Assembly (NCBI GenBank): GCA_020850325.1
Contig: JADZEW010000015.1
Coordinates: 62,001-126,000 of the forward strand
DNA: 64,000 nt
Direction of reading: 5' to 3'
From: Methanoregulaceae archaeon
GTDB lineage: Bacteria; Armatimonadota; Fimbriimonadia; Fimbriimonadales; Fimbriimonadaceae
Shown here piece after piece: positions 1 through 64,000 of this stretch; the stretch's first letter is position 1; each line of letters starts with the position of its first letter. The notes beneath the pieces are model-generated. The model was not told where the DNA came from. It worked only from the letters and a program-made list of their open reading frames with translations, and made no database searches. The position numbers were made by a program, and so were the translations under genes.

Positions 1-1
1 A

Positions 2-1414
2 CGGGCGAGGATTCTCGCCCCCGGCGAAACCGCGACGCTCGGGCTCGCATTCTCGGCCCGCGAGGAAGGTCAGCCGGCAATCCACCCCGACCTCGACGCC
101 GAGTGGTCGGCACGCCAAGCCTACATTTCCAAGCTGACCAACGACCTCGTGTTACAGACCGGCGATCCCGTCGTCGATCGGCTGTTCGCGTTCTCGAAGC
201 TGCGGGCGGCAGAGAACGTGCTCGCCACCCGCGGTGGATTGATGCACGCCCCGGGCGGTTTCAACCGTTACCTCGCCGCGCTGTGGTGCAACGACCAGAA
301 CGAATACGTGAGCCCGTTCTTTCCGTTCCTCGGCGACGAGGGCGGCAACGAATCCGCGCGCAACGCCTACGCCTGGTTCGCGAAGTACATGAACCCCGAG
401 TTCAAGCACATCCCAAGCTCCATCGTCGCTGAGGGCCGGGGTGTGTGGCAAGGTGCCGGTGACCGAGGCGACGCGGCGATGACCGCGTACGGCGCCGCGC
501 GGTGGGCGCTGGCGACCGGAGACGCTCGACTGGCTCGCGAGGTCTGGCCGTTCATCGAATGGTGCCTAGAGTATTGCGAGCGTCAGAAGACCACCGACGG
601 GGTGATCGCCTCGAACAGCGATGAACTCGAGGGCCGATTCTCGTCGGGCAAAACCAACCTCGCGACGTCGTGCCTCACCTATGATGCACTCATCTCGGCC
701 GCATACCTTGCCGAGGCGCTCGGTGAACCCGCCGCGAAGTCGCGCAGTTACCGCGCTCGGGCAACCGAACTCCGTGCGGCGATCGGACGCGTATTCGGTG
801 CGCGGGTTGCCGGATTCGAGACGTACCGCTATCACGAGGGGCTGGACAAGCTTCGATCATGGATCTGCATCCCGCTCGTAATGGGCATCCACGAGCGAGC
901 GAAGGGCACCATCGAGGCGCTATTCTCGCCCGACCTGTGGACCACTGACGGCCTGCTCACGGAGGTCGGCTCGAAGACCTACTGGGATCGCTCGACGCTG
1001 TACGCGCTTCGTGGGGTGTTCAATGCCGGGGAAGCCGACCGCGCGGCGGAACATCTGCGGCGATATGCCGAGCGGCGTCTGCTCGGCGACCATGTTCCCT
1101 ATTGCCAAGAGGCGTATCCGGAGCAGAATCAGAGCCACCTTTCCGCGGAGTCGGGCTTGTTTTGCCGGATCATCACCGAGGGCGCGTGCGGCATCCGGCC
1201 GATCGACTTCGACCGCTTTGAAGCCACCCCGCAACTTCCGAAGCAGTGGCGTCAACTGAAGCTCGACCGGATTCATGCGTTCGGCCGGGTGTGGGATTAC
1301 CTAGCCGTCCGCAAGGGTAAGGGGATCGAACTGACGATCAAGGATGCCTCTGGCCTCGTGGTGTATCGGGAGTCCAAGCCGGTCGGCGAACCGCATCGGG
1401 TTCAGTTTCGGTAG
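2..1414 (+). CDS. Six-hairpin glycosidase-like protein, 5'-truncated by window edge
   Basis: The reading frame is open from base 2 to the TAG at 1412-1414, so this is the C-terminal part (about 470 residues) of a longer protein. A GTG at 149 is internal and is not the start. The visible sequence has the look of (alpha/alpha)6-barrel glycoside hydrolases of the amylo-1,6-glucosidase type: WCNDQNEYVSPFFPFLGDEG near the beginning, repeated helical hairpins, and a small C-terminal beta part. No signal peptide can be judged because the N-terminus is missing. It converges on the 1438-3963 gene with a 23-nt gap. Substrate cannot be inferred. The family call rests on overall resemblance and I cannot place a catalytic acid with certainty. 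Confidence 0.6.
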   Translation, partial: RARILAPGETATLGLAFSAREEGQPAIHPDLDAEWSARQAYISKLTNDLVLQTGDPVVDRLFAFSKLRAAENVLATRGGLMHAPGGFNRYLAALWCNDQNEYVSPFFPFLGDEGGNESARNAYAWFAKYMNPEFKHIPSSIVAEGRGVWQGAGDRGDAAMTAYGAARWALATGDARLAREVWPFIEWCLEYCERQKTTDGVIASNSDELEGRFSSGKTNLATSCLTYDALISAAYLAEALGEPAAKSRSYRARATELRAAIGRVFGARVAGFETYRYHEGLDKLRSWICIPLVMGIHERAKGTIEALFSPDLWTTDGLLTEVGSKTYWDRSTLYALRGVFNAGEADRAAEHLRRYAERRLLGDHVPYCQEAYPEQNQSHLSAESGLFCRIITEGACGIRPIDFDRFEATPQLPKQWRQLKLDRIHAFGRVWDYLAVRKGKGIELTIKDASGLVVYRESKPVGEPHRVQFR

Positions 1415-1437
1415 AACGCGCCCTCCCGGTCAGCTTC

Positions 1438-3963
1438 CTAGGGCGATTCGACGTCCAGCGCTCCGCGTTTCTCTAGGAACTCGGCGAACTCAACTTCAGT
1501 TAGCTCCGCACCGATCGCCGCCTCCGCCTCAAAGCTCTCACCAAGCGCCTCGCGGGCAATCATAAGGGCCTCATCGTAATCGTCGACGGCCCAGGGGATC
1601 ATCCACATCGAGAATCGGCTTCGGAGCTTGCCCATAAGCCCGGAGACCGCCGCGGCCTGGCGATGCAATCCCTGGTGGACCAAAGCGGGAAGTAGCCGCA
1701 TCAGACTGGCCTGGGTGGCTCGTGCGTTGTGCTCGCGGATAAAGGTGACGATGACCGTCTCAAGCATCGCCTGCGCGCGGGCATATTGCCGCTCGTGGCA
1801 AAGCAAGGAAGCCTCCGTAAGATCGAGGTTGTTACTCAGCAGTCCGGCCGGTTCAAAGCTCCGCGCACGCTCGAGGTATTCACGAACCCGTGGCAAATCG
1901 CGATTGGCCAAGTGGACATTCGCGCCGTTGATCAGGTTCGCAATGTGGGTGCTCCTGTCGTCCAAATCCGCAGACAGATCGCAGGCTCGCTCCACCGCGA
2001 CGATGGCCTCAGCCAAGCGAGGGATTCGACACAGTGCGAGCGCGTAGTTGGACATCAGCTTTGCCTCGATGACCGGGGATCCCATGTCCTTGGACAGCTC
2101 GAGGGCGCGCTGGAGATCGCCAGCGGCGTCGCGATGGCGCCCTTGCTGCATTCGCAGAATGCCCGACACGTTGCAGAGCCGAAGCTGCTCCAGCGTGGGG
2201 CGTTGAGCCGACTTGGCCAGCAGACGGCGGGCAAGGGTCTCCCCTTCCGCGAATCGGCCCTGTGAGTACCAATAATCGTAGAGCCCGTAAACGATCCGGA
2301 AGGGGACATCGTCGCGCACCGGCCCTCGCAGGTGCCGGTCGAGCACCTCGAGCAGAAACGGCAGGAGCCGATCGCACACCCGTACCCACTCCGCGAAATC
2401 TCGCGACGCCGAGTACAGGCTCTCCACCTCGTCGATGGCGTAGCGAGTGGCCCGATCCAGCGTGGCCGCCTCGTCGGCACTTCGTGATAGCTCTGACCGG
2501 GCAAACTGGCGGATCGGCTCCAACCATCGGTAGCCTTGGTCGTCGCGTTGGATGAAGGAGCCCTCCTCAAGCCGAGCGAGGATCTTCTCCGGTTGCCGCG
2601 AGGTGCAGAGGACGGTAGCCATCTCGGGGGTGAAACGGTCTGGGTACACCGAGAGGCAACGAAGGAGGCGCTGATCGCCAGGGCGCAACGATTCGTATCC
2701 CCAGCTTACGACGGCGGCCAGCGTTCGCGCGGCTCCGTTTCGCAAGTTGGGTTTGAGTTCGAGCATCGACTGCCGCACTTGGCGCTCGATACTCGCCAGG
2801 GCTCGGTGCGGATACTGCGCGGCGGCGAGCTCCAGCGCGAGCGGGAATCCGTCGAGATGCCGACAGATCGCGAGGATTGAGCGAAGCTGGGCTGGGTTCG
2901 GCTCAAACTCGGGGTGGTGCAAGCTGATCCGGTCGAGCACCAACTTCACCGCTGGCGAGCGCGTGTCGGTCGCGGGCAGGGGGCCCAGCCGGAACACGGA
3001 CTCGCCAGCCACTTTGAGCGGCCGACGGGACGTGACGAGAAACGCGACGTTAGGGCACGTTTGGCCAACCCGCTCGATGATTTCTGCCGCCGTATCGAGG
3101 ACACTCTCGGCGTTGTCGAGCAGGATCAGGGTCTCGCGATGCCGAAGCGTGTTCAGCAGGCGCTCCATCGGCGCCGCCTCCCCAAGTCGCGAATCGGGCA
3201 GTGCGCGCAATAGCGCTTCGGCCAAGGCATCACTGGTTGCCGAGCTGCGGCAGTCCACCCACCACACGCCATCGGGTTGCCGATCCAGTAACTCATAGCC
3301 CACCTGGACGGCGGTTCGAGTCTTGCCGATGCCCCCAGGACCGACCACGGTGACGAGTCGTGAGAGATAGAAGCGCTCGATGATGCCTTCGATATCATCA
3401 TTTCGCCCGACGAAGGCAGTGAACTGTCGGGGTAGGTTGTTCTTGAGGTGCGAAGCGGCCGGGGGATCGACCACGGGCGGCAACGAAGGATGGTCGAGCG
3501 CGGAAATCGGTTCTGGGGCGTCCGCCGCTGCCAAGCGCCGCCATCGGGCAGCATCGAGGGGCTCCTCTCCGCATAAGGTCACGGTCGCCAGGTCTGCGAC
3601 AATCGCCCCTTCCGGCGCGGATCCCCGTAGCCGCTCGGCCCGGGAGAGCACACTCTGCGGCACGGTGTTTCGGTCCGGTTGCTCGTGGACGAGGATGACC
3701 AAACGCGCGGGGCATCCTTCCTCGGCCAGGCGAGTCTGGATTGCGATCGCGGCTTCGATCGTGGGGCAAACCGTCTCGAATAGCCCCAAAGCCGAGGATT
3801 CGATCTGCATATCTTGCGCGGCAACGCCCCCCGATTCCCTGACTAAAGCGGCGATCCATGCCCCAAGTTCGTTGACATGCCGAGCGGCAGACGGGCCATC
3901 AATCCTCGAACGCCGATCTAGGATCGGAATATCCAGGCTGAGCCAGCATACGATTCTCGACAT
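1438..3963 (-). CDS. NB-ARC/TPR signalling ATPase with degenerate cyclase-like N-terminus
   Basis: An 841-residue multidomain regulator starting with ATG at 3963. Residues 1-165 resemble a class III nucleotide-cyclase homology domain in length and fold pattern, but I see no intact metal-binding Asp pair, so it is probably a non-catalytic sensor. Residues 180-430 form an NB-ARC/STAND ATPase: FVGRNDDIEGI, Walker A GPGGIGKT (208-215), and Walker B LILLDNAE near 280. The remaining 400 residues are TPR-like helices (LSNYALALCRIPRLAEAI and similar). STAND ATPases of this layout act as ligand-gated switches or transcriptional regulators; no DNA-binding domain is visible here. It is divergent from the exported oxidoreductase gene at 4024, 60 bp away, and a TACAAT (-) at 3975-3980 could be its -10. 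Function remains inferred. Confidence 0.7.
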   Translation of the reverse strand: MSRIVCWLSLDIPILDRRSRIDGPSAARHVNELGAWIAALVRESGGVAAQDMQIESSALGLFETVCPTIEAAIAIQTRLAEEGCPARLVILVHEQPDRNTVPQSVLSRAERLRGSAPEGAIVADLATVTLCGEEPLDAARWRRLAAADAPEPISALDHPSLPPVVDPPAASHLKNNLPRQFTAFVGRNDDIEGIIERFYLSRLVTVVGPGGIGKTRTAVQVGYELLDRQPDGVWWVDCRSSATSDALAEALLRALPDSRLGEAAPMERLLNTLRHRETLILLDNAESVLDTAAEIIERVGQTCPNVAFLVTSRRPLKVAGESVFRLGPLPATDTRSPAVKLVLDRISLHHPEFEPNPAQLRSILAICRHLDGFPLALELAAAQYPHRALASIERQVRQSMLELKPNLRNGAARTLAAVVSWGYESLRPGDQRLLRCLSVYPDRFTPEMATVLCTSRQPEKILARLEEGSFIQRDDQGYRWLEPIRQFARSELSRSADEAATLDRATRYAIDEVESLYSASRDFAEWVRVCDRLLPFLLEVLDRHLRGPVRDDVPFRIVYGLYDYWYSQGRFAEGETLARRLLAKSAQRPTLEQLRLCNVSGILRMQQGRHRDAAGDLQRALELSKDMGSPVIEAKLMSNYALALCRIPRLAEAIVAVERACDLSADLDDRSTHIANLINGANVHLANRDLPRVREYLERARSFEPAGLLSNNLDLTEASLLCHERQYARAQAMLETVIVTFIREHNARATQASLMRLLPALVHQGLHRQAAAVSGLMGKLRSRFSMWMIPWAVDDYDEALMIAREALGESFEAEAAIGAELTEVEFAEFLEKRGALDVESP

Positions 3964-3987
3964 TTATGTTGACCATTGTACGTAACC

Positions 3988-4018
3988 TTGCGGGGACGCG
4001 CGCAAGGGCCGCTATAAT
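3988..4018 (+). promoter_or_regulatory. Promoter of the Gfo/Idh gene, probably leaderless
   Basis: TATAAT at 4013-4018 ends only 5 nt before the ATG at 4024. TTGCGG at 3988-3993 lies 19 nt upstream as a possible -35. With a normal -10 to +1 distance, transcription would begin at or within a base of the ATG, and no Shine-Dalgarno sequence is present. Confidence 0.6.
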
Positions 4019-4023
4019 GCGGC

Positions 4024-5334
4024 ATGAAGTTTCCTGAGCATTGGACTCGCCGCGACGTTTTGAGAACTGCCGGGGCGGTTTCGGCTTCGGCCTTGGTTCC
4101 CTCGGTGATGGCTTCCTCCGCACCCAAGCAGGCTGGCGCGAACGAGAAGATCGTCATCGGCCTCATCGGCTGCGGCGGTATGGGCGCCTCGAACATGCGG
4201 AGCCTGATGGGCCACCCCGAGGTCGAGATCGCTGCGCTCTGCGATGTCGATACCCGGCGCATCCCCGGCGACTACAAGGCGGTCGAAGACAAGTACGGCC
4301 GCAAGCCCGAGATCTACCGCGACTATCGCAAGATGCTCGAGCGCAAAGATATCGACGCCGTGATCATCGGCACGCCCGACCACTGGCATGCCCTCAACCT
4401 GATCGACGCGTGCGACGCCGGCAAAGACAGCTATTGCGAGAAGCCCCTTTCGCACAACCTCGTTGAGTCGGTGAAAATGGCGGAGGCCGCCCGGCGACAC
4501 AAGAGCGTGGTGCAGTGCGGAACCTGGCAGCGCTCGACCCGCGAGTTCACGGACGCGATCGCCTATGTTCGATCCGGCAAGCTCGGCAAGATCGTCCATT
4601 GCCGCGCCTGGATCGCCGACGGCACCCGCATCGGCAAGAAGCAGCCGAGCGCCGTGCCCAGCAGCTTCGACTATGACATGTGGATCGGCCCGGCCAAGAT
4701 GGTGCCGTACCAAGACAACAAGGTCCACTGGAACTGGCGCTGGGTGATGAACACCGGAGGCGGCCTGACCACCGACTGGGGCGTCCACATGATGGATATC
4801 GCGCTGCTCGGTATGAGCGCCGACCAGAACCTCGTGATGCCGACCCAGGTCAGCGCGTTCGGCGGCAACTGGGCGATCAGCGATGACGACCGCGATGCGC
4901 CCGACACCACCGAAGCGATTCTCCGCTTCGAGGATCCGGACTTCGTGATGACGTGGTCGGTTCTGCGTGACCACCCGGGCAAGCCGGGCCACTGCACCGA
5001 GTTCGTCAGCGCCGACGGCCGCACGGTCCGCGTGTGGCGTGGCGGCTGGATGATTCTCGACGCCGACGGCAAGGAGATTCCGAAAGAGCAGGCCGACCCG
5101 GTTCCGACCGATCACTGGCGCAACTGGCTCGACTGCGTGAAGACTCGCCAGAAACCGCGTGCCGATGTGTCCTCGGTCGCTCAGACGACGATCGTTTGCC
5201 ACCTGGTCAACTGCGCGCTCTACAGCGGCGAGACCGTGCGCTGGGACAATCGGCGGCAAGATCTCATCGGCAACGCCGGACGCGACACCCTCGCGTACGA
5301 GCGCCCCTACCGTGGGTCGTGGCGTCTGCCCTGA
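4024..5334 (+). CDS. Tat-exported Gfo/Idh/MocA family oxidoreductase
   Basis: A 436-residue NAD(P)-dependent sugar-type dehydrogenase. The N-terminus carries a twin-arginine signal (RRDVLRTAGAV, Arg9-Arg10) followed by a hydrophobic stretch, so it should be exported folded with cofactor by the Tat system; tatC is in this window at 26172. The Rossmann motif GLIGCGGMG lies at about 46-54, and the family's EKP motif (CEKPLSHN) near residue 138. The C-terminal half is the alpha/beta dimer domain with NTGGGLTTDWGVHMMD. Exported members of this family are typically found in sugar catabolism or glycosidase settings; the neighbouring glycosidase fits but does not prove that. The start is supported by the adjacent -10 box and signal peptide. 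Substrate unknown. Confidence 0.88.
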   Translation: MKFPEHWTRRDVLRTAGAVSASALVPSVMASSAPKQAGANEKIVIGLIGCGGMGASNMRSLMGHPEVEIAALCDVDTRRIPGDYKAVEDKYGRKPEIYRDYRKMLERKDIDAVIIGTPDHWHALNLIDACDAGKDSYCEKPLSHNLVESVKMAEAARRHKSVVQCGTWQRSTREFTDAIAYVRSGKLGKIVHCRAWIADGTRIGKKQPSAVPSSFDYDMWIGPAKMVPYQDNKVHWNWRWVMNTGGGLTTDWGVHMMDIALLGMSADQNLVMPTQVSAFGGNWAISDDDRDAPDTTEAILRFEDPDFVMTWSVLRDHPGKPGHCTEFVSADGRTVRVWRGGWMILDADGKEIPKEQADPVPTDHWRNWLDCVKTRQKPRADVSSVAQTTIVCHLVNCALYSGETVRWDNRRQDLIGNAGRDTLAYERPYRGSWRLP

Positions 5335-5344
5335 GGCTGTTGGC

Positions 5345-5390
5345 TCCCCCTCTCCTCCTTTAGGGGGAGAGGGGGTTGGGGGGTGAGGGG
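5345..5390 (+). repeat. Hairpin plus G-run dispersed repeat, copy A
   Basis: CCCCCTCTCC at 5346-5355 can pair with GGAGAGGGGG at 5366-5375. The right side continues as four G-runs at 5363-5367, 5371-5375, 5378-5383 and 5387-5390, separated by AGA, TT and TGA. The element fills most of the gap between two convergent genes (ending 5334 and 5392), so it may also act as a transcription end. A second copy with the same layout lies on the minus strand at 49378-49423. Confidence 0.75.
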
Positions 5391-5391
5391 C

Positions 5392-6285
5392 TTACCAGCC
5401 GCGGACTGCCAGCAGCTCGCGCTCGGGCAGCGAGCTCACGTTGATGCCCACCATCGGTTCGCCGAGGTTCTTGCTGATCTCCGCGAGCTTCTTCGCGTCG
5501 TTGTAGAACAGCACCGACTCGACGATCGCCTTGGCGCGCTTCGCCGGGTCGCCGGACTTGAAGATGCCCGAACCTACGAACACGGTCTCGGCGCCGAGCT
5601 TCATCATGAGCGCAGCGTCGGCCGGGGTGGCGATTCCACCCGCGCTAAAGTTCGGAACGGGGAGGCGGCCCAGTCGGTGGACTTCCTGGATCATCTCGAG
5701 CGGAGCCTGGTGCTCCTTCGCGAGGACATAAAGCTCATCTTCACGGGCGGAGTGGACCTGGCGGATCTCGGCCATGATCGTACGCATGTGGCGCACGGCC
5801 TCGACGACGTCGCCGGTACCTGCCTCACCCTTGGTGCGGATCATCGCCGCACCTTCGGCGCAGCGCCGAAGCGCCTCGCCCAGGTTTCGCGCACCGCAAA
5901 CGAACGGCACCGTGAAGGCATGCTTGTCGACGTGGTTCGCGATGTCGGCGGGCGTCAACACCTCGCTCTCGTCTACGAAGTCGATTTCGAGGGCCTGAAG
6001 GATCTCAGCCTCGACAAAGTGGCCGATACGGCACTTCGCCATGACGGGAATGTCGACGACTTCCTTTATGCCGAGAATCATCTCGGGGTCGCTCATGCGA
6101 GCCACGCCGCCATCTCGGCGGATGTCCGCGGGGACGCGCTCGAGCGCCATGACGGCGACCGCGCCGGCATCCTCGGCGATCCGCGCCTGCTCAGGATTGA
6201 CGACGTCCATGATGACGCCGCCCTTCAGCATCTCCGCGAGACCAACCTTCTCACGCCAAGTCTTCATTCCGGTTTCGGTTGCCAT
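5392..6285 (-). CDS. pdxS: Pyridoxal 5'-phosphate synthase lyase subunit PdxS
   Basis: A 297-residue TIM-barrel synthase subunit that builds PLP from ribose 5-phosphate, glyceraldehyde 3-phosphate and ammonia in the cytoplasm. The sequence is near-canonical throughout: [56 protein letters not shown] and [20 protein letters not shown]. Length matches the family. The ATG at 6285 has a strong Shine-Dalgarno (GAGGAG on the minus strand at about 6291). The glutaminase partner PdxT, often next to PdxS, is not in the flanking genes. The gene is convergent with the Gfo/Idh gene across repeat copy A. Identification is secure. Confidence 0.97.
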
Positions 6286-6308
6286 AAACTCCTCAAATTT
6301 GAACCTAA

Positions 6309-6332
6309 AGGATACCTCTTCGGGGCCCGAAG
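6309..6332 (-). promoter_or_regulatory. pdxS -10 box with overlapping palindrome
   Basis: Reading the minus strand, TATCCT (complement of AGGATA at 6309-6314) is a good -10 that gives a short leader carrying the Shine-Dalgarno of pdxS. Immediately upstream, CTTCGG-GGC-CCGAAG at 6318-6332 is a perfect 6-bp inverted repeat in the spacer between -10 and -35. No good -35 is visible. The palindrome could be an operator, but a fortuitous GC-rich hairpin is possible. Confidence 0.45.
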
Positions 6333-6394
6333 GGGTCCCGAAAAGTCCTAGGGCTCCGGAGAGTTCTACGCGTCGATCCGCGCTCTCGGCACCG

Positions 6395-7093
6395 CTAAGA
6401 CTCCTCCGGGATCAAGCGATAGCCGACGCCGGTCTCGGTGCGAATGAAGCGCGGATAGGCGGCATCCGATTCGATCTTGCTTCGAATCGAACCCATGTGA
6501 ACCCGGAGCGTATGGGTCGAGTCCTCGTAAGCCTGCCCCCATACGGTGCGCAGCAAGTGCCGGTGAGTGAGCACCTTGCCCGCATGGCGCGCGAGTTCGG
6601 ACAGCAGTCGATACTCGATCGGGGTTAGCCGGACTTCCTCGCCATCGACGAAGACCTGTCGGGCGTCAAAGTCGATGCTGAGCCCGCCCGCTTCGTAGGC
6701 GGCTTCGGTCGCCGGCATCGCACGCGCGGCGTGGCGGAGCGCCACGCGAATCCTCGCCAGGAGCTCGGCAATCGAAAAGGGCTTCGTGACGTAGTCGTCG
6801 GCCCCGGCATCGAGGGCAAGCACCTTATCGCGCTCCTTGCCTCGCGCGGTCAAGACGATCACCGGCACCTGGCTCCACTCCCGAATCGACCGCAGCACTT
6901 CCAAGCCGTCTTGGTCAGGAAGGCCGAGGTCCAGCAAAACGAGGTGCGGGTTCTTGTGGGCAATGAGGCGGGTGCCCTCACCCCCCGACTCGGCCTCAAA
7001 CCACTCGACTTCATCCGGCCCCATGCTTGCCCGAAGAAACCGGCGGATGGCCGCTTCATCTTCGATGATCACGATTCTCAGCGGCTCCGTCAT
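6395..7093 (-). CDS. KdpE-like OmpR-family response regulator
   Basis: A 232-residue two-component regulator. The receiver domain has acidic residues at 11-13 (EDE), phospho-acceptor Asp55 ([10 protein letters not shown]), Thr82 and Lys104. A winged-helix DNA-binding domain follows at about 135-230 ([20 protein letters not shown], then [10 protein letters not shown]). Sequence and length resemble KdpE, the regulator of K+ uptake genes. The ATG at 7093 overlaps the stop of the kinase gene by 4 bp, so the pair is translationally coupled, and both lie downstream of a KimA-type K+ importer. No kdpFABC is in the window. The most likely target is the importer operon itself, which is an inference from context. 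Confidence 0.88.
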
Positions 7094-8133
7094 GATTTCG
7101 CTTCACCCCCCACGGGCACGACGAGGGTGAAGACCGCGCCTCCTTCAGCGCGATTCGAGGCGGTTATCGAACCTCCGTGCGCCTCGAGGGCCGCGCGACT
7201 GATCGCGAGACCGAGACCAAATCCCCGGGTATCGGCCCCGACGAACCGTTCGAACACGCGGGCCCCGGACCCCGCCTCCAACCCCGGCCCGTTGTCAGAC
7301 ACGGTAATGGTTGCGCGGCCGTCTCCACCGCCGAGTGCGATTTCGACTTGACATGATCGCCCGGCGTGGCGAGAAGCGTTCTCCAGCAGATTGACAAAGA
7401 CCTGTTCCAAGAGCACGCCATCCACCCGGGCGAGGGGAGTGTCGGGATTCACGCGCAACCGAACGGGATGGTCGAACATGGTTGCTGTCCTCAAGATCGC
7501 ATTGGCGATCAACTCATCGAGCGCATACCAGTCGAGGTCGAGGTCGATCTTGCCTTGAACTCGGGTCATATCGAGCAGGTTCCTGATCAGATGGGCCATT
7601 CGGACGGACTCTTCTTGGATGGTTCCGGCCAACTGGCGGCTTTGCTCGGTCAGTTCCTTCTGTTGCAGCAGGGCCCCTGCCGAGCCTTCGATCGACGCCA
7701 GCGGCGTGCGTAAGTCGTGGGAGACCGCACTGAGGAGGTCCCCCCGCATCTGCTCGATCTCCGCTTGCATGGTGGCTTCAGCACGGGCTTTCGATTGCTG
7801 TCGGAACCGCATCGTCAACGTGCTGATGAGCAGGCTGACGACAAGCATCACGAGGAAGGTGAACACGTACTCGACGTCCGAAACTGCGAACGTGCCACTG
7901 GGATGCACGAAGACGAAGTCGAAGACCGCGACACTGAGGAACGAGGCCAAGATCGCCGCTCGAGGGGTACAGCGGCTCGCCACATAGGTCACTCCAAGTA
8001 GATACACCATGATGAGATTTGCCAGCGCCAGGTAGGGGTACAGCAATCCGTTCAGCGCCGTCGCCAGCACGATGACGAGCACCGCCAAGCCGTAGCTGGG
8101 TGCGCCATCAATCGAGTCGCCCGAGGCTCTCAT
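7090..8133 (-). CDS. KdpD-like sensor histidine kinase lacking the N-terminal sensor domain
   Basis: A 347-residue membrane histidine kinase. Residues 15-110 contain four hydrophobic segments matching the DUF4118 membrane region of KdpD. A HisKA dimerisation domain follows with phospho-acceptor His139 (AVSHDLRTPLASIEG), then the HATPase domain with TVSDNGPGLE and GFGLGLAISRA. Classical KdpD is near 900 residues, with an N-terminal KdpD/USP-like ATP-binding part. Here that part is absent and the protein starts directly at the membrane domain. ATG at 8133; a TAAGCT (-) 8 nt upstream of it could be a -10. It sits 21 nt downstream of the K+ importer gene and overlaps the regulator gene by 4 bp. 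Confidence 0.87.
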   Translation of the reverse strand: MRASGDSIDGAPSYGLAVLVIVLATALNGLLYPYLALANLIMVYLLGVTYVASRCTPRAAILASFLSVAVFDFVFVHPSGTFAVSDVEYVFTFLVMLVVSLLISTLTMRFRQQSKARAEATMQAEIEQMRGDLLSAVSHDLRTPLASIEGSAGALLQQKELTEQSRQLAGTIQEESVRMAHLIRNLLDMTRVQGKIDLDLDWYALDELIANAILRTATMFDHPVRLRVNPDTPLARVDGVLLEQVFVNLLENASRHAGRSCQVEIALGGGDGRATITVSDNGPGLEAGSGARVFERFVGADTRGFGLGLAISRAALEAHGGSITASNRAEGGAVFTLVVPVGGEAKS

Positions 8134-8154
8134 CTCTTCGAAGCTTAGCCGACG

Positions 8155-10026
8155 TCAGCGTAGGAAGTAGCGCACGTTGGAGACAACCACATTCGGGCGG
8201 CGACCTAAGGCGCGCTTGAGCTGCTGAGCGATGTTCTCCTGAAGCAGTCGGTGGTGCCAGCGGGTAGCGACGGCCTCGGCAACGACCACGGTGATCGTAC
8301 GATCCGGTTCCTCTTCTAGCATTTGGTCGATGTAGGTGAGGATGGGCTCGATCAGCGACCGGTACGGGGATTCGATAACGACCAGTGGGACATCGCCGGC
8401 GTAGGCTTCCCAATCTTCTCGCAGCTTGGGCACCGCCTTGCGATCGAGCGTGACGTGCAGACCGCGGACGTCGGTATGCAGCAACGATGCGTATTCGAGC
8501 GCCGACAGCACCGACCGGTGGACCCTTGGAACGAGCAGGATCGCGGTGTGAGCGTGTTCGGCCGCCGCGGCTCCTTGGGTTGGGGCCAACTGAGCGGAGA
8601 CCGCGCGATAGCGGCGGTTGATCGCATAGAGCATCGCCGACGTCAGCGAGAGGAGCACCAGCACGATCCAGGCACCCTCGGCGAACTTGGTGACGAGCAC
8701 GACGATCGCGACGACTCCCGTGCACACGCCGCCGATGCCATTGATGGTTGCCTTGAGCCCCCATCCCTTCTCCCGCAGAGTCCTCCAGTGGGCGACCATG
8801 CCCGTTTGGGACAAAGTGAACGCAGTGAACACGCCGACCGCGTACAAGGGGATGAGGAGGTCGAGTTCGCCCCCGAAGTACCAAACCAGCGCGATCGCCA
8901 AGACGCCGAGCAAAACGATTCCGTTTTGGAAGACGAGCCGGTCGCCTAACCGGGCCAGGGGTCGTGGCAGGTACCCATCTCGGGCCATGATGCTGCTGAG
9001 TCTGGGGAAGTCGGCAAACGCGGTGTTGGCGGCGAGCACGAGGATGGTTGCGGTTGCCATCTGGATGTAGTAGAAACCGACCGTAGCGGGGCCAAATACG
9101 AAAGCCGCGATCTGGGAAACGACCGTTCGATACTCGGGGTTCGCGGTCGCCAGTAGGGAAATGCTCGGAAGGTATTGGATCAGGAAGCCGGTGCCGATGA
9201 ACATCGTGATCATCATCACCGCGAGCCAACGCAGGCTGAGAACCGCGTTGCGGGCCTCAGGCGCACGGAAGGCGGGAACGCCGTTGCTGATCGCTTCGAC
9301 ACCGGTCAGCGCCACGCACCCCGCCGAGAAGGCACGCAGGAGCACGAACAAGAAGGGGATGGTGGCTTCGCTGCCGATGACGCCTGGCTCAGCGACGATC
9401 GCGTGTGGGGGTGGCTCGGTCCCCATCACGCGAAACGCCCCCCAGACGATCATGGCGATCATGCCGAGAACAAACCCGTAACTCGGCAGAGCGAACAGCA
9501 TCCCCGATTCGCGGACGCCGCGTAGATTCGCCCACATGATCAGCGAGACAAAGCCGATGTTGAGCGGAACGAGGGCCGGGTGCAACGTGGGAAAGGCGGA
9601 CACCAGAGCCGCTACCCCCGCCGCGACGCTCACCGCGACGGTGAGGACGTAGTCGATCAGCAGTGCGGAGCCAGCCACGACGGCTGCTCGCTCGCCAAGG
9701 TTGTCCTTTGCCACGATGTACGCGCCGCCCCCGCTTGGGTAGGCGCGGACCGTTTGCTGGTAGGAGATGACGACGATCAGATAGAGGGCACAGACGCTAA
9801 GCGTGATACCGGGTTGGAAGCCCATCGCCTGAGTGCTCGCCAAGATGAGAATCCCGACAATGGCCTCGGTTGCGTACGCGGCCGACGACAAGGCATCGCT
9901 TGCGAAGACCGGAAGCCCCAAGAACAGCGACAGCCGTTCGTGGTGCTCGCGAGCGGTGGGAATGGGTTTGCCGAAGACCAGCCGGCGGAGCCTGGCGGTG
10001 GGAGGAACGGGTTTAGTGAGTGCCAC
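8155..10026 (-). CDS. KimA-type potassium importer (APC superfamily)
   Basis: A 623-residue APC-superfamily transporter with about 12 membrane helices and a soluble C-terminal domain of roughly 150 residues. Stretches such as ASDALSSAAYATEAI, YPSGGGAYIVAKDNLGE and LLIDYVLTVAVSVAAGV match, from memory, the KimA (YdaO) K+/H+ symporter of Bacillus subtilis rather than amino-acid permeases. Length is also that of KimA (about 600). The GTG start at 10026 is preceded on the minus strand by TAGCCA with a 6-nt gap. KdpD/KdpE-like genes follow directly, supporting potassium as substrate. In Bacillus, KimA is under a c-di-AMP riboswitch; I see no such structure in the 216-bp upstream gap. An amino-acid permease role is the alternative. 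Confidence 0.78.
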   Translation of the reverse strand: MALTKPVPPTARLRRLVFGKPIPTAREHHERLSLFLGLPVFASDALSSAAYATEAIVGILILASTQAMGFQPGITLSVCALYLIVVISYQQTVRAYPSGGGAYIVAKDNLGERAAVVAGSALLIDYVLTVAVSVAAGVAALVSAFPTLHPALVPLNIGFVSLIMWANLRGVRESGMLFALPSYGFVLGMIAMIVWGAFRVMGTEPPPHAIVAEPGVIGSEATIPFLFVLLRAFSAGCVALTGVEAISNGVPAFRAPEARNAVLSLRWLAVMMITMFIGTGFLIQYLPSISLLATANPEYRTVVSQIAAFVFGPATVGFYYIQMATATILVLAANTAFADFPRLSSIMARDGYLPRPLARLGDRLVFQNGIVLLGVLAIALVWYFGGELDLLIPLYAVGVFTAFTLSQTGMVAHWRTLREKGWGLKATINGIGGVCTGVVAIVVLVTKFAEGAWIVLVLLSLTSAMLYAINRRYRAVSAQLAPTQGAAAAEHAHTAILLVPRVHRSVLSALEYASLLHTDVRGLHVTLDRKAVPKLREDWEAYAGDVPLVVIESPYRSLIEPILTYIDQMLEEEPDRTITVVVAEAVATRWHHRLLQENIAQQLKRALGRRPNVVVSNVRYFLR

Positions 10027-10123
10027 TGTGTTTGGCTAAATGATCCCTGGGTGCCGCGTCAGGAGCGTATCAGGGTCGTTGCCGTGGGCATCAAGGTTTT
10101 GTCAAGATGGACCGGGGCTTGCC

Positions 10124-10143
10124 TTCCCACCACAGTTGTTGCC
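10124..10143 (+). repeat. REP-like single arm
   Basis: TTCCCACCACAGTTGTTGCC, identical to the left arm of the element at 12567, with no visible inverted partner nearby. It lies in the 216-bp gap between the divergent KimA-like and CocE-like genes; apart from this arm and the -10 boxes I see nothing else in that gap. Confidence 0.75.
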
Positions 10144-10230
10144 GAGCGCTCCGTGAGTTTCGTAGCCGGTGGATGATATGTTTGACGTTCTCTCCGAGGG
10201 CGAAAGGCCCGATCTCCTCAGATTCGGTGC

Positions 10231-10236
10231 TAGCAT
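10231..10236 (+). promoter_or_regulatory. -10 box of the CocE-like gene, leaderless type
   Basis: TAGCAT at 10231-10236 ends 6 nt before the ATG at 10243, and there is no Shine-Dalgarno. No convincing -35. Confidence 0.5.
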
Positions 10237-10242
10237 GAGAAC

Positions 10243-12558
10243 ATGCGTCGCCTGCTCGTTTTGGCGTTCTTGGTGCCCGTTTTCTCGGGCGCATCCACCA
10301 CCATAGATCTGACTCTCGCGGGCAATGCCGTCGGCACGAACACGTTCGAGATAGCCGCCGATGGGACGTTCACCTCGATCACCACCGCCGCCATCGGTCC
10401 GCAGAAGATCAGCAGCACCTTAAAGGGTGTTCTGCGACAAGGCAAAATCCTCGAGTTCACCTTGGAGGAATCCGCCGGGCCGGCCAAGGGCAAGATCGTC
10501 TGGAAGGGCGGCAAGGCCAACATCTGGCAGGGCGACAAGCAGGTGCGCACGGACCTCCCGATCAAGCCCAAATCGAACGCGTTCTTTACGACCTTCCACC
10601 CTCAAGCCGTCCAGACGTTCTTCGCCTTGCCCGAGGGCACGACGAAGACCACGATGTTCGATCTGAACAGCCTCACCGACATTCCGATCGAGCTCAAGCG
10701 CGAGCAATCGACAGTCGTGTTGAAGAGCGGCGCGATTCCGGTTCGCAAGCTGTCGTTTACGGTGAGCGGCATCGAGATCCGCTACGCTGCCGGTCTTGAC
10801 AAGCCGGACATAGTAGGCATGCACGTCCCCGCCCAGCAGTTCATGGGCGTCGCTCGAGGGTTCGAAGGCGTGTTCGTCGATCCGATGAGCCTCTATCCCG
10901 AGCTCAGCCAGCCCACGCATAAGACGATCGCCGAGACGCGCGTCCGGGCCGCCATGCGCGACGGCCAGCGGATGATGATGGACATCACGCGGCCAGCCGG
11001 AGATGGAAAGCATCCGGTCATCCTCGTTCGAACTCCCTATGGTCGAGCTTCACAAGTCGTGATGCTCGGCGAGTTCTATGCCAAGCGCGGCTACGCGGTG
11101 GTCGTTCAAGACGTGCGCGGAACCGGCGGCAGCGACGGCCAGTTTGATCCCTTCAACACCAACGTCGCCGACGGCAAAGACACGCTCGACTGGCTGGTTC
11201 AGCAACCCTGGTGCGATGGCAACGTCGGCATGATCGGCGGAAGCTACGTGGCTTCCGTCCAGTGGGCGGCCGCGGTCAACCACCACCCCGCGCTCAAGGC
11301 GATCATCCCCCAAGTGAGCCCGCCCGAACCCACGCGCAATGTTCCGTGGGACCACGGTGCGTTCATGCTCGCCGGCGGTGCTTGGTGGGCCCGTATCGTC
11401 AAAGACCGCAAGGCCGATATGGCGATGGCCTCGCGCGGCATCAGCGACCTCAAACCGCTCCTCACTTTGCCGCTCGCAAAGGTCGACGACGCGATGTTCG
11501 GCGAGAACGTGCCGTTCTACGACCTCTGGCTCAAGCGGCCGTTCGCCTCGGATTGGAAGGGAGCGTACACGACCGAACAGGTCGGCAAAGTCAAGATCCC
11601 AGTGCTCCACGTCAGCGGCGTGTGGGACGGCGACGCGATCGGCACCAAGCTCCACTGGGAAGCTCGCCGCCAGAACGGTCACACGAATCAGTGGCTGATC
11701 TACGGCCCCTGGGAACACGCGTTCAATGTTAAGACCAAGCTCGGAGACCAAGACTACGGCTCAGGGTCGGTGCTCGAGCTCGACTCGGTGTATCTGCGCT
11801 TCTTCGACACCTGGCTCAAGGGCAAGGACGTCAAGTGGAGAGAGCAGCCCCGCGTGCGGTTTTTCGAGACGGGCTCGAACCGCTGGCTGACGGGCGCGGA
11901 TTGGCCGTTGCCCAGCGCCAAGCCGCTGACGCTGTACCTAGCGGGCGGCGACGCGAACGGCGTGAAGGGCTCCGGTGCGCTTGCGGCGAAGGCCGGCCAG
12001 GGCCGCCGCGATTCCTACAAGTACGATCCCAACAAGCCTGCGGCGAAAACCGCGGGGTTCGAAGTCGACTCGACCAAGGCGAACCTCACGCGCCCCAGTT
12101 CCGTGTTCACCCACGAACTGCTGGTCTACCGAACCGCCGTGTTCGATGCACCCACCAGCCTCTCAGGACCGTTCAAGGCCGACCTCTTCGTCTCGACCTC
12201 GGTGAAAGACGCCACCTTCCACATCGTGCTCTTCGATGAGGACACGAAGGGCAACTGGACGGTCGTCGGGCAGCCCGGCCAACGCCGAATCGGCTGGAAG
12301 GACGGACGCTTCGGTCCGGTCCAATCCAACCACATCAAGCGCATCGAAATCGAACCGTGGGAGTTCGCGCGGGAGTTCAAGAAGGGTCACCGATTAGTGG
12401 TCACCATCCAGAGCGACCTGTTCCCGAACTTTGCGCGTAACCCCGGTACCGGCGAGCCGGACATCAGTGCCACGAAGCTGCTGAAGGCGACCCAGACGGT
12501 CTACAAGGGGGCCAAGTACCCAAGCAAGATCACGCTCTATTTGAATCCGGGGGGCTAG
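10243..12558 (+). CDS. Secreted CocE/NonD-family (X-Pro dipeptidyl peptidase-like) hydrolase
   Basis: A 771-residue exported serine hydrolase. A Sec signal peptide covers about residues 1-18 (RRLLVLAFLVPVFSG). About 200 residues of beta-rich extension come before the alpha/beta-hydrolase core. The nucleophile is in GMIGGSYVASVQW, the usual GxSY motif of the family, in the second half of the core after VVQDVRGTGGSDG. Likely charge-relay partners are the Asp in VSGVWDGD and the His in YGPWEHAF. The C-terminal jelly-roll domain (from about 560) is typical of X-Pro dipeptidyl peptidases and cocaine-esterase relatives. Substrate could be an N-terminal Xaa-Pro peptide, an ester or a beta-lactam side chain and cannot be settled here. 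Repeats of the REP island follow its stop within 10 nt. Confidence 0.87.
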   Translation: MRRLLVLAFLVPVFSGASTTIDLTLAGNAVGTNTFEIAADGTFTSITTAAIGPQKISSTLKGVLRQGKILEFTLEESAGPAKGKIVWKGGKANIWQGDKQVRTDLPIKPKSNAFFTTFHPQAVQTFFALPEGTTKTTMFDLNSLTDIPIELKREQSTVVLKSGAIPVRKLSFTVSGIEIRYAAGLDKPDIVGMHVPAQQFMGVARGFEGVFVDPMSLYPELSQPTHKTIAETRVRAAMRDGQRMMMDITRPAGDGKHPVILVRTPYGRASQVVMLGEFYAKRGYAVVVQDVRGTGGSDGQFDPFNTNVADGKDTLDWLVQQPWCDGNVGMIGGSYVASVQWAAAVNHHPALKAIIPQVSPPEPTRNVPWDHGAFMLAGGAWWARIVKDRKADMAMASRGISDLKPLLTLPLAKVDDAMFGENVPFYDLWLKRPFASDWKGAYTTEQVGKVKIPVLHVSGVWDGDAIGTKLHWEARRQNGHTNQWLIYGPWEHAFNVKTKLGDQDYGSGSVLELDSVYLRFFDTWLKGKDVKWREQPRVRFFETGSNRWLTGADWPLPSAKPLTLYLAGGDANGVKGSGALAAKAGQGRRDSYKYDPNKPAAKTAGFEVDSTKANLTRPSSVFTHELLVYRTAVFDAPTSLSGPFKADLFVSTSVKDATFHIVLFDEDTKGNWTVVGQPGQRRIGWKDGRFGPVQSNHIKRIEIEPWEFAREFKKGHRLVVTIQSDLFPNFARNPGTGEPDISATKLLKATQTVYKGAKYPSKITLYLNPGG

Positions 12559-12566
12559 TAGCTTTC

Positions 12567-12634
12567 TTCCCACCACAGTTGTTGCCGGCGGATTCGCAAA
12601 CCTCATCTCGGCTTCTCGCAACACTGTGGTGGGA
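12567..12634. repeat. REP doublet 1
   Basis: Left arm TTCCCACCACAGTTGTTGCC at 12567-12586 and right arm GCAACACTGTGGTGGGA at 12618-12634 are inverted complements with a 1-nt bulge, separated by 31 nt. It starts 9 nt after the CocE-like gene stop and precedes REP doublet 2 by 30 nt, so it may serve as the 3' end of that transcript. Confidence 0.85.
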
Positions 12635-12664
12635 CATTAGGTTGCCGTTGCGTTAAGCTTAGGC

Positions 12665-12734
12665 TTCCCACCATAGTTGTTGCCGCTCGAGGGGCAAACT
12701 GCAAGAGTCGGCAGCCTTGCAACACTATGGTGGG
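12665..12734. repeat. REP doublet 2, overlapping the RAYT stop codon
   Basis: Left arm TTCCCACCATAGTTGTTGCC at 12665-12684 and right arm GCAACACTATGGTGGG at 12719-12734. Compared with doublet 1, both arms carry one change at paired positions (C12576 becomes T12674, and G12626 becomes A12727), so pairing is kept. The right arm contains the TAG stop of the transposase gene. Confidence 0.87.
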
Positions 12735-13279
12735 TGACTGGAAGTCATCCACGGCAGGACGCCGTCATCCTTTGTCCATTTGAACTCCTCGAAGAGCCTC
12801 GCAGACGACCAAAGATAGTCTTCAGCCCGTTCACACAATCCGGCTCTAACCGGATTGAGATGGACATACCGAACACACGCCCACATCACTCGCTCCGAAC
12901 GAATGGGAATCCCTCGGAACGAACGCATCCAGAAAGCTCGATGGTCGTGGCTCGCCGCTTGCAGGCGCTGGCGATCTTGTGGGGACACCCGCTTGAGAAA
13001 ACATGTCGCCGAGTGTCGCTTGAAACTTTGCATGAACTTGCTCATCGTCATATGCATCGGAGACCGAATGACGAGGTGCAGGTGATGATCCATCACGCAG
13101 AAGGCATGCAGCGCCGCGCCGTGGAGCAGACAAGTCTCCGTGAGGAGTGAGATGAGATGTTCCTTCTCCCTTGGATTTCGGAATACTGGGGTGTATCCTA
13201 AGATGGTGGTGGTCACGAACATGAGCGCACCGGGTTCCTTGGAGTTAACCCAACGCACGTACTCGCCGTCCGCCGCCAT
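12725..13279 (-). CDS. REP-associated tyrosine transposase (RAYT, Y1_Tnp/DUF1568 type)
   Basis: A 184-residue HUH-family protein flanked on both sides by REP doublets. Motifs in order: GALMFVTTTILGYTPVF at the first strand, the HUH motif in FCVMDHHLHLVI, an MSKFMQSFKRH helix, and the RAYT C-terminal signature YVHLNPVRAGL followed by EDYLWSSA. RAYTs recognise and cut single-stranded REP hairpins and are thought to spread them. The open frame continues upstream to 13657, but that part reads through the REP repeats, so the ATG at 13279 is chosen. The helix that often carries the catalytic Tyr as KRY reads KRH here, so activity is uncertain. The stop codon lies inside REP doublet 2. Confidence 0.88.
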   Translation of the reverse strand: MAADGEYVRWVNSKEPGALMFVTTTILGYTPVFRNPREKEHLISLLTETCLLHGAALHAFCVMDHHLHLVIRSPMHMTMSKFMQSFKRHSATCFLKRVSPQDRQRLQAASHDHRAFWMRSFRGIPIRSERVMWACVRYVHLNPVRAGLCERAEDYLWSSARLFEEFKWTKDDGVLPWMTSSHPP

Positions 13280-13305
13280 GGCGAGATTATGGAACGCGCC
13301 GGATA

Positions 13306-13374
13306 CCCACCACAGTGTCGTGATGTTGCCACAGGCGGGCGCTATCATACTTCGCGCGACAACTGTGGTGGGAA
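13306..13374. repeat. REP doublet 3, upstream of RAYT
   Basis: Left arm CCCACCACAGTGTCG at 13306-13320 (extended to GTTGCC at 13330) and right arm CGACAACTGTGGTGGGAA at 13357-13374. Pairing is kept with a 1-nt bulge, and the inner bases differ from doublets 1 and 2 (GTCG/CGAC in place of GTTGC/GCAAC). It lies 26 nt upstream of the RAYT start. Confidence 0.83.
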
Positions 13375-13433
13375 GTGCGAACGTTGACAAGCAAGAGCTG
13401 CTAAAGGAGTGAGTGGCAAATTGCGATGGAAGG

Positions 13434-13449
13434 ACTGTGGTAGGAAGTG
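13434..13449 (-). repeat. Degenerate REP single arm
   Basis: ACTGTGGTAGGAAGTG closely matches the right arm of doublet 3 and its flank (ACTGTGGTGGGAAGTG) with one change. No left partner is seen. Confidence 0.6.
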
Positions 13450-13487
13450 AAAACCGCTTCACCCACACACCAAGGAAGACAAGTGAA

Positions 13488-13907
13488 TTGAAGAAAGTCA
13501 AGACACTAATAGCCGTGGTCAGCGGTTTCTTGCTGATCGCACTTCTGTTGTGCGTCGATTCCCAACGCTGTTCCGGCGGTTGTTCTTCCCGATTCATCGA
13601 GTCTGGAACTTTGTTGATCGGCACCCGCATGATAGCGCACGACGTAAGAGTGGGCAATCTCTATGGAACGAGCAATCAGGTCAACTGGCACTCAACATGG
13701 CTGCTGTCGTCAGAAGAGCCCAAAAACCTCGTTCGTCGTTTGGATGAACGCGCGATAGAGTTCCGAAAGACACACCACACATTCGACTATCACGTAACAG
13801 TGGTTGACCACAACAACAAGCTGTTCCCAATAGAACCACCTAGGTCTTTCATCATCTTGGAGGTCGTATGCGGCAGGCCCACACGGTGGTACGAGATCTT
13901 TGATTGA
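13488..13907 (+). CDS. Hypothetical small membrane-anchored protein
   Basis: About 139 residues if started at the TTG at 13488, which follows AAGGAAG (13472-13478). A longer frame from 13413 would have to translate across the REP arm at 13434 and is less likely. The N-terminus is a membrane segment (TLIAVVSGFLLIALLLCV), followed by a cysteine-containing stretch (RCSGGC) and an alpha/beta domain with no motif I recognise. It lies between the REP island and coaBC, with AT-richer codon usage than the surrounding housekeeping genes, which suggests acquired DNA. Real coding status is moderately supported by its length and membrane segment only. Confidence 0.45.
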   Translation: MKKVKTLIAVVSGFLLIALLLCVDSQRCSGGCSSRFIESGTLLIGTRMIAHDVRVGNLYGTSNQVNWHSTWLLSSEEPKNLVRRLDERAIEFRKTHHTFDYHVTVVDHNNKLFPIEPPRSFIILEVVCGRPTRWYEIFD

Positions 13908-13961
13908 TCTAACAAACTACCTTGCCCTCCTATGAGGCTTGTGGCGGACGTGGAGACGACA

Positions 13962-15137
13962 CTAGCCCAACAGCGCGTCCCATAGCCAGCGTGCACACCC
14001 GAGTTTGCTTCGGCGGCCGCTGGACGAGGGCTCCCCGTCCGCGCGGAGCAGGGTCAGTTCGTTCTCACCCGATTCGAAGCCGATCTCGGCCCTCGACACA
14101 TCGTTGACGGCGATCGCGTGGACACCCTTCCGGCGCATCTTCTCACGGGCGGCCTGAAGGTCGTCGCTCGGCTCGGCGGCAAAGGCGATGACCCTCGCCT
14201 GCGGGTTCGCCGACGCCACCTCGGCGATGATGTCCGGGTTCGGAGTCAGTTCGATCTGGAGGTTGCCCTCGCCTCGCCGCATCTTTCCACGCACCGGATT
14301 CGCGGGGCGATAGTCGGCCACCGCGGCGACCCCAATCACCCAATCGGCATCCTTGGCGGCGGTAAGCGCGGCATCGCGCATTTCGAGCGCGCTCGTCACC
14401 CGCACGACATTCGCGAGGCGCGGCAACGGAACCGAGGTCGGGCCCGAGATCACGGTCACCTTCGCACCGAGGCTCAGCGCCACCTGGGCGACCGCCGCGC
14501 CCATCTTGCCGCTGCTCCGATTCGAGAGGAACCGAACATCGTCGATCGCCTCCTGGGTCGGGCCGGACGTGATGACGACGTGCTTGCCCTCCAGCCGAGT
14601 GCGATCGGCAAGCGCGGCGAGACTCTCTTCGACGATGCGGGCGTTCGAGGCGAGTTTGCCTTGGCCATTCTCTCCGCAAGCGACGTCGCCTTCGGCAGGC
14701 TCGACCATCCAGGCGCCACGCTCCTGTAGCGTCTTGAGATGCGCCTGGGTGGCGGGGTGGAGGTACATCGCCGGGTTCATCGCTGGCGCGATGAGCAGGG
14801 GGCCTTCGTACGCCAGCGCGAGGGTCGACAGCATGTCGTCCCCGCGTCCCTCCGCGATCTTCGCAAGTGTGTTCGCGCTCGCCGGGGCGACGAGCAACAA
14901 GTCGGCTTGGCGAGCCCAATCGATGTGCGCCATGCGGCCCCGCTCGGGCTCCTCGAAGGTGTCGATGAGGCACGGCTGACCGGTCAGGGCTTCAAAGAGG
15001 GCTGGACGGACGAACTCTTGGGCGGCATCGGTGAGGCAGACCCGGACTTCGCATCCGGCGCGCATCAAGTCGCGAGCCAAGTCGGCCGCGCGGTAGGCGG
15101 CGACGCTTCCGGAAACGCCGAGGACGACCCGTTTCAC
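13962..15137 (-). CDS. coaBC: Bifunctional phosphopantothenoylcysteine decarboxylase/synthase
   Basis: A 391-residue fusion enzyme of coenzyme A synthesis. The N-terminal CoaC flavoprotein part (about 1-180) has VSGSVAAYRA, the PASANTLAK segment, PAMNPAMY (substrate-recognition motif) and CGENGQGKLA around the active Cys. The C-terminal CoaB part (about 185-391) has ITSGPTQEAIDDVRFLSNRS, with SSGKMG binding CTP, and the AVADYRPANP segment. It ligates cysteine to 4'-phosphopantothenate and then decarboxylates the product. The ATG at 15137 overlaps the gmk stop by 4 bp, so it is the last gene of the yvlD-yvcK-gmk-coaBC operon. In many bacteria rpoZ lies between gmk and coaBC; there is no room for it here. 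Confidence 0.96.
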   Translation of the reverse strand: MKRVVLGVSGSVAAYRAADLARDLMRAGCEVRVCLTDAAQEFVRPALFEALTGQPCLIDTFEEPERGRMAHIDWARQADLLLVAPASANTLAKIAEGRGDDMLSTLALAYEGPLLIAPAMNPAMYLHPATQAHLKTLQERGAWMVEPAEGDVACGENGQGKLASNARIVEESLAALADRTRLEGKHVVITSGPTQEAIDDVRFLSNRSSGKMGAAVAQVALSLGAKVTVISGPTSVPLPRLANVVRVTSALEMRDAALTAAKDADWVIGVAAVADYRPANPVRGKMRRGEGNLQIELTPNPDIIAEVASANPQARVIAFAAEPSDDLQAAREKMRRKGVHAIAVNDVSRAEIGFESGENELTLLRADGEPSSSGRRSKLGCARWLWDALLG

Positions 15138-15679
15138 CGGACGATCTCCATGATCTCGGCCGCCGCCCGGTCGAGGTCGTCGTTGACGACGCGATGCTGA
15201 TACCGGTCCGAGAGCGCAATCTCGTCGCGAGCGTTCTTCAACCGCTTTTGGATGGTCGCCTCGTCGTCGGTTCCGCGCTTGCGGATGCGCCGCTCCAGTT
15301 CCTCCGCCGACGGAGGCAACAGGAAAATCGAGATCGCATCGTCGCGCTTCTCCATGACCGCAAGCGCACCTTGAACATCGATCTTCAGCACCGCAATCCG
15401 ACCGTCCGCGAGAAGCGCTTCCATATCCGTGAGCGGGGTTGCGTACAAGTTTTCGTGAACTTCTTTGTATTCAAGGAAGTCGCCCGCCTCGGCCTTCGCC
15501 ATAAACTGCTCGCGCGTTACAAAGTGGTAGTCGACTCCATCCACCTCGCCCGTGCGTGGCGCACGGGTGCAGTAGGCGACCACCCGAACCACCCGCGGAT
15601 CGGCCGCTTTCCAGCGATCCAGTACGGAGTCCTTGCCCACCCCGCTCGGGCCGCTCAGGATCACGAGGCGCCCGCTCAT
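15134..15679 (-). CDS. gmk: Guanylate kinase
   Basis: A 181-residue cytoplasmic kinase converting GMP plus ATP to GDP plus ADP. It has the P-loop GPSGVGKDS at 10-18, the GMP-binding block TRAPRTGEVDGVDYHFV, then DFLEYKEVHENLYATP, IDVQGA and IFLLPPSAEELERR. Two positions differ from the usual consensus: GKDS in place of GKGT/S, and YATP in place of YGTP. The GKD form recalls the related kinase PhnN, but the TRxPRxGE and IDVQGA blocks favour guanylate kinase. It overlaps yvcK by 4 bp upstream and coaBC by 4 bp downstream. Confidence 0.93.
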   Translation of the reverse strand: MSGRLVILSGPSGVGKDSVLDRWKAADPRVVRVVAYCTRAPRTGEVDGVDYHFVTREQFMAKAEAGDFLEYKEVHENLYATPLTDMEALLADGRIAVLKIDVQGALAVMEKRDDAISIFLLPPSAEELERRIRKRGTDDEATIQKRLKNARDEIALSDRYQHRVVNDDLDRAAAEIMEIVR

Positions 15680-16989
15680 GCGCGCTCCACCAGGCTCATC
15701 AGCCGGGCCGCGAGCCGCATCGGATCGTGACGCACCATATCGGTTTCGTTCATGTAGTCACCGGGAAGTACACGATAGCCCATCGCTCGGATTCGGTCGA
15801 GGTCCGGCTCGACGAGCGACTGTCCGGCCCCGCGGTACTTGTCGAGGGTCGAACTGCTTGGGATTCCCGTGTTTACCATCACGTAATCGAAGAGCCGATG
15901 GTCGATGTTCGCCCGGACCGCCCCCACGTGCTCCGCCGCCGAAAACGAGTCGCTCTCGCCGCGTTGGGTCATGACGTTGCAGATGTACGCCTTCTTGGCA
16001 TGCGAGGCATCGATCGCTTCGGCGATGCCCGGAACGAGGAGATTGGGGATCACGGACGTGAAAACGCTTCCGGGTCCGACACAGATGAGATCGGCCTCTC
16101 GGATCGCGGTGAGCGCGGTCTCGTTGGCGGCAACATCGCCCGGGTCCAGGTAGATCCGGCGGATGCGCTTGGCCGCCCCGACAATCGTCGTTTCGCCGAC
16201 CAGCTCCTCGCCATCCTCCATGAGGGCCTTGAGGTGGACATGCTCCAGAGTCGACGGTACGACCCGTCCGCGGATGGCCAAAACGTCGCTCGCGATTTCG
16301 ATCGCTTTTTCGAAGTCGCCATGCGCCTGCGCGGTCAGTGCGGCGATGAGCAGGTTGCCGAGCGAGTGGCCAGAGAGTGAGCCGCTGCCGCCGGCGAACC
16401 GATGTTGAAACAAGTCGGTCATCGACTTTTCTGCGTCGGCCAGCGCGACCAGGCAGTTGCGGATGTCTCCCGGCGGAATCAAGCCAAGTTCTTCGGTGAG
16501 TCGGCCGCTCGATCCTCCGTCGTCCGTCACGGTCACGACTGCAGTGATGTTTGATGTGTACGTCTTCAACCCACGGAGCAGGGTGCTCAGACCCGTTCCG
16601 CCGCCGAGGACGACGATGCGCGGCCCCTGCGCCAAGACCAGCCTGCGCCGAAATGTGTCGGCAAGGCCGTTCTTGGCATCTGGGTTCAAGATGTTGAAGA
16701 GACTCCGCAAGCTGGCCCGCACGGCCTGCACGACCAAGATCAAGCCGACGAGAAGTAAGACCCCGCCGAGAACGTGGCGTGCGCCCTCCAGATTCTCCGC
16801 GGCCACAAACTGGTTCAGCACCGCGTCGGTGCGCCGGGTGAGCACGTCGATCATGCTCGGAATTTGAACTCGGAAGCTGATAACGAATCCGAGGACGAAA
16901 CAGGCGAGTCCGACGATCAAATAGACGGCGGCCTTCCGGAAACCCGCGGTCGGTGCGATGAACTTCCGAAAGCGGTAGCGCCGGATCAA
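15676..16989 (-). CDS. yvcK: YvcK/CofD-family gluconeogenesis factor with N-terminal membrane anchor
   Basis: A 437-residue protein. Residues 21-39 and 73-92 are hydrophobic membrane segments. The YvcK domain begins at about 123 with RIVVLGGGTGLSTLLRGLK and continues through VTVTDDGGSSGRLTEELGL, PPGDIRNCLVALA and SLSGHSLGNLL. YvcK proteins bind UDP-sugars and are needed for cell-wall precursor balance and growth on gluconeogenic carbon in several bacteria. The commonly studied YvcK is soluble; the two membrane helices here would put the domain at the cytoplasmic membrane. It overlaps both neighbours by 4 bp. The usual neighbours rapZ and whiA are not present. Confidence 0.9.
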   Translation of the reverse strand: MIRRYRFRKFIAPTAGFRKAAVYLIVGLACFVLGFVISFRVQIPSMIDVLTRRTDAVLNQFVAAENLEGARHVLGGVLLLVGLILVVQAVRASLRSLFNILNPDAKNGLADTFRRRLVLAQGPRIVVLGGGTGLSTLLRGLKTYTSNITAVVTVTDDGGSSGRLTEELGLIPPGDIRNCLVALADAEKSMTDLFQHRFAGGSGSLSGHSLGNLLIAALTAQAHGDFEKAIEIASDVLAIRGRVVPSTLEHVHLKALMEDGEELVGETTIVGAAKRIRRIYLDPGDVAANETALTAIREADLICVGPGSVFTSVIPNLLVPGIAEAIDASHAKKAYICNVMTQRGESDSFSAAEHVGAVRANIDHRLFDYVMVNTGIPSSSTLDKYRGAGQSLVEPDLDRIRAMGYRVLPGDYMNETDMVRHDPMRLAARLMSLVERA

Positions 16990-17384
16990 TCGTCCTCCTT
17001 GGCGGACTTCTTGTCTTCGTCTTTCATCAGGATGCTGCGAAGGATCGAGCTAACGATCGAGATGACCAAGCTTCCGATGAACGCGGTCTTGAAGCGATCC
17101 CAACCTTCTCCAGGAATGCGGAAGCCCCACTCGAGCGAGGCGGCCACCATGAGAATGACCGCATTGATCGCCAAAGCCGAAATGCCAAAGGTCAAGCACG
17201 TGAGCGGCAGCGTGATCAACTTGAGGATCGAGCCGAGCGTGGCGTTCAAGAACGACAGCACGGCGACGCCCAGCATGAACTCAAGCCAGGCGCCTTCTTC
17301 GATCTCAAAAGGCAACCCGAGTTTCTGGGCCACAAAGGCTCCGACCAACACCGAGAGTGCAAGAATCAGCCAGCGTAGGATCAC
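16986..17384 (-). CDS. YvlD-type four-helix membrane protein (phage holin family IV homologue)
   Basis: A 132-residue integral membrane protein with four predicted helices and the family pattern: LGVAVLSFLNATLGSILKLI, then LPLTCLTFGISALAINAVIL and a charged tail (KDEDKKSAKEDD). Despite the holin family name, members are chromosomal envelope proteins and nothing else here suggests a phage. The GTG at 17384 is the first start of the yvlD-yvcK-gmk-coaBC operon, with a GATAAT (-) 8 nt upstream. Confidence 0.8.
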   Translation of the reverse strand: MILRWLILALSVLVGAFVAQKLGLPFEIEEGAWLEFMLGVAVLSFLNATLGSILKLITLPLTCLTFGISALAINAVILMVAASLEWGFRIPGEGWDRFKTAFIGSLVISIVSSILRSILMKDEDKKSAKEDD

Positions 17385-17392
17385 GTGGCTTC

Positions 17393-17413
17393 ATTATCCC
17401 ACGGTGGTAACAT
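17393..17413. promoter_or_regulatory. Divergent -10 boxes for the yvlD operon and the RtcA-like gene
   Basis: GATAAT on the minus strand (17393-17398) ends 8 nt before the GTG of yvlD at 17384. TAACAT on the plus strand (17408-17413) ends 6 nt before the GTG of the RtcA-like gene at 17420. The 35-bp gap has no Shine-Dalgarno on either side, so both transcripts look leaderless. Confidence 0.5.
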
Positions 17414-17419
17414 CCCGGC

Positions 17420-18481
17420 GTGCCGCCTCTGGGTTCACCACTGATCTTGGACGGGGCTTACGGCGAAGGCGGAGGCACGCTGGTCCGGACCGCACTCGCG
17501 ATGTCCGCGCTCACCCAGCAGCCGTTTCGACTCGAGAACGTTCGGGGCGCCCAAAGTCGCCAGGGCCTGTTAAGCGAAGACCTGACCGTGCTTCGGGCGC
17601 TTGCCCTTTCGTGCTCGGCCGAGACGGTCGGGGCGGAACTAGGCTCTTCGCAGCTCAGCTTTCTTCCCACCCGGGCCGCCCGGACCCTGCATGAGCGGCT
17701 TGAGCCCGTCGCCGATGGGGAGGGCAAAGGACACGCGAACGCCAATGTCGTCTTGAGTTCTCTGGCCCCGGTCATGGCCCGGAGCGGAGGGTACTCGACG
17801 CTCTTCGCGGTCGGCGAGACGTTTGGACGGCACGTGCTCGGTTACGATTCATTTGCCCAAACCACGCTTGCGGTTTGGCGACGGCAAGGGCTCTACGCCT
17901 ATGCCGACATGCCGGTGGCAGGCTTTGGTCTGCAGTCGCGGGGTGAGGTCGCCTTGGAGATCGAGCCCAGCGTGTTGCAGGGCATGGACTGGAGCGACCG
18001 CGGGAGGTTGAAGTTAGCTCGCGCGATCGTGACCACCGCCGAACTGCCGGAGCCTGTCGGGGACCGAGGGGTGGAGCATATCGAGCGCCTTGGGCAGAGT
18101 GCTGGCGTTCCCATCGAAGCGGAGTCCATCCCCCTGCGGGCCAAGACCCCGGGTGCCCAGGTGACCGTTTGGGCGGAGTTCGAGCGCGGGCTGGCTGGCT
18201 TTGCCGCGTACGGACAGCGCGGTGTTCGAATCGAGACCATCGCCCAGCAAGCCGTTGACTCATTGCTACACTGGCAGACCTCCGACGCCACGGTCGATGA
18301 TCATCTTGCCGACCAAATCCTGATCAATGCGACGCTCGCCGAAGATCCGACGACCTTCAAGGTCGAGCGGCTGACGCCGCGTCTCTTGACGATGATCTGG
18401 GTGATCAAGCAGTTCCTGCCGATTCATTTGACGGTGAAGGGCGCGGAGGGAAAACCAGGAATCGTCACAATTCGTCGATGA
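17420..18481 (+). CDS. RtcA/Rcl1-family protein, likely not a conventional RNA 3'-phosphate cyclase
   Basis: A 353-residue protein aligned along its length to RNA 3'-terminal phosphate cyclases: DGAYGEGGGTLVRTALAMSA at the N-terminus, GAELGSSQLSF, and DHLADQILINATLAED near 295. In Escherichia coli RtcA (recalled sequence) the covalent-AMP nucleophile His309 sits in HLLTNI. Here the same place reads RLLTMI, with Arg321 (codon 18380-18382). The Gly/Ser-rich nucleotide segment (GSAGSC) and the NPSAPP block of RtcA are also not recognisable. The eukaryotic relative Rcl1 similarly lacks cyclase activity. The start GTG 17420 is supported by its close -10 box. No rtcB or rtcR in the window. Family secure, activity doubtful. 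Confidence 0.82.
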   Translation: MPPLGSPLILDGAYGEGGGTLVRTALAMSALTQQPFRLENVRGAQSRQGLLSEDLTVLRALALSCSAETVGAELGSSQLSFLPTRAARTLHERLEPVADGEGKGHANANVVLSSLAPVMARSGGYSTLFAVGETFGRHVLGYDSFAQTTLAVWRRQGLYAYADMPVAGFGLQSRGEVALEIEPSVLQGMDWSDRGRLKLARAIVTTAELPEPVGDRGVEHIERLGQSAGVPIEAESIPLRAKTPGAQVTVWAEFERGLAGFAAYGQRGVRIETIAQQAVDSLLHWQTSDATVDDHLADQILINATLAEDPTTFKVERLTPRLLTMIWVIKQFLPIHLTVKGAEGKPGIVTIRR

Positions 18482-18658
18482 GTCGGGAACCTTGCCGGCG
18501 GAATCACATTCAAAACCTGGTAACAGGCACCCGATTCCGTGCCGATCAGCGGCGAACATGTCAGACGGTGCGTACGTCTGCAACAATAGAAAGCGTTCGT
18601 TGTTGGCACGATCATTGCCGTTTCGCAACAGCAGGGCAAAGGAGCTCTCGCGACGAAC

Positions 18659-19522
18659 ATGCTCGACCAGGCACCGATGATAGATCCGGATGACGGGATT
18701 CCCAGTTACCTGGGAAGGCTGACCCAAGCCCCGTTGCTGTCTGCGCAACAGGAGGAGGAGCTAACCCGCCGCGTCCAAAATGGAGACGCGGAGGCGCGTC
18801 AGCGGCTGATCGAATGTAACATGCGCCTCGTCATCAACATTGCCCGCTCCTACCGCTGCAAAGCGGTGCCGCTCGAGGACTTGATCCAGGAGGGAGCAAT
18901 CGGTCTGATGCAGGCCGCAGAGCGATTCGATCCCAGCCGAGGCTTCCGATTCTCGACCTACGCAACGCACTGGATTCGCCAGGCGATTGGCCGAGCCATC
19001 GACAGCAAGTCGAAGGCGATTCGCGTTCCCGCCCACGTCAATCAAGCCCTGCGTCGCATCGAGCGCGAGCGTACTCGGCTTCTTCACGAGCTTGGCTACG
19101 AGCCGTCGATCGACACCTTGGCCGCGGCGATGGGCCTCACCACCCGCAAGCTCGTCTCGATCATGCACAGCTCGCAAGATCTGCTCAGCCTCGACATGAG
19201 TGTGGGCGATAGCGGTGGCGCGACTCTTGGGGGATTGATCCGGGACGAGCGGGTGACTTCCGATCCCGAGTCGAAGCTCCTCAGTGATGTGGTTTCGGAG
19301 GAACTTCGAGATGCCCTTTCCGAACTCAACGACCGTGAGCAGCGCGTGATGCGCATGCGATTGAGTCTGGATGACGGCCGCTCGCAACCCGTACTTCAAG
19401 AAGAAGTCGCCCGAGAGATGAAGCTATCGCGCGAACGGGTGCGGCAGATCGAGATTCAGGCGATCAAGAAACTTCGGCATATCGCCATGCAGCGCAAGCT
19501 CCGTGAAATCTTCAGCAACTAG
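18659..19522 (+). CDS. RNA polymerase sigma-70 family factor (group 2, RpoD/RpoS-like)
   Basis: A 287-residue sigma factor with region 1.2 ([20 protein letters not shown]), region 2 ([17 protein letters not shown], then [20 protein letters not shown] and [17 protein letters not shown]), region 3 and region 4 ([15 protein letters not shown], helix-turn-helix SRERVRQIE). Region 1.1 and the long non-conserved insert of a primary sigma factor are absent, so it is probably an alternative or second housekeeping-type factor. AAAGGAG at about 18636-18642 precedes ATG 18659, so this gene has a conventional leader. The 177-bp gap upstream has no other gene and no clear promoter to my eye. Its TAG stop overlaps the stop of the convergent DnaJ-domain gene in a CTAG. 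Confidence 0.92.
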
Positions 19523-20574
19523 GCAACGGGGCGCAGCGCGTCCGCCGTCGCCCAGCCCGCGATCGCGCCGAGATACACAAAGTTGCCTCCCCACAAGAGC
19601 ATGCCCATGGGCGCGAGCATGGGCGACACCTGCACCGCAATGAACCCTGCCGCGACCACCGCCGTTGTGGCCCCGATGATCCGGTTGAGCGAAGGGGAGA
19701 ATGAGCGTTGCGTCAATGCGATCAGCCCGTAAAGCGCGGCGGCAGCCCAAAAGCTCACCAGGGCGATCGCGGAAAATCCGAGCAGCGGCGACAGCCGTCC
19801 CGACGACGATGCGGTCACGCCGTTGAAGCGGTCGACGACGCCTCCCAGCGAATACGCCGCTCCCGTCACGACCCCCGACAGAAACAGCATGACCATCGCG
19901 CCGAGTGATAGCCCGATCGGGGCGATCGGACGCTCGCGGGCGAGTGCGATGTAGCACGCGGCGACCAAGCACAGAGCGGCTGAACCCCAGACGGCACTGA
20001 GCTGGCGAGACGCCCCCATGGAAGCCGTGACCCCCGGCGCCGCTCGGCTCAGCATCTCCTCGTAGCGCTGCTGGTAGAGCGGGTTGCGTGGTTCCATCTG
20101 GGCGGCATGCGCGTACATGTTGGCCGCGTGGTTCACCTCGCCGCGGGTGCGGGCGATGTCGCCGAGAACCGCATAGGCCATGGCTTCGCGAGGATGGGCG
20201 TCCAGAACCGCGTATGCAAGTTGCTCGGCTTCTTCGAATCGTCCTCGACTGAAGAGAACCGCGAGTCGCGGCAAATCGGCGTTGCCTCGAGTCGGTCGTT
20301 TGCTGGAAGGAGGGGTCGTCTCGGTTGCGACGGTAGCCCGTTGAGCAGCGCGGGCCTCTCGCTCGCGGGCCAGCACCAATGAGTTGTCGTACGAACGCCG
20401 CCTCTCGGGATCACTGAGTACCTGGTACGCCTCGCTGATCCGCGCGAACCTCGCCGACGCATCCGCTGCCTTCGAGCGGTCAGGGTGATGGATGAGCACG
20501 AGCTTACGATAGGCCGACCGAATCTCGGCCGCCGTGGCTTTCGGGCTAACCCCAAGCGTCTCGTAATGCGTCAT
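19519..20574 (-). CDS. DnaJ-domain membrane protein with TPR-like middle
   Basis: A 351-residue protein. The N-terminal J-domain (2-65) has the HPD motif at 30-32 (LIHHPDRSK) and [21 protein letters not shown], so it should stimulate an Hsp70 ATPase. Residues about 105-190 form two TPR-like repeats ([20 protein letters not shown]). The last 150 residues contain four or five membrane helices, placing the J-domain on the cytoplasmic face. It is not DnaJ itself: there is no G/F region or zinc-binding repeats. ATG at 20574 lies 9 nt downstream of the MFS gene stop in the same orientation; TAGAAC (-) ends 6 nt upstream of it. Confidence 0.82.
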
Positions 20575-20583
20575 CCGTCGGTT

Positions 20584-21762
20584 CTACGATGCATTTTGGG
20601 TGATCGGGCCATTCCCTGCAGGTTTAGGGCTGCGAATGAGCCTAGCCCCTGCCGCCGCGGCAAAGGACACGAATCCGGCGAGGACGTACGGAGCGGCGTG
20701 AATCCAGTGGAACAGCGCCCCGCCGATCGTAGGTCCGGCTAGGAATCCAACGTTGCGTGCGGACTGAAGCAAGCCGAACATCTCGCCCTGCCGATCCGAA
20801 GGTGTGGACTCCGAGGCCAACGTGTTCAAGCTGGGGTCGGTCAGTCCCTTGCCCAAGGCATACAGCGAGCTGGCCACAAGAAGCAGTCCGAGATCCGGCG
20901 CGAAGGGTGTGGTTCCAAGCCCAATCCCTTGCAACAGGTAGCCGAAGCGTAGCAGTTTCACATGGCCGTATCGCTTGGCTAATCGCCCAAAGAACAGTCC
21001 TTGCAGCAAGAAGCCCAGCAAGATCTCGTACATCAGAATCCAGCCGAATGCGGCTTGCCCGAGCGAGAAGCGGAAATTGATCAGCTGGGCGAACGTTCCT
21101 TCCAAGCACGCCAACGAGAACCAGCTGACGCTAGCTAGAATGAACAGGACCTTGAGCGACGGGAACTGCTGCAAGATGATCCAGGTCTTGCGACGTTCTT
21201 GAGGCCCTTCCTCTTTCGGCTTTGGCGGCGTCTTGGGTAGCGCGATGATCAAGTTGAGGGTTGCTAGGCCGGACAAGCCCGCGCCCACCCATCCGAGGAC
21301 CTGAGACCCGAGATGTTCAGCCACCCAACCACCCCCCGCAAAGCCCATGATGAGACCTGCGTTGAGCGCGGCGCTAAATCGTCCCAGAGTTGCGGCCCGT
21401 TGATCATCGGTCGACTGGTCGATGAGCGATGCCTGGATGACCGAGACGTTTGCGGCGGCAAATCCCGCCAACACCCGGCTGACGATGATCCCGGTCAAGC
21501 TCGGCATGAGCGCATATACCACCATCGACAAGGACGACAACGCGGTGCAAGCAACGGCGACGGGGCGTCGTCCGATGCGATCGCTCAGCCGGCCCCAAGC
21601 TGGCGACGTGGCCACCTGGAACACGAAGTAGCTGGACAGGATGATCCCGACCAGCGTGGGGGAGGCATGATAGGACCGCGCCCGCAGGGCGATGTCAGTG
21701 AAGGCCATGCCGAAGGCGGCAAGGTCCATGGCGACCGCCGCCAACACGAGCACCGCTCTCAA
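20584..21762 (-). CDS. Major facilitator superfamily transporter
   Basis: A 392-residue protein with about 12 membrane helices. The loop between helices 2 and 3 carries the MFS motif (GRLSDRIGRRPVAVA), and a related version follows in the second half (GRLAKRYGHVKLLRFG). Similarity is to drug/sugar exporters of the TetA/MdtG type, but a substrate cannot be assigned. The TTG start at 21762 forms TTGA with the stop of the upstream lipoprotein gene, so the two are coupled. That TTG is followed by in-frame GTG codons that are possible alternative starts. Confidence 0.85.
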   Translation of the reverse strand: MRAVLVLAAVAMDLAAFGMAFTDIALRARSYHASPTLVGIILSSYFVFQVATSPAWGRLSDRIGRRPVAVACTALSSLSMVVYALMPSLTGIIVSRVLAGFAAANVSVIQASLIDQSTDDQRAATLGRFSAALNAGLIMGFAGGGWVAEHLGSQVLGWVGAGLSGLATLNLIIALPKTPPKPKEEGPQERRKTWIILQQFPSLKVLFILASVSWFSLACLEGTFAQLINFRFSLGQAAFGWILMYEILLGFLLQGLFFGRLAKRYGHVKLLRFGYLLQGIGLGTTPFAPDLGLLLVASSLYALGKGLTDPSLNTLASESTPSDRQGEMFGLLQSARNVGFLAGPTIGGALFHWIHAAPYVLAGFVSFAAAAGARLIRSPKPAGNGPITQNAS

Positions 21763-22340
21763 GGTCCGCTCAAGTAGTCCAGCTCGATGTCGAAACGGCC
21801 CACACCCTCTCCTCCCTCCCGGGTTCGCTGAACTTGATTCAGAATGCCTACGCCCGGGGCGTACCAGGTCTGGATTTCAAGTTCTCGACTTGGAAGACGG
21901 ATGAGCATCACCGTCTTGATCGCACGATACTTGCGACCTTCACGGGTGAGCGGTGTCGACTCTTGAGAGAGGGTTGCCTGAGCTTCAAAGGTCCGTCCCT
22001 GGCTATACATCCGACCCGACCACTTGGTCGTCTGCTTCTCTTCGATTGAGTTCAGCAGCGGAAGCGGAGGATGGAATCGAGCATTTCCCAAGACCGTCGC
22101 CACGAGCATCTCGCCCTTCCAGGCCATTCGGCTGACTCCCATCGGCCCGCTCAATTCATATCCGGTGATTCCGGCGACCGGGACCTCGCGGGTGATCTTT
22201 ACTGACGCCACGCTCTCGGGGAGCCCCGTCTTAACGTCGTAGCTCCACTCGTTGCCCATCCGCAAGGGCATTAGGCGATCATCAGCGCCGCATCCGACCA
22301 GCCCGATCGCCGCGATGATGGCGAACCCGCTACGCTTCAT
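21759..22340 (-). CDS. Hypothetical lipoprotein
   Basis: A 193-residue protein with a lipoprotein signal peptide: MKRSGFAIIAAIGLVGC, lipobox LVGC with lipidated Cys17. The mature part begins LMPLRMGNEWSYDV, a start seen in many uncharacterised bacterial lipoproteins whose domain resembles outer-membrane lipoprotein-sorting or DUF-type beta sheets. It lies between pcrA (ATGA overlap at 22337-22340) and the MFS gene (TTGA overlap), so all three belong to one transcript. No catalytic motif is visible and I assign no function. Confidence 0.72.
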   Translation of the reverse strand: MKRSGFAIIAAIGLVGCGADDRLMPLRMGNEWSYDVKTGLPESVASVKITREVPVAGITGYELSGPMGVSRMAWKGEMLVATVLGNARFHPPLPLLNSIEEKQTTKWSGRMYSQGRTFEAQATLSQESTPLTREGRKYRAIKTVMLIRLPSRELEIQTWYAPGVGILNQVQRTREGGEGVGRFDIELDYLSGP

Positions 22341-24571
22341 TCGACGGCCTCCAGCTTGGCGAGCTTCTGCACGAGCTTTTTCACGCCGATGACACCGGGG
22401 AAGGCGACGGTGACTTCAGTGTCATCTTTAACCGGGTTGCAGGCAACCACCACGCCCATTCCAAACTTCGTGTGGCGCACCTTCTGCCCAACCTGGAAGG
22501 GGGGCTTCCACTCCGCAGTCCGCGGGCGCGCTGTTCCCGCCGCCGGATTGGAGGGGGGCGGGGCCGAGGGCCTGGAAACCGAATACTGGCCCGATCGATT
22601 GGCGATGACGGCGCGATCTGAGCCGTAACCCGCCGAACTGCCTCGCTCGACCAGGAGATGCGGAGGAACGTCGTCCAGGAATCGGGACCGGGCGTTGAAG
22701 TTGGGGCTGCCGTAGACCGCGCGCCGGTGAGCGTGGAACAGGTGCAACTCTTCGCGGGCGCGGGTCATGCCCACGTAAGCAAGCCGCCGCTCCTCTTCGA
22801 GTTCTCGATCCGAAGAGAGGGAGCGTGAATGGGGGAAGACCCCCTCCTCCATTCCGGCGAGGAACACCACCGGGAACTCCAACCCCTTGGCCGAGTGAAG
22901 CGTCATGAGGGTTACGCCATTTCCGCCGTTATCCATCGAGTCGACGTCCGCGACGAGTGCGGCTGACTCGAGAAATCCGCCGAGCGAGGGCTCGTCGGCG
23001 CTCGTGTCGTACTCGGTCGTGACCGTGATCAACTCCTGCAGGTTTTCCATTCGGGCAAAGGCATCGTCGCTGCGCTCCGCCTTGAGCATGTCTAAATAGC
23101 CCGAAGCCTGCATAAGGAACTTGAGAACCGGCGAGACCATGCCTTGCTCGGCAAGATCTCGTGCTTCATCGAGCATCGCCATGAATGCCCGCATCGCGCC
23201 CGCCGCTTTCTTGGGGACGCTGTTCTGCATCTCTTGGTCGGCGACGGCAAACGAAACGGGCAGCGAACGCTCGGCCGCCCATTGGTCGAGCACCTGCAGC
23301 GACGAAGCGCCGATGCCGCGGGGCGGAACATTCAGCACTCGGCGCAGGCTGACGTCGTCCTGCGGGTTGTAGACCAGCCGCAGGTAGGAGAGCATGTCTT
23401 TGATTTCCTTGCGCTCGTAGAACCGCTGACCGCCTACGAGGAGGTGGGGGACGCGCATGGTGAGGAACGCCTCTTCCATGACTCGGCTCTGGGCATTTGT
23501 TCGGTAAAGAATCGCGAAGTCTCGGTAGGCGCGACGCCCGGTGTGAACGTCGTCGAGTACGCGCTGGGCGATCATCATCGCTTCGTCCCGTTCGGTGCCC
23601 GCTTGAGTCAGCGTGACCGGGACGCCCGCGTCGTTGTCGGTCCACATCCGCTTGTCAGCGCGGCCGCGGTTGTGCTTGATGACCTCGTGGGCGACTTCGA
23701 GGATGGTCTTCGTCGAGCGGTAGTTCCGCTCCAGCTTGATGATCCTCGCGTCAGGGTGGTCGCTTCCAAACCGGAGCAGCAGGGAGACGTCGGCACCGCG
23801 CCACGCATAAATCGACTGATCGTCATCGCCGACGACAACGATGTTTCGGTGCTTCTTTGAGATCAGATCGACCCACTTGTATTGGGCGAAATTCACGTCC
23901 TGATACTCATCCACGAGCACGTGCATGAACCGCTCCTGATACTTCTCGAGCACGTCTGGGCGTTGTTCGAGAAGGCGAACGCCGAAGTAGAGCAGGTCAT
24001 CAAAGTCGAGGGCGTTCGCCTTCTTCAGCAGCGACTGGTAGGTTGCATACGCTTCCGCAGAAACCTGCTCGACGTAGCCGGTGGCTTCCTCTTTCGCCCG
24101 CTCGGGCGACCACAGCTTCTCCTTGGCCGATGAGATCTCGTTGAGGATCACCCGGGGCTGCAAGGTTCGGTCCTCGTCCCAGTTCTTGGACTTGAGCACC
24201 TCCTTGATCAGCGACATCTGATCGCTGTCATCGTAAATGACGAAGTTGTTCTCGATGCCGATCGCCCGACCGTCGATGCGCAGCAGCTTGCTACAGATCG
24301 AGTGGAAGGTGCCCATCCAGAGCTGCCGGGCTGGCTCGCCGGCCATGTGCTCGATTCGCTCGCGCATTTCGCGGGCGGCCTTGTTGGTGAAAGTGACGGC
24401 CAGAATGCGAGCGGGCGACATTCCCTCCTCGAGCAACTTGGCAATGCGGGCCGTGATCACGCGGGTCTTGCCCGACCCGGCACCGGCAAAAACCAACAGG
24501 GGACCACCCCGGTGAAGTACCGCTTCCAGCTGTTCTGGGTTGAGATCATTGGCGGCGGAAACGGGGGACAT
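22337..24571 (-). CDS. pcrA: UvrD/PcrA-type superfamily 1 DNA helicase
   Basis: A 744-residue 3'-5' helicase of repair and replication. Motifs in order: Q-motif and Walker A (LNPEQLEAV, GAGSGKTRVITARI), motif Ia (TFTNKAAREMRERI), Walker B (LVDEYQDVN), motif III (VVGDDDQSIYAWRGA), motif IV (KLERNYRSTKTIL), motif V (VTLMTLHSAKGLEFPVVFL) and motif VI (AYVGMTRAREELHL). The C-terminal 60 residues (FQVGQKVRHTKFGMGVVVA) are the PcrA-type tail that in relatives contacts RNA polymerase. ATG at 24571 has TAAAGT (-) 9 nt upstream. PcrA versus UvrD cannot be separated by sequence alone. Confidence 0.95.
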   Translation of the reverse strand: MSPVSAANDLNPEQLEAVLHRGGPLLVFAGAGSGKTRVITARIAKLLEEGMSPARILAVTFTNKAAREMRERIEHMAGEPARQLWMGTFHSICSKLLRIDGRAIGIENNFVIYDDSDQMSLIKEVLKSKNWDEDRTLQPRVILNEISSAKEKLWSPERAKEEATGYVEQVSAEAYATYQSLLKKANALDFDDLLYFGVRLLEQRPDVLEKYQERFMHVLVDEYQDVNFAQYKWVDLISKKHRNIVVVGDDDQSIYAWRGADVSLLLRFGSDHPDARIIKLERNYRSTKTILEVAHEVIKHNRGRADKRMWTDNDAGVPVTLTQAGTERDEAMMIAQRVLDDVHTGRRAYRDFAILYRTNAQSRVMEEAFLTMRVPHLLVGGQRFYERKEIKDMLSYLRLVYNPQDDVSLRRVLNVPPRGIGASSLQVLDQWAAERSLPVSFAVADQEMQNSVPKKAAGAMRAFMAMLDEARDLAEQGMVSPVLKFLMQASGYLDMLKAERSDDAFARMENLQELITVTTEYDTSADEPSLGGFLESAALVADVDSMDNGGNGVTLMTLHSAKGLEFPVVFLAGMEEGVFPHSRSLSSDRELEEERRLAYVGMTRAREELHLFHAHRRAVYGSPNFNARSRFLDDVPPHLLVERGSSAGYGSDRAVIANRSGQYSVSRPSAPPPSNPAAGTARPRTAEWKPPFQVGQKVRHTKFGMGVVVACNPVKDDTEVTVAFPGVIGVKKLVQKLAKLEAVE

Positions 24572-24692
24572 CTGTCTAGCACTTTACCCAAGCGATGCCG
24601 AGTCGAACGAATGGCTGTAACGAATCACCTTCGAGACTGCGTCATAATCCTGTAGCAGCCGTGGCAATGCCATGGTTTGGAGGCTTTTGTCA

Positions 24693-26165
24693 ATGAAGAG
24701 AGCCCTTGGGTCACTTCTAATCGGGATTGCGGCCGTGTCCGCACTGGCGCAATCGTCATTCACCATCGTGCGTCCGGCGGATGGCTCGAGGGTGCGGGAG
24801 AACATTCGTCTCCTGTTCCCAATGAACAGCATCCCCGACACGGGTTATGTCGGCATTTACATCGGCGGCAAGTTCGTCGAGGCTCTGGTTCCCCCGAAGG
24901 GTGCGAACTATCGCTACTACGATATCGACACGAAGGCCCGCGGAATCCAAGATGGCCCACTGACCATCGAGGCCGTCCTCTTTGTTGATTTCGCCGACAA
25001 GCCGCGGATCGTCGATCGCTCGGAGATTCAGGTCACCGTCGCGAACTCCGCGAACATTGACATCCCTGATGCCGGATTCAAGCTCGCTTACCGGTTCCGA
25101 CCTGGAACTGAGTGGGTTTATAGCCTCACTCAGAAGGTTGCGATCAGCAATCTCAGCGAGACGATGGCGAATACGACCAGCCGCCAGTCGCTGCTGGCCG
25201 GTGCTGACGCCGAGCACATTCGACTGCTTTACGCCGTCGACAACACCTACGCGGGTGGCGACGGCTTGGTGCGAATCCAGGCGCTCCCCGAAAAAGGCAA
25301 GCGCACGCTTTCGCTGACCACCGAGGATTCGGATGTGTCGCGAACCTTCGAGGACTATCAGGTTCACCCGATCTACATGCGGCTGAACTCGATTGGCCAG
25401 CAGGTCTTTGGCAGTGTTCCTCGCTACTTCCCACTTGAGGGCACGGCCGGTGAGGGCTTCCGCACCGATCTCTTCGTTCCCTACCCGTTGCCGACGCTGC
25501 CGAGTGCACGGATTCGTGCCGGTGGTCTGTACCCAGCAAAATTTCAACTGGGCGACCTCGATTTGAGCCGGATCGATGATCTGAAGTCTCTCGTCACCGA
25601 CATCGAGCCGGTGCGAGGCGAGTTCGTCGGCGTCGAGTGGCAGAACGGCCATCCCTGCGTAAGACTTCGCCATTCGCTTTCGGGTCGCGATCCTCGCGGT
25701 GCCACCGAGACCCAGCAGAGTCGGGTCCGCGGAGCGCAGAGCATTGAGGAAGACATTTGGTTCGCACTCGATCTCGGCACGGTTGTTAAGATGGTTCGTA
25801 CCTATACGATCGATGCTCGGATTGCTGCCCAGAACACGGGAACCGCTGGTGGCGGCGGAACCGCCGCTGGTGGTGGTGCGGCCGGAGGCCGAGCCGGCAA
25901 CGCGGGCGGCGGTGCTGGCGCAGTTGCCAACTGGAGGCTCCCCGACATCATTCGTCGTGAGCTGAGACAGTTCGGTGGCGACGCACCACGCGCTGGCGGT
26001 CAGGGCCGCGGTGGCGGCCGCCAAGAGGGCGGTGGCCCAGGTGTCGCTGGTAGCGGTGCTGGTGGCGCGGCTGTTGGCGGAGCTGGTGGAGGCCGATCGG
26101 GCGCTCCTGCTGGTACTCGCGTTGTGCGAATCACGGTCGAACAAGTGTTCGAGCTCGAGAAGTAA
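24693..26165 (+). CDS. Hypothetical exported protein with Gly/Ala-rich region
   Basis: A 490-residue protein starting at ATG 24693, chosen because GGAGG (24679-24683) lies 9 nt upstream and the N-terminus is a clean Sec signal (KRALGSLLIGIAAVSALAQ). CATAAT at 24642-24647 may be its -10. Residues about 20-120 look like an Ig-type beta domain (FTIVRPADGSRVRENIRLLF), followed by a larger beta-rich domain. Residues about 385-470 are a low-complexity stretch of Gly, Ala and Arg (GGGGTAAGGGAAGGRAG), and the last 20 return to ordinary sequence. tatC follows 6 nt downstream. No function recognised. Confidence 0.75.
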   Translation: MKRALGSLLIGIAAVSALAQSSFTIVRPADGSRVRENIRLLFPMNSIPDTGYVGIYIGGKFVEALVPPKGANYRYYDIDTKARGIQDGPLTIEAVLFVDFADKPRIVDRSEIQVTVANSANIDIPDAGFKLAYRFRPGTEWVYSLTQKVAISNLSETMANTTSRQSLLAGADAEHIRLLYAVDNTYAGGDGLVRIQALPEKGKRTLSLTTEDSDVSRTFEDYQVHPIYMRLNSIGQQVFGSVPRYFPLEGTAGEGFRTDLFVPYPLPTLPSARIRAGGLYPAKFQLGDLDLSRIDDLKSLVTDIEPVRGEFVGVEWQNGHPCVRLRHSLSGRDPRGATETQQSRVRGAQSIEEDIWFALDLGTVVKMVRTYTIDARIAAQNTGTAGGGGTAAGGGAAGGRAGNAGGGAGAVANWRLPDIIRRELRQFGGDAPRAGGQGRGGGRQEGGGPGVAGSGAGGAAVGGAGGGRSGAPAGTRVVRITVEQVFELEK

Positions 26166-26171
26166 GAACGA

Positions 26172-27002
26172 ATGCCCGTTGCTCGTAAGAGCCGGAGCCT
26201 AGCGCGGAAGCCCTCGGATCCCGAGGACTTCCGCGCTCCTTTGTCAGACCACCTCGATGAGCTCCGCACGCGCCTCTTGCGCAGCATCATGGCCCTGACC
26301 ATCGGTTGGGTGGTGGGGTGGTTTGCCGCGGGCTGGATGAACAAGCTCATCCTCGGCTACATCCTCGGCGCGGTCAAGTCTGGCGCGCCGACGGGTACAT
26401 CGCTGCAAGTCGCGTTCACGGACGCGACCCAGGCCTTCATGCTGCTGCTTAGGCAGTCATTCATGCTCGGCCTCGTGTTGGCCCTCCCCTTCATCGTGGT
26501 TCAGATTTGGGGGTTCATTGCCCCCGGCCTCAAGCAGTCGGAGCGTGAACCGATTCGCAAAGTGCTGCCTCTGTCGATCGTGCTGTTCTTCATGGGGGTC
26601 TACTTCTGCTGGCTGGTGTTGCCGGCGACTTTCAGCTGGTTCGCCGGCTTCCTCGGCAGCTTCCCGGAAGCGGAACTCAACCAGAATCCCGAGAATCTGG
26701 TGCTCTTTGCCCTCAAGATGATGGCGGCCTTCGGAATCTGCTTCCAACTGCCCCTGGTCGTCTTCGGATTGGGCAAGGCGGGTGTCCTCTCGCCCGACAC
26801 GCTAATGCAGTATTGGCGTCAAGCCACCGTGTTTATCTTCTTCGTAGCCGCTGCGATCACGCCGAGCCAGGATCCGATCAGCATGCTCATGATGGCGTTG
26901 CCGCTGACGATCCTCTTCATCATCAGCGTGTACGCCGTGAAGCTCACCACCAAGGCTCTGCCCAAGCCGGAAGAAATCGTCGTGTTTGACGATCAGGAGT
27001 AG
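26172..27002 (+). CDS. tatC: Sec-independent protein translocase TatC
   Basis: A 276-residue membrane protein with six helices, the core of the twin-arginine translocase that recognises RR signal peptides. The N-terminal signature DHLDELRTRLLRSI at about 20-33 and the FIVVQIWGFIAPGLKQSERE block before helix 3 are diagnostic. Only 6 nt separate it from the preceding gene and 1 nt from the following helicase gene. tatA/tatB are not in the window. A probable client is the RR-signal oxidoreductase at 4024. Confidence 0.95.
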   Translation: MPVARKSRSLARKPSDPEDFRAPLSDHLDELRTRLLRSIMALTIGWVVGWFAAGWMNKLILGYILGAVKSGAPTGTSLQVAFTDATQAFMLLLRQSFMLGLVLALPFIVVQIWGFIAPGLKQSEREPIRKVLPLSIVLFFMGVYFCWLVLPATFSWFAGFLGSFPEAELNQNPENLVLFALKMMAAFGICFQLPLVVFGLGKAGVLSPDTLMQYWRQATVFIFFVAAAITPSQDPISMLMMALPLTILFIISVYAVKLTTKALPKPEEIVVFDDQE

Positions 27003-27003
27003 C

Positions 27004-29253
27004 GTGCACGAACCCTCGTATGCCGAGGCGCTGAGTTTCTTCGGGGAGCAAATCGTCCACCTCGAAGAAATCCCCGGGCGGAAGGCCCACTTCTTGGAGC
27101 CGGGGGCTGCGATGCATCCGCAACTCAGTGAGCGCCTGGAGTCGTCCGGCAAGTGGCCGCTCTACGTTCACCAAGCGCTTGCCTACGATGCCGCTCAGCA
27201 GGGCAAGGACGTGCTGTTGGTCACCGGCACCGCAAGCGGCAAGACACTCGGCTACCATCTGCCCACGCTCCAAGCCTGGCTGACTGAGCCATCGGTCCGA
27301 GCGATGTATCTGTTCCCGACCAAGGCGCTCGCCCAAGAACAAGCTGGCAAGTTCAATGACCTCGGCAAGCCTTGGGGATTGCGCGCTGCGACCTACGACG
27401 GCGACACCCCGCAGAGCCAGAGAAGCGCCATCCGCCGCGGAGCCGACGTGGTCCTCACCAACCCCGACATGCTTCATGTGGGCATCCTGCCCTCCCACGA
27501 GTTGTGGACGACGTTCCTCAAGCGATTGCGCTACATCGTGATCGATGAGATGCACGTGTACCGTGGAGTCTTCGGTTCTCACGTTGGTAACGTGATCCGC
27601 CGACTGCTGAGGCTGTGTGAGTGGCACCAGAACCGGCCGCAGATCATCGCGTGTACGGCAACGATCGGAAATCCCAGCCAGGTCTTTCGACAACTGACGG
27701 GCCGAACACCCGTGGTTATCGACGACGACGGCTCGCCGCAATCTTCGCGAACCTTCGTGTTCTGGAATCCGCCGATGATCGATGCGCAGACTCGGGCGAG
27801 CGCGAACCTCGCTACCTCCGAGATCATGGCGACCCTGCTCGAAACCGGCCAGCGGGCCATGGCGTTCTGCCGAGCACGGGTGAGCACCGAACTCGTGCTC
27901 CGCTCCACCCGAGCCAGGCTCGAGCGGGGTTCGATTCCGCCGGAATCGGTGGAGAGCTATCGGGCGGGATACACGCCCAAGGAGCGGCGGCAGATCGAGA
28001 AATCGCTCTTCAAGGGCGAATTGCGCGGGCTGATCGCGACCAACGCCATGGAACTCGGAGTCGATGTCGGCGGCTTAGATGCGGTCGTCATGAACGGGTA
28101 CCCCGGCACGGTCTCCAGTTTCTGGCAACAATCCGGCCGAGCGGGCCGGGGCCCAACGCCCGGCCTCGCGATCCTGGTCGCACGAGATGATCCTTTAGAG
28201 CAGTTTCTAATAAGAAATCCTGAACAAATCCTGGACAAGACCGTCGAGAGCGTGGCGCTTGACCCGGAGAATCCGACGATTCTGGCCGATCAACTCATGT
28301 GCGCTGCTCACGAACGCCCGGTGGGAGTAAGCGAACTTGCCGCATTTGGCGACTCGGCGTTGAGTCTGGCCGAGGAAATGGATCGCGCGGGCGTGCTGGC
28401 TTTTCAAGGCGGGCGGTTCTACTACCCCGCTCACGAATCACCGTCGCGGATGATCAACATCCGAAGCGCGGGCGGAGCGGCGATCACCTTGATGGTCGGC
28501 AATGAGCCGCTCGGTTCCATGGAGCGCAGTCGCGCCTTGCAGAATGCCCATGCTGGTGCGGTCTACCTGCATCGCGGACAGAGCTTCCTCGTCGATGAGC
28601 TGGATCTGGAGGCCGCAGTTGCCCGGCTCCACGCCGAGGAAGTGCCGTACTACACCCAGCCCATCACCCAGTCGCTTACGGAGGGGGTGGCCGAGATCGA
28701 AGCGTTTGAGATGCCTCTCGGAACCGCGGCCCTCGCTCGAATCCGGGTCACCGATGCCGTCGTGGGCTACAAGCAAAAGGCCCTCGACGGCGAGCGGGTT
28801 CTCGGCATCTACGACCTTGATCTGCCCAGCGAGACCTTCGAGACCCATGCCGTTCGGTTCGATCTCTCCAATACTCCGCCGAGGGACATGGCCCGGGAAG
28901 ATCCGATGGGGTACCTGGCCGCCATCCACGGTTGTGAGCACGCCTTGATGGCGGTAGCGCCGTTTCTCGCTGGCTGCGATCGAGGGGACTTGGGCTCGTC
29001 GTGGTACGGCGTCTTTCCTGAGACACTCGCTCCGGTGATCTTTGTGTTCGACCGGGTTCCGGGCGGTGTTGGGCTCGCCGAGCGCCTTGCTGATCAACGT
29101 GTGACCTGGATCCGATCCGCGTGGCGATTGCTGGACAGCTGCCCGTGTACCGAGGGGTGCCCAGCGTGCCTGCTCAGCACGCGGTGCGAAGCGAACAACG
29201 AAGTCCTCGACAAGTTCGGCGCACGACGACTCCTTGAACTCCTGGCCGACTAG
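27004..29253 (+). CDS. MrfA/YprA-like DEAD/DEAH-box helicase with C-terminal zinc cluster
   Basis: A 749-residue superfamily 2 helicase. Motif I is VTGTASGKTLGYHLP, motif II is VIDEMHVYRG (DEMH), then CTATIGNPSQ (motif III), TNAMELGVDVGGLD (motif V) and QQSGRAGRGP (motif VI). The C-terminal DUF1998-like domain ends in a CPCTEGCPACL...C cluster that in MrfA binds a metal. MrfA is a DNA-repair helicase for mitomycin-type damage in Bacillus; that role is transferred by homology. The GTG at 27004 follows AGGAG (26995-26999), is 1 nt after the tatC stop, and gives the expected N-terminus; the frame extends upstream to 26986 inside tatC. Confidence 0.88.
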   Translation: MHEPSYAEALSFFGEQIVHLEEIPGRKAHFLEPGAAMHPQLSERLESSGKWPLYVHQALAYDAAQQGKDVLLVTGTASGKTLGYHLPTLQAWLTEPSVRAMYLFPTKALAQEQAGKFNDLGKPWGLRAATYDGDTPQSQRSAIRRGADVVLTNPDMLHVGILPSHELWTTFLKRLRYIVIDEMHVYRGVFGSHVGNVIRRLLRLCEWHQNRPQIIACTATIGNPSQVFRQLTGRTPVVIDDDGSPQSSRTFVFWNPPMIDAQTRASANLATSEIMATLLETGQRAMAFCRARVSTELVLRSTRARLERGSIPPESVESYRAGYTPKERRQIEKSLFKGELRGLIATNAMELGVDVGGLDAVVMNGYPGTVSSFWQQSGRAGRGPTPGLAILVARDDPLEQFLIRNPEQILDKTVESVALDPENPTILADQLMCAAHERPVGVSELAAFGDSALSLAEEMDRAGVLAFQGGRFYYPAHESPSRMINIRSAGGAAITLMVGNEPLGSMERSRALQNAHAGAVYLHRGQSFLVDELDLEAAVARLHAEEVPYYTQPITQSLTEGVAEIEAFEMPLGTAALARIRVTDAVVGYKQKALDGERVLGIYDLDLPSETFETHAVRFDLSNTPPRDMAREDPMGYLAAIHGCEHALMAVAPFLAGCDRGDLGSSWYGVFPETLAPVIFVFDRVPGGVGLAERLADQRVTWIRSAWRLLDSCPCTEGCPACLLSTRCEANNEVLDKFGARRLLELLAD

Positions 29254-29267
29254 AAAACCTACTTCGG

Positions 29268-29273
29268 TATTCT
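29268..29273 (+). promoter_or_regulatory. -10 box of the CPA2 antiporter gene, leaderless type
   Basis: TATTCT ends 6 nt before ATG 29280. It lies 14 nt after the helicase stop. No Shine-Dalgarno and no good -35. Confidence 0.45.
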
Positions 29274-29279
29274 CTCTTG

Positions 29280-31046
29280 ATGCACCAGACCCATCTGATA
29301 GCGATCATTAGTGCGGGCCTGGGGTTGGCGTTCATCTTCGGGCTGATCGCTAATCGACTCCGGCTCCCGCTGCTTGTCGGCTACCTTGCCGCGGGTCTGG
29401 TCGTGGGCCCATTTACGCCGGGGTTTGTTGCCGATCAAGGACTCGCGACCCAACTCTCCGAGATCGGCGTGAGCCTGCTCATGTTTGGGGTCGGACTTCA
29501 CTTCTCCATCCGCGATCTGCTGTCGGTGAAAAACATTGCCATCCCTGGCGCCCTGGCGCAAATCGGAATGGCCACCCTGCTCGGCCTACTGGTGACCCGG
29601 CTGTGGGGTTGGTCGCTCACGGCCGGCATCGTGTTCGGTCTCTGTCTTTCGGTGGCGAGCACGGTTGTTCTTCTGCGGGCATTGGCGGACCGAGGAGAAA
29701 TCGAGACGATCAACGGCCGAATTGCCGTTGGCTGGCTGATCGTCGAAGACCTCATCACTGTCATCGCGCTGGTGGCGATGCCCGTCGTTGCTCAGGCCCT
29801 GCAATCCGGCCCCGATTCGAATGGCCAGATCATCGCCACGCTCGCGATAACGTTCTTGAAGGTGGCCTGCTTTGTAGGTCTGATGCTGATTGTCGGCAAG
29901 CGACTGATTCCGCGGGTCCTCGGACGGGTCGCCCGCAGTGGCTCGAAAGAGCTATTCACGGTCGGAGTCCTGGCAATCGCCTTGGGCGTAGCGTTTGGTT
30001 CTGCCGCCCTGTTCGGGGTTTCTCCGGCGCTGGGGGCGTTCTTCGCGGGCGTCATTCTCAGCGAGTCAGACTTGGCTTACCAAGCGGGTGCCGAGACTCG
30101 ACCCGTACAAGACGCGTTCACCGTGCTGTTCTTCGTGGCGATCGGAATGCTGTTCGACCCCTCTGTGCTCCTCAGCCATCCATGGCATTTGTTGGCTGCG
30201 CTTTCGATCGTCATGGTCGGCAAATCGTTGGCCGCGCTGGTGATCGTGATGTTGTTCAAGTTCCCAGTGGCGACGGCCTTGCTGATTTCGGCGAGCCTGG
30301 CGCAGATCGGCGAGTTCTCCTTCGTGCTCGTGGCGATGGGCATTCAGCTCAAGCTCATGCCGCCCGAGGCGCTGAGCATTGTGGTCGCGACGGCGGTCTT
30401 GTCGATCGGACTCAACCCGGCCGTGTTCCAAAGTCTTGAGCCAATCAAGCAGTTCGCTCAGAAGAACCCGCGCTTCGCGAAGATGATGCGGACGCGGAAT
30501 CGACGGGCCGCGCGGCTGATCGATATCGACCCCGATGAGTTGCAGGATCATGTCGTTCTGGTCGGTTTTGGCGGGGTGGGGCAGACCATCGCCAAGGCTC
30601 TTGTGGCCGAACACATCAGCTTCTCCGTCGTCGAACAAAACCCGGACAGCTTCGAAATCGCCTCAAAGCGCGGTTGCCAATCGGTCTTTGGCGACGCCTC
30701 CCGCGAGGAGATTCTCAAGCACGCCGGGGTCAAGAACGCCAAAATGCTGGTGCTGGCCATACCTGCGAACTCGGCCACCCGCGAGATCATCCGGGCCGCG
30801 CGGGCGCTTAACCCGCGAATCCTCGTTAGCGTCCGCACTCACGACGCCGCCGAGGCGATCGACGTCAAGCGCATCGGTGTCGATCGGGTCGTGGCCGCCG
30901 AACTCGAACTCGCGCTCGAACTTGCGCACTACGTCATTGAGTCCTATGATCGAAGTCCGGAGCGAGTCGATGGAACGATCGACGAAGTGCGTAAACAGGA
31001 GCTGGAAGCTATCGCCCTCCAATCCGAGAACCCGCCTTTGGCGTAG
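29280..31046 (+). CDS. CPA2-family monovalent cation/H+ antiporter with RCK_N domain (YbaL/KefC type)
   Basis: A 588-residue membrane antiporter. The first 380 residues form about 12 helices with the CPA2 pattern (LGLAFIFGLIANRLRLPLLV, then LGAFFAGVILSESD). Residues about 420-540 are an RCK/TrkA-N nucleotide-binding domain (VVLVGFGGVGQTIAKALVAE, a Rossmann GxGxxG, and VVEQNPDSFEIA). Such proteins exchange K+ (or Na+) for protons and are gated by nucleotides or glutathione adducts. ATG 29280 is preferred over the TTG at 29277 because of the -10 box spacing. Together with the KimA-like importer it gives the window two K+-linked transporters. Confidence 0.9.
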   Translation: MHQTHLIAIISAGLGLAFIFGLIANRLRLPLLVGYLAAGLVVGPFTPGFVADQGLATQLSEIGVSLLMFGVGLHFSIRDLLSVKNIAIPGALAQIGMATLLGLLVTRLWGWSLTAGIVFGLCLSVASTVVLLRALADRGEIETINGRIAVGWLIVEDLITVIALVAMPVVAQALQSGPDSNGQIIATLAITFLKVACFVGLMLIVGKRLIPRVLGRVARSGSKELFTVGVLAIALGVAFGSAALFGVSPALGAFFAGVILSESDLAYQAGAETRPVQDAFTVLFFVAIGMLFDPSVLLSHPWHLLAALSIVMVGKSLAALVIVMLFKFPVATALLISASLAQIGEFSFVLVAMGIQLKLMPPEALSIVVATAVLSIGLNPAVFQSLEPIKQFAQKNPRFAKMMRTRNRRAARLIDIDPDELQDHVVLVGFGGVGQTIAKALVAEHISFSVVEQNPDSFEIASKRGCQSVFGDASREEILKHAGVKNAKMLVLAIPANSATREIIRAARALNPRILVSVRTHDAAEAIDVKRIGVDRVVAAELELALELAHYVIESYDRSPERVDGTIDEVRKQELEAIALQSENPPLA

Positions 31047-31065
31047 CCAGAATCGCGGTATCCCG

Positions 31066-31071
31066 CATAAT
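31066..31071 (+). promoter_or_regulatory. -10 box of pfkA, leaderless type
   Basis: CATAAT ends 8 nt before the GTG at 31080, which has no Shine-Dalgarno. No clear -35. Confidence 0.45.
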
Positions 31072-31079
31072 CGAAGACC

Positions 31080-32042
31080 GTGAAGCGAATCGGAGTCATC
31101 ACCAGCGGAGGCGACGCCCCGGGCATGAACGCGGCCATCAGAGCCGTGGTTCGCGCGGCGATTGGCCGCGGAGCCAGCGTGGTCGGATTCACCCACGGCT
31201 ACGAGGGCATTATCGACGATGAGGCGATGCCCCTCGACTCGATCAGTGTCGGAGGCATCATTAGTCGCGGCGGCACCATGCTCCGCAGCGCACGCAGCAA
31301 GACGTTCATGACGGAAGACGGCCGAGACCGCGCCGTCGGGGTTCTGCGCAAGCACGAGCTCGAGGGACTCGTGGTGATCGGGGGCGACGGTTCGCTCCGA
31401 GGTGCATTGGCCTTGCATGACGAGTTTGGATTTCCCGTCATGGGCGTGCCCGGGTCGATCGATAACGACATCTCGGGGACGGACTTTTCGATCGGCTTCG
31501 ATACCGCGGTGAATGCGGCGCTGGAGGCGATCGACCGCGTCCGCGACACGGCCTACAGCCACGAGCGCATCTTTGTGATCGAGGTCATGGGCCGACAGAA
31601 TGGGTTTATCGCGCTCGAGGCTGGGCTGGCCGGCGGTGCGGAAGCGATCCTCATTCCTGAAGTGCCCTACTCGCTGATGGAGATTTGCACCGACATGAAA
31701 CGAGCGGCCGTGCGCGGCAAAAGAAGCTCGATCATCATCGTCGCCGAGGGCGCGGCCCGCGCCTCGGACATCAAGGACTTCATCGAGAAGAACACCGGCT
31801 TCGAGGCTCGGCAGCTGGTGCTGGGGCACATGCAACGCGGAGGCAGTCCGACCGCCTTCGACCGCGTGCTGGCCTTACGGCTGGGTGCCTTGGCGGCAAA
31901 CCGCCTGATCAGTGGCTACACCGCCGAGATGGTGGGCGTCGACGGTGTGAAGCTCGTGAGCCACCCGCTGTCGTATGTGCTGAGCACCGAGCGGGCCATC
32001 GACCCCGAAAAGCTGCTGCTGGCTGGCGTCATGGCGCAATAA
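31080..32042 (+). CDS. pfkA: ATP-dependent 6-phosphofructokinase
   Basis: A 320-residue group I phosphofructokinase of glycolysis. The N-terminal GGDAPGMNAAIRAVVR loop, the nucleotide loop IGGDGSLRGA, the catalytic PGSIDNDISGTD and VMGRQNGFIALEAG are all present. Gly in both GGDGS and PGSID is the pattern of the ATP-dependent enzyme; PPi-dependent enzymes have Asp and Lys at these places. Length matches bacterial PfkA. The GTG start has a -10 box 8 nt upstream. Confidence 0.95.
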   Translation: MKRIGVITSGGDAPGMNAAIRAVVRAAIGRGASVVGFTHGYEGIIDDEAMPLDSISVGGIISRGGTMLRSARSKTFMTEDGRDRAVGVLRKHELEGLVVIGGDGSLRGALALHDEFGFPVMGVPGSIDNDISGTDFSIGFDTAVNAALEAIDRVRDTAYSHERIFVIEVMGRQNGFIALEAGLAGGAEAILIPEVPYSLMEICTDMKRAAVRGKRSSIIIVAEGAARASDIKDFIEKNTGFEARQLVLGHMQRGGSPTAFDRVLALRLGALAANRLISGYTAEMVGVDGVKLVSHPLSYVLSTERAIDPEKLLLAGVMAQ

Positions 32043-32102
32043 AGGCTTAAGTTATCCGATCTTTCCTTGACTGCTCGAGAGTTTAGGAGGAGAATGCGAT
32101 TC

Positions 32103-33360
32103 ATGAGCCGATCGCCACTCGTGTTGTTCACCGCGCTAGGGTTAATCCTGACCGTCACCTCTGGCGCTCAAACGACGGAACGAGAGCGGTTCGACCGTCA
32201 CATGCGAGCCTTCGAGTCGGCCAAGCAGAAGGGTGACATGAAGGCCGCCGAAGTCGAACTAAAGCAGGCGTTGCAGTACGGCCAGACGGACTACGCTGCG
32301 CATAGCCTCGCCTGGGTGTACCAGCGGCAGCGACGGTTTGAAGAGGCCTATACGCTTTCGCACGAGGTTGTCAGGGCAACTCGGTCCGACACCGATCACT
32401 CTGATGGGGTTGGTTGGAGCTGCCGTCGACGTGATTGAACTCGGGGATGCCAAGGCGGCTTTGGCGGAAGCCGATCGACGAGGCTTCTTTCAAGGTCATG
32501 GTTGGGTCAGCGATACGCTTCGGCGTCAGGTCGAGCTAGTGCGGGAGATGTCGGAGCCTGCGGTCTATGAGCTGACCTGGTCGATCCCGAGATCGACGTG
32601 GGATAAGACTGGGAAGGCGAAGACCTTTGTTTTTCCGGTGAAACGACACGCTCTCCAGACCGTGGACTATCGAATCGACGGCACGGCCAACTTGATTGAT
32701 GTATCACTGCCCGGCGAAACGGCCTACTCGATTTCACCAGCGGGCGATGGACCCGTCATCGTCAAGGCGAAGGCTACATTGCTACCAGACCTAGTGCCCC
32801 TTCGAGAACGGAAGCGCATGGCTTCATGGAAGATGCCCGCGTCAGATTCGATCTTGCCCGCACTTTTCTATGGTCGCGAGAAGATCGATCCGAGTTACGA
32901 CCCATGCCGCGAACTTGCAGCAACCCTGAGAAAGGCAAATGCTTGGGATACGATGCAAGCCTTCCTCGACTGGCGAATGGCCAACATCACATACGCCCCG
33001 CCCCCCGCCGGCAATACTCTCAAGACCATTCTGAGTTCGAAGAAGGGAGTTTGCCACCACTCAGCTTATCTGGCGGCAAGTCTTGCCCGTGCCGTCGGCA
33101 TCGAAGCGGTGGTCGTCGGCGGATTCGTACTTCCGGACAGAGGAGAGTTTAGGGAGGTCGAGGGCTCGCACGGTTGGACCGAGTTCAGAATCCCTGGCGG
33201 ACGCTGGATCGAGTTCGAGTCGCAGGATGGCAACTCGCTGGGCAAGTTTATGGCTCGCAGGCACTACCTCCGATATCGCGCCCAAGATGCGACCTCGCCC
33301 GAGATCAGGGAAGCGATTTCCTGTCAGGGTTTCAAAGTTTCCGGAAAGCGCATTCGCTGA
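32103..33360 (+). pseudogene. Exported TPR/transglutaminase-like gene split by a frameshift
   Basis: The ATG at 32103 (AGGAGG at 32085-32090) opens a Sec signal (MSRSPLVLFTALGLILTV) and TPR-like helices in frame with 32067-32438, which stops at 32438. Between about 32385 and 32440 homology passes to another frame (open from 32338), which continues TPR-like (LVGAAVDVIELGDAKAALAE). It then gives a beta domain and a transglutaminase core with the Cys in SSKKGVCHHSAYLAASLARA, His in GSHGWTEFRI and an Asp-type partner nearby. The shift is equal to one extra or two missing bases; no classic slippery heptamer is present. Either a sequencing error, a recent loss, or recoding. The second part alone would lack the signal peptide. 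Confidence 0.65.
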
Positions 33361-33377
33361 CCGTATAGCTAGAGCTT

Positions 33378-33414
33378 TTGCCGGGATTTGAACCTATAAC
33401 GACAAACCCGGCAA
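33378..33414 (+). terminator. Stem-loop after the transglutaminase gene
   Basis: TTGCCGGG (33378-33385) pairs with CCCGGCAA (33407-33414), and TTTG (33387-33390) with CAAA (33403-33406), closing a 12-nt loop with a one-base bulge. T-rich DNA follows at about 33433-33440. Likely end of the transcript from 32103. The rest of the 33361-33536 gap holds the flagellin leader. Confidence 0.5.
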
Positions 33415-33536
33415 TATTGCTTATTTCCCCGTATTTTTACTAGGTTAAATCCTGACAATCTTGCGGAACAAAACCTGTGGATGTTAGCAGGGCCGCCTAG
33501 GATGGCCGCCCTAAGCGATCACGGAGGAAACGCAAC

Positions 33537-34985
33537 ATGTCTTTTCGCGTAAACAGCAACGTTACGGCAATGAACGCACTGCGCAATGTGACCATGACTG
33601 GTCTCGAGCAGAGCAAGTCGATCAATCGCCTTTCCACAGGCCTTCGCATTAACTCGGCCGCGGATGATCCCGCTGGCCTCATCATCAGCGAGAACTTCCG
33701 CGCTCAGATTCAGAGCATGGGCCAGGCAATCCGCAACAACCAGGACGCCATCAACTTCGCCAAAACGGCCGAAGGCGCCCTCGACGAAGTCAACAAGCTG
33801 CTCCGCGACGCTCGGTCGCTGGCCATCGCTGCCGGCAACACGGCGACGCTCGATGCCGCCCAGATTCAGGCGAACCAGTCGCAGCTCAACTCGATCGTCT
33901 CCAGCATCACCCGCATCTCGCAAAACACGCAGTTCGGCCAGAAGAAGCTTCTCGACGGCAGTGCCGGCGTGAGCGGCGCGGTGACCAACGGAGCCAGCTT
34001 CAGCTCGATCTATATGACCGGCACGTTCGCCGGAGCCGCGCTCACCACCAATGCGGCGATCACCGTCGCGGTGACCTCGGCTGCCGATAAGGCCGTCGTT
34101 GCCTCGAAGGCGTTCGCCTTTGGCACGACCACGATGACCGCTGGCTCTTTCACGGTCAACGGAACGACGTTCACCACGACGGCGGCCGACACGGTCAACG
34201 ACGTGGTCACCCGAATCAACAACAGTTCGACTCAGACCGGGGTACGCGCCGAGTTCACTGCCGGTGGAGCGATCACGCTCACTCAGGTCAACTACGGTGC
34301 CAGCAACCGCATCGACCTGTCGGATGCCAATGCGGTGCTCCTGGCCGCGGCGGGCAGCGTCAGCGACAACGGCGCCGATGCGACCGCGAATGTGGTTATC
34401 GACACCAACGGAGCGACCGCCGGCGGTCTGGTGACGGTGGCGTTCACCGGGGGACGGTTTGGCAACGGGGCGCTTACGCTGACCGACGCCGACGGCAATG
34501 CGATCACGTTGACCGAAAACGGCAACGCGGTTGCTTCGAACCTCGCCGGCCAGATCACCGTGGGCAGCTCCAGCTTCCAGATCGGGGCCAACTCGGGTCA
34601 GACCACGGCTCTGTCGCTCGGCAACTTCGCGGCGAGCCAGCTTGGCAACGGTTCCGTCTCTGGGCTGAATCTGAGCAACATCGACTTGACCAGTGCCAGC
34701 GGCGCATCGGATGCTCTCAAGGTCATCGACCAGGCGATCGCCGAGGTCGCTCGATCTCGAGGTGCGATCGGCAACTTCCAACGCAACGTGTTGGAGTCCA
34801 ACGTTCGCTCGCTCGGCGTCGCCAAGGAGAACCTGGCCGCCACCGAGTCGACGATCCGCGACACCGACATCGCCGACGAAATGACCACCTTCACGCGGTG
34901 GCAGATCCTCAGCCAGTCCGGTATCTCGGTCTTGGCCCAGGCGAATGCCGCTCCGCAAGCCGTTCTTTCCCTACTGCGAGGCTAA
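33537..34985 (+). CDS. Flagellin
   Basis: A 482-residue filament protein. The conserved N-terminal D0/D1 helices (FRVNSNVTAMNALRNV, then SINRLSTGLRINSAADDPAG) and C-terminal helices (ADEMTTFTRWQILSQSGISV, ending AVLSLLRG) are intact. The variable centre (about 155-380) includes one flagellin_IN-type module (AGSFTVNGTTFTTTAADTVN, then DVVTRINN) and Thr/Ala/Asn-rich sequence. A strong Shine-Dalgarno (GGAGG at 33523-33527) precedes ATG 33537. AGGGC...GCCCT at 33489-33512 can fold as an imperfect hairpin in the leader. No other flagellar gene is nearby, and I could not find a sigma-28 box. Flagellin without its export and assembly neighbours is common when the flagellar regulon is scattered. Confidence 0.96.
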   Translation: MSFRVNSNVTAMNALRNVTMTGLEQSKSINRLSTGLRINSAADDPAGLIISENFRAQIQSMGQAIRNNQDAINFAKTAEGALDEVNKLLRDARSLAIAAGNTATLDAAQIQANQSQLNSIVSSITRISQNTQFGQKKLLDGSAGVSGAVTNGASFSSIYMTGTFAGAALTTNAAITVAVTSAADKAVVASKAFAFGTTTMTAGSFTVNGTTFTTTAADTVNDVVTRINNSSTQTGVRAEFTAGGAITLTQVNYGASNRIDLSDANAVLLAAAGSVSDNGADATANVVIDTNGATAGGLVTVAFTGGRFGNGALTLTDADGNAITLTENGNAVASNLAGQITVGSSSFQIGANSGQTTALSLGNFAASQLGNGSVSGLNLSNIDLTSASGASDALKVIDQAIAEVARSRGAIGNFQRNVLESNVRSLGVAKENLAATESTIRDTDIADEMTTFTRWQILSQSGISVLAQANAAPQAVLSLLRG

Positions 34986-35006
34986 TCGCTTAGCAACATC
35001 CAACCA

Positions 35007-35033
35007 AGCCGCCGCCCGAAAGGGTAGGCGGCT
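35007..35033. terminator. Terminator between convergent flagellin and VOC genes
   Basis: AGCCGCC (35007-35013) pairs with GGCGGCT (35027-35033), with CCC/GGG pairing inside. A second small hairpin CCCTC-GAGGG follows at about 35036-35050. No long T-tract. Placement suggests it serves both strands. Confidence 0.6.
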
Positions 35034-35042
35034 CGCCCTCGT

Positions 35043-35435
35043 TTATGAGGGTTCCGTTTTCAGTTCTGCAAAGGCGAGAATGTGCCCATCGAGGTCCGCG
35101 CAGTACGCCACCTCGTCGCCCCAGTCTCGCCGGGCGAGCGGGCTCAAAGCCTCCGCACCATTCGCAAGCGCACGTTCGAAGAACGCTCCTGGATCGTCGA
35201 CCGAAAGATAGAGTTCGGCACGGGGAATCCCGTGGGCTTCGTCCGGGTCGCGGAGCGTGGGACTGAGCAATCGACAGATTCCGGCCGAAGGCATCAGACC
35301 CAGCACCGTATCTGGAGTCAATGTGAACTCGGTCATCCCCGGCACGTGAAGCGACGGGGGCATCGCCAGCACTCGCCCATAGAACTCCGTACTGGCCTCC
35401 TGATCTCTCACGAACAGGATGATGTTGACCCTCAT
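35043..35435 (-). CDS. VOC-superfamily (glyoxalase/bleomycin-resistance-like) protein
   Basis: A 130-residue single VOC module of two beta-alpha-beta-beta-beta repeats: MRVNIILFVRDQEASTEFYG at the start and AYCADLDGHILAFAE at the end. Proteins of this fold bind a metal and a small electrophile or drug; substrate is not predictable. The putative metal ligands are weakly conserved here (Glu in MTEFTLT, Glu in HILAFAE). It starts 7 nt after the mlaE stop, so the two are co-transcribed. Confidence 0.8.
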   Translation of the reverse strand: MRVNIILFVRDQEASTEFYGRVLAMPPSLHVPGMTEFTLTPDTVLGLMPSAGICRLLSPTLRDPDEAHGIPRAELYLSVDDPGAFFERALANGAEALSPLARRDWGDEVAYCADLDGHILAFAELKTEPS

Positions 35436-35442
35436 CGCGGCC

Positions 35443-36213
35443 CTAGTTGGGAGGGAAGATGATCGAAGCGAGGAAGTAGTTCGCCACGTAGATCAGCACC
35501 ATCGCGGTTACCACGGTGTTCGTCGTCGAGTTGCCCACGCCGACTGCGCCACCCTTCGTGCGTAAGCCCTGTTGGCACGCGACAATCGCGGTGATGAGGC
35601 CAAAAACGGGGGTCTTGAGGACACCGCCGATGAAATCCCAGGGCTCCACAAACTGCTGGACGGACTGGATAAAGGTGCCGCTCGGAACGCCACTCCAAAC
35701 CGCGACCATCCACCCGCCCAAGACGCCGGAATAGATTCCGATCAGTCCGAGGACGGGCAACATAAACGCCGCCGCAATGACGCGAGGGATAACCAAGTAG
35801 TTGGTTGGATGCACCGACAGCATTCGGAGCGCGTCGATTTGTTCCGTTACCGCCATGCTGCCGATCTGCGCCGACATTGCCGACCCGCACCGCGCGGCCA
35901 CCATAATGCCCGCCAGAACAGGACCGACCTCACGCGTGACCGAGAGCGCGACCGTGGCCCCGACGAATCCGGTGGCTCCGTACTTCGTGAGGAACTGTGA
36001 GCTGTAGAGAGAAAGCACCGCTCCGGAGAAGAAGTTCGTGAGGGCGACGATGGGCACCGATGCGACGCCGATGAACGCCATTTGCTGGACGGTCTCGTTC
36101 ATTTCGAACGGGCGGCGGAACAACCGGCGGAAGACATCGAGCAGCAACAGGGTGACCTCTCCGACGAATGTCAAGAAGAGGAGCACCGGATTCCAAGCTG
36201 CTGTTCGCCCCAT
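35443..36213 (-). CDS. mlaE: MlaE-type ABC transporter permease (lipid transport)
   Basis: A 256-residue inner-membrane permease of the MlaE/YrbE family, which moves phospholipids between the membranes of diderm cells. The signature block VAARCGSAMSAQIGSMAVTE, followed by EQIDALRMLSVHPTNYLV, is nearly canonical. The frame is open up to 36303, but those 30 residues are Arg-rich and unlike the family, so I place the start at ATG 36213. The usual partners MlaF (ATPase) and MlaD (MCE protein) are not adjacent. It is divergent from rpsA, 95 bp away. Confidence 0.9.
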   Translation of the reverse strand: MGRTAAWNPVLLFLTFVGEVTLLLLDVFRRLFRRPFEMNETVQQMAFIGVASVPIVALTNFFSGAVLSLYSSQFLTKYGATGFVGATVALSVTREVGPVLAGIMVAARCGSAMSAQIGSMAVTEQIDALRMLSVHPTNYLVIPRVIAAAFMLPVLGLIGIYSGVLGGWMVAVWSGVPSGTFIQSVQQFVEPWDFIGGVLKTPVFGLITAIVACQQGLRTKGGAVGVGNSTTNTVVTAMVLIYVANYFLASIIFPPN

Positions 36214-36308
36214 CGAAACCCTACGATACCGCTTGCCGAACGATCCTGCGCATCCTTTCAGGTAACATCTTCGTCTCTGTCGCGCTGCGCGACGGTACAA
36301 CAACGCCC

Positions 36309-37970
36309 ATGATGACCGACGAAAACTTGACGCACCCAGAACCTGAGGAGGCGTCCCTGACCCCTACTCCGGACGAGCCCACGGCGATGCCTGAGCCCGA
36401 ACCCATCGCCGACGCCGCGCCCGCGCCCGAACCTGCCCCAGAGCCTGCTCCCGAGCCCGAAGTGCCTGTGGCGGCAGCCCCCGAGCCCGAGCCCGTGCCC
36501 GAGCCAGCGCCTGAACCGGCCGCTCCTGCTCCAGCTCCCGTTGAGCCCGCCAAGCCTGTGTCTCAAGAAGACGACATGGCCTTGTTCGAGGCGGCAATGG
36601 ATGCGCTCGAATCCGGCGAAGACCAGTCCGATGGCGGCTTTAAGAAGCTCGTTCGAGGGGACCGAGTTGAGGCTACGGTCATCCAGGTCGACAAGAACCA
36701 GGTGTTCGTCGATCTCGGCCAGAAGTCGGAAGGCGTCGTCCACATCTCTGAGCTCACCGATGAGAACATCGAGGACGCCAACGAGATGGTCAAGGTTGGC
36801 GACAAGATCCAAGTCGTCGTCATGGGGATGAAGGGCGATGCGGGGAACCTCATGGTTTCCAAGAAGCGCGCCGATTTCGAAGCCGCCTGGGACCAGATCG
36901 AAGAGACCTTCAAGGCGGGCACGATGCTCACCGCGCAGGTGGTCGATCGCGTCAAAGGTGGCCTTGTCGTTGACATTGGGGTTCGCGGCTTCGTGCCGGC
37001 GACCCACGTCGGCAATGGCAAGCTCCGCAATATCGAGAAGTACGTCGGCCAGCCGATGTCGCTGAAGATCATCGAGATCGACCGCGATCGCAAGAAGGTT
37101 GTGCTTTCGAACCGACAGGCGGACGAAGAGCGACGAGCCAATGCTCGTGAGGAACTCTTCCACAACGTTGCGCCGGGCGATATCCTCGACGGCTCCGTCC
37201 GACGGCTGACCGATTACGGCGCTTTTATCGACCTCGGCGGCGTCGATGGCCTCCTGCACATCTCCGAGATGAGCTGGATGCGCATCAACCATCCGAAGGA
37301 GATGTTCAAGGAAGGCCAGAAGATCAAGGTGATGGTGCTCAAGCTTGACGCCGAAGCCGGCAAGATCAGCCTGGGCCACCGACAAGTTCTGCCCGATCCG
37401 TGGAAGCTGATCAGCGACAACTACACGCTGAATCAGAGGCTGACGTGCACGATCTCGCGAATCGTCGCTGCGGGTGCTTTCGTGAAGCTCCCCGAAGGCG
37501 CCGAGGCGTTCGTCCCGGTCAGCGAGATGTCTAGCCGACGAATCCGCAAGCCGGAAGAGGTTATCGAGGAAGGCCAAGAAGTTGAAGTGCAGATCATCGA
37601 TCTGCGCCCCGACCAGCGCCGCATGGTGCTCAGCATGCGCGCGATCAGCGGCGGCATGGATCCGGTCCGTACCGGCATGGGCGGCGGCGCGCCTTCCACG
37701 TCCTTCGACGACGAGGACCGCAAGCGCGGCCTGAAGAAGAAGGGCGGCAAGAAGGGTCGCGGCGGACGCGAAGACGAGTACGAGGACTTCGGCCCAGCCC
37801 GACGTGGCTTTGCCACTGGCGGCGCCACCATCGGCGAGCGCCTGGGTGCCCTGCGTGGCATCTTGGGTCGCGACATCGAGGACGACGATGTGGATGATGA
37901 AGTCGAAGCTGTAGAAGCCGAGGCCGTCGAAGTCGAAGCCCCCGAAGTGGAAAAGACGGACGAAGAATAG
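36309..37970 (+). CDS. rpsA: Ribosomal protein S1 homologue with Pro/Glu-rich N-terminal extension
   Basis: A 553-residue RNA-binding protein with four S1 domains at about 115-185 (GDRVEATVIQVDKNQVFVDL), 200-270 (KGGLVVDIGVRGFVPA), 285-360 (GSVRRLTDYGAFIDLGG) and 370-450. S1 helps ribosomes bind structured mRNA leaders. It is preceded by a roughly 85-residue extension of PEPAPEP repeats and followed by a Lys/Gly-rich then acidic tail. The open frame reaches 36168, but ATG 36309 is chosen; TACAAC at 36296-36301 ends 7 nt upstream and may be a weak -10. Many bacteria that use leaderless mRNAs still carry S1. Confidence 0.93.
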   Translation: MMTDENLTHPEPEEASLTPTPDEPTAMPEPEPIADAAPAPEPAPEPAPEPEVPVAAAPEPEPVPEPAPEPAAPAPAPVEPAKPVSQEDDMALFEAAMDALESGEDQSDGGFKKLVRGDRVEATVIQVDKNQVFVDLGQKSEGVVHISELTDENIEDANEMVKVGDKIQVVVMGMKGDAGNLMVSKKRADFEAAWDQIEETFKAGTMLTAQVVDRVKGGLVVDIGVRGFVPATHVGNGKLRNIEKYVGQPMSLKIIEIDRDRKKVVLSNRQADEERRANAREELFHNVAPGDILDGSVRRLTDYGAFIDLGGVDGLLHISEMSWMRINHPKEMFKEGQKIKVMVLKLDAEAGKISLGHRQVLPDPWKLISDNYTLNQRLTCTISRIVAAGAFVKLPEGAEAFVPVSEMSSRRIRKPEEVIEEGQEVEVQIIDLRPDQRRMVLSMRAISGGMDPVRTGMGGGAPSTSFDDEDRKRGLKKKGGKKGRGGREDEYEDFGPARRGFATGGATIGERLGALRGILGRDIEDDDVDDEVEAVEAEAVEVEAPEVEKTDEE

Positions 37971-37994
37971 GCCGATCCTCAGCGGATCACCTTT

Positions 37995-38027
37995 AAGGGG
38001 TGCGCAAGTCTAGCTTGCGCACCCCTT
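37995..38027. terminator. Bidirectional terminator hairpin
   Basis: AAGGGGTGCGCAAG (37995-38008) and CTTGCGCACCCCTT (38014-38027) form a perfect 14-bp stem with a TCTAG loop. It sits between convergent rpsA (ends 37970) and the polysaccharide deacetylase gene (ends 38034). T-tracts are short on both sides. Confidence 0.85.
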
Positions 38028-38033
38028 CTCATA

Positions 38034-38924
38034 TCACGGGGCAACGTACGGCTTGAACTTGCCCGCTTCCACCTGATCGAGCCAGTAGGAGATGCCGAAG
38101 TCTCCCTCGATACCCTGAATACGGGGTAGCCGCATTGGGTTGCGCTTGGGGTCGCCGGGTGCGGGTGCGGGGTTTGCGCCGACGAGGAGGGCCGCACGGT
38201 GGTGCTTCGTTAGCTGTCCCGGGTCTTTGGGGGATATGCCGTAGGGCAAGGCGATCGAAAACGGGTCGAATCCGTACTCGGTGATCTTCGCGACGGCTCC
38301 GCTCAGTTCCTTCTCAACTTCGGCACTCGAGAGCTTCGCCAGGCTGCGATGGGTCAGAGTATGGCTGCCGAGTTCGCAACCCCACTCCTTGAGTTGCGCC
38401 AGTTTGCGCGGCGCGTCGGCGGTCGGGCCGAAGGGCCCCGCACTCGGCAAAACGTAGAACGAAGCGCGCACGGGGAAGTCGGGGTGAGACTTGGCAAACT
38501 CGCTCCAGATGCCAACCGCGCAGTCGGGGTCGATGGAACCATCTTCTAAGTAACGGAACTGCGATGGGTGCGAGTCGTCGAACGTAAACACAATCGGCGA
38601 GGCCCCGGGAGCCAAGTCCATCGTGTCGTCCAAATACGCCTTGAGGGTCACTGGGCGGAAGCCCATGCGGTAGTAGCGTTCGAGATCTGATTTGAAGCGG
38701 GAAATGCTGCGGTCCCAGCGTGCTTCCTGCTTCGCGATCTTGTGATACTCCACAATAAGAACGCCTCCCTCGAGGTTGGCTGGTCGGTCCGAAACCCGGG
38801 CGGCAGGCGCTGGTTTGGGTTCCGCGGGCGGAACTTTGGACGTCACCGGAACCTGGCGAGTGCCCGCACATCCTACGAGAATAACCGTTAGCCCAACCAA
38901 GCCATGACGCAACTTCGAAAGCAC
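38034..38924 (-). CDS. Lipoprotein polysaccharide deacetylase (NodB-like)
   Basis: A 296-residue protein. The N-terminus is a lipoprotein signal (LVGLTVILVGC, lipobox LVGC). The NodB-type domain has the metal/catalytic Asp motif VFTFDDSHPSQF and the metal-binding SHTLTH (HxxxH). Family members remove N-acetyl groups from peptidoglycan, chitin or exopolysaccharide. The GTG start at 38924 has CATAAT (-) ending 5 nt upstream. Its first 21 coding bases overlap those of the divergent 38904 gene. The 3' end converges on rpsA at a strong hairpin. Confidence 0.85.
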   Translation of the reverse strand: MLSKLRHGLVGLTVILVGCAGTRQVPVTSKVPPAEPKPAPAARVSDRPANLEGGVLIVEYHKIAKQEARWDRSISRFKSDLERYYRMGFRPVTLKAYLDDTMDLAPGASPIVFTFDDSHPSQFRYLEDGSIDPDCAVGIWSEFAKSHPDFPVRASFYVLPSAGPFGPTADAPRKLAQLKEWGCELGSHTLTHRSLAKLSSAEVEKELSGAVAKITEYGFDPFSIALPYGISPKDPGQLTKHHRAALLVGANPAPAPGDPKRNPMRLPRIQGIEGDFGISYWLDQVEAGKFKPYVAP

Positions 38925-40085
38925 GCCCTATTATGGATTGCCGCCTTGGCTGTGACCGGAGCCGGATGCCGTCCGGCGCCCGAGCCTGAGCCCGTCGCGA
39001 CCACGCCTCCCCCCGCTCCTGCACCGGAGCCCGAGCCACCTAAGCCTGCCTATCCCAAGCCCGAGCACGTGCGGGGCATCTACCTTACGGCTTGGTCGGC
39101 GGGCTCGACCCGCAAGATGGATAAAGTGTTCGCGATGTTGGAGCGCACCGAGCTAAACTCCGTGGTGATCGACGTGCGCGATGCGGGTTTCAACTACTGG
39201 AAGATGGGGATCCCGCTTTCCGACGACTCGGGGGCGACCAAGGTCGCGATCGTGAAGCCCGAGCGTCTCATGACTTCTCTTAAGGAGAAGGGTGTCTATC
39301 CGATCGCCCGGATCGCCTGCTTCCGCGACAACTTCGTCCCCAAGAAGGTGCCGTCACTCGCGGTGAAGCACTCCGGTGGCGGCGTCTGGAAGGACCGCGC
39401 AGGCTACACCTGGCTCGACCCTTACAACAAGAAGAACTGGGACTACCTCGGGGAGATCGTCGACTTTGCCCTCGATCAGGGATTCCCCGAGATTCAGCTC
39501 GATTACGTGCGTTTTCCCAGCGAGGGCAAGGCCGCAACCCAGGTGTTTCCTGCCAAGTCGAGCTATCCCGACAAGGAGGCGAAGCCCGAAGATGTGGTGG
39601 CCGCGTTTGCAAACTACATCGGCGAGCGCGTACGCAAGCGCGGAGCCGCGTTCAGCGCCGATATCTTTGGCATTATCAGCATCGGCAAGGTCGATCAGGG
39701 CATCGGCCAAGAGCTTGAGAAGATCGCCGCACCATTTGACTTGATCTGCCCGATGGTCTACCCGTCGCACTATGCGAAGGGCGAGTATGGCGTGAAAGAC
39801 CCCTCAAACTCACCGTACGCTATCGTCTCGAAGAGCCTCGCCGACTATAAGCGGCGGCTGCCCGGCAAGCAGATCCGACCGTGGCTCCAAGACTTTTTCG
39901 GTTACGGCGTTGCGCAGATCCAGGGCCAAATCAAGGCGGCCAAGGAACTTGGCTACGAGGAGTATTTGCTTTGGAACGCTCAGAACCGGTACGTCGAAGC
40001 GGCGGTAGTGGACAACAGCAAGCTGGTGAAGCCAGTGGCCACTGAACCTACAGACCCCAGTAAAGTTGCTGGTTCCACGAACTAG
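38904..40085 (+). CDS. Lipoprotein-like putative glycoside hydrolase (DUF4015 type)
   Basis: A 393-residue exported protein. The N-terminal signal (HALLWIAALAVTGAGC) probably ends at a lipidated Cys, though the lipobox is imperfect. A Pro/Glu linker (PEPEPVATTPPPAPAPEPEP) follows. The catalytic-type domain from about 55 starts with RGIYLTAWSAGS and contains ELNSVVIDVRDAGFNYWKM, then EIQLDYVRFPSEGK, typical of the DUF4015 family of TIM-barrel putative glycosidases. Its ATG at 38904 overlaps the start region of the divergent deacetylase gene by 21 bp. The pairing of a deacetylase and a glycosidase suggests shared action on a surface polysaccharide (inference). Confidence 0.8.
   Translation: MTQLRKHALLWIAALAVTGAGCRPAPEPEPVATTPPPAPAPEPEPPKPAYPKPEHVRGIYLTAWSAGSTRKMDKVFAMLERTELNSVVIDVRDAGFNYWKMGIPLSDDSGATKVAIVKPERLMTSLKEKGVYPIARIACFRDNFVPKKVPSLAVKHSGGGVWKDRAGYTWLDPYNKKNWDYLGEIVDFALDQGFPEIQLDYVRFPSEGKAATQVFPAKSSYPDKEAKPEDVVAAFANYIGERVRKRGAAFSADIFGIISIGKVDQGIGQELEKIAAPFDLICPMVYPSHYAKGEYGVKDPSNSPYAIVSKSLADYKRRLPGKQIRPWLQDFFGYGVAQIQGQIKAAKELGYEEYLLWNAQNRYVEAAVVDNSKLVKPVATEPTDPSKVAGSTN
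38930..38935 (-). promoter_or_regulatory. -10 box of the deacetylase gene, inside the divergent coding sequence
   Basis: On the minus strand CATAAT (complement of 38930-38935) ends 5 nt before the GTG at 38924. It lies inside codons 9-11 of the plus-strand gene. Confidence 0.45.
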
Positions 40086-40111
40086 GCTGCATGCTCTGGG
40101 CTCGTTCCGCT

Positions 40112-40117
40112 TACACT
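40112..40117 (+). promoter_or_regulatory. -10 box of the PEP-CTERM gene
   Basis: TACACT at 40112-40117, giving a leader of about 15 nt with AGGTGG (40127-40132) as ribosome-binding site before ATG 40139. Confidence 0.4.
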
Positions 40118-40138
40118 TGAGGGGTCAGGTGGATTGAT

Positions 40139-40705
40139 ATGAAACTTCTTGCATGCGCCGCTACCGCTACCCTCGCCGGTTTCTCGTTCTCTTTCTTTGA
40201 CAACTTCGACACGGAGAATGGCGGAGTTTCTGCATTGAACTACACCGGATTCGCGAACTGGACCGTTTCCGACGGTTCGGTCGATCTTGCTGCCAATGGG
40301 TTCAGCGGACTTTCGGGTTCGGGCATGTTTGTCGACCTCGACGGCTCGACCAGCAACGCCGGCAAGATGACGTCGATTTCGATTCTGGTCACGGAAGGCG
40401 TTCTTCACACCTTCTCGTTTGATCTTTCCGGAAATCAGCGGGGAGGGACAGACGACATGGTGAATGCCAGGGTGAGCGGCTACGTCGACATGAACGTTCA
40501 GAAGGCCCCGTTTAGCGGCTGGACCAATCACTTCCAGACGTTTACGCCGACTTCAACAGGCTTCGTAACGATCTCCTTTGAGAACGGCGGCGGGGACAAC
40601 CTCGGTGCGCTCCTCGACAATGTGAGTCTTAATCCGGTCCCCGAACCCGCAACGCTCGCCGTTCTGGGCCTAGGACTCGCCGCGATGCGCCGACGCCGCA
40701 CGTAG
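40139..40705 (+). CDS. PEP-CTERM sorting-domain protein
   Basis: A 188-residue secreted protein with an N-terminal signal (KLLACAATATLAGFSFSF) and a C-terminal PEP-CTERM signal: VPEPATLAVLGLGLAAMRRRR, i.e. PEP motif, hydrophobic helix, Arg cluster. The middle (about 20-165) is a beta-sandwich resembling DUF642/carbohydrate-binding folds. PEP-CTERM proteins are cut by an exosortase and attached to the cell surface in exopolysaccharide-producing diderms; no exosortase gene is in the window. Confidence 0.9.
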   Translation: MKLLACAATATLAGFSFSFFDNFDTENGGVSALNYTGFANWTVSDGSVDLAANGFSGLSGSGMFVDLDGSTSNAGKMTSISILVTEGVLHTFSFDLSGNQRGGTDDMVNARVSGYVDMNVQKAPFSGWTNHFQTFTPTSTGFVTISFENGGGDNLGALLDNVSLNPVPEPATLAVLGLGLAAMRRRRT

Positions 40706-40715
40706 CGTCGCCGGA

Positions 40716-40721
40716 CATAAT
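40716..40721 (+). promoter_or_regulatory. -10 box of the GAF-domain gene, leaderless type
   Basis: CATAAT ends 7 nt before ATG 40729; no Shine-Dalgarno is present. Confidence 0.45.
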
Positions 40722-40728
40722 CTGAGCG

Positions 40729-41175
40729 ATGGTCACCCAAACCGAAGCTCAGCGCATTCTCGACGCCGTCCGAACGTATCCGGGAGATGGATTTGAACTC
40801 CGCATTTTCGCCATGAGGGAGCTCGACACGCTCGATGACTACAACTGGTCGGGCATCTACGTTCTCGATGGCGATGTCCTGCGGCTCGATGCCTACGTGG
40901 GAGCCGCGACCGACCATACCGAGATTCCCGTTGGCCGAGGCGTGTGCGGCACTGCGGTCGCGGAAAATGCCAACCAGGTCATCGAGGACGTGCGCGAACT
41001 GGAGAACTACCTCGCCTGCTCGCTGCAGACTCGCGCCGAGATCGTCGTTCTGATCCGAGACGGTGATACGATCCTCGGTCAAATCGACATCGACGGCCAC
41101 CGAACCGGGGCATTCGACGGCTCCGACGAGGCTTTCCTGGAAGAACTCGCCACGTTGCTCGCCGAGCGGTGGTAG
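40729..41175 (+). CDS. GAF-domain protein of the free methionine-R-sulfoxide reductase family, one Cys missing
   Basis: A 148-residue single GAF domain. The blocks IPVGRGVCGTAVAEN (Cys73) and YLACSLQTRAEIVV (Cys97) match fRMsr (YebR/MsrC) enzymes, whose three cysteines in E. coli are 84, 94 and 118. Spacing between Cys73 and Cys97 is the expected 24. The position 10 residues before Cys73, where the resolving Cys84 should be, is His63. It may therefore use a different resolving thiol or act only as a ligand sensor. It has its own leaderless-type -10 box and is followed 10 nt later by osmC. Confidence 0.8.
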   Translation: MVTQTEAQRILDAVRTYPGDGFELRIFAMRELDTLDDYNWSGIYVLDGDVLRLDAYVGAATDHTEIPVGRGVCGTAVAENANQVIEDVRELENYLACSLQTRAEIVVLIRDGDTILGQIDIDGHRTGAFDGSDEAFLEELATLLAERW

Positions 41176-41178
41176 CCT
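41173..41178 (+). promoter_or_regulatory. -10 box of the OsmC-like gene, overlapping the upstream stop
   Basis: TAGCCT ends 7 nt before ATG 41186 and its TAG is the stop of the GAF-domain gene. Could instead be simple operon read-through. Confidence 0.35.
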
Positions 41179-41185
41179 CACGGCA

Positions 41186-41614
41186 ATGATTGAAGTTAAC
41201 TGGAAAGGCGGCATGGCGTTTCAGGCCGCCGGCCAAAGTGGCATTGCATTTACGTTTGACGCTTATCCCGAGTCCGGCGGGAGTGGACTCGGACCCACCC
41301 CGCTCGAGGGGTTCTTGGGTGCGCTCGCGGCTTGCACCGCGATGGATGTGATCAGCATTCTCGAAAAGAAGCGGCAAAGGGTCACCAGCTACCGGGTGGA
41401 AGTCGAAGGCGATCGCACGCCCCCGGGATCGCCGTTCCCGCGACCCTACACCGCGCTCAGATTGCGCCACATTCTCACGGGCGAGAACCTGGATCAAGAC
41501 GCCGTAGCGCGGGCGATCGAGCTGAGCGATGAGAAGTACTGCTCGGTGTCGGCGACGCTGCGTTTCGGCCCGCCCGTCACCAGCGAGTGGGTTGTCGAAG
41601 AGGCCGGGTCGTAG
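41186..41614 (+). CDS. OsmC/Ohr-family thiol peroxidase-like protein
   Basis: A 142-residue protein from ATG 41186; the frame is open upstream to 41063 inside the previous gene. The two family cysteines are present in LAACTAMDVI and DEKYCSVSATL, which in OsmC and Ohr form the peroxidatic/resolving pair reducing organic hydroperoxides with dihydrolipoamide. Length is that of a minimal OsmC. Pairing with an fRMsr-like gene suggests a small oxidative-stress unit (inference). Confidence 0.88.
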   Translation: MIEVNWKGGMAFQAAGQSGIAFTFDAYPESGGSGLGPTPLEGFLGALAACTAMDVISILEKKRQRVTSYRVEVEGDRTPPGSPFPRPYTALRLRHILTGENLDQDAVARAIELSDEKYCSVSATLRFGPPVTSEWVVEEAGS

Positions 41615-41620
41615 TCCATC

Positions 41621-44167
41621 ATGCTCTTTGCTTTCGTCGCTCTGGCCTCCGTCTCGTTCGCGCCCCCCACGCCGTGGGCGCTCAACTTTGCCGCTCCGCC
41701 GCGAATCCCCGCCGTCGGCGACGTCGATAACGACGGCTACGCCGACCTCATCGTCGTCTACCCGCACGGGGAAGGCATTCTCGATTTGAGTCTGAATGTC
41801 GATGGGATGAAGCCGGGCCGGCCCTTCCAAGGCATGGTGGGTTGGGGTAAGGACACCCTCGCCGCTTTGAGCGGCCCGTTCGACCACACGCCGGGAGATG
41901 ATGTCTTGGCATTAGTGGGCCAAGAGTTGCATCTCGCCGGCGCTTATGCCAACGGGAAGATGGTGGCTCGAGGCGTCGTCGCGAAGCTGCCGAGCGCGGT
42001 CAAGGGGCCGCGGATGTGGCGCGACGGCGAGTTCGTCGTCATCGCGGATCTTCGAGGGCGCGGCTTCCGGGCGAGGCCGGGCGAATGGAAGCCTGCCGCT
42101 ATTCGCGACGCAGCCCCGCCCGCGCATGAGCTGACCGTGCCCGAGACGTCGGTGATCGCCTTCGGCGACGTGGACAAGGATGGCGACGAGGACGCTTTCG
42201 AGTTCGCCTACGGCACCGAGAAGCACACGGCGTATCAGGTGCGACTCCACCGCCAGATCAGTGCCAACGAGACCGACTCCGACGCGGACGGCATTTCGAA
42301 TGTCGACGAAGTTGCCCTGAAGACGGATCCGCTCAACCCGGACACCGATGGCGACGGACTGCTGGACGGCTTGGAAGTCGGCAGCTTTCGCGGGATGAAC
42401 TTCAAGGAGATGGGTTGCGATCCGCGACGCATCGACGTCATCTGCCTCGTCCACCGGTTCGACGACGTGGACGAGGGCCACTTCCGCCGCGAGCTCACGC
42501 GGGTGCAAGACACCTACGCAAAGCTGCCGGTCAACAACCCCGATGGCTCGACCGGTTGGAAGCTGCACCTGCTCTATCGCGATCCGATTTCCGGTGACGA
42601 CAAGGCAAAGCCGTGGTACGCCAATCGCGACAAGCACCTGCCGAGCGAATGGCGGGGCATTGCCCACTTCATGCAGGTGAGCAATGGCGGGGGCGGTCAA
42701 GCCGATCAGCTTGGCGACGGCGGCGGATGCGGTTCCAACGCGCTTTGGGCGGTCTTCCTGCACGAGTTCGGGCATCAGCTGGGCATGGACCACAACGGCC
42801 ACTGGGGTCCCGGGCTGTGTCCGATTTATCGAAGTTTGATGAACTATGCCTATAGCTATTCGCTCGAGGACGACTATAACAAGATCGCCTACTCGAGCGG
42901 CGAGCTGAACGGCTACACCCTGAACGAGACCAACCTCGACGAGACGCTCCCCCTGCCTTACGACAAGGTGAAGTTCCTCGAGAAGGGGCCGTACCGCTTC
43001 CGACTGAAGCCCAACGGCGAGACCACGCTCATCGACTGGAACTGGAACGGCATCTTCGGCGAGAAGGGCATTCGCGCCGACATCAACTACTCGTACTCAA
43101 CCAACGCCGGAAACCGCGACGAGATGGCCCGCACGATGACCTCGCCCTGGCTGTTCACCCACCGCAACCGCGCCTATGCGCTGTTCGGCGAGCGGCCCAA
43201 GGCCGAGAAAGGCGAGAATCCCGACATCACTCCCGACAAGCCCGGCGAACTGAAGTGGCGGCGGCTAGTTAAGCCGACGGTTTGGGAGAGGCCGGTGACG
43301 CTGGCCAACGACCTCGTCGGCGATCCGGCCGCAGTCGGCAGCGGCGCGCACATTGCCCTCGTGTACCCATCGATGGGGGGTGTTCGGTGGCAACTCGTGA
43401 CGCCATCGGGCAAACCGTCAGGCAAGCCGATCATCCTCGATCCGAACCCGAAGGTGGTGCCTACCGTCGGTCAAATCGGGGATCGGTCGTTTGTCTTTCT
43501 TTGGAATCCGGACACGCTTGAAGTGGTGTATCGCGTGTGGCGACCAGGGCAGACCCCTGGTCCCGAGCGGCGGCTTTATGAGCGCAGCACCGTGCCCGTC
43601 GGCATGGCCGTCGACACCGTTCGAAAGCAGGTGGTCATCGCCTTGGCTCAGGATCAAGATGCCGCACGCCCGAGCCGGTGGCAGATCCGGCGATACACCG
43701 AATCAGACGGCCACCTCGATGAGCAGTCGATGGAGTGGATCGATGGCGAAGCCGGTCAGACCCGGGGCCGCGGCCGGCTACGAGCCTTGTTCCGGGTGGA
43801 CAAAGACACCGGCCCTGACGGGCGACTTTGGGTGTACGGCCGGGGTTATCACGGGCTGGAATCGCCGTGGGCGTGTACCTACGTGGCGGAAACGATCGCC
43901 GACAAGTCGATCCGCGGCGGATGGTTGGTGAAGCGGTTCTATGACGAATGGACGCAAAGCCGGTCAGCACCCGCGGCGACGTGGTGGAACGGCGACATCC
44001 TGTGGGCGTACCGGTGGATCGACGGCGGCAACCCCGACCGAGACAACCTGCTGCACGTGGGCTACCGAGCGATGGGAATTGATGAGGAGCCGATGGGCGA
44101 CCACGACGACCTGAGCTTCATGCGCGACTTCGGCATCCGCCACTCGATTCTGTACTTGAATCGGTAG
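41621..44167 (+). CDS. Secreted metzincin-type protein with FG-GAP and TSP3/EF-hand-like repeats
   Basis: An 848-residue exported protein starting 6 nt after osmC. Signal peptide LFAFVALASVSFA. Residues 25-200 hold FG-GAP/VCBS-like repeats (AVGDVDNDGYADLIVVY, then FGDVDKDGDEDAF). At about 215-245 are TSP type-3 calcium repeats (NETDSDADGISNVDE, DTDGDGLLDGLE). The protease-like region has HEFGHQLGMDH at 381-391, the full HExxHxxGxxH zinc motif, and a downstream SLMNY that fits the Met-turn, so it is a metzincin. The second half is beta-rich and may be a propeller. Calcium-dependent stability and protein substrates are inferences. Confidence 0.82.
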   Translation: MLFAFVALASVSFAPPTPWALNFAAPPRIPAVGDVDNDGYADLIVVYPHGEGILDLSLNVDGMKPGRPFQGMVGWGKDTLAALSGPFDHTPGDDVLALVGQELHLAGAYANGKMVARGVVAKLPSAVKGPRMWRDGEFVVIADLRGRGFRARPGEWKPAAIRDAAPPAHELTVPETSVIAFGDVDKDGDEDAFEFAYGTEKHTAYQVRLHRQISANETDSDADGISNVDEVALKTDPLNPDTDGDGLLDGLEVGSFRGMNFKEMGCDPRRIDVICLVHRFDDVDEGHFRRELTRVQDTYAKLPVNNPDGSTGWKLHLLYRDPISGDDKAKPWYANRDKHLPSEWRGIAHFMQVSNGGGGQADQLGDGGGCGSNALWAVFLHEFGHQLGMDHNGHWGPGLCPIYRSLMNYAYSYSLEDDYNKIAYSSGELNGYTLNETNLDETLPLPYDKVKFLEKGPYRFRLKPNGETTLIDWNWNGIFGEKGIRADINYSYSTNAGNRDEMARTMTSPWLFTHRNRAYALFGERPKAEKGENPDITPDKPGELKWRRLVKPTVWERPVTLANDLVGDPAAVGSGAHIALVYPSMGGVRWQLVTPSGKPSGKPIILDPNPKVVPTVGQIGDRSFVFLWNPDTLEVVYRVWRPGQTPGPERRLYERSTVPVGMAVDTVRKQVVIALAQDQDAARPSRWQIRRYTESDGHLDEQSMEWIDGEAGQTRGRGRLRALFRVDKDTGPDGRLWVYGRGYHGLESPWACTYVAETIADKSIRGGWLVKRFYDEWTQSRSAPAATWWNGDILWAYRWIDGGNPDRDNLLHVGYRAMGIDEEPMGDHDDLSFMRDFGIRHSILYLNR

Positions 44168-44173
44168 AAGGGC

Positions 44174-44202
44174 TTGACTTTTCGAGCAGATTCGACTATA
44201 AA
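44174..44202 (+). promoter_or_regulatory. Near-consensus sigma-70 promoter of the 44209 gene, leaderless
   Basis: TTGACT (44174-44179), a 17-nt spacer, and TATAAA (44197-44202). The -10 ends exactly 6 nt before the GTG at 44209, so the transcript should begin at the start codon. Confidence 0.75.
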
Positions 44203-44208
44203 TCGATT

Positions 44209-46602
44209 GTGTTCACTTTGCTTTGGTCACTCTTGGTCATAGGGTCACCCGCAGTGCCGGGAGGACAGGTCTCTGATGATGCTCGTCTTCTCCGTCGGGC
44301 ATTCAGTCAAGCAAAGAGCATGCGGGCGACCGTCCTGGTGCGGCGTGCTGGCGAAGCTGCACTACCCGTCAAAGTGGTTCTGGCAAGACCGGATCGCATG
44401 TGGATTCAGGCAGGCGAAGCGGTAACACGAGGAAACGGTCAGGTCATTGAGCAAGTGAGCGGTGGTGGCTCCTCGCAGTCATCGATTCCATCCACCCAGG
44501 CGACACTTTTGGAGTCGCTGTCCGCAGACTACCTGCAAGTTTTCAGGCTGTTCTTCCTACCCGATGCGGACCTCGGGGTGCAACTGAAACAACAGGTCGA
44601 TGACGTCCGGGGGACGATCAACTTCAAGGTCTTCGACCTCTCAGAGAAGTCCCGGCCAGGAAAGACGGCACGTCTCTTCGTAGACCCGCGAGATTGGCTT
44701 CCTCGCGAAGTCTCGCTGAGCTGGCAAGGTTCTGAACTCACGCGCGTGTTAATCAGCGAAATCGCAACCGACACGGATGTGTCCCAAGTGGACTTTGGAT
44801 CAGGACAAACCGCGACGAAGGCGGGCGCGATCGACCAGGCGGAGAAGATTGTTCGTGTGGAGGACTTTCCGCAACCGCACACGGAAAGCTTCCCCCTTGG
44901 GACAATCTTGGCCTTCACCGGACCATTCCCTCCTTCGCTCTCAAAGCACCGGGCCGCGACCCTAAACGTTTTGATCGATGGTGTCACTTACTCTTCGCTG
45001 ACAATCTCTGGAGATTGGGTCGCTAAGTGGAAACCTCAGAGTCCTGATGGGAAGAAATACCAGGTTCAAGTCGAGGTCGTTCAGGGTTCAGATCGAGTGC
45101 TACTCGGTCGACGCGAGATCGAAATCAAGAAGCATTGGACACTGGAGCCCCAGTCCATACAGATCAACGATGACGGATTGGCCGTGCTGCAGCCTAGTCA
45201 TCCATTGCGGGAGGAATGGGATCAACTGAAGTTTCATTGGAATGGAAGTCCCGTCAAGACGTGGATGGACAAGGGTCGACTCGTGATGGAGGGCCCCAGA
45301 CTACTTCCTGGGCTAGTCACGTTGTCGGGTCAGATGACTCGAAAGGACGGTTCCCAGTTCCAGGCGGAGACCATGCGCCTGACCGTCGCGCCCGCATTCA
45401 CCATCACTGTGCCCATCGACACCTGTCGCGTGGATCTGAACAATGCCGATCAGCTAATCAAACTAGAGCTCACCCGGACTCTGCCAGGAGTCACCTTCTG
45501 GCGCGTTTGGCTCAACGGAATCGATGTGCTGGATGGTAAGGGTTCCCCTGGTTCACCGACGATGGACTTGCTTGTCCCCGGTAAGAACGAGCTCGTGCTT
45601 GAACTCGTCAGGGGCCGAACGTCCTTCTTCTCGCAGGCCCACTCAATAACCGCTGAAGTAGACGTTGCGGTTCAACGTCGACAAGTAGCAGAGGTTCTGT
45701 TACGGCTCTATCGTGTGCCATTGACGCATCGGCTTGCGGTTCTCTTGAAACTTCAAGATCAGTTGCCCGGTGAACTCACCGATCCACAAGCGGATCTACC
45801 ATCGGTTCGCGGTTGGCAAGTCGGCATGAAGGTCATGAAGGAGATCGGCCCTCTATCCCCGCCAAAAACATTCCTTACAGTAGACCCTCGATTCAACGAC
45901 GAAGCAAAGGCGGTAGAAACGGGTATCCGAGACCTCTTTGACTATTGCTTGAGAAACGCTGAGCTACTGAGCTTTGCTTATGGTGATGGCCAGCAGGTCA
46001 AGAACGGGGGGCGCCTCGAGGATACGCTGCGAGCAATGTTGCAGGCACTTGACAACTCGCGCGGGGCGACTGCGAGCGCCAAGACGCAGCTCAAGATGGC
46101 CAATGCCTTCTTCAAGACTCACGGGCGCCAGAATGCCGAGCCATTCTCCCGAGAGTCAGAGCGCTTGGACCTGACAGGTGAGGGATCAAAGGTCACCCAT
46201 TATCACCGAGTATGCCTGCAAGCAGTGGGCATGATTGCCGCTGGAGTCGATAGTGAACCAGCTCTCGCAGCCGCGCTTGGATTCGTCCAAGGCAATAGCG
46301 ACGCGCCGTACCGAGCAAAGCTCGTTTCTGCTATCGGACGACTGCGTGAGGTGATCAAGCTGAAGTACCAGCTCTCGGTGGTCATGAACGAGATCAGATT
46401 GATGGAACGAGCGCTGGACAAGGCAACGAGCAAGGAGGAGCGTAATGGTATTGCGGAGAAGATCGCTAATCTCAGGGTCCGCGCTGAACGACTTAGTGCC
46501 GCGATCGCTCTAGAGCAAGTCAAGGCATGGGAAGAGATCGAAGCTGGTGCCGCCATGATTCACGTGAACCTGTCCAGCGCTTTTGAGAAGGCCAGAAAGT
46601 GA
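44209..46602 (+). CDS. Uncharacterised large exported protein
   Basis: A 797-residue protein. GTG 44209 is fixed by the adjoining promoter and opens a Sec-type signal (FTLLWSLLVIGSPAVPG). Residues about 25-205 resemble a LolA/LolB-like curved beta sheet (MRATVLVRRAGEAALPVKVV, then RPGKTARLFVDPRDWLPREV). Residues 240-490 look like three Ig-type modules, and the last 300 are mostly helical with a probable coiled coil (MNEIRLMERALDKATSKEER). No catalytic motif is seen. Codon choice is AT-richer than in flanking genes. It precedes two more unknown genes in the same orientation; the three may form a secretion-linked unit. Confidence 0.68.
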   Translation: MFTLLWSLLVIGSPAVPGGQVSDDARLLRRAFSQAKSMRATVLVRRAGEAALPVKVVLARPDRMWIQAGEAVTRGNGQVIEQVSGGGSSQSSIPSTQATLLESLSADYLQVFRLFFLPDADLGVQLKQQVDDVRGTINFKVFDLSEKSRPGKTARLFVDPRDWLPREVSLSWQGSELTRVLISEIATDTDVSQVDFGSGQTATKAGAIDQAEKIVRVEDFPQPHTESFPLGTILAFTGPFPPSLSKHRAATLNVLIDGVTYSSLTISGDWVAKWKPQSPDGKKYQVQVEVVQGSDRVLLGRREIEIKKHWTLEPQSIQINDDGLAVLQPSHPLREEWDQLKFHWNGSPVKTWMDKGRLVMEGPRLLPGLVTLSGQMTRKDGSQFQAETMRLTVAPAFTITVPIDTCRVDLNNADQLIKLELTRTLPGVTFWRVWLNGIDVLDGKGSPGSPTMDLLVPGKNELVLELVRGRTSFFSQAHSITAEVDVAVQRRQVAEVLLRLYRVPLTHRLAVLLKLQDQLPGELTDPQADLPSVRGWQVGMKVMKEIGPLSPPKTFLTVDPRFNDEAKAVETGIRDLFDYCLRNAELLSFAYGDGQQVKNGGRLEDTLRAMLQALDNSRGATASAKTQLKMANAFFKTHGRQNAEPFSRESERLDLTGEGSKVTHYHRVCLQAVGMIAAGVDSEPALAAALGFVQGNSDAPYRAKLVSAIGRLREVIKLKYQLSVVMNEIRLMERALDKATSKEERNGIAEKIANLRVRAERLSAAIALEQVKAWEEIEAGAAMIHVNLSSAFEKARK

Positions 46603-46620
46603 GGACCTTGCGACGATTTG

Positions 46621-46650
46621 TTGACAGGAGTGTTAGATAGTGCCCAAAAT
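46621..46650 (+). promoter_or_regulatory. Sigma-70 promoter of the 46657 gene, leaderless
   Basis: A perfect TTGACA at 46621-46626, an 18-nt spacer, and CAAAAT at 46645-46650 ending 6 nt before ATG 46657. The -35 begins 18 nt after the preceding stop. Confidence 0.65.
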
Positions 46651-46656
46651 GGAACT

Positions 46657-47685
46657 ATGACATTGCTCGCGGTCCTTCTTCTCGCAACCTCGCAAGCGCC
46701 AGCTCAGGCCCTGGTTTGGGACGCGATGCCCGTCGTGACCGAACCATCAAGCGTTGGTGTTCCGATGCCTCGAAGGACCCAAGTTCGCAAGGGCCAGGTC
46801 GTGAGGATCACCGGGATTATCCCAGTCGAGGGTGTCACGGGCGGCGGAAGTGGCATCGTTTATGTCCGATTTGGACTCGAGACCAAGGCTTCGTTCAAAG
46901 CCAATGGAACTTGGACTTATGAGTGGAACACCGCATCAGAGCGGGGGCCTCTCATCAAGATGAATCTGGCTTATCGGACTTCGGATAGCGAACCTGAAAA
47001 ACCGCTGCGCCAATGTGATGTGACCCTTGTGGACTACGATCCGGTGACGCTCACCGCTCAGCCTGGGGCGGAAGGTGCGGCAACCATCACGATGAAGCTC
47101 GCGCCAAGTATCCAGATGCCGAAACCAAGGGTATACGTCGAAGGGGTTGAGGTTCCTGCTGCCTTTGACGAGCAAGGTGCCATGACGCTGGACGCGGGCT
47201 GGCTAAATGCACCCACGGATAACGTCCACGTTCAGGTGCTGGGCACGATCAACGGCACCAACGGTAGCCCGCTGGGCATTGCGTCCTCAGTACCCGCTCG
47301 GGCACCCGCCAGTCAGGCGATCACGTTGAGCTCAGAAGAGGCGAAGATTCTAAGTCCTGAAGATCCGTTCGAGACCGAGGTCGCAATGGAGTTCACGAGC
47401 ACCCTGCCGCTGAAGGAGGGGTCTGTGCGGGCCATCATGGGTGGCAAGCCAGTGCAAGGTCGTTCTGACGGAAGCCGGTTCTATTTCGCCGGCATTGGTC
47501 TTGACGCTACGGCTGGCGGTACATTTTGGCTGCTCGGTCAGGATTCCCGAGGCCGCACCGTCTACTCTAAGTCGGTGGATTCCGGAGCAGTCGGAATCCT
47601 CAAGGTGCGAGACCAGCTTGAATCACAGCGTCGAGCGGAGAGGAACGTCTTCAAAAAGTCTATCGGCTGCCAGAACAGAGCTTAG
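46657..47685 (+). CDS. Uncharacterised exported Ig-like protein
   Basis: A 342-residue protein. ATG 46657 is chosen because it is 6 nt from the -10 box and begins a signal peptide (TLLAVLLLATSQAPAQA); the frame is open to 46618 but that part contains the promoter. The mature protein looks like consecutive beta-sandwich domains (VVRITGIIPVEGVTGGGSG, then AITLSSEEAKILSPEDPFET). No enzyme motif. Its TAG overlaps the GTG of the next gene (TAGTG), so the two are coupled. Confidence 0.65.
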   Translation: MTLLAVLLLATSQAPAQALVWDAMPVVTEPSSVGVPMPRRTQVRKGQVVRITGIIPVEGVTGGGSGIVYVRFGLETKASFKANGTWTYEWNTASERGPLIKMNLAYRTSDSEPEKPLRQCDVTLVDYDPVTLTAQPGAEGAATITMKLAPSIQMPKPRVYVEGVEVPAAFDEQGAMTLDAGWLNAPTDNVHVQVLGTINGTNGSPLGIASSVPARAPASQAITLSSEEAKILSPEDPFETEVAMEFTSTLPLKEGSVRAIMGGKPVQGRSDGSRFYFAGIGLDATAGGTFWLLGQDSRGRTVYSKSVDSGAVGILKVRDQLESQRRAERNVFKKSIGCQNRA

Positions 47686-48323
47686 TGCCCCACACAATTT
47701 TCGGTAACTCACTTGGATTGGTTACCGTTACGAGGAAGCTCGTCAAGTACTATGCACCCCAGAATGCGGCGGGCTTTGCTGAAGTTTCGGCGTTTTTCGC
47801 TAAAGAGTGGTCCGATGAGAAACGCAAGGCAGAGGTCGAGCTTGACTACTTTGGCCAGGTCCTCGGGTTCGACAGTAGATTCCGTAACTCTCACTTCGGC
47901 AAGTGGCTCTCGGACATGATGGAGGGTCAAGAGTTGAAGTGGACGGTCCAGGATCGATCAAGTTACTCCTTTATGGGCCGATACCACAAGAAACTGCGTG
48001 ACCAGATGGTTGATGCGCACAAGCAATGGCTTCGGTACCTTAGCGACGCGAATGCGGCTCGAAAACAAGCCATGGGCACACAGAACTATGAAGATCTTCA
48101 AAAGTTCACACGCGCTCTCGCGGACTTCGAGGTGGCCCAACTGGCTCTAAACCGCGCCGTTGCGAAGTTGGCCTTCGAACTAGGTGTACCAAGGGGCGCC
48201 GTACGTTATCGGAAGTGGGTGATCTCGTCGATATCACAGGCCGATACCGAAATCGAGAAGACGAGGAGCTTCGCGGGATACAACTGGCTCATGAATGCGC
48301 CAACCTCGGACATGTTTCCGTAG
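47685..48323 (+). CDS. Uncharacterised helical protein
   Basis: A 212-residue protein beginning at GTG 47685, which shares one base with the stop of the preceding gene. It is mainly helical with Lys/Glu/Ala-rich segments (FAKEWSDEKRKAEVELDYFG, then SDANAARKQAMGTQNYEDLQ) and has no signal peptide or membrane segment. Coding is supported by length and coupling. No family recognised. It may be a cytoplasmic partner or a distal domain of its upstream neighbour. Confidence 0.58.
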   Translation: MPHTIFGNSLGLVTVTRKLVKYYAPQNAAGFAEVSAFFAKEWSDEKRKAEVELDYFGQVLGFDSRFRNSHFGKWLSDMMEGQELKWTVQDRSSYSFMGRYHKKLRDQMVDAHKQWLRYLSDANAARKQAMGTQNYEDLQKFTRALADFEVAQLALNRAVAKLAFELGVPRGAVRYRKWVISSISQADTEIEKTRSFAGYNWLMNAPTSDMFP

Positions 48324-48393
48324 CCTAAGTTGCGCATGACGGCCGGTTCCCGACACCCCTCCGATGTCGAACGTTGCATGCTCGCATCAGTGC

Positions 48394-49365
48394 CTAGGCC
48401 CGAGTGCCACGCCGCACCTGGATGATCTCCGCCAGGATGCTCACCGCGATTTCTTCGGGAGTCCGGGCGCCGATATTCAGCCCCACCGGGCCGTGGATGC
48501 GGTCGATTTCGCCTTCGCTGAATCCTTGTTCAAGAAGGAAGGCGCGCCGCTTAGCCTGAGTTGCCCGGCTGCCGAGTGCGCCGATGTACGCCACGGGCGA
48601 GCGAAGCAAATGAACCAGCGCCACATCGTCGATCTTCGGATCGTGGGTCAGCACCACCGCATAGGTCGAGTCATCCAAACCCAACGAAGGCAGAGCATCG
48701 TCCGGCCAAGCGACGGCCATCTTATCGGGGGCATCGGGAAAGCGTTCGGCAGAAGCGAGCGCCGATCGCGGATCCACGACCACAACCTCGAAGTCCAGTG
48801 ACTTCGCAAAGCGAACCAACGACACCGCGATATGCACCGCGCCGATGACGAGCAGCCGGTCGGGCGGGGAGACGACGTGATAAAACCACCCGTCGCCCTC
48901 CCCGCTGGTCCGAGCGGAAAGCGCTTCGGTGGCTTCGGGCCTCTGCGACTCCGGAAGGTCATCTCCGGGCCACGACCACCGCTCACCCGTGTCGAGATGG
49001 GTGGCCATGACCACCGTCGAGGACGGCAAAACGCCCCATCCCCGCCGAGTTGTCGGCTGAGGATCGACCCACACGCGGATTCGCCCCCCGCACGAGAGGC
49101 CGACCTCCCACACCTGCTCGTCGGTCAAGGCGCCAAAGTCGAGCACCTGGGGCAGCCCCGACGAGAGAGCCTCCAGCGCCGCCTGAATGACCGCCGATTC
49201 GACACACCCGCCGCTTACGGAACCCACCACGACGCCATCCTCGCGGATGCCCATCATCGCGCCAACCGGCCGCGGAGATGAGCCCCAGGTGTGGATTACG
49301 ATTGCGGTCGCAAAGCGGTGGCCGTGGTGGTGCCAGTCGAGTAGGGTCGGTAGGACGTCACGCAT
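48394..49365 (-). CDS. XdhC/CoxI-family protein
   Basis: A 323-residue protein. The XdhC N-terminal part has TWGSSPRPVGAMMGI and GSVSGGCVESAVI; the C-terminal Rossmann part has GAVHIAVSLVRFAK and IGALGSRATQAKRR. XdhC proteins bind molybdenum cofactor, help insert the terminal sulphur, and chaperone it into xanthine dehydrogenase-type enzymes; no such oxidase is in this window. The frame continues up to 49437, but that stretch is encoded by a dispersed repeat, so the ATG at 49365 is taken. The repeat ends 12 nt upstream of that ATG. Confidence 0.88.
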   Translation of the reverse strand: MRDVLPTLLDWHHHGHRFATAIVIHTWGSSPRPVGAMMGIREDGVVVGSVSGGCVESAVIQAALEALSSGLPQVLDFGALTDEQVWEVGLSCGGRIRVWVDPQPTTRRGWGVLPSSTVVMATHLDTGERWSWPGDDLPESQRPEATEALSARTSGEGDGWFYHVVSPPDRLLVIGAVHIAVSLVRFAKSLDFEVVVVDPRSALASAERFPDAPDKMAVAWPDDALPSLGLDDSTYAVVLTHDPKIDDVALVHLLRSPVAYIGALGSRATQAKRRAFLLEQGFSEGEIDRIHGPVGLNIGARTPEEIAVSILAEIIQVRRGTRA

Positions 49366-49377
49366 TAGATTCGGCGG

Positions 49378-49423
49378 CCCCTCACCCCCCGACCCCCTCT
49401 CCCCGCAGGCGAGAAGAGGGGAG
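49378..49423 (-). repeat. Hairpin plus G-run dispersed repeat, copy B
   Basis: On the minus strand: an arm CTCCCCTCT (complement of 49415-49423), a loop, then four G-runs (complements of 49401-49404, 49393-49397, 49385-49390 and 49378-49381) separated by AGA, TC and TGA. Same arrangement and loop lengths as copy A at 5345-5390. Here it lies between co-oriented genes, in what would be the leader of the XdhC-like gene. Confidence 0.75.
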
Positions 49424-49433
49424 TTCGGAAGGA

Positions 49434-51905
49434 TCATCCCTTCACGCAGACGGGGCAGGTGGGCTCGACGATCAGTTCATCAACCCCGAACGGAGAGGCC
49501 GTTGCGCCGGTGGGACCGGCGCCCATCTTGTCCGGGTTCGCCAAGCCGAACTCGATCGACGTGCGGAGCTCCATCAGGTGGCCCCGCGTAACCGTGTCCG
49601 TCGTCTTGGCGATGGCGCGGCGCAACATGCCGAGCTCCAGTTCAAGCTCGACCATGGCCAGCGCGCGAATGTCGGAGGTGTTGCCGAGCTTACGTGTCAG
49701 TCCGGCCACCCACTCGCGTTGCAGTCCGCGGCGGAAGAAGTCCACCTTGGGGTTTGCGTTGCCGAGCTCCGACCAGACCGAGTTTCGCAGCGTGGCGAGC
49801 ATCTCGCTGACGCTATAGGGGGCGATCTGATGCGATTCCGCCTGCAGCATGCGGTTCAGCCGAGCTTCGCTGAGCAACGTGTTCACCGCCGAGCGCTGAA
49901 GCCCACGAAGGCGATTCGCGCCCATGTCCGCAGAGAACTTGTCGAGGACGTCCTTCGGGAACAGCCACGTCGGGGTGGTGAAGGCCTGATCGATGATGTA
50001 GCGCACCGCCGACCGCTGGTAATCGCGGCTCACCGGGTTGTACACCGCACCGCCGCGACCGCCGCGGTAGTCGATCTGCTCGATGCCGCCCACGACCGCC
50101 GCAACATGCCCCAGATACGTCTGGAACTGGCCCACGATCTGGCCATGCATGCGCTGAAGTTCGGTGTAGTCCTCACCAATGCGGACGGTGGCGGGAGCCA
50201 CGTAGCCCATCACGCGCATCAGGTTCAAGATGCCGAGCCGCGAGGCTTCGACAGCGTTGTCGCCGAGGGCCTCGGCTTGCGCGGTGGGGTCGGCCGAGCT
50301 GAAGTTGTCGTAGAACCGAAGCTGAGGATCGGCGACCTGAGCTGCCGCCCAGGCGTCGAGAACCTGGCGCTCGCCCCACGGATCGCGAACCGAGTTGATC
50401 GGTGCATAACCCCACTTGATCGAGAACTTGTCGTATTTGCCGATCTTGGGAACCAGGTCCTCGGGCGCGACTTTGTCGCTCGGCTGAGCGACGTAGTTGA
50501 ACCGCGCGTAGTCCATGATCGTCGTGGCCGTCCCGTTCTCCTTGCACCACTGCGGATTGCGCAGCGAAGCGATCGGCACCATCGCCGATGACTTGCCGTT
50601 ATGGGGCAGGCCCAGCGTGTGGCCGACTTCGTGGGCAACTACGAACCGCAACAGTTCGCCCTGAAGTTCATCCGAGAACGGAAGCCGGCGCGCCCGCGGA
50701 TCGTTGGGCGAGGCTTGGGTGAAGTACCAATCGGTCTGGAGCTTCAGAATGTCGTGCCACATGATGATGTGGGCATTGATGATTTCGCCGCTACGGGGAT
50801 CCGCGGTGCTCGGTCCCATTGCGTTGGCGATGGGCAGCGGGGCCCAGCGGATCACGTTGTAGCGGGCGTCCTCAGGACTCCAGTTGGGATCCTCCTTCTC
50901 GGTGGGGGCGTCCTTGGCGATGATCGCGTTCTTGAATCCGGCGGCCTCGTAGGCGACGTTCCAATCCTCGACGCCCTTCCGGCAGTACTCGCGCCACTTC
51001 TCCGGCACCTCGCGGCTGATGTAGTAGACGATCGGCTTGACCGGCTCGCTCAGCTCCGCGTTCGGGTCCTTTTTCTCTAGCCGGTGTCGGTTGATGAACG
51101 CATATTCCTTGACACCGTGGTAGTCGGTGCCGTAATCGGTGACCCGCGTGCTGAAGTAGCCGACGCGGGAATCCGCGAGCCGTCCCATCATCGGCTTTTC
51201 GGGAAGTACAACCATGCTGTGGCTCACCACCGCAGTTCGCGGGGCGTTGCCACTTGCGCCGCCGAAGAACGAAGCGAGCGGGTTCGAGGCACCCGGCGTG
51301 AAGGTCTGCGTCACTTCGATGTTGATGTTGGTCGGGAATACGGCCACCCGATCGAGGAACGTGCGGTTGCCGTCAAGCATCTGGCCAGCGACCGCCGACC
51401 GGATGCTGAACTCGGGAATGTCGCTCTTGTAGAACTGGCCGACGTCGATGACGGGGTCGCCGGACTTGGTGCGAGCCTTGATGTCGAACGCGCGGATAAT
51501 GGGCGCGACGTTGGACTGCTCGACCGCGGCTTGAATCGCACCGCCTTCGGTGGCCCGGACGCGGTAGCTGATAATGCGCAGCAGAACCTTCTCGTCGCGG
51601 ACTTCCCAGCGGACGACCTGCTCGGCCACGCTGGAGCCGTTGTACATCCCGGCGGGCGTCTTCTTCAGCTCCGTAACCCAAAGGAAATCTCGACCCAGCA
51701 TTCCGGTCGGGATTTCGTAGAGGATTGATTCCTTGTTCCTCCAAACCTTGAACACGCCGTCCTGGGCGGTGTGGTCCTTGATGGCTTTGGCGTACGAATC
51801 ATCGGCTTGAGCGGTCGTGGTTGAGGCCGCACCCCCCTGCGGCTGCTGCAAGGGCAGCTGGGCGGCCCCGGTAATTGACAATGCTGCGAGCATGGATAAC
51901 GTCAT
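49434..51905 (-). CDS. Secreted zinc-dependent metalloprotease (DUF5117/DUF4953 type)
   Basis: An 823-residue exported protein with a signal peptide (LSMLAALSITGAAQ). The first 400 residues are beta-rich DUF5117/5118-like. The zinc motif HEVGHTLGLPH (HExxHxxGxxH) follows VVAHEV, with a Met-turn-like TIMDYARFNYVAQP about 40 residues later. The C-terminal 350 residues are helical. Such large proteases are frequent in Bacteroidota and other polymer-degrading bacteria; targets are unknown. AGGAG precedes ATG 51905 at 8 nt, a conventional leader. It is followed by copy B of the dispersed repeat. Confidence 0.88.
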   Translation of the reverse strand: MTLSMLAALSITGAAQLPLQQPQGGAASTTTAQADDSYAKAIKDHTAQDGVFKVWRNKESILYEIPTGMLGRDFLWVTELKKTPAGMYNGSSVAEQVVRWEVRDEKVLLRIISYRVRATEGGAIQAAVEQSNVAPIIRAFDIKARTKSGDPVIDVGQFYKSDIPEFSIRSAVAGQMLDGNRTFLDRVAVFPTNINIEVTQTFTPGASNPLASFFGGASGNAPRTAVVSHSMVVLPEKPMMGRLADSRVGYFSTRVTDYGTDYHGVKEYAFINRHRLEKKDPNAELSEPVKPIVYYISREVPEKWREYCRKGVEDWNVAYEAAGFKNAIIAKDAPTEKEDPNWSPEDARYNVIRWAPLPIANAMGPSTADPRSGEIINAHIIMWHDILKLQTDWYFTQASPNDPRARRLPFSDELQGELLRFVVAHEVGHTLGLPHNGKSSAMVPIASLRNPQWCKENGTATTIMDYARFNYVAQPSDKVAPEDLVPKIGKYDKFSIKWGYAPINSVRDPWGERQVLDAWAAAQVADPQLRFYDNFSSADPTAQAEALGDNAVEASRLGILNLMRVMGYVAPATVRIGEDYTELQRMHGQIVGQFQTYLGHVAAVVGGIEQIDYRGGRGGAVYNPVSRDYQRSAVRYIIDQAFTTPTWLFPKDVLDKFSADMGANRLRGLQRSAVNTLLSEARLNRMLQAESHQIAPYSVSEMLATLRNSVWSELGNANPKVDFFRRGLQREWVAGLTRKLGNTSDIRALAMVELELELGMLRRAIAKTTDTVTRGHLMELRTSIEFGLANPDKMGAGPTGATASPFGVDELIVEPTCPVCVKG

Positions 51906-51945
51906 ATCAACTCCTGAATCGAATCGTAACTACGAGGACTGCCGA

Positions 51946-52611
51946 TTACGGCGTTCCAGCCTTGGGCGGATCGTACGCGAAGGTCTTCACGACCTGGTCG
52001 ATGATCTTCTTGTATTCGGGTTGCTTGGCGATCGGGCTACCAAAGCTCACGGTGATCTGTTCCTGTCCATGTACGAACAAGTGAACATGGGTGACGTATC
52101 GAACACTAACGCCGTACTCGGTGGGCTGTTCGATCTCCGCGACAATCACGGCACGTTTCGGGTTATCGACAATGCCCGATTCGATCACCTTGCCCGCTGT
52201 GCTCAGCTGACTTCGGTTCTCTTTGAGGACTTCGTTGAGATCTGTGGTTGGGATGGGCATCACACTGACGTTCACGTTGCCCTGAAACTCGCCTGGCTTC
52301 ACGGGGGCAAAGGCCACGATGCGGAACAGCCCAGTGCTTGCGAACTTTCGGATCTGTTGCTTCAGAGCATCCCCTTCGGCACCTTTCAGCCCAAGGTGTT
52401 CAACCGATTGGGCAACGTCAGGTCGACTTACATCGACCGCGATCCAATCTTCTGGCAGCGCCATCGAGACGCCTCCGCCGCTGGCAAGCTTCCAGCCCTG
52501 GGGAATAGCCGACTCATTCACCGTTGTGGGCGGGGCAGTTGCTGCCTTGTCCTTTGCACAGCCGCATATTGCCAACGCCAGGACTGCTAACCCTAAACTC
52601 TGCTTCATCAT
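51946..52611 (-). CDS. Hypothetical lipoprotein
   Basis: A 221-residue protein with lipoprotein signal KQSLGLAVLALAICGC (lipobox ICGC). The mature part (WKLASGGGVSMALPEDW and onward, YVTHVHLFVHGQEQITVSFG) resembles the PsbP/DUF1795-like alpha-beta fold found in exported proteins of unknown role. A TATCCT (-) at 52619-52624 ends 7 nt before the ATG at 52611, giving it its own leaderless-type promoter 13 nt after the SPFH gene stop. Confidence 0.7.
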   Translation of the reverse strand: MMKQSLGLAVLALAICGCAKDKAATAPPTTVNESAIPQGWKLASGGGVSMALPEDWIAVDVSRPDVAQSVEHLGLKGAEGDALKQQIRKFASTGLFRIVAFAPVKPGEFQGNVNVSVMPIPTTDLNEVLKENRSQLSTAGKVIESGIVDNPKRAVIVAEIEQPTEYGVSVRYVTHVHLFVHGQEQITVSFGSPIAKQPEYKKIIDQVVKTFAYDPPKAGTP

Positions 52612-52618
52612 CCTCGCT

Positions 52619-52624
52619 AGGATA
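52619..52624 (-). promoter_or_regulatory. -10 box of the lipoprotein gene, leaderless type
   Basis: TATCCT on the minus strand ends 7 nt before ATG 52611. It abuts the stop codon of the upstream SPFH gene. Confidence 0.4.
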
Positions 52625-53530
52625 TCACCGATTCACATTTGCATCTTTCATGATGCTGCTCAGATCGATCATGAACTGGCTACCACCGGAAGCTACGCTA
52701 GGAAGTTTGCCATCCCACTTCTCGATCCACTCGCGGGCGATAACAAGCCCACCGCCGTTCACCTTCAGGGCCTCCGCGTTCAGCTTTGCCGCCTCTGCCG
52801 TACCCTTGGCGCGGGCAACCTCCGTTTGCTTCTGCAGTTCGGCCTGTTGAAGCACGTACTTCTGCTTCTCGGCTTCCTGCTGCGCGACCTGCTTGGCTTC
52901 GATCGCCTTATTGAACTCCGGCGAGAAGTCGAAGTTCACGATCGAGAGTCCCGAGGGATCGACAATGATGTTGTACGAGCCAAGTCGGCGGATGATTTCG
53001 GTTTCGACTTCGGTCTTGACCTGCGCTCGGCTTCGGATGAGCTCCTCCGCGGTGTACCGAGCGGTAACGACCTTGAGCGACTCTTGAACCGTGGGATCGA
53101 TGACTCGTTGCTTGTAAAGCAAGCCAACCGAGCCATAGACCTCGTCGACCTTGCCCGGAGCAAGCCGGAAGTTCAGCGCCAGGGTCGTCGTCACAATCTG
53201 AAGGTCGCGGCTAGCCGCGGTCGCCTGCGACTCTTCCTTCTGCGTTCGCGTTTCCATCAACTCGACGCGATGGACGCCCGGAATGACGATATGAATCCCG
53301 GGGTTCATCGTGCCGTCCAAGGCACCGAAGCGCAAGCGAACTCCCTCGTATCCGGCGGGAACCTGAACGACCCCGCTCCACAGCACGCCGCCGATGATCA
53401 TGAACACGCCAACCATCCGGGCGGTCCAAGCCATCGGCTTAAGATTCACGGTATCGCTCGTCTGCTTGTTCAACCCGGAGAGCATGAACGACAAGACAAT
53501 GATGACAACCCCAAGAAAAACCGCTAACAT
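52625..53530 (-). CDS. SPFH/Band 7 (prohibitin-like) membrane protein
   Basis: A 301-residue protein with two N-terminal hydrophobic segments (FLGVVIIVLSFMLSGL and MVGVFMIIGGVLWSGVV), then the SPFH domain (VPAGYEGVRLRFGALDGTMN, PGIHIVIPGVHRVELMETRT). A long C-terminal coiled coil follows (KQVAQQEAEKQKYVLQQAEL). SPFH proteins assemble large rings that scaffold membrane microdomains and often modulate FtsH-type proteases. The order and length match prohibitin rather than HflK/HflC. ATG 53530; TACTCT (-) about 20 nt upstream could be its -10. Confidence 0.9.
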   Translation of the reverse strand: MLAVFLGVVIIVLSFMLSGLNKQTSDTVNLKPMAWTARMVGVFMIIGGVLWSGVVQVPAGYEGVRLRFGALDGTMNPGIHIVIPGVHRVELMETRTQKEESQATAASRDLQIVTTTLALNFRLAPGKVDEVYGSVGLLYKQRVIDPTVQESLKVVTARYTAEELIRSRAQVKTEVETEIIRRLGSYNIIVDPSGLSIVNFDFSPEFNKAIEAKQVAQQEAEKQKYVLQQAELQKQTEVARAKGTAEAAKLNAEALKVNGGGLVIAREWIEKWDGKLPSVASGGSQFMIDLSSIMKDANVNR

Positions 53531-53604
53531 CGTTTGACCTACCTCTGAAGAGAGTACGAATCAGGGTGGACTGGGGATGCGAACCCGGTATCCTTGTTGG
53601 GCTT

Positions 53605-55170
53605 ATGAGCTTTGCCGTCCGCTTGGCTGCCGACATGATCGCCTCTGAGGCAGGCTCGACCACGCCTCTCGATCTGGAGGTCGCTAACCAAAGCGACCAA
53701 ACGGATCAGTACGAGCTTTCCATCGAAGGGCTCGATCCGGAGTGGACGGCGGTCCCGGTTCCCGTCTTTGCCGTGTCGGCTCACGACCTGCAAGGGCAGA
53801 AGGTGTTCTTCAAGCCACCGCGCACCAGCGAGAGCCTAGCGGGCAACTATCCGTTCGTCATCCGGGTGCGCAGCTTGGAGTCGGGCGAAGTTCGGCTGAC
53901 CCAGGGCGTGTTGGAGATTCGACCCTATCACAGCGTCAGCATGGAGATCCTGCCCAAGAAGGGGGTTTATGGACCGTGGCGTCGCACCAACATCTTCCGC
54001 GCGACGATCATCAACCTAGGCAACTGCGAGGAGACGCTGCAGCTGTTCGGCAGCGACCCCGAAGATGCGCTTGCCTATGATCTTCCCGCCGATCAAATCA
54101 CGATTGCGCCCGGACAGCAGCGAGAGGTCGCGATTACCGTTAACCCGGTTCAGCGGCGTGCTCTCTCCAACCCTCGCCTTCACGGATTTCAGATCAGCGC
54201 GCGAAGCGTTGAAACACCGAGCGTTTACTGTGCCGCCCAGGCTCAGCTCGAGCACCGCCCGGTGGTATCTCCCGGCAACTTCATGCTGTTCCTGATCGCG
54301 GTTGGACTCATGGTGGGTTGGTGGGCGTTCCGCCCGATGCCGCCGGTGCTCGATGCGTTCCAGATCGACCCTGCGGTCGTGCCTCCGGGAGGAGCCGTAC
54401 GCTTGACCTGGCAGAGCTCGCACGCAAAGAGCGTCAAGGTGCTCTTCAACGACAGCGTGATTGTCTCGCAGGGTGCCCCACGTGGCACCACAACCATCAA
54501 CGTCGATCGCTCAGGCACGTTTACCGCTATTGCCGTCCGCGAGACGCGTACGTCGGCCCCCAGCATCGTGAGCGTGACCGTCAAAGTGCCCGAAGTATTG
54601 CCGCCGCCTGAGGTCACGGCGTTTGAAATCAAGACTCGGGAAGTTGCCCCAGGCGAGTCGTTCTTCGTCAGCTATCGAGTCAAGGATGCGATCAAGGCGA
54701 CGTTGTCACCCTCCGGCCAGATTCTCGATCCCAAGCTGGAGAGCATCCAAGTCGAAGCTCCCAGCCAACCTGGAGTGGTGCGCTATTTCATCGTAGCGGA
54801 GAACGCGGCCGGCCAAACCGCAAAGAGCCGCACGATCAATGTGAATGTGGCGGCCAAACCGGAGGCCAACATCGTCGTCTTCCGGGCTGATCCCATGGAG
54901 GTCGACCCGCTGGTGGGCAAGTGCAAGATTTCGTGGCAGATAACCGGTGCGGTTCGAGCCGAACTCGTTGTCGATGGCCAAACGCTCGCGCTCGAGACAA
55001 CCGAAGGTGAGATGACGCTCGATGTGACCAAGACGGTTCCGGTCGTTCTGATCGGCTACGACGCAAACGGCCTGACCGTCAAGAAGTCAGCGACAATCAC
55101 GCTTAAGGCCCCCATCGTTCGCCCAGACGATTCTACGACGGGCAATCCCGGTACCGGAGGGCTTCGGTAA
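53605..55170 (+). CDS. Single-pass membrane protein with Ig/NEW3-like domains
   Basis: About 521 residues from ATG 53605. The frame is open to 53566, but TATCCT at 53589-53594 lies in that part and fits a -10. Residues 1-215 are two beta-sandwich domains of the NEW3/COG1470 type (DLEVANQSDQTDQYELSIEG). One membrane helix follows (MLFLIAVGLMVGWWAF), and then three or so Ig-like repeats of similar start (PAVVPPGGAVRLTW, EVAPGESFFVSYRV, MEVDPLVGKCKISWQI). No signal peptide precedes the first domains, so the N-terminal half may be cytoplasmic and the repeats outside. Its TAA shares a base with the purH ATG. Role unknown. Confidence 0.72.
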   Translation: MSFAVRLAADMIASEAGSTTPLDLEVANQSDQTDQYELSIEGLDPEWTAVPVPVFAVSAHDLQGQKVFFKPPRTSESLAGNYPFVIRVRSLESGEVRLTQGVLEIRPYHSVSMEILPKKGVYGPWRRTNIFRATIINLGNCEETLQLFGSDPEDALAYDLPADQITIAPGQQREVAITVNPVQRRALSNPRLHGFQISARSVETPSVYCAAQAQLEHRPVVSPGNFMLFLIAVGLMVGWWAFRPMPPVLDAFQIDPAVVPPGGAVRLTWQSSHAKSVKVLFNDSVIVSQGAPRGTTTINVDRSGTFTAIAVRETRTSAPSIVSVTVKVPEVLPPPEVTAFEIKTREVAPGESFFVSYRVKDAIKATLSPSGQILDPKLESIQVEAPSQPGVVRYFIVAENAAGQTAKSRTINVNVAAKPEANIVVFRADPMEVDPLVGKCKISWQITGAVRAELVVDGQTLALETTEGEMTLDVTKTVPVVLIGYDANGLTVKKSATITLKAPIVRPDDSTTGNPGTGGLR

Positions 55171-56699
55171 TGCGAGCCCTGCTGAGCGTCACCGACAAGA
55201 CGGGGATCGCTGACTTTGGCCGCGCGCTCGCAGATCGAGGATTTGAGCTCGTCAGCACGGGCGGCACGGCCAAGGCGCTTCGCGAGGCTGGGCTGGACGT
55301 GAGGGATGTCAGTGACGTAACCGGCTTCCCGGAGATGTTGGACGGTCGGGTCAAGACGTTGCACCCGATGGTCCACGGCGGGTTGCTTGGGGATGTTCGG
55401 CTTAGCGATCACACGCAGCAGATGGTCGCCGCCGGAATCGTGCCGATCCGTCTGCTCGTGGTCAATCTCTACGCATTCGAGAAGACGGTGACCGGCCCCC
55501 ACACCTTTGACGAGGCCATCGAGTCCATCGATATTGGCGGCCCGGCGATGATTCGGGCGGCGGCGAAGAACCACGCGAATGTGGCGGTAGTCGTCGACCC
55601 CAATGACTACGAGCGGGTGCTGACGGCGCTGGACGAGGGTCATCTGGCCGAACTGCAGACTTCGCTTGCCGCGAAGGCGTTTCGGCACACGGCGTATTAC
55701 GACTCAATGATTGCCCGTTGGCTGACTGGCCAGTCCGGCGAATCACCCCTGACGGACACCTACACGTTGGGGCTCCGTCGTCGCCAGGAGTTCCGCTACG
55801 GAGAGAATCCGCATCAAGCGGGAGCGCTGTATACGGATCCCCTGGACAGCGCGGGAATCGCGCAATCTATTCAACTTTGGGGCAAAGATCTTAGTTATAA
55901 CAACATCAATGACGCCCAAGGTGCTTGGGAACTCGTGGCGGATCTGCCGTCCGGTAGCTGCGCGATTATCAAGCACGGTAACCCCTGCGGAGCCGCGAAT
56001 ACCGGAGACTTGGCTGAGAGCTACCGGCAAGCCCGCGCATCCGATCCGGTTTCGGCCTTCGGAGGCATCGCTGCGTTCAACGGGGCGGTCGATGAGTCGG
56101 CGGCGCTTGCGATGACCGAGAAGGGCAACTTCCTCGAGGTCGTCATCGCGGAGGAGTTCACCGAGGAAGCCCGTCGTATCTTTGCCGAACGCTCGGGTTG
56201 GGGCCAGGATGTTCGGCTCCTTTCGGCGCCCATGCCCGCGGCCGCCCATAGCATCCAAGTCAAGTCAGTACGGGGAGGGGCCATCGTCCAAACCTCCGAT
56301 GAAGAGCCAACCACGAACTGGACGGTTGCGACGGACCGTGCGCCGACCGACGAGCAAATGGCCGCGCTTCAGTTTCTGTGGCGGATCGTGCCCCACGTGA
56401 AGTCCAATGCGATCGTAGTCGGGTCGAGTTCACGCCTCTTGGGCGTCGGCGCGGGCCAGATGAACCGGGTTCAGTCGGTCCGACTTGCACTCGAGCAGGC
56501 GGGCGACGGAGCGCGCGGTGCCGCGTTAGCGAGCGATGCGTTCTTTCCCTTCCCAGACAGCATTCACACTGCCGCTGACGCCGGGATAGTCGCGATCATC
56601 CAGCCTGGAGGCAGCAAGAAAGACCCGAATGTGATCGCCGCTGCGAACGAACGAGGCGTTGCGATGGTCCTAACCGGTGTCCGTCACTTCTTGCATTAA
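55170..56699 (+). CDS. purH: Bifunctional AICAR transformylase/IMP cyclohydrolase
   Basis: A 509-residue enzyme for the last two steps of IMP synthesis. The N-terminal MGS-like cyclohydrolase part has LLSVTDKTGIADFGRALADR, DVTGFPEMLDGRVKTLHP and ESIDIGGPAMIRAAAKNH. The transformylase part has FRYGENPHQAGALY, the catalytic KHGNPCGAA and FFPFPDSIHTAADAG. Length and motif order are canonical. It overlaps the stop of the Ig-like membrane protein gene by one base (TAATG), an unusual operon partner for a purine gene. Confidence 0.96.
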   Translation: MRALLSVTDKTGIADFGRALADRGFELVSTGGTAKALREAGLDVRDVSDVTGFPEMLDGRVKTLHPMVHGGLLGDVRLSDHTQQMVAAGIVPIRLLVVNLYAFEKTVTGPHTFDEAIESIDIGGPAMIRAAAKNHANVAVVVDPNDYERVLTALDEGHLAELQTSLAAKAFRHTAYYDSMIARWLTGQSGESPLTDTYTLGLRRRQEFRYGENPHQAGALYTDPLDSAGIAQSIQLWGKDLSYNNINDAQGAWELVADLPSGSCAIIKHGNPCGAANTGDLAESYRQARASDPVSAFGGIAAFNGAVDESAALAMTEKGNFLEVVIAEEFTEEARRIFAERSGWGQDVRLLSAPMPAAAHSIQVKSVRGGAIVQTSDEEPTTNWTVATDRAPTDEQMAALQFLWRIVPHVKSNAIVVGSSSRLLGVGAGQMNRVQSVRLALEQAGDGARGAALASDAFFPFPDSIHTAADAGIVAIIQPGGSKKDPNVIAAANERGVAMVLTGVRHFLH

Positions 56700-56714
56700 C
56701 CGCTTGGGTAACGT

Positions 56715-56735
56715 TTGACGTTCAGGTATCGTCAA
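56715..56735. promoter_or_regulatory. Inverted repeat upstream of the 56757 gene
   Basis: TTGACG (56715-56720) and CGTCAA (56730-56735) are perfect 6-bp inverted repeats separated by 9 nt. The left half doubles as a -35-like hexamer, so a bound regulator could block it. Downstream AGAGGT at 56745-56750 is the ribosome-binding site. Confidence 0.4.
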
Positions 56736-56756
56736 AAAACAGTTAGAGGTTCACTC

Positions 56757-57131
56757 GTGAAAAATCAGAACGATATGATCATCTCAATCGTCGCGATCGT
56801 GCTTGGCCTGATCGGCTTCGCGGTTGCCTTCTTCACGCAGCGTGACGTCAATCCCGTCCCTGCGCCGGAGCCCGTCGTAACGAGCGAGCCTCAGCTTCAA
56901 GGAGCTGATGTTCGTGTGGCGAATAGCCTGCCGGCAGCGGCCAACCAGAACGATCCCTACACCGGCGGTGGAACCGGAGGCGGCCGGGCGGGCGGCGGTG
57001 GGGGCCTGGCTGGCGGCGGTGGGGGCCTGGCCGGCGGCAATGCTCCGACGGTTGCCGGGGCCGGCGGCGGCGGAGGCGGTGGTGGCGTGAGCAACGACCG
57101 GCCGATGGTTGCGGGTTCAGGCGGCGGCTAG
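56757..57131 (+). CDS. Small membrane-anchored Gly-rich protein
   Basis: A 124-residue protein from GTG 56757, chosen over the frame opening at 56715 because AGAGGT lies 6 nt upstream and the N-terminus then reads KNQNDMIISIVAIVLGLIGF, a membrane anchor. A short Pro/Val linker follows. The last 60 residues are Gly-rich with the unit GGGGGLA repeated. A similar Gly/Ala-rich stretch occurs in the exported protein at 24693. Its TAG overlaps the stop of convergent trpF in a CTAG. Function unknown. Confidence 0.62.
   Translation: MKNQNDMIISIVAIVLGLIGFAVAFFTQRDVNPVPAPEPVVTSEPQLQGADVRVANSLPAAANQNDPYTGGGTGGGRAGGGGGLAGGGGGLAGGNAPTVAGAGGGGGGGGVSNDRPMVAGSGGG
56991..57032 (+). repeat. Two tandem 21-bp units in the Gly-rich gene
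   Basis: Units at 56991-57011 and 57012-57032 differ at one base (last position T or C) and each encodes GGGGGLA. The number of units is likely to vary between strains by slippage. Confidence 0.8.
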
Positions 57132-57700
57132 AACGCAGACCTGGCGTTCTCGATAAACGCTTTCAGGCGCTCGGGGTCTTTGATCCCGGGTGCCTTTTCA
57201 ATTCCCGAGCTGACGTCGACTCCGGCGGGGCGTACACGCCGAATCGCCTCAGCCACGTTGTCCGCGTCGAGGCCGCCCGCGAGGATGACCGGCGTCTCCG
57301 ACGCGGCAACGATGCGCGCCGCCTCGTCCCAGTCGATCCGTTGCCCCAAGCCGCCGTGATGCTGAGGATGATAGGCGTCCAGCACCCGGTACGCACCCTC
57401 CATCGCTGGCTCCCCGGCGGGATCGCCGAGTCGCCATACGCTAAGCCGGGGTCGAGGATCATTCCAATCCATGGGCCACGTGTGGGCCTGGACATGGGTG
57501 AACACAGGTGAAGCCTGGCGAGCCACGCCGTACACCGCGACCCGCGGAACGGGCAGCTTCATCAGCCAATCTCGCCCCCAACCCTCACCGACATAGCGGG
57601 GGCTGCTGGGCTCGCCCACAAAGCCGACCAGATCGGCCCCTAGGGCCACCGCAAGCTCAGCATCCTCTTGTCTTCGCAAGCCACAGATCTTGACAATCAC
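57128..57700 (-). CDS. trpF: Phosphoribosylanthranilate isomerase
   Basis: A 190-residue TIM-barrel isomerase of tryptophan synthesis. It starts with IVKICGLRRQEDAELAVALG (catalytic Cys in KICG), has GADLVGFVGEPSSPRYV, the catalytic-Asp region AGGLDADNVAEAI, and ends with GVDVSSGIEKAPGIKDPERL, which binds phosphate. It is slightly shorter than usual (about 200-210). The ATG at 57700 overlaps the trpC stop by 4 bp. trpB and trpA do not follow; the next gene is convergent. Confidence 0.93.
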   Translation of the reverse strand: MIVKICGLRRQEDAELAVALGADLVGFVGEPSSPRYVGEGWGRDWLMKLPVPRVAVYGVARQASPVFTHVQAHTWPMDWNDPRPRLSVWRLGDPAGEPAMEGAYRVLDAYHPQHHGGLGQRIDWDEAARIVAASETPVILAGGLDADNVAEAIRRVRPAGVDVSSGIEKAPGIKDPERLKAFIENARSAF

Positions 57701-58500
57701 CAGCCCATCACCTCGCGTACCTTCGCTTCGACGTCCCGAGCGCCGCAGAACGTCGTCCCGATCAGTACCGCGCGTGCTCCCGCTTGGGCAACCCGGCGCA
57801 GATCGTCAGACGTGGCCAGGGCGCTTTCGCTTACCGCCAAGCAATAGGGTGCGATCCGGGGGATCAGTCGCTCTGAGGTCGAGAGGTCGGTCTCAAAGGT
57901 GGCTAGATTCCGGTTGTTCACGCCGATGATCGTCCGGGCAGGATCAGATTGAGACAAGAGTCGAAGCGCCCGCTCGGTCTCATCATCGTCATGCACTTCG
58001 ATCAGGACGTCGAGTCCTAGGGTGTGGGCTTCAGATTGGAAGTCTGAGATCTGCGCGTTGGACAGCGCAGCCATGATCAGCAAGACGGCATCGGCTCCCC
58101 AAGCCCTGGCCTCGGCGATCTGGTAGGAGTCGATGGTGAAGTCCTTGCGAAGGATGGGCAGCGAAAGAGCCCCGCGCACCCGGCGAAGGTTCTCCGGCGA
58201 GCCCTGGAAGAACCTCTCGTCGGTCAGGACACTGAGGCACGAAGCTCCCGCCCGATCATAAGCGGTGGCGATCGCGACCGGATCGAAGTCGGCTCGGATT
58301 AGACCTTGCGATGGACTCGCTTTCTTCACCTCGGCGATCAGAGACAGCGGCTCTGGTCCAGCCTGCAGAGCTCGGACGAAGCCTCGACAAGGGGGGAGGT
58401 CGCGAATCTGCGCATCGAGCTCGGCGCGGGGTACGCGGGCCTGGGCGCCCGCGACTTCGACCTGTTTATGCGCGAGAATCTCGGCGAGCCGATCAGCCAT
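57697..58500 (-). CDS. trpC: Indole-3-glycerol phosphate synthase
   Basis: A 267-residue TIM barrel. It has the catalytic Glu and Lys segments (LIAEVKKASPSQGLIRADFD; SLPILRKDFTIDSYQI), GVNNRNLATFETDLS, and SESALATSDDLRRVAQAGA before the phosphate loop. The frame reaches 58560, but the ATG at 58500 (ADRLAEILAHKQVEV) matches the family start, giving an 8-bp overlap with trpD. Confidence 0.95.
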   Translation of the reverse strand: MADRLAEILAHKQVEVAGAQARVPRAELDAQIRDLPPCRGFVRALQAGPEPLSLIAEVKKASPSQGLIRADFDPVAIATAYDRAGASCLSVLTDERFFQGSPENLRRVRGALSLPILRKDFTIDSYQIAEARAWGADAVLLIMAALSNAQISDFQSEAHTLGLDVLIEVHDDDETERALRLLSQSDPARTIIGVNNRNLATFETDLSTSERLIPRIAPYCLAVSESALATSDDLRRVAQAGARAVLIGTTFCGARDVEAKVREVMGW

Positions 58501-59506
58501 TCGTGGCCTCACGAAGGGCGGCGAGTTGGCGCACTGCGGCTCCCGAGGCAATCGTGGCACGTGCTTGCTTCAGCGCGTCGGTGATCGACTCGGCGTGGCC
58601 GCTGATGTAGAGCGCGGAGGCCGCGCTCGGTAGGATCGCGGCAGAACGAGCAGACTCGGGCTGCGAGATCGCTTCAAGTAAGATGGCGGCGTTGTCGTCA
58701 GCGGTGTCACCCGGCTGAAGAGCCTCGTCCGACACGGGGTGCATTCCGAACTCGGCGGGGTTGACTGTGAACTCCTTGACTCCGCGTGGGCCGACCTCGG
58801 CGACCTTGGTGGGTGCACAAGGGGACACCTCATCGAGGCCGTCCTGGCCCCGCACGATCCATGCCCGCTCGATGCCCAAGGCATGTGCGGCCTCGGCCAT
58901 CGGCTGCAGCAGTGCGTCGTCGTAAACGCCGATGATCTGTCGGGATGCGCGAGCCGGATTGGCGAGTGGACCCAACTGGTTGAAGACCGTTCGGATGCCG
59001 AGAGCCTTGCGGACTGAGCCCACGTGGCGCATCGCGGGATGGTGCTGGGGCGCGAAAAGGAAAGCCAGGCCGAGGTCGTTCAGCGCGCGATTCCACACTT
59101 CGAGCGGAGCGGAGATGTTGACGCCCAACGCTTCGAGGACGTCGGCGGATCCGCACCGGCTCGTCATTGCGCGGTTGCCGTGCTTGGCGACCTTGGCCCC
59201 CGCCGCGGACGCTACGATCGCTGCTGCGGTCGAGAGATTGAACGATGGCGAGCCCCCACCGGTACCGCAGGTATCGAGCACATTGGGTAGCGGATGCTCG
59301 ATGCGGACCGCGTGCTCCTGCATCACCCGCGCGAAGACCGCGAGTTCGGCTCCGCTAGCCCCCTTCGCGCGGAGCGCAATGAGGAACGCGGTGGTTTCGA
59401 TGTCGGAAGCCGCCCCCTGCATCAGCGCGGTCATCGCGGTCTCGGCCTCGTCGGACGTCAAGTCTTGTCCTGCCACCAACCGTTCGAGCAACTCACGCCA
59501 TTCCAT
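58493..59506 (-). CDS. trpD: Anthranilate phosphoribosyltransferase
   Basis: A 337-residue enzyme joining anthranilate to PRPP. The helical N-domain (EAETAMTALMQGAASDIETT) is followed by the PRPP loop DTCGTGGGSPSFNLSTAAAI, AKHGNRAMTSRCGSADVLEA and PTKVAEVGPRGVKEFTVNPA. The frame is open to 59752, but the ATG at 59506 (EWRELLERLVAGQ) gives the normal start, with TACACT (-) ending 8 nt upstream. First gene of a trpDCF unit; trpE, trpG, trpA and trpB are elsewhere. Confidence 0.95.
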   Translation of the reverse strand: MEWRELLERLVAGQDLTSDEAETAMTALMQGAASDIETTAFLIALRAKGASGAELAVFARVMQEHAVRIEHPLPNVLDTCGTGGGSPSFNLSTAAAIVASAAGAKVAKHGNRAMTSRCGSADVLEALGVNISAPLEVWNRALNDLGLAFLFAPQHHPAMRHVGSVRKALGIRTVFNQLGPLANPARASRQIIGVYDDALLQPMAEAAHALGIERAWIVRGQDGLDEVSPCAPTKVAEVGPRGVKEFTVNPAEFGMHPVSDEALQPGDTADDNAAILLEAISQPESARSAAILPSAASALYISGHAESITDALKQARATIASGAAVRQLAALREATNG

Positions 59507-59514
59507 GAACGGGG

Positions 59515-59520
59515 AGTGTA
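59515..59520 (-). promoter_or_regulatory. -10 box of trpDCF, leaderless type
   Basis: TACACT on the minus strand ends 8 nt before ATG 59506. No leader peptide or attenuator is possible with so short a leader. No clear -35. Confidence 0.45.
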
Positions 59521-59611
59521 CAAGATCGGACCCGTTGTCTCCGGTGTCGTAGAAACCCTGAGCCACGCGCTCAAGACCTCCGACAATTGCGTGAGAGAGG
59601 AATCTGAGGGT

Positions 59612-61315
59612 ATGACTGGCTGGGCTCGAATAGCGATGGCGCTTGCGCCACAGGATCCCCGTGCGGGTTGGTACCGCGAGTGCCTCGCGCACGCCGGGGT
59701 TCGGGCCGAGATCCTGCATGAGTGGGTGCCCTACGAACTCTCCCGAACTCACGTTTGTCTGCTTGCTGGCGTTGGGAAGCTCACGCCAGCCCAGAAGGAG
59801 GGCCTCCGTTCATGGGTCGATCAAGGCGGTCATTTGGTGGTCGCCGGGTCCCCGATGGAACTCGAAGATATCCTCGGACTGGTCCAGGATGGATCCCAAC
59901 GTCGTTCTGTCGGGTACGTGACGCCTGCGAAAGACGACCGACTTTGGCCCGCGGGTACTCCACGCATCAAAGCCCTAGGTATCACCACCGTAACGCCGCG
60001 TACGGCCGAAGTCATCGGTGAATGTTCCGGCCGCGCGGCGGTCACCCGTTTTCGCTACGGCCACGGCACCGCGACGTACGTCGGGATCGACCTCGGTCTC
60101 ACTTCGCAACTTATGGCCATGGGTCGCAGCGTCGAGTGTGATGCGATCGGACCCGACGAGGACCGGGTCGGTTTTGACGATGACGTCCTGCGCGCCGAAG
60201 ATGGCATCGCCCTCAGCTTCGAATCCGACCGAACGCCCACCAAGGGCGACGAGCCCGGCCACTTCGGCTATGCATGGGTCGATTTGGCCCGCGAAGTCTG
60301 GCTGAGGGCCGTTTTTGAAGCTGTTGAGCGCTCGGGCAAGGCGACGCCAGTCACTTGGTATTGGCCGAATGCGGCCACCGGCGCGGCGACGCTAACCCTC
60401 GATGTTCGCGACAACGAAGTGGATCGCATTGTTGCGATGCAGCGCATGCTGTCCATGTTTGGCTGCACAGCGACGTGGCTCGTGCCCATGCCCGGTTACT
60501 CCGCCGACGTTTACCGTGCGATGCGTGGGATGGAGCACGAAGTGGGTCTGCTGTTCTCGGTCGATGAGCCGAACGGCTGGCACGATGATCGCGTTCGCAT
60601 TCAGCTGACCAATCTCATTCGCCTAGCATCTTGGCCCGCGATGGGCACGGTGCGGGTTCAGCACGGCCAGTGGAAGGGCTGGATCCAGTTCTATGATGCT
60701 TGCGAAGCGGCCGGCGCGCGAGTCTCGGTCAACAAGGGCGGTCGACAAGCCGCAACCGCAGGCTTTGCCTTTGGCACTTGCCACCCCTTCTTCCCGATCC
60801 GCAAGGACGGGAAGGACCGGCATGTGCTCGAACTTCCTTACCAGCTATGGGAGCCCGGCCGGGTGACATCGGAAGGCACAGCCGTCAGCATTATCGAAGC
60901 CGTCGCCGCCCGCAACGGCTGCCTCGGCTTCTCACTCCATCCCGATGACATGAGCGATCCTGCCATCTCGGCGGCGGTTCGACGCGTGTTGATAACATGC
61001 AAAGAGCGCAAAATGGTGTTCATGAAGGCGGACGACGTCGGCCGATTCGAGCGCGCCCGTCGCCACATCCGAGTGACGACCAAACTCCTCGGCGAAGCCG
61101 GATGGATTCAGGTCTCGTCGGAGAGTGAGATCAACGGGTTGACGCTGATGCTTCCGGGGACCGGGTACCAGATCTTCGAGCGGCGCAAACCACTTGAATC
61201 TCAGGTGATCGAGGCGTTCGGGACCAAGTTCACCGCCGTCACCCTCGACATCCCCGCGATGACGCTGGTGGACCTGGAGTGGACGCAGGGTTCGATGAGT
61301 CGTCAGGTCGCCTGA
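59612..61315 (+). CDS. Uncharacterised protein with NodB-like deacetylase domain
   Basis: About 567 residues from ATG 59612 (GAGAGG upstream); the frame extends back to 59294 across trpD, which is a shadow. An in-frame GTG at 59591 is an alternative. Residues 1-170 look like a glutamine-amidotransferase-fold domain (LAGVGKLTPAQKEGLRSWVD, then GGHLVVAGSP). Residues about 240-470 resemble the polysaccharide-deacetylase barrel: AATLTLDVRDNEVDRI in place of the usual LTFDD strand, and CLGFSLHPDDM late in the domain. The canonical DD and HxxxH pairs are not clearly intact, so activity is doubtful. It overlaps the convergent lmbE-like gene by 13 bp. Confidence 0.6.
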   Translation: MTGWARIAMALAPQDPRAGWYRECLAHAGVRAEILHEWVPYELSRTHVCLLAGVGKLTPAQKEGLRSWVDQGGHLVVAGSPMELEDILGLVQDGSQRRSVGYVTPAKDDRLWPAGTPRIKALGITTVTPRTAEVIGECSGRAAVTRFRYGHGTATYVGIDLGLTSQLMAMGRSVECDAIGPDEDRVGFDDDVLRAEDGIALSFESDRTPTKGDEPGHFGYAWVDLAREVWLRAVFEAVERSGKATPVTWYWPNAATGAATLTLDVRDNEVDRIVAMQRMLSMFGCTATWLVPMPGYSADVYRAMRGMEHEVGLLFSVDEPNGWHDDRVRIQLTNLIRLASWPAMGTVRVQHGQWKGWIQFYDACEAAGARVSVNKGGRQAATAGFAFGTCHPFFPIRKDGKDRHVLELPYQLWEPGRVTSEGTAVSIIEAVAARNGCLGFSLHPDDMSDPAISAAVRRVLITCKERKMVFMKADDVGRFERARRHIRVTTKLLGEAGWIQVSSESEINGLTLMLPGTGYQIFERRKPLESQVIEAFGTKFTAVTLDIPAMTLVDLEWTQGSMSRQVA

Positions 61316-62022
61316 AGCGCCCTCAGCCAGCGTTGCCATCGCTCGCTTGCCGCAACTCGTGACGCCAAGGGCTCGGGCAGCGCGACCTTGTTGAAGTCGG
61401 TCGCCTTCTGTACTCGCATTCGCTCGGTCTTGACCAGCGAGCCTTCACCCATGAGCCGCGCCCGCAGCTCGGCGAAGAGCAGGTTCTTCCAGATCGCCTG
61501 ACTTGGGTAACTCTTCGCGATCTCCAGCTTGATCGCTTGCTCCTCCAGGGGAACATCACGGACGGACTGTCCAGTCGGATCGGCGAAGCGATTGATGCGC
61601 GGGATGCGGGTCAGGTAGCTGTAGTACAGCGGGATCTCGAAGATCGGACGGTCGTAGGTTTGGTTGACGAGCCAGTTCGTCGAGTCGTGGTCCAGATGCC
61701 CTTGCTCGAAAGCGGTGGTGACGACACGGTCAGGCTTCACCGACTCCATCATCCGAGCGAAGGGATCCCTTAAGCGATTCAGTTCATCGCACACGTTGCC
61801 GTCGGCAGCGCCGTGAAAGAACAAACGCTCTTGCGGAATCCCAAGTCTTTCCGCGACCCGCCGGCCCTCAGCCTCACGGATCGGCGTATGGTGGGTCCAG
61901 CTGATCCAGACTTCGCTACCGTGTTGTACGAGGTGATACATCCATGCGACGATCGCAATCTCGTCGTCGGGATGGGTCATCGCGAACAGCCAGCGGCACG
62001 GCGTGGGATCGAAGAGCTCCAT
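61303..62022 (-). CDS. PIG-L/LmbE-family deacetylase
   Basis: A 239-residue zinc deacetylase. The signature MTHPDDEIAIVAWMYH (HPDDE) and the later HLDHD motif supply metal ligands, and SWTHHTPIREAEGRRVAERL follows the family. Substrates of this family include N-acetylglucosaminyl lipids, bacillithiol and mycothiol precursors. The ATG at 62022 shares a base with the rfaE2 stop (TGATG). That suggests a role in LPS or cell-surface sugar modification (inference). Its 3' end overlaps the convergent 59612 gene by 13 bp. Confidence 0.85.
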   Translation of the reverse strand: MELFDPTPCRWLFAMTHPDDEIAIVAWMYHLVQHGSEVWISWTHHTPIREAEGRRVAERLGIPQERLFFHGAADGNVCDELNRLRDPFARMMESVKPDRVVTTAFEQGHLDHDSTNWLVNQTYDRPIFEIPLYYSYLTRIPRINRFADPTGQSVRDVPLEEQAIKLEIAKSYPSQAIWKNLLFAELRARLMGEGSLVKTERMRVQKATDFNKVALPEPLASRVAASERWQRWLRALQAT

Positions 62023-62468
62023 CAGCTTGGCTTCATTCGGCGGACGAGGTCGGTGGTCGAGCGCCCAGGAAGGAAGGGCAGGATGACCACCCGCCCTCCG
62101 TACGCCTCGACGATTTCGGCCTCCGGAAGCTGCTCCTTACGATAGTCGCCGCCCTTCACGTGAACCTCCGGCTTCAGAACGCGGATCAGCTCGATCGGCG
62201 TGTCCTCATCGAAGACCACCGCTCCATCCACGGCGCGAAGCGCCTCGAGAATCTCGACCCGATCCTCCGCTGGATTGAGCGGGCGTTCGGGGCCCTTGTT
62301 CAACCTTCGCACGGAGCTGTCGCTGTTGACCCCCACGATGAGGAGATCGCCGAGCTCGCGAGCTTCGGCGAGATACCGGACATGGCCAGCGTGGAGCAGG
62401 TCGAACACACCGTTGGTGAAAACCAGCCGCTTGCCAGTTCGGAGTTCAAGAGCCTGATCGAGCGTCAA
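62022..62468 (-). CDS. rfaE2: D-glycero-beta-D-manno-heptose 1-phosphate adenylyltransferase
   Basis: A 148-residue nucleotidyltransferase that makes ADP-heptose for the LPS core. It has the HxGH-type motif in NGVFDLLHAGHVRYL, then LIVGVNSDSSVRRLNKGPER and LKPEVHVKGGDYRKEQLPE, the typical RfaE2/HldE C-terminal sequence. It is a separate protein here; in E. coli it is fused to the kinase as HldE. The kinase part lies upstream at 63281 on the same strand, separated by two genes. Confidence 0.93.
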   Translation of the reverse strand: MTLDQALELRTGKRLVFTNGVFDLLHAGHVRYLAEARELGDLLIVGVNSDSSVRRLNKGPERPLNPAEDRVEILEALRAVDGAVVFDEDTPIELIRVLKPEVHVKGGDYRKEQLPEAEIVEAYGGRVVILPFLPGRSTTDLVRRMKPS

Positions 62469-62477
62469 GGATAGACC

Positions 62478-62924
62478 TCAGGGCATTCTTTCTTTCGAGC
62501 GGGCGGCCCGCTCCCACAGCGCGATCGTTTGCACGTTTTGGCGTCGCTGCTCCATCGCCGAGTTGACCTTTATCGCGAGCATGTCGTATACGTCGATGCC
62601 TGGGGCGTTTTTCTCAATGTAGTCGTGAGCTCCGCGGCGCATACACTCCACCGCGTTGGCGACATTGCCGTAGGCGGTCATCACCACCACCTCGGCAAAC
62701 AGATCGCGGGCAAAGGCGGCTTGGAGGACATGGAGGCCGGAATCCGGATTCTCCATGCTCATGTCGGTCACGATAACGTCAAACGGATTCTCGGCTTCGC
62801 CGATCATCCGGATGCCCGCTTCCGAGTTCTCTGCGGTTGTCACCACATAGCCCTCGCGCTGCAATCGGCGCGCGACGGCGGCGGCCACGCTTTCTTCGTC
62901 ATCGATGACTAATACTCGACTCAT
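62478..62924 (-). CDS. Stand-alone response regulator receiver protein
   Basis: A 148-residue CheY-like receiver. Acidic pocket at 8-11 (VIDDEES), phospho-acceptor Asp in VIVTDMSME near 52, Thr in VVMTAYGNV and Lys in YIEKNAP. A 30-residue helical tail follows (NSAMEQRRQNVQTIALWERA); there is no output domain. No kinase gene is adjacent. It starts after a terminator on the minus strand and ends 9 nt before rfaE2. Partner kinase unknown. Confidence 0.85.
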   Translation of the reverse strand: MSRVLVIDDEESVAAAVARRLQREGYVVTTAENSEAGIRMIGEAENPFDVIVTDMSMENPDSGLHVLQAAFARDLFAEVVVMTAYGNVANAVECMRRGAHDYIEKNAPGIDVYDMLAIKVNSAMEQRRQNVQTIALWERAARSKERMP

Positions 62925-62951
62925 TTCTACTCGTAGTATGGCAGGGAGTGA

Positions 62952-62990
62952 AGCACAAGAAAAGAGAACCAGACGGAAGTCTGATTCTCT
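62952..62990 (-). terminator. Rho-independent terminator after the basic 81-residue gene
   Basis: On the minus strand AGAGAATCAGAC (complement of 62979-62990) pairs with GTCTGGTTCTCT (complement of 62963-62974) over 12 bp with one G-U, a 4-nt loop, then TTTTCTTG. This separates the upstream unit (rfaE1 and the basic protein) from the response regulator/rfaE2 unit. Confidence 0.85.
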
Positions 62991-63013
62991 CTCAATGCGA
63001 ACCTACGACCGGA

Positions 63014-63259
63014 TTACTCCGCCGCTTCTTCGGACTTCTTCTTGGGTGCGCGCTTTGGCTTTTCGGCCGCGTCGGCCGGCTTCGCGGCCTTGGGAGCAGC
63101 CGCTTTCTTCGGAGCCGCGGCCTTCTTCTCCGGCTTGTCAGCCGCGACCTTCACCTTCGGCGTATCACCCTTCTGCTTCTTGGCCTCGGCGATCAATTCC
63201 TTGATCCGCTGATCTTTACGATGCCAACGCTGGCGCAACTCTTTGTTTCGAACTCGCAT
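63014..63259 (-). CDS. Small basic, Lys/Ala-rich (histone H1-like tail) protein
   Basis: An 81-residue protein. The N-terminal 30 residues are an amphipathic helix rich in Arg/Lys/Glu (KELRQRWHRKDQRIKELIAE). The rest is Lys/Ala/Pro repeat sequence (KAAAPKKAAAPKAAKPADAA) like the tails of bacterial H1-type nucleoid proteins. GAGGAA lies 5 nt before ATG 63259, and TATCCT (-) at 63283-63288 could be a -10. Nucleoid or RNA binding is an inference from charge. Confidence 0.7.
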   Translation of the reverse strand: MRVRNKELRQRWHRKDQRIKELIAEAKKQKGDTPKVKVAADKPEKKAAAPKKAAAPKAAKPADAAEKPKRAPKKKSEEAAE

Positions 63260-63280
63260 TCAGATTCCTCGACTGAACGC

Positions 63281-64000
63281 TTAGGATACCTGATGCCGTA
63301 GGCTCGCTAGATCGATTTCGGAAGGGGCGACAACCCCCACGTGTTGTACGACTCGAGCGGCGGCTGCCGCGGCCAACTCGAAAATCTCGGGCCCAAAGCC
63401 GATGGCACCGATCCCCATCGCGATCGTCGCGATCACCGTGTCCCCTGCTCCAGCGGGATCCGCGACTTCGACGCGGGGGGCCGCGATACGGAACGAGCTG
63501 GGCCCCGCGACCTCCATCCCTGCATCGCCGAGCGTGATCACCAGCGCATCGGCGCGGTGCCGCTCGCGCAACCTGCGGGCATGTTCTTCCGCGGTTTCTG
63601 AGGTGATCTCCACGCCCGCCGCGGCCGAAGCCTCGCTTCGATTCAAGCTGATCACGGTCGCGCCTCGGTAGCTGTCCAGGCTGGACGGTTTGGCGTTGAC
63701 GACGACCGGCTTCCAAGCCGCCTTAGCCGCTTGTAGGAGCGAACGGACGACCTCCGCCGAGAGGCATCCTTTCGTGTAGTCACTGAGGAGCACCACGTCG
63801 CACTTGTCGATTTCGGGCCGCGCGGCTTCGATGAGCTGATCGTGAATCGGCCCAGCGGCTGGCACATCATCCTCATGGTCGATGCGAACGACTTGGTGCC
63901 GCCCGTCGGCGATGATCCTCGTTTTGCGAGAAGTCACTCGGCCCGCGTCGCGGATGAGGCTGCAGGTCAGCGACTCCGCGGCCAGGCCTTGCTCAAGCCG
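63281..64000 (-). CDS. rfaE1: D-glycero-beta-D-manno-heptose-7-phosphate kinase, truncated by window edge
   Basis: The C-terminal about 239 residues of a PfkB-family sugar kinase; the frame is open to base 64000, so the N-terminus is beyond the window. A GTG at 63937 is internal. Visible motifs: TSRKTRIIADGRHQVVRIDH (RfaE1-type), CDVVLLSDYTKGCLS, and the PfkB signature DPAGAGDTVIATIAMG with the catalytic Asp. It phosphorylates heptose 7-phosphate at C1 for ADP-heptose. The matching adenylyltransferase rfaE2 is at 62022. Confidence 0.9.
   Translation of the reverse strand, partial: RLEQGLAAESLTCSLIRDAGRVTSRKTRIIADGRHQVVRIDHEDDVPAAGPIHDQLIEAARPEIDKCDVVLLSDYTKGCLSAEVVRSLLQAAKAAWKPVVVNAKPSSLDSYRGATVISLNRSEASAAAGVEITSETAEEHARRLRERHRADALVITLGDAGMEVAGPSSFRIAAPRVEVADPAGAGDTVIATIAMGIGAIGFGPEIFELAAAAAARVVQHVGVVAPSEIDLASLRHQVS

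Follow-up and report, generated by a model that had tools for sequence, protein, structure and literature searches.

What does an RNA 3'-phosphate cyclase become once the residue that carries its nucleotide is gone? The question is raised by an RtcA-like gene at positions 17420–18481 (plus strand) of the window, the whole stretch of 64,000 nucleotides analysed here, which comes from a member of the Fimbriimonadaceae. The RtcA-AMP intermediate is established for E. coli RtcA, in which we take His309 to be the AMP-carrying nucleophile; an earlier note on this DNA had placed an arginine at that position. To our knowledge, eukaryotic Rcl1, whose role has long been argued over, is the sole well-known cyclase-dead RTC protein, and our literature searches did not find a description of a bacterial RtcA without the histidine.

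The reading frame starts with GTG and its translation gives 353 amino acids with no internal stop (protein P0001); the window's genome has no other RTC-family gene. The Pfam families RTC (136.9 bits) and RTC_insert (49.3 bits) both match above their cut-offs, the curated RtcA equivalog models TIGR03399 (198.4 bits against a cut-off of 250.05) and NF003246 (216.2 against 352) score it below theirs, and the Rcl1 model TIGR03400 stays far below its own (22.1 against 227.95). The AlphaFold2 model (pLDDT 95.3, pTM 0.92) superposes on P. horikoshii RtcA (4o89) with a Z of 44.8 and an rmsd of 1.6 over 338 aligned residues and on E. coli RtcA with a Z of 40.8, the RtcA superpositions spanning 333–338 residues, compared with a Z of 34.1 for yeast Rcl1. 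P0001 is an RTC-fold protein with an insert domain, and it shares this fold and 27–29% identity with RtcA (PF01137, TIGR03399; structures 1qmh, 3kgd, 3tut and 4o89). The nearest named record, at 98% identity, is a Fimbriimonadaceae MAG (L032), and a contig scan with patterns drawn from P0001 alone returned the near-identical congener as its sole match. The gene is adjoined by a divergent, tightly packed minus-strand cluster with overlapping gene ends (13962–17384), in which Pfam identifies a holin-like membrane protein (16986–17384), a CofD family protein (15676–16989), a guanylate kinase (15134–15679) and a CoaBC-type flavoprotein (13962–15137); a sigma-70-family gene (18659–19522, also by Pfam) lies on the other flank. 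A promoter-like site was looked for 5' of the RtcA-like gene and none was found, and, unlike in RtcA systems, neither rtcB nor rtcR adjoins the gene in the window.

In the phmmer alignment with E. coli RtcA (1qmh/3kgd), ...RLTPRLLTMIWVIKQFLP of P0001 pairs with ...AHPSCHLLTNIAVVERFLP, and Arg321 (codon 18380–18382, plus strand) therefore stands opposite His309, just as the earlier note had read it; in the model this arginine begins the helix 320–332. A residue census found arginine here in all 49 Fimbriimonadaceae rows (48 distinct sequences, the rows being P0001, the copy L001 from its own genome, the near-identical L032 and 46 others), threonine in all eight sequences of the sister family, and histidine in each of 38 canonical RtcAs, namely 36 from armatimonads plus those of E. 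coli and P. horikoshii. The histidine is also kept in the RtcAs of Halorussus, Halobaculum, Xanthomonas, Methylosinus and Novosphingobium, and His309, Gln51, His52 and Arg43 are all intact in the RtcAs examined from other phyla (pocket residues, that is Glu14, Gln18, Arg21, Arg40, Arg43, Gln51, His52, Gly124, Pro131, Asp287 and Gln288, are numbered throughout as in E. coli RtcA). Two findings would have spoken against the non-cyclase branch suggested in the earlier note, namely relatives that keep the histidine or another conserved histidine in its place, and neither was obtained. The relatives in the census carry arginine or threonine, a conserved replacement that rules out an isolated mutation, and the best histidine column in the clade alignment reaches at most 61%, so that no substitute is conserved. 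Lys330 was considered as an alternative nucleophile and rejected by reasoning only, since it lies nine residues beyond Arg321 in the helix and should face away. Without His309 the RtcA-AMP intermediate could not form as it does in RtcA, and RNA 3' phosphates would hence not be cyclised; judged from the sequences, covalent His-AMP chemistry is very probably absent, and the protein is, with only a little less assurance, presumed not to be a cyclase.

The divergent form is widespread within a narrow range. The initial relatives search covered 61 genomes, 57 of which have a Pfam RTC match. A profile built from the divergent form (A1) and searched against 291 Armatimonadota genomes matches all 85 Fimbriimonadaceae and all 8 sister-family genomes, family counts being made by eye from listings; by a count from the listing, the scores in these two families exceed those of all other genomes bar a few partial or eroded copies. 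A further family of the same order has canonical RtcA copies only, and in two families with one genome each no RTC match was obtained. The divergent form and a canonical, histidine-bearing RtcA occur together in G013, G030, G127 and G142 (Fimbriimonadaceae) and in G042 and G050 (sister family), a pattern compatible with gene duplication or with acquisition of a second copy. None of the viral contigs encodes a relative of the protein, and plasmid records gave RtcA matches only, at 28–33% identity, the five sequences that were read all having the histidine. A maximum-likelihood tree, built from 98 sequences, unites the 57 of the divergent form in a single clade (UFBoot 100, stem 0.50) in which the Fimbriimonadaceae (97) and the sister family (100) are each recovered; the clade sits inside the bacterial RtcAs, and its closest relatives are canonical RtcAs of other Armatimonadota, in all examined members of which His309, Gln51, His52 and Arg43 are intact. 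The RtcA-like protein without the histidine probably dates back to an ancestor shared by two related Armatimonadota families. The earlier proposal of a distinct, conserved subfamily that lacks the catalytic histidine and is most likely not a cyclase is supported by this census of the two families against canonical RtcAs.

Lost active-site residues and scores below the RtcA equivalog cut-offs are also what a decaying relic or an isolated error (pseudogene, assembly artefact) would show. Such a relic, however, would hardly present one and the same residue, arginine, at position 309 across 48 distinct aligned Fimbriimonadaceae sequences, nor would the gene be found in all genomes searched of both families, with an intact reading frame even in the reduced ones. 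The ratio dN/dS is about 0.03 between the window's genome (G000) and its congener G001 (dN 0.012, dS 0.366), 0.12 for two genomes of the genus g4, and about 0.07 between G007 and G036, where dS is saturated; values of 0.03–0.12 argue for purifying selection rather than drift. The conserved replacement and these ratios together refute the reading as a relic, which we regard as scarcely credible.

The remainder of the active site has been altered unevenly. Glu14, Arg21, Arg40, Asp287 and Gln288, which we take to be part of the phosphate/metal pocket, are all found in P0001, together with the insert domain. Across the Fimbriimonadaceae rows they are retained in 49/49 (Glu14), 48/49 (Arg21), 49/49 (Arg40), 46/49 (Asp287) and 44/49 (Gln288). 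The segment with Glu14 is kept as Glu16-Gly-Gly-Gly (17465–17476, plus strand), its glutamate present also in all sister-family rows that cover the site, and the segment with Asp287 and Gln288 as LADQ (residues 296–299; 18305–18316, plus strand), with frequencies in the Fimbriimonadaceae of 0.94 for the aspartate and 0.90 for the glutamine. In contrast, Gln51, His52, Arg43 and Gln18 have no counterpart in the clade. Gln51 and His52, each present in 38/38 canonical RtcAs, are replaced in P0001 by Glu53-Asp54 (17576–17581, plus strand), with glutamate in 49/49 and aspartate in 48/49 Fimbriimonadaceae rows; the sister family has valine, isoleucine or methionine at the first position and aspartate at the second (8/8). 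Arg43, likewise in 38/38 canonical sequences, has given way to threonine, methionine, leucine, glutamine or serine in the Fimbriimonadaceae and to leucine in the sister family, and Gln18 is lost in both.

Gly124 and Pro131 are lost in the Fimbriimonadaceae only. Here ETFGRHVLGYD (17816–17848, plus strand) stands in place of the GTxxPxxPP block, with Gly124 changed to glutamate (Glu133, frequency 0.98, where the matching glycine has 1.00 in canonical RtcA) and Pro131 to leucine, the proline being lost in all members and retained in the sister family. The earlier note had described the Gly/Ser nucleotide segment and the NPSAPP block as lost and EGGG and LADQ as remaining; in the alignment to E. 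coli RtcA, GSAGSCTLV is indeed matched by GKGHANANVV and GTDNPSAPP by ETFGRHVLG, and GEGGG and LADQ are both seen. In the sister family, an RtcA-type GTHVPxSP block is retained although the nucleophile, Gln51, His52 and Arg43 are gone. Judged by these motifs, its form looks intermediate, with the nucleophile lost and the block kept, and on this ground the nucleophile would have been lost before further decay within bacteria.

The residues that persist raise the possibility that the protein is still an enzyme, in which the metal- and phosphate-binding residues catalyse a different reaction of nucleotides or RNA ends that is non-covalent (e.g., direct transfer or hydrolysis) and Arg321 serves as a phosphate-binding or transition-state residue. 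The near-complete retention of the five pocket residues is in keeping with this, as are the GEGGG window, which is still the most conserved in the Fimbriimonadaceae, and the arginine at position 309, whose invariance in that family would mean that the arginine itself is selected. However, the sister family has threonine at this position, four further residues of the site (Gln51, His52, Arg43 and Gln18) are gone, and in two reduced genomes the pocket is erased and yet the reading frame and its C-terminal segment persist. An enzyme of this kind therefore appears unlikely, although the five residues in nearly all Fimbriimonadaceae genomes of normal size could reflect some other residual activity and count against a purely binding role.

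The two reduced genomes, G029 and G157 (1.5 Mb, one genus), each have an intact 350-codon reading frame of the divergent form. The two copies share 38.5% identity overall and 26 of 34 identical residues at positions 319–353. Glu14, Arg21, Asp287, Gln288 and His309 are replaced in them (by F/H, T, W, L and S, respectively), and Arg40 is retained in G029 and not in G157; Glu-Pro-Ser, Lys330, Gln331, Phe332, Pro334, Thr338, Gly341 and Gly347 are retained in both. Almost the entire length of the G029 copy aligns with the clade profile (hhalign, 99.3%), and the model of the G157 copy has the RTC fold (pLDDT 84, Z 30.6 to 4o89), a fold that is not independent evidence since the alignment included relatives. 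The corresponding loci, L062 (G029) and L182 (G157), belong to small Fimbriimonadaceae genomes with strongly diverged proteins; L182 also has a leucine-rich-repeat-like reading frame at 2649–3512. Both genomes look like reduced, perhaps host-associated, relatives. As far as sequences can tell, these copies are the strongest hint that the function of the clade may not rest on the pocket, a hint from two genomes of one genus that could be a special case.

Measured as information per column against canonical RtcA, constraint is relaxed in the nucleotide loops and tightened elsewhere in the protein. Conservation has fallen in the Gly/Ser loop (−0.60 bits) and in the region of Arg40 and Gln51 (−0.34 bits) and has risen in the Glu-Pro-Ser stretch 180–186 (+1.31 bits), in the helix 319–335 (+0.62 bits) and in the strands 336–349 (+1.11 bits). 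The Glu-Pro-Ser motif (residues 182–184; 17963–17971, plus strand) is newly conserved in the clade, and the C-terminal segment 320–352 (18377–18475, plus strand) comprises the helix 320–332 with Lys330-Gln-Phe-x-Pro and the strands that follow. Lys330 occurs in 91% of the clade and 3% of canonical RtcAs, and in all three Rcl1s.

This lysine leads to the comparison with Rcl1, the cyclase-like protein of the eukaryotic SSU processome (TIGR03400; structures 4clq, 3pqv, 7mq8), which likewise has the RTC fold without the nucleophile and in which cyclase chemistry would be absent. It might be proposed that the clade is true Rcl1, derived with its eukaryotic counterpart from a common non-cyclase ancestor by vertical descent or transfer. 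The missing nucleophile and the lysine are shared, and the nucleophile position holds arginine in yeast and K. lactis Rcl1 as in P0001 (tyrosine in human Rcl1). Among 30 clade members, TIGR03400 matches 26 at E ≤ 0.001, with a best E of 1.7e-15, yet every one of the 30 matches RtcA models better. P0001 has 198 bits against the RtcA model as opposed to 22 and 14–17% identity to Rcl1, and its fold is closer to RtcA structures (Z 39–45) than to those of Rcl1 (Z 32–34). Rcl1 lacks Glu14, Asp287 and Gln288, with F/Y, P/S and L in their places, so that EGGG and LADQ, kept in the clade, are lost there; of the RDK/RHK cluster of Rcl1 (R327, D328 and K330 in yeast) P0001 shares Lys330 only and otherwise has W327 and V328; and the Rcl1 partner Bms1 is eukaryotic. 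The RtcA-type GTHVPxSP block of the sister family also speaks against Rcl1 ancestry, and in a second tree that included other phyla Rcl1 groups with archaeal RtcA (82/92). Forcing Rcl1 and the divergent clade together costs 15 log-likelihood units and is not rejected (p-AU 0.12), the Rcl1 branch being very long. Since the best tree separates the two, their separate origin is likely, not proven, and a shared origin is disfavoured; that the clade is Rcl1 in the strict sense we consider highly improbable. The description 'Rcl1-like' in the earlier note therefore holds by analogy, for the lost nucleophile and the lysine at yeast Rcl1 Lys330, and is not supported for descent or membership, given the model scores, the kept GEGGG and LADQ and the nesting within bacterial RtcAs, with the AU result as its remaining reservation.

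Gene neighbourhoods suggest a candidate partner. In 32 of 37 sampled Fimbriimonadaceae loci, efp, a gene for a membrane protein with eight cysteines and the RtcA-like gene follow each other on one strand, abutting or overlapping, and in 34 of 37 the last two are adjacent. The membrane protein, uncharacterised and about 365 amino acids long, matches no Pfam family and has eight cysteines that are invariant; its gene lies directly 3' of efp (alignment A2; outside the window, G000 C30:52399–53493 on the minus strand, and L162:8400–9536). A dedicated partnership of the RtcA-like protein with it, and possibly with EF-P, in a membrane- or translation-linked complex would be a special case of a binding role and does not compete with it. 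The 8-Cys gene was not detected in the two genomes with the most eroded RtcA-like gene, which agrees with such a partnership. But the efp–8-Cys adjacency is found across the phylum, also without an RtcA-like gene; the latter is unlinked to both in the window's genus, in G130 and in G149; and in the sister family it follows a CNNM/CorC_HlyC gene instead. As the pair occurs on its own and the RtcA-like gene lies elsewhere in some genomes, the association is suggestive only and the partnership rather doubtful. Exclusive dependence on the 8-Cys protein is ruled out, its gene being present in 271 of 291 Armatimonadota genomes. Dependence on RtcB is ruled out as well: RtcB is missing in 12 of the 37 Fimbriimonadaceae genomes searched, and its presence does not track the RtcA-like gene. 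The RtcB homologue of the window's genome lies outside the window (G000 C21:72161–73225). The best RtcB pieces in the Fimbriimonadaceae score about 140–236 bits, compared with 510–604 for most genomes of the family of the same order with canonical RtcA, and possibly represent a divergent RtcB type.

The explanation that we favour, and hold to be probable, is that P0001 belongs to a group of cyclase-dead, RtcA-derived binding proteins ('pseudocyclases') analogous to Rcl1. Since the fold, purifying selection and the new C-terminal conservation are kept and erosion of the pocket is tolerated, the protein most likely acts by binding, and we lean towards non-catalytic binding as its main function. 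What is left of the pocket may hold a phosphate, a nucleotide or an RNA end as a ligand, with no covalent step involved. The Glu-Pro-Ser motif may contact a putative partner together with the C-terminal helix and strands, and the protein could act as a scaffold or RNA-end sensor; that a partner is bound through the C-terminal segment is a tentative proposal. A binding role is reasonable in the light of two precedents: E. coli RtcA with catalytic mutations did not differ from the wild type in the outcome of an assay of the RtcR-RtcA-RtcB interaction (PMC9650030), and the RDK cluster of yeast Rcl1 is needed for Bms1 binding and not for cleavage, the nuclease being Utp24 (PMC4914098). Carried further, the clade might parallel Rcl1 in bacteria with an origin of its own, as a non-catalytic RTC-fold factor, fixed in one armatimonad lineage, that binds a partner in RNA processing, ribosome assembly or translation via its C-terminal helix, the one that yeast Rcl1 uses for Bms1. 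This stronger version is a long shot; if true, RtcA would have been turned from a cyclase into a scaffold twice.

Taken together, the nucleophile of RtcA was apparently lost independently in a bacterial lineage, and the gene was kept in every genome searched, which cautions against annotating such divergent genes as RNA 3'-phosphate cyclase. The graded intermediates, with the nucleophile lost and the nucleotide block kept in the sister family, both lost in the Fimbriimonadaceae, and the pocket erased and the C-terminal segment kept in the reduced genomes, allow a stepwise study of the roles that the RTC fold plays besides catalysis.
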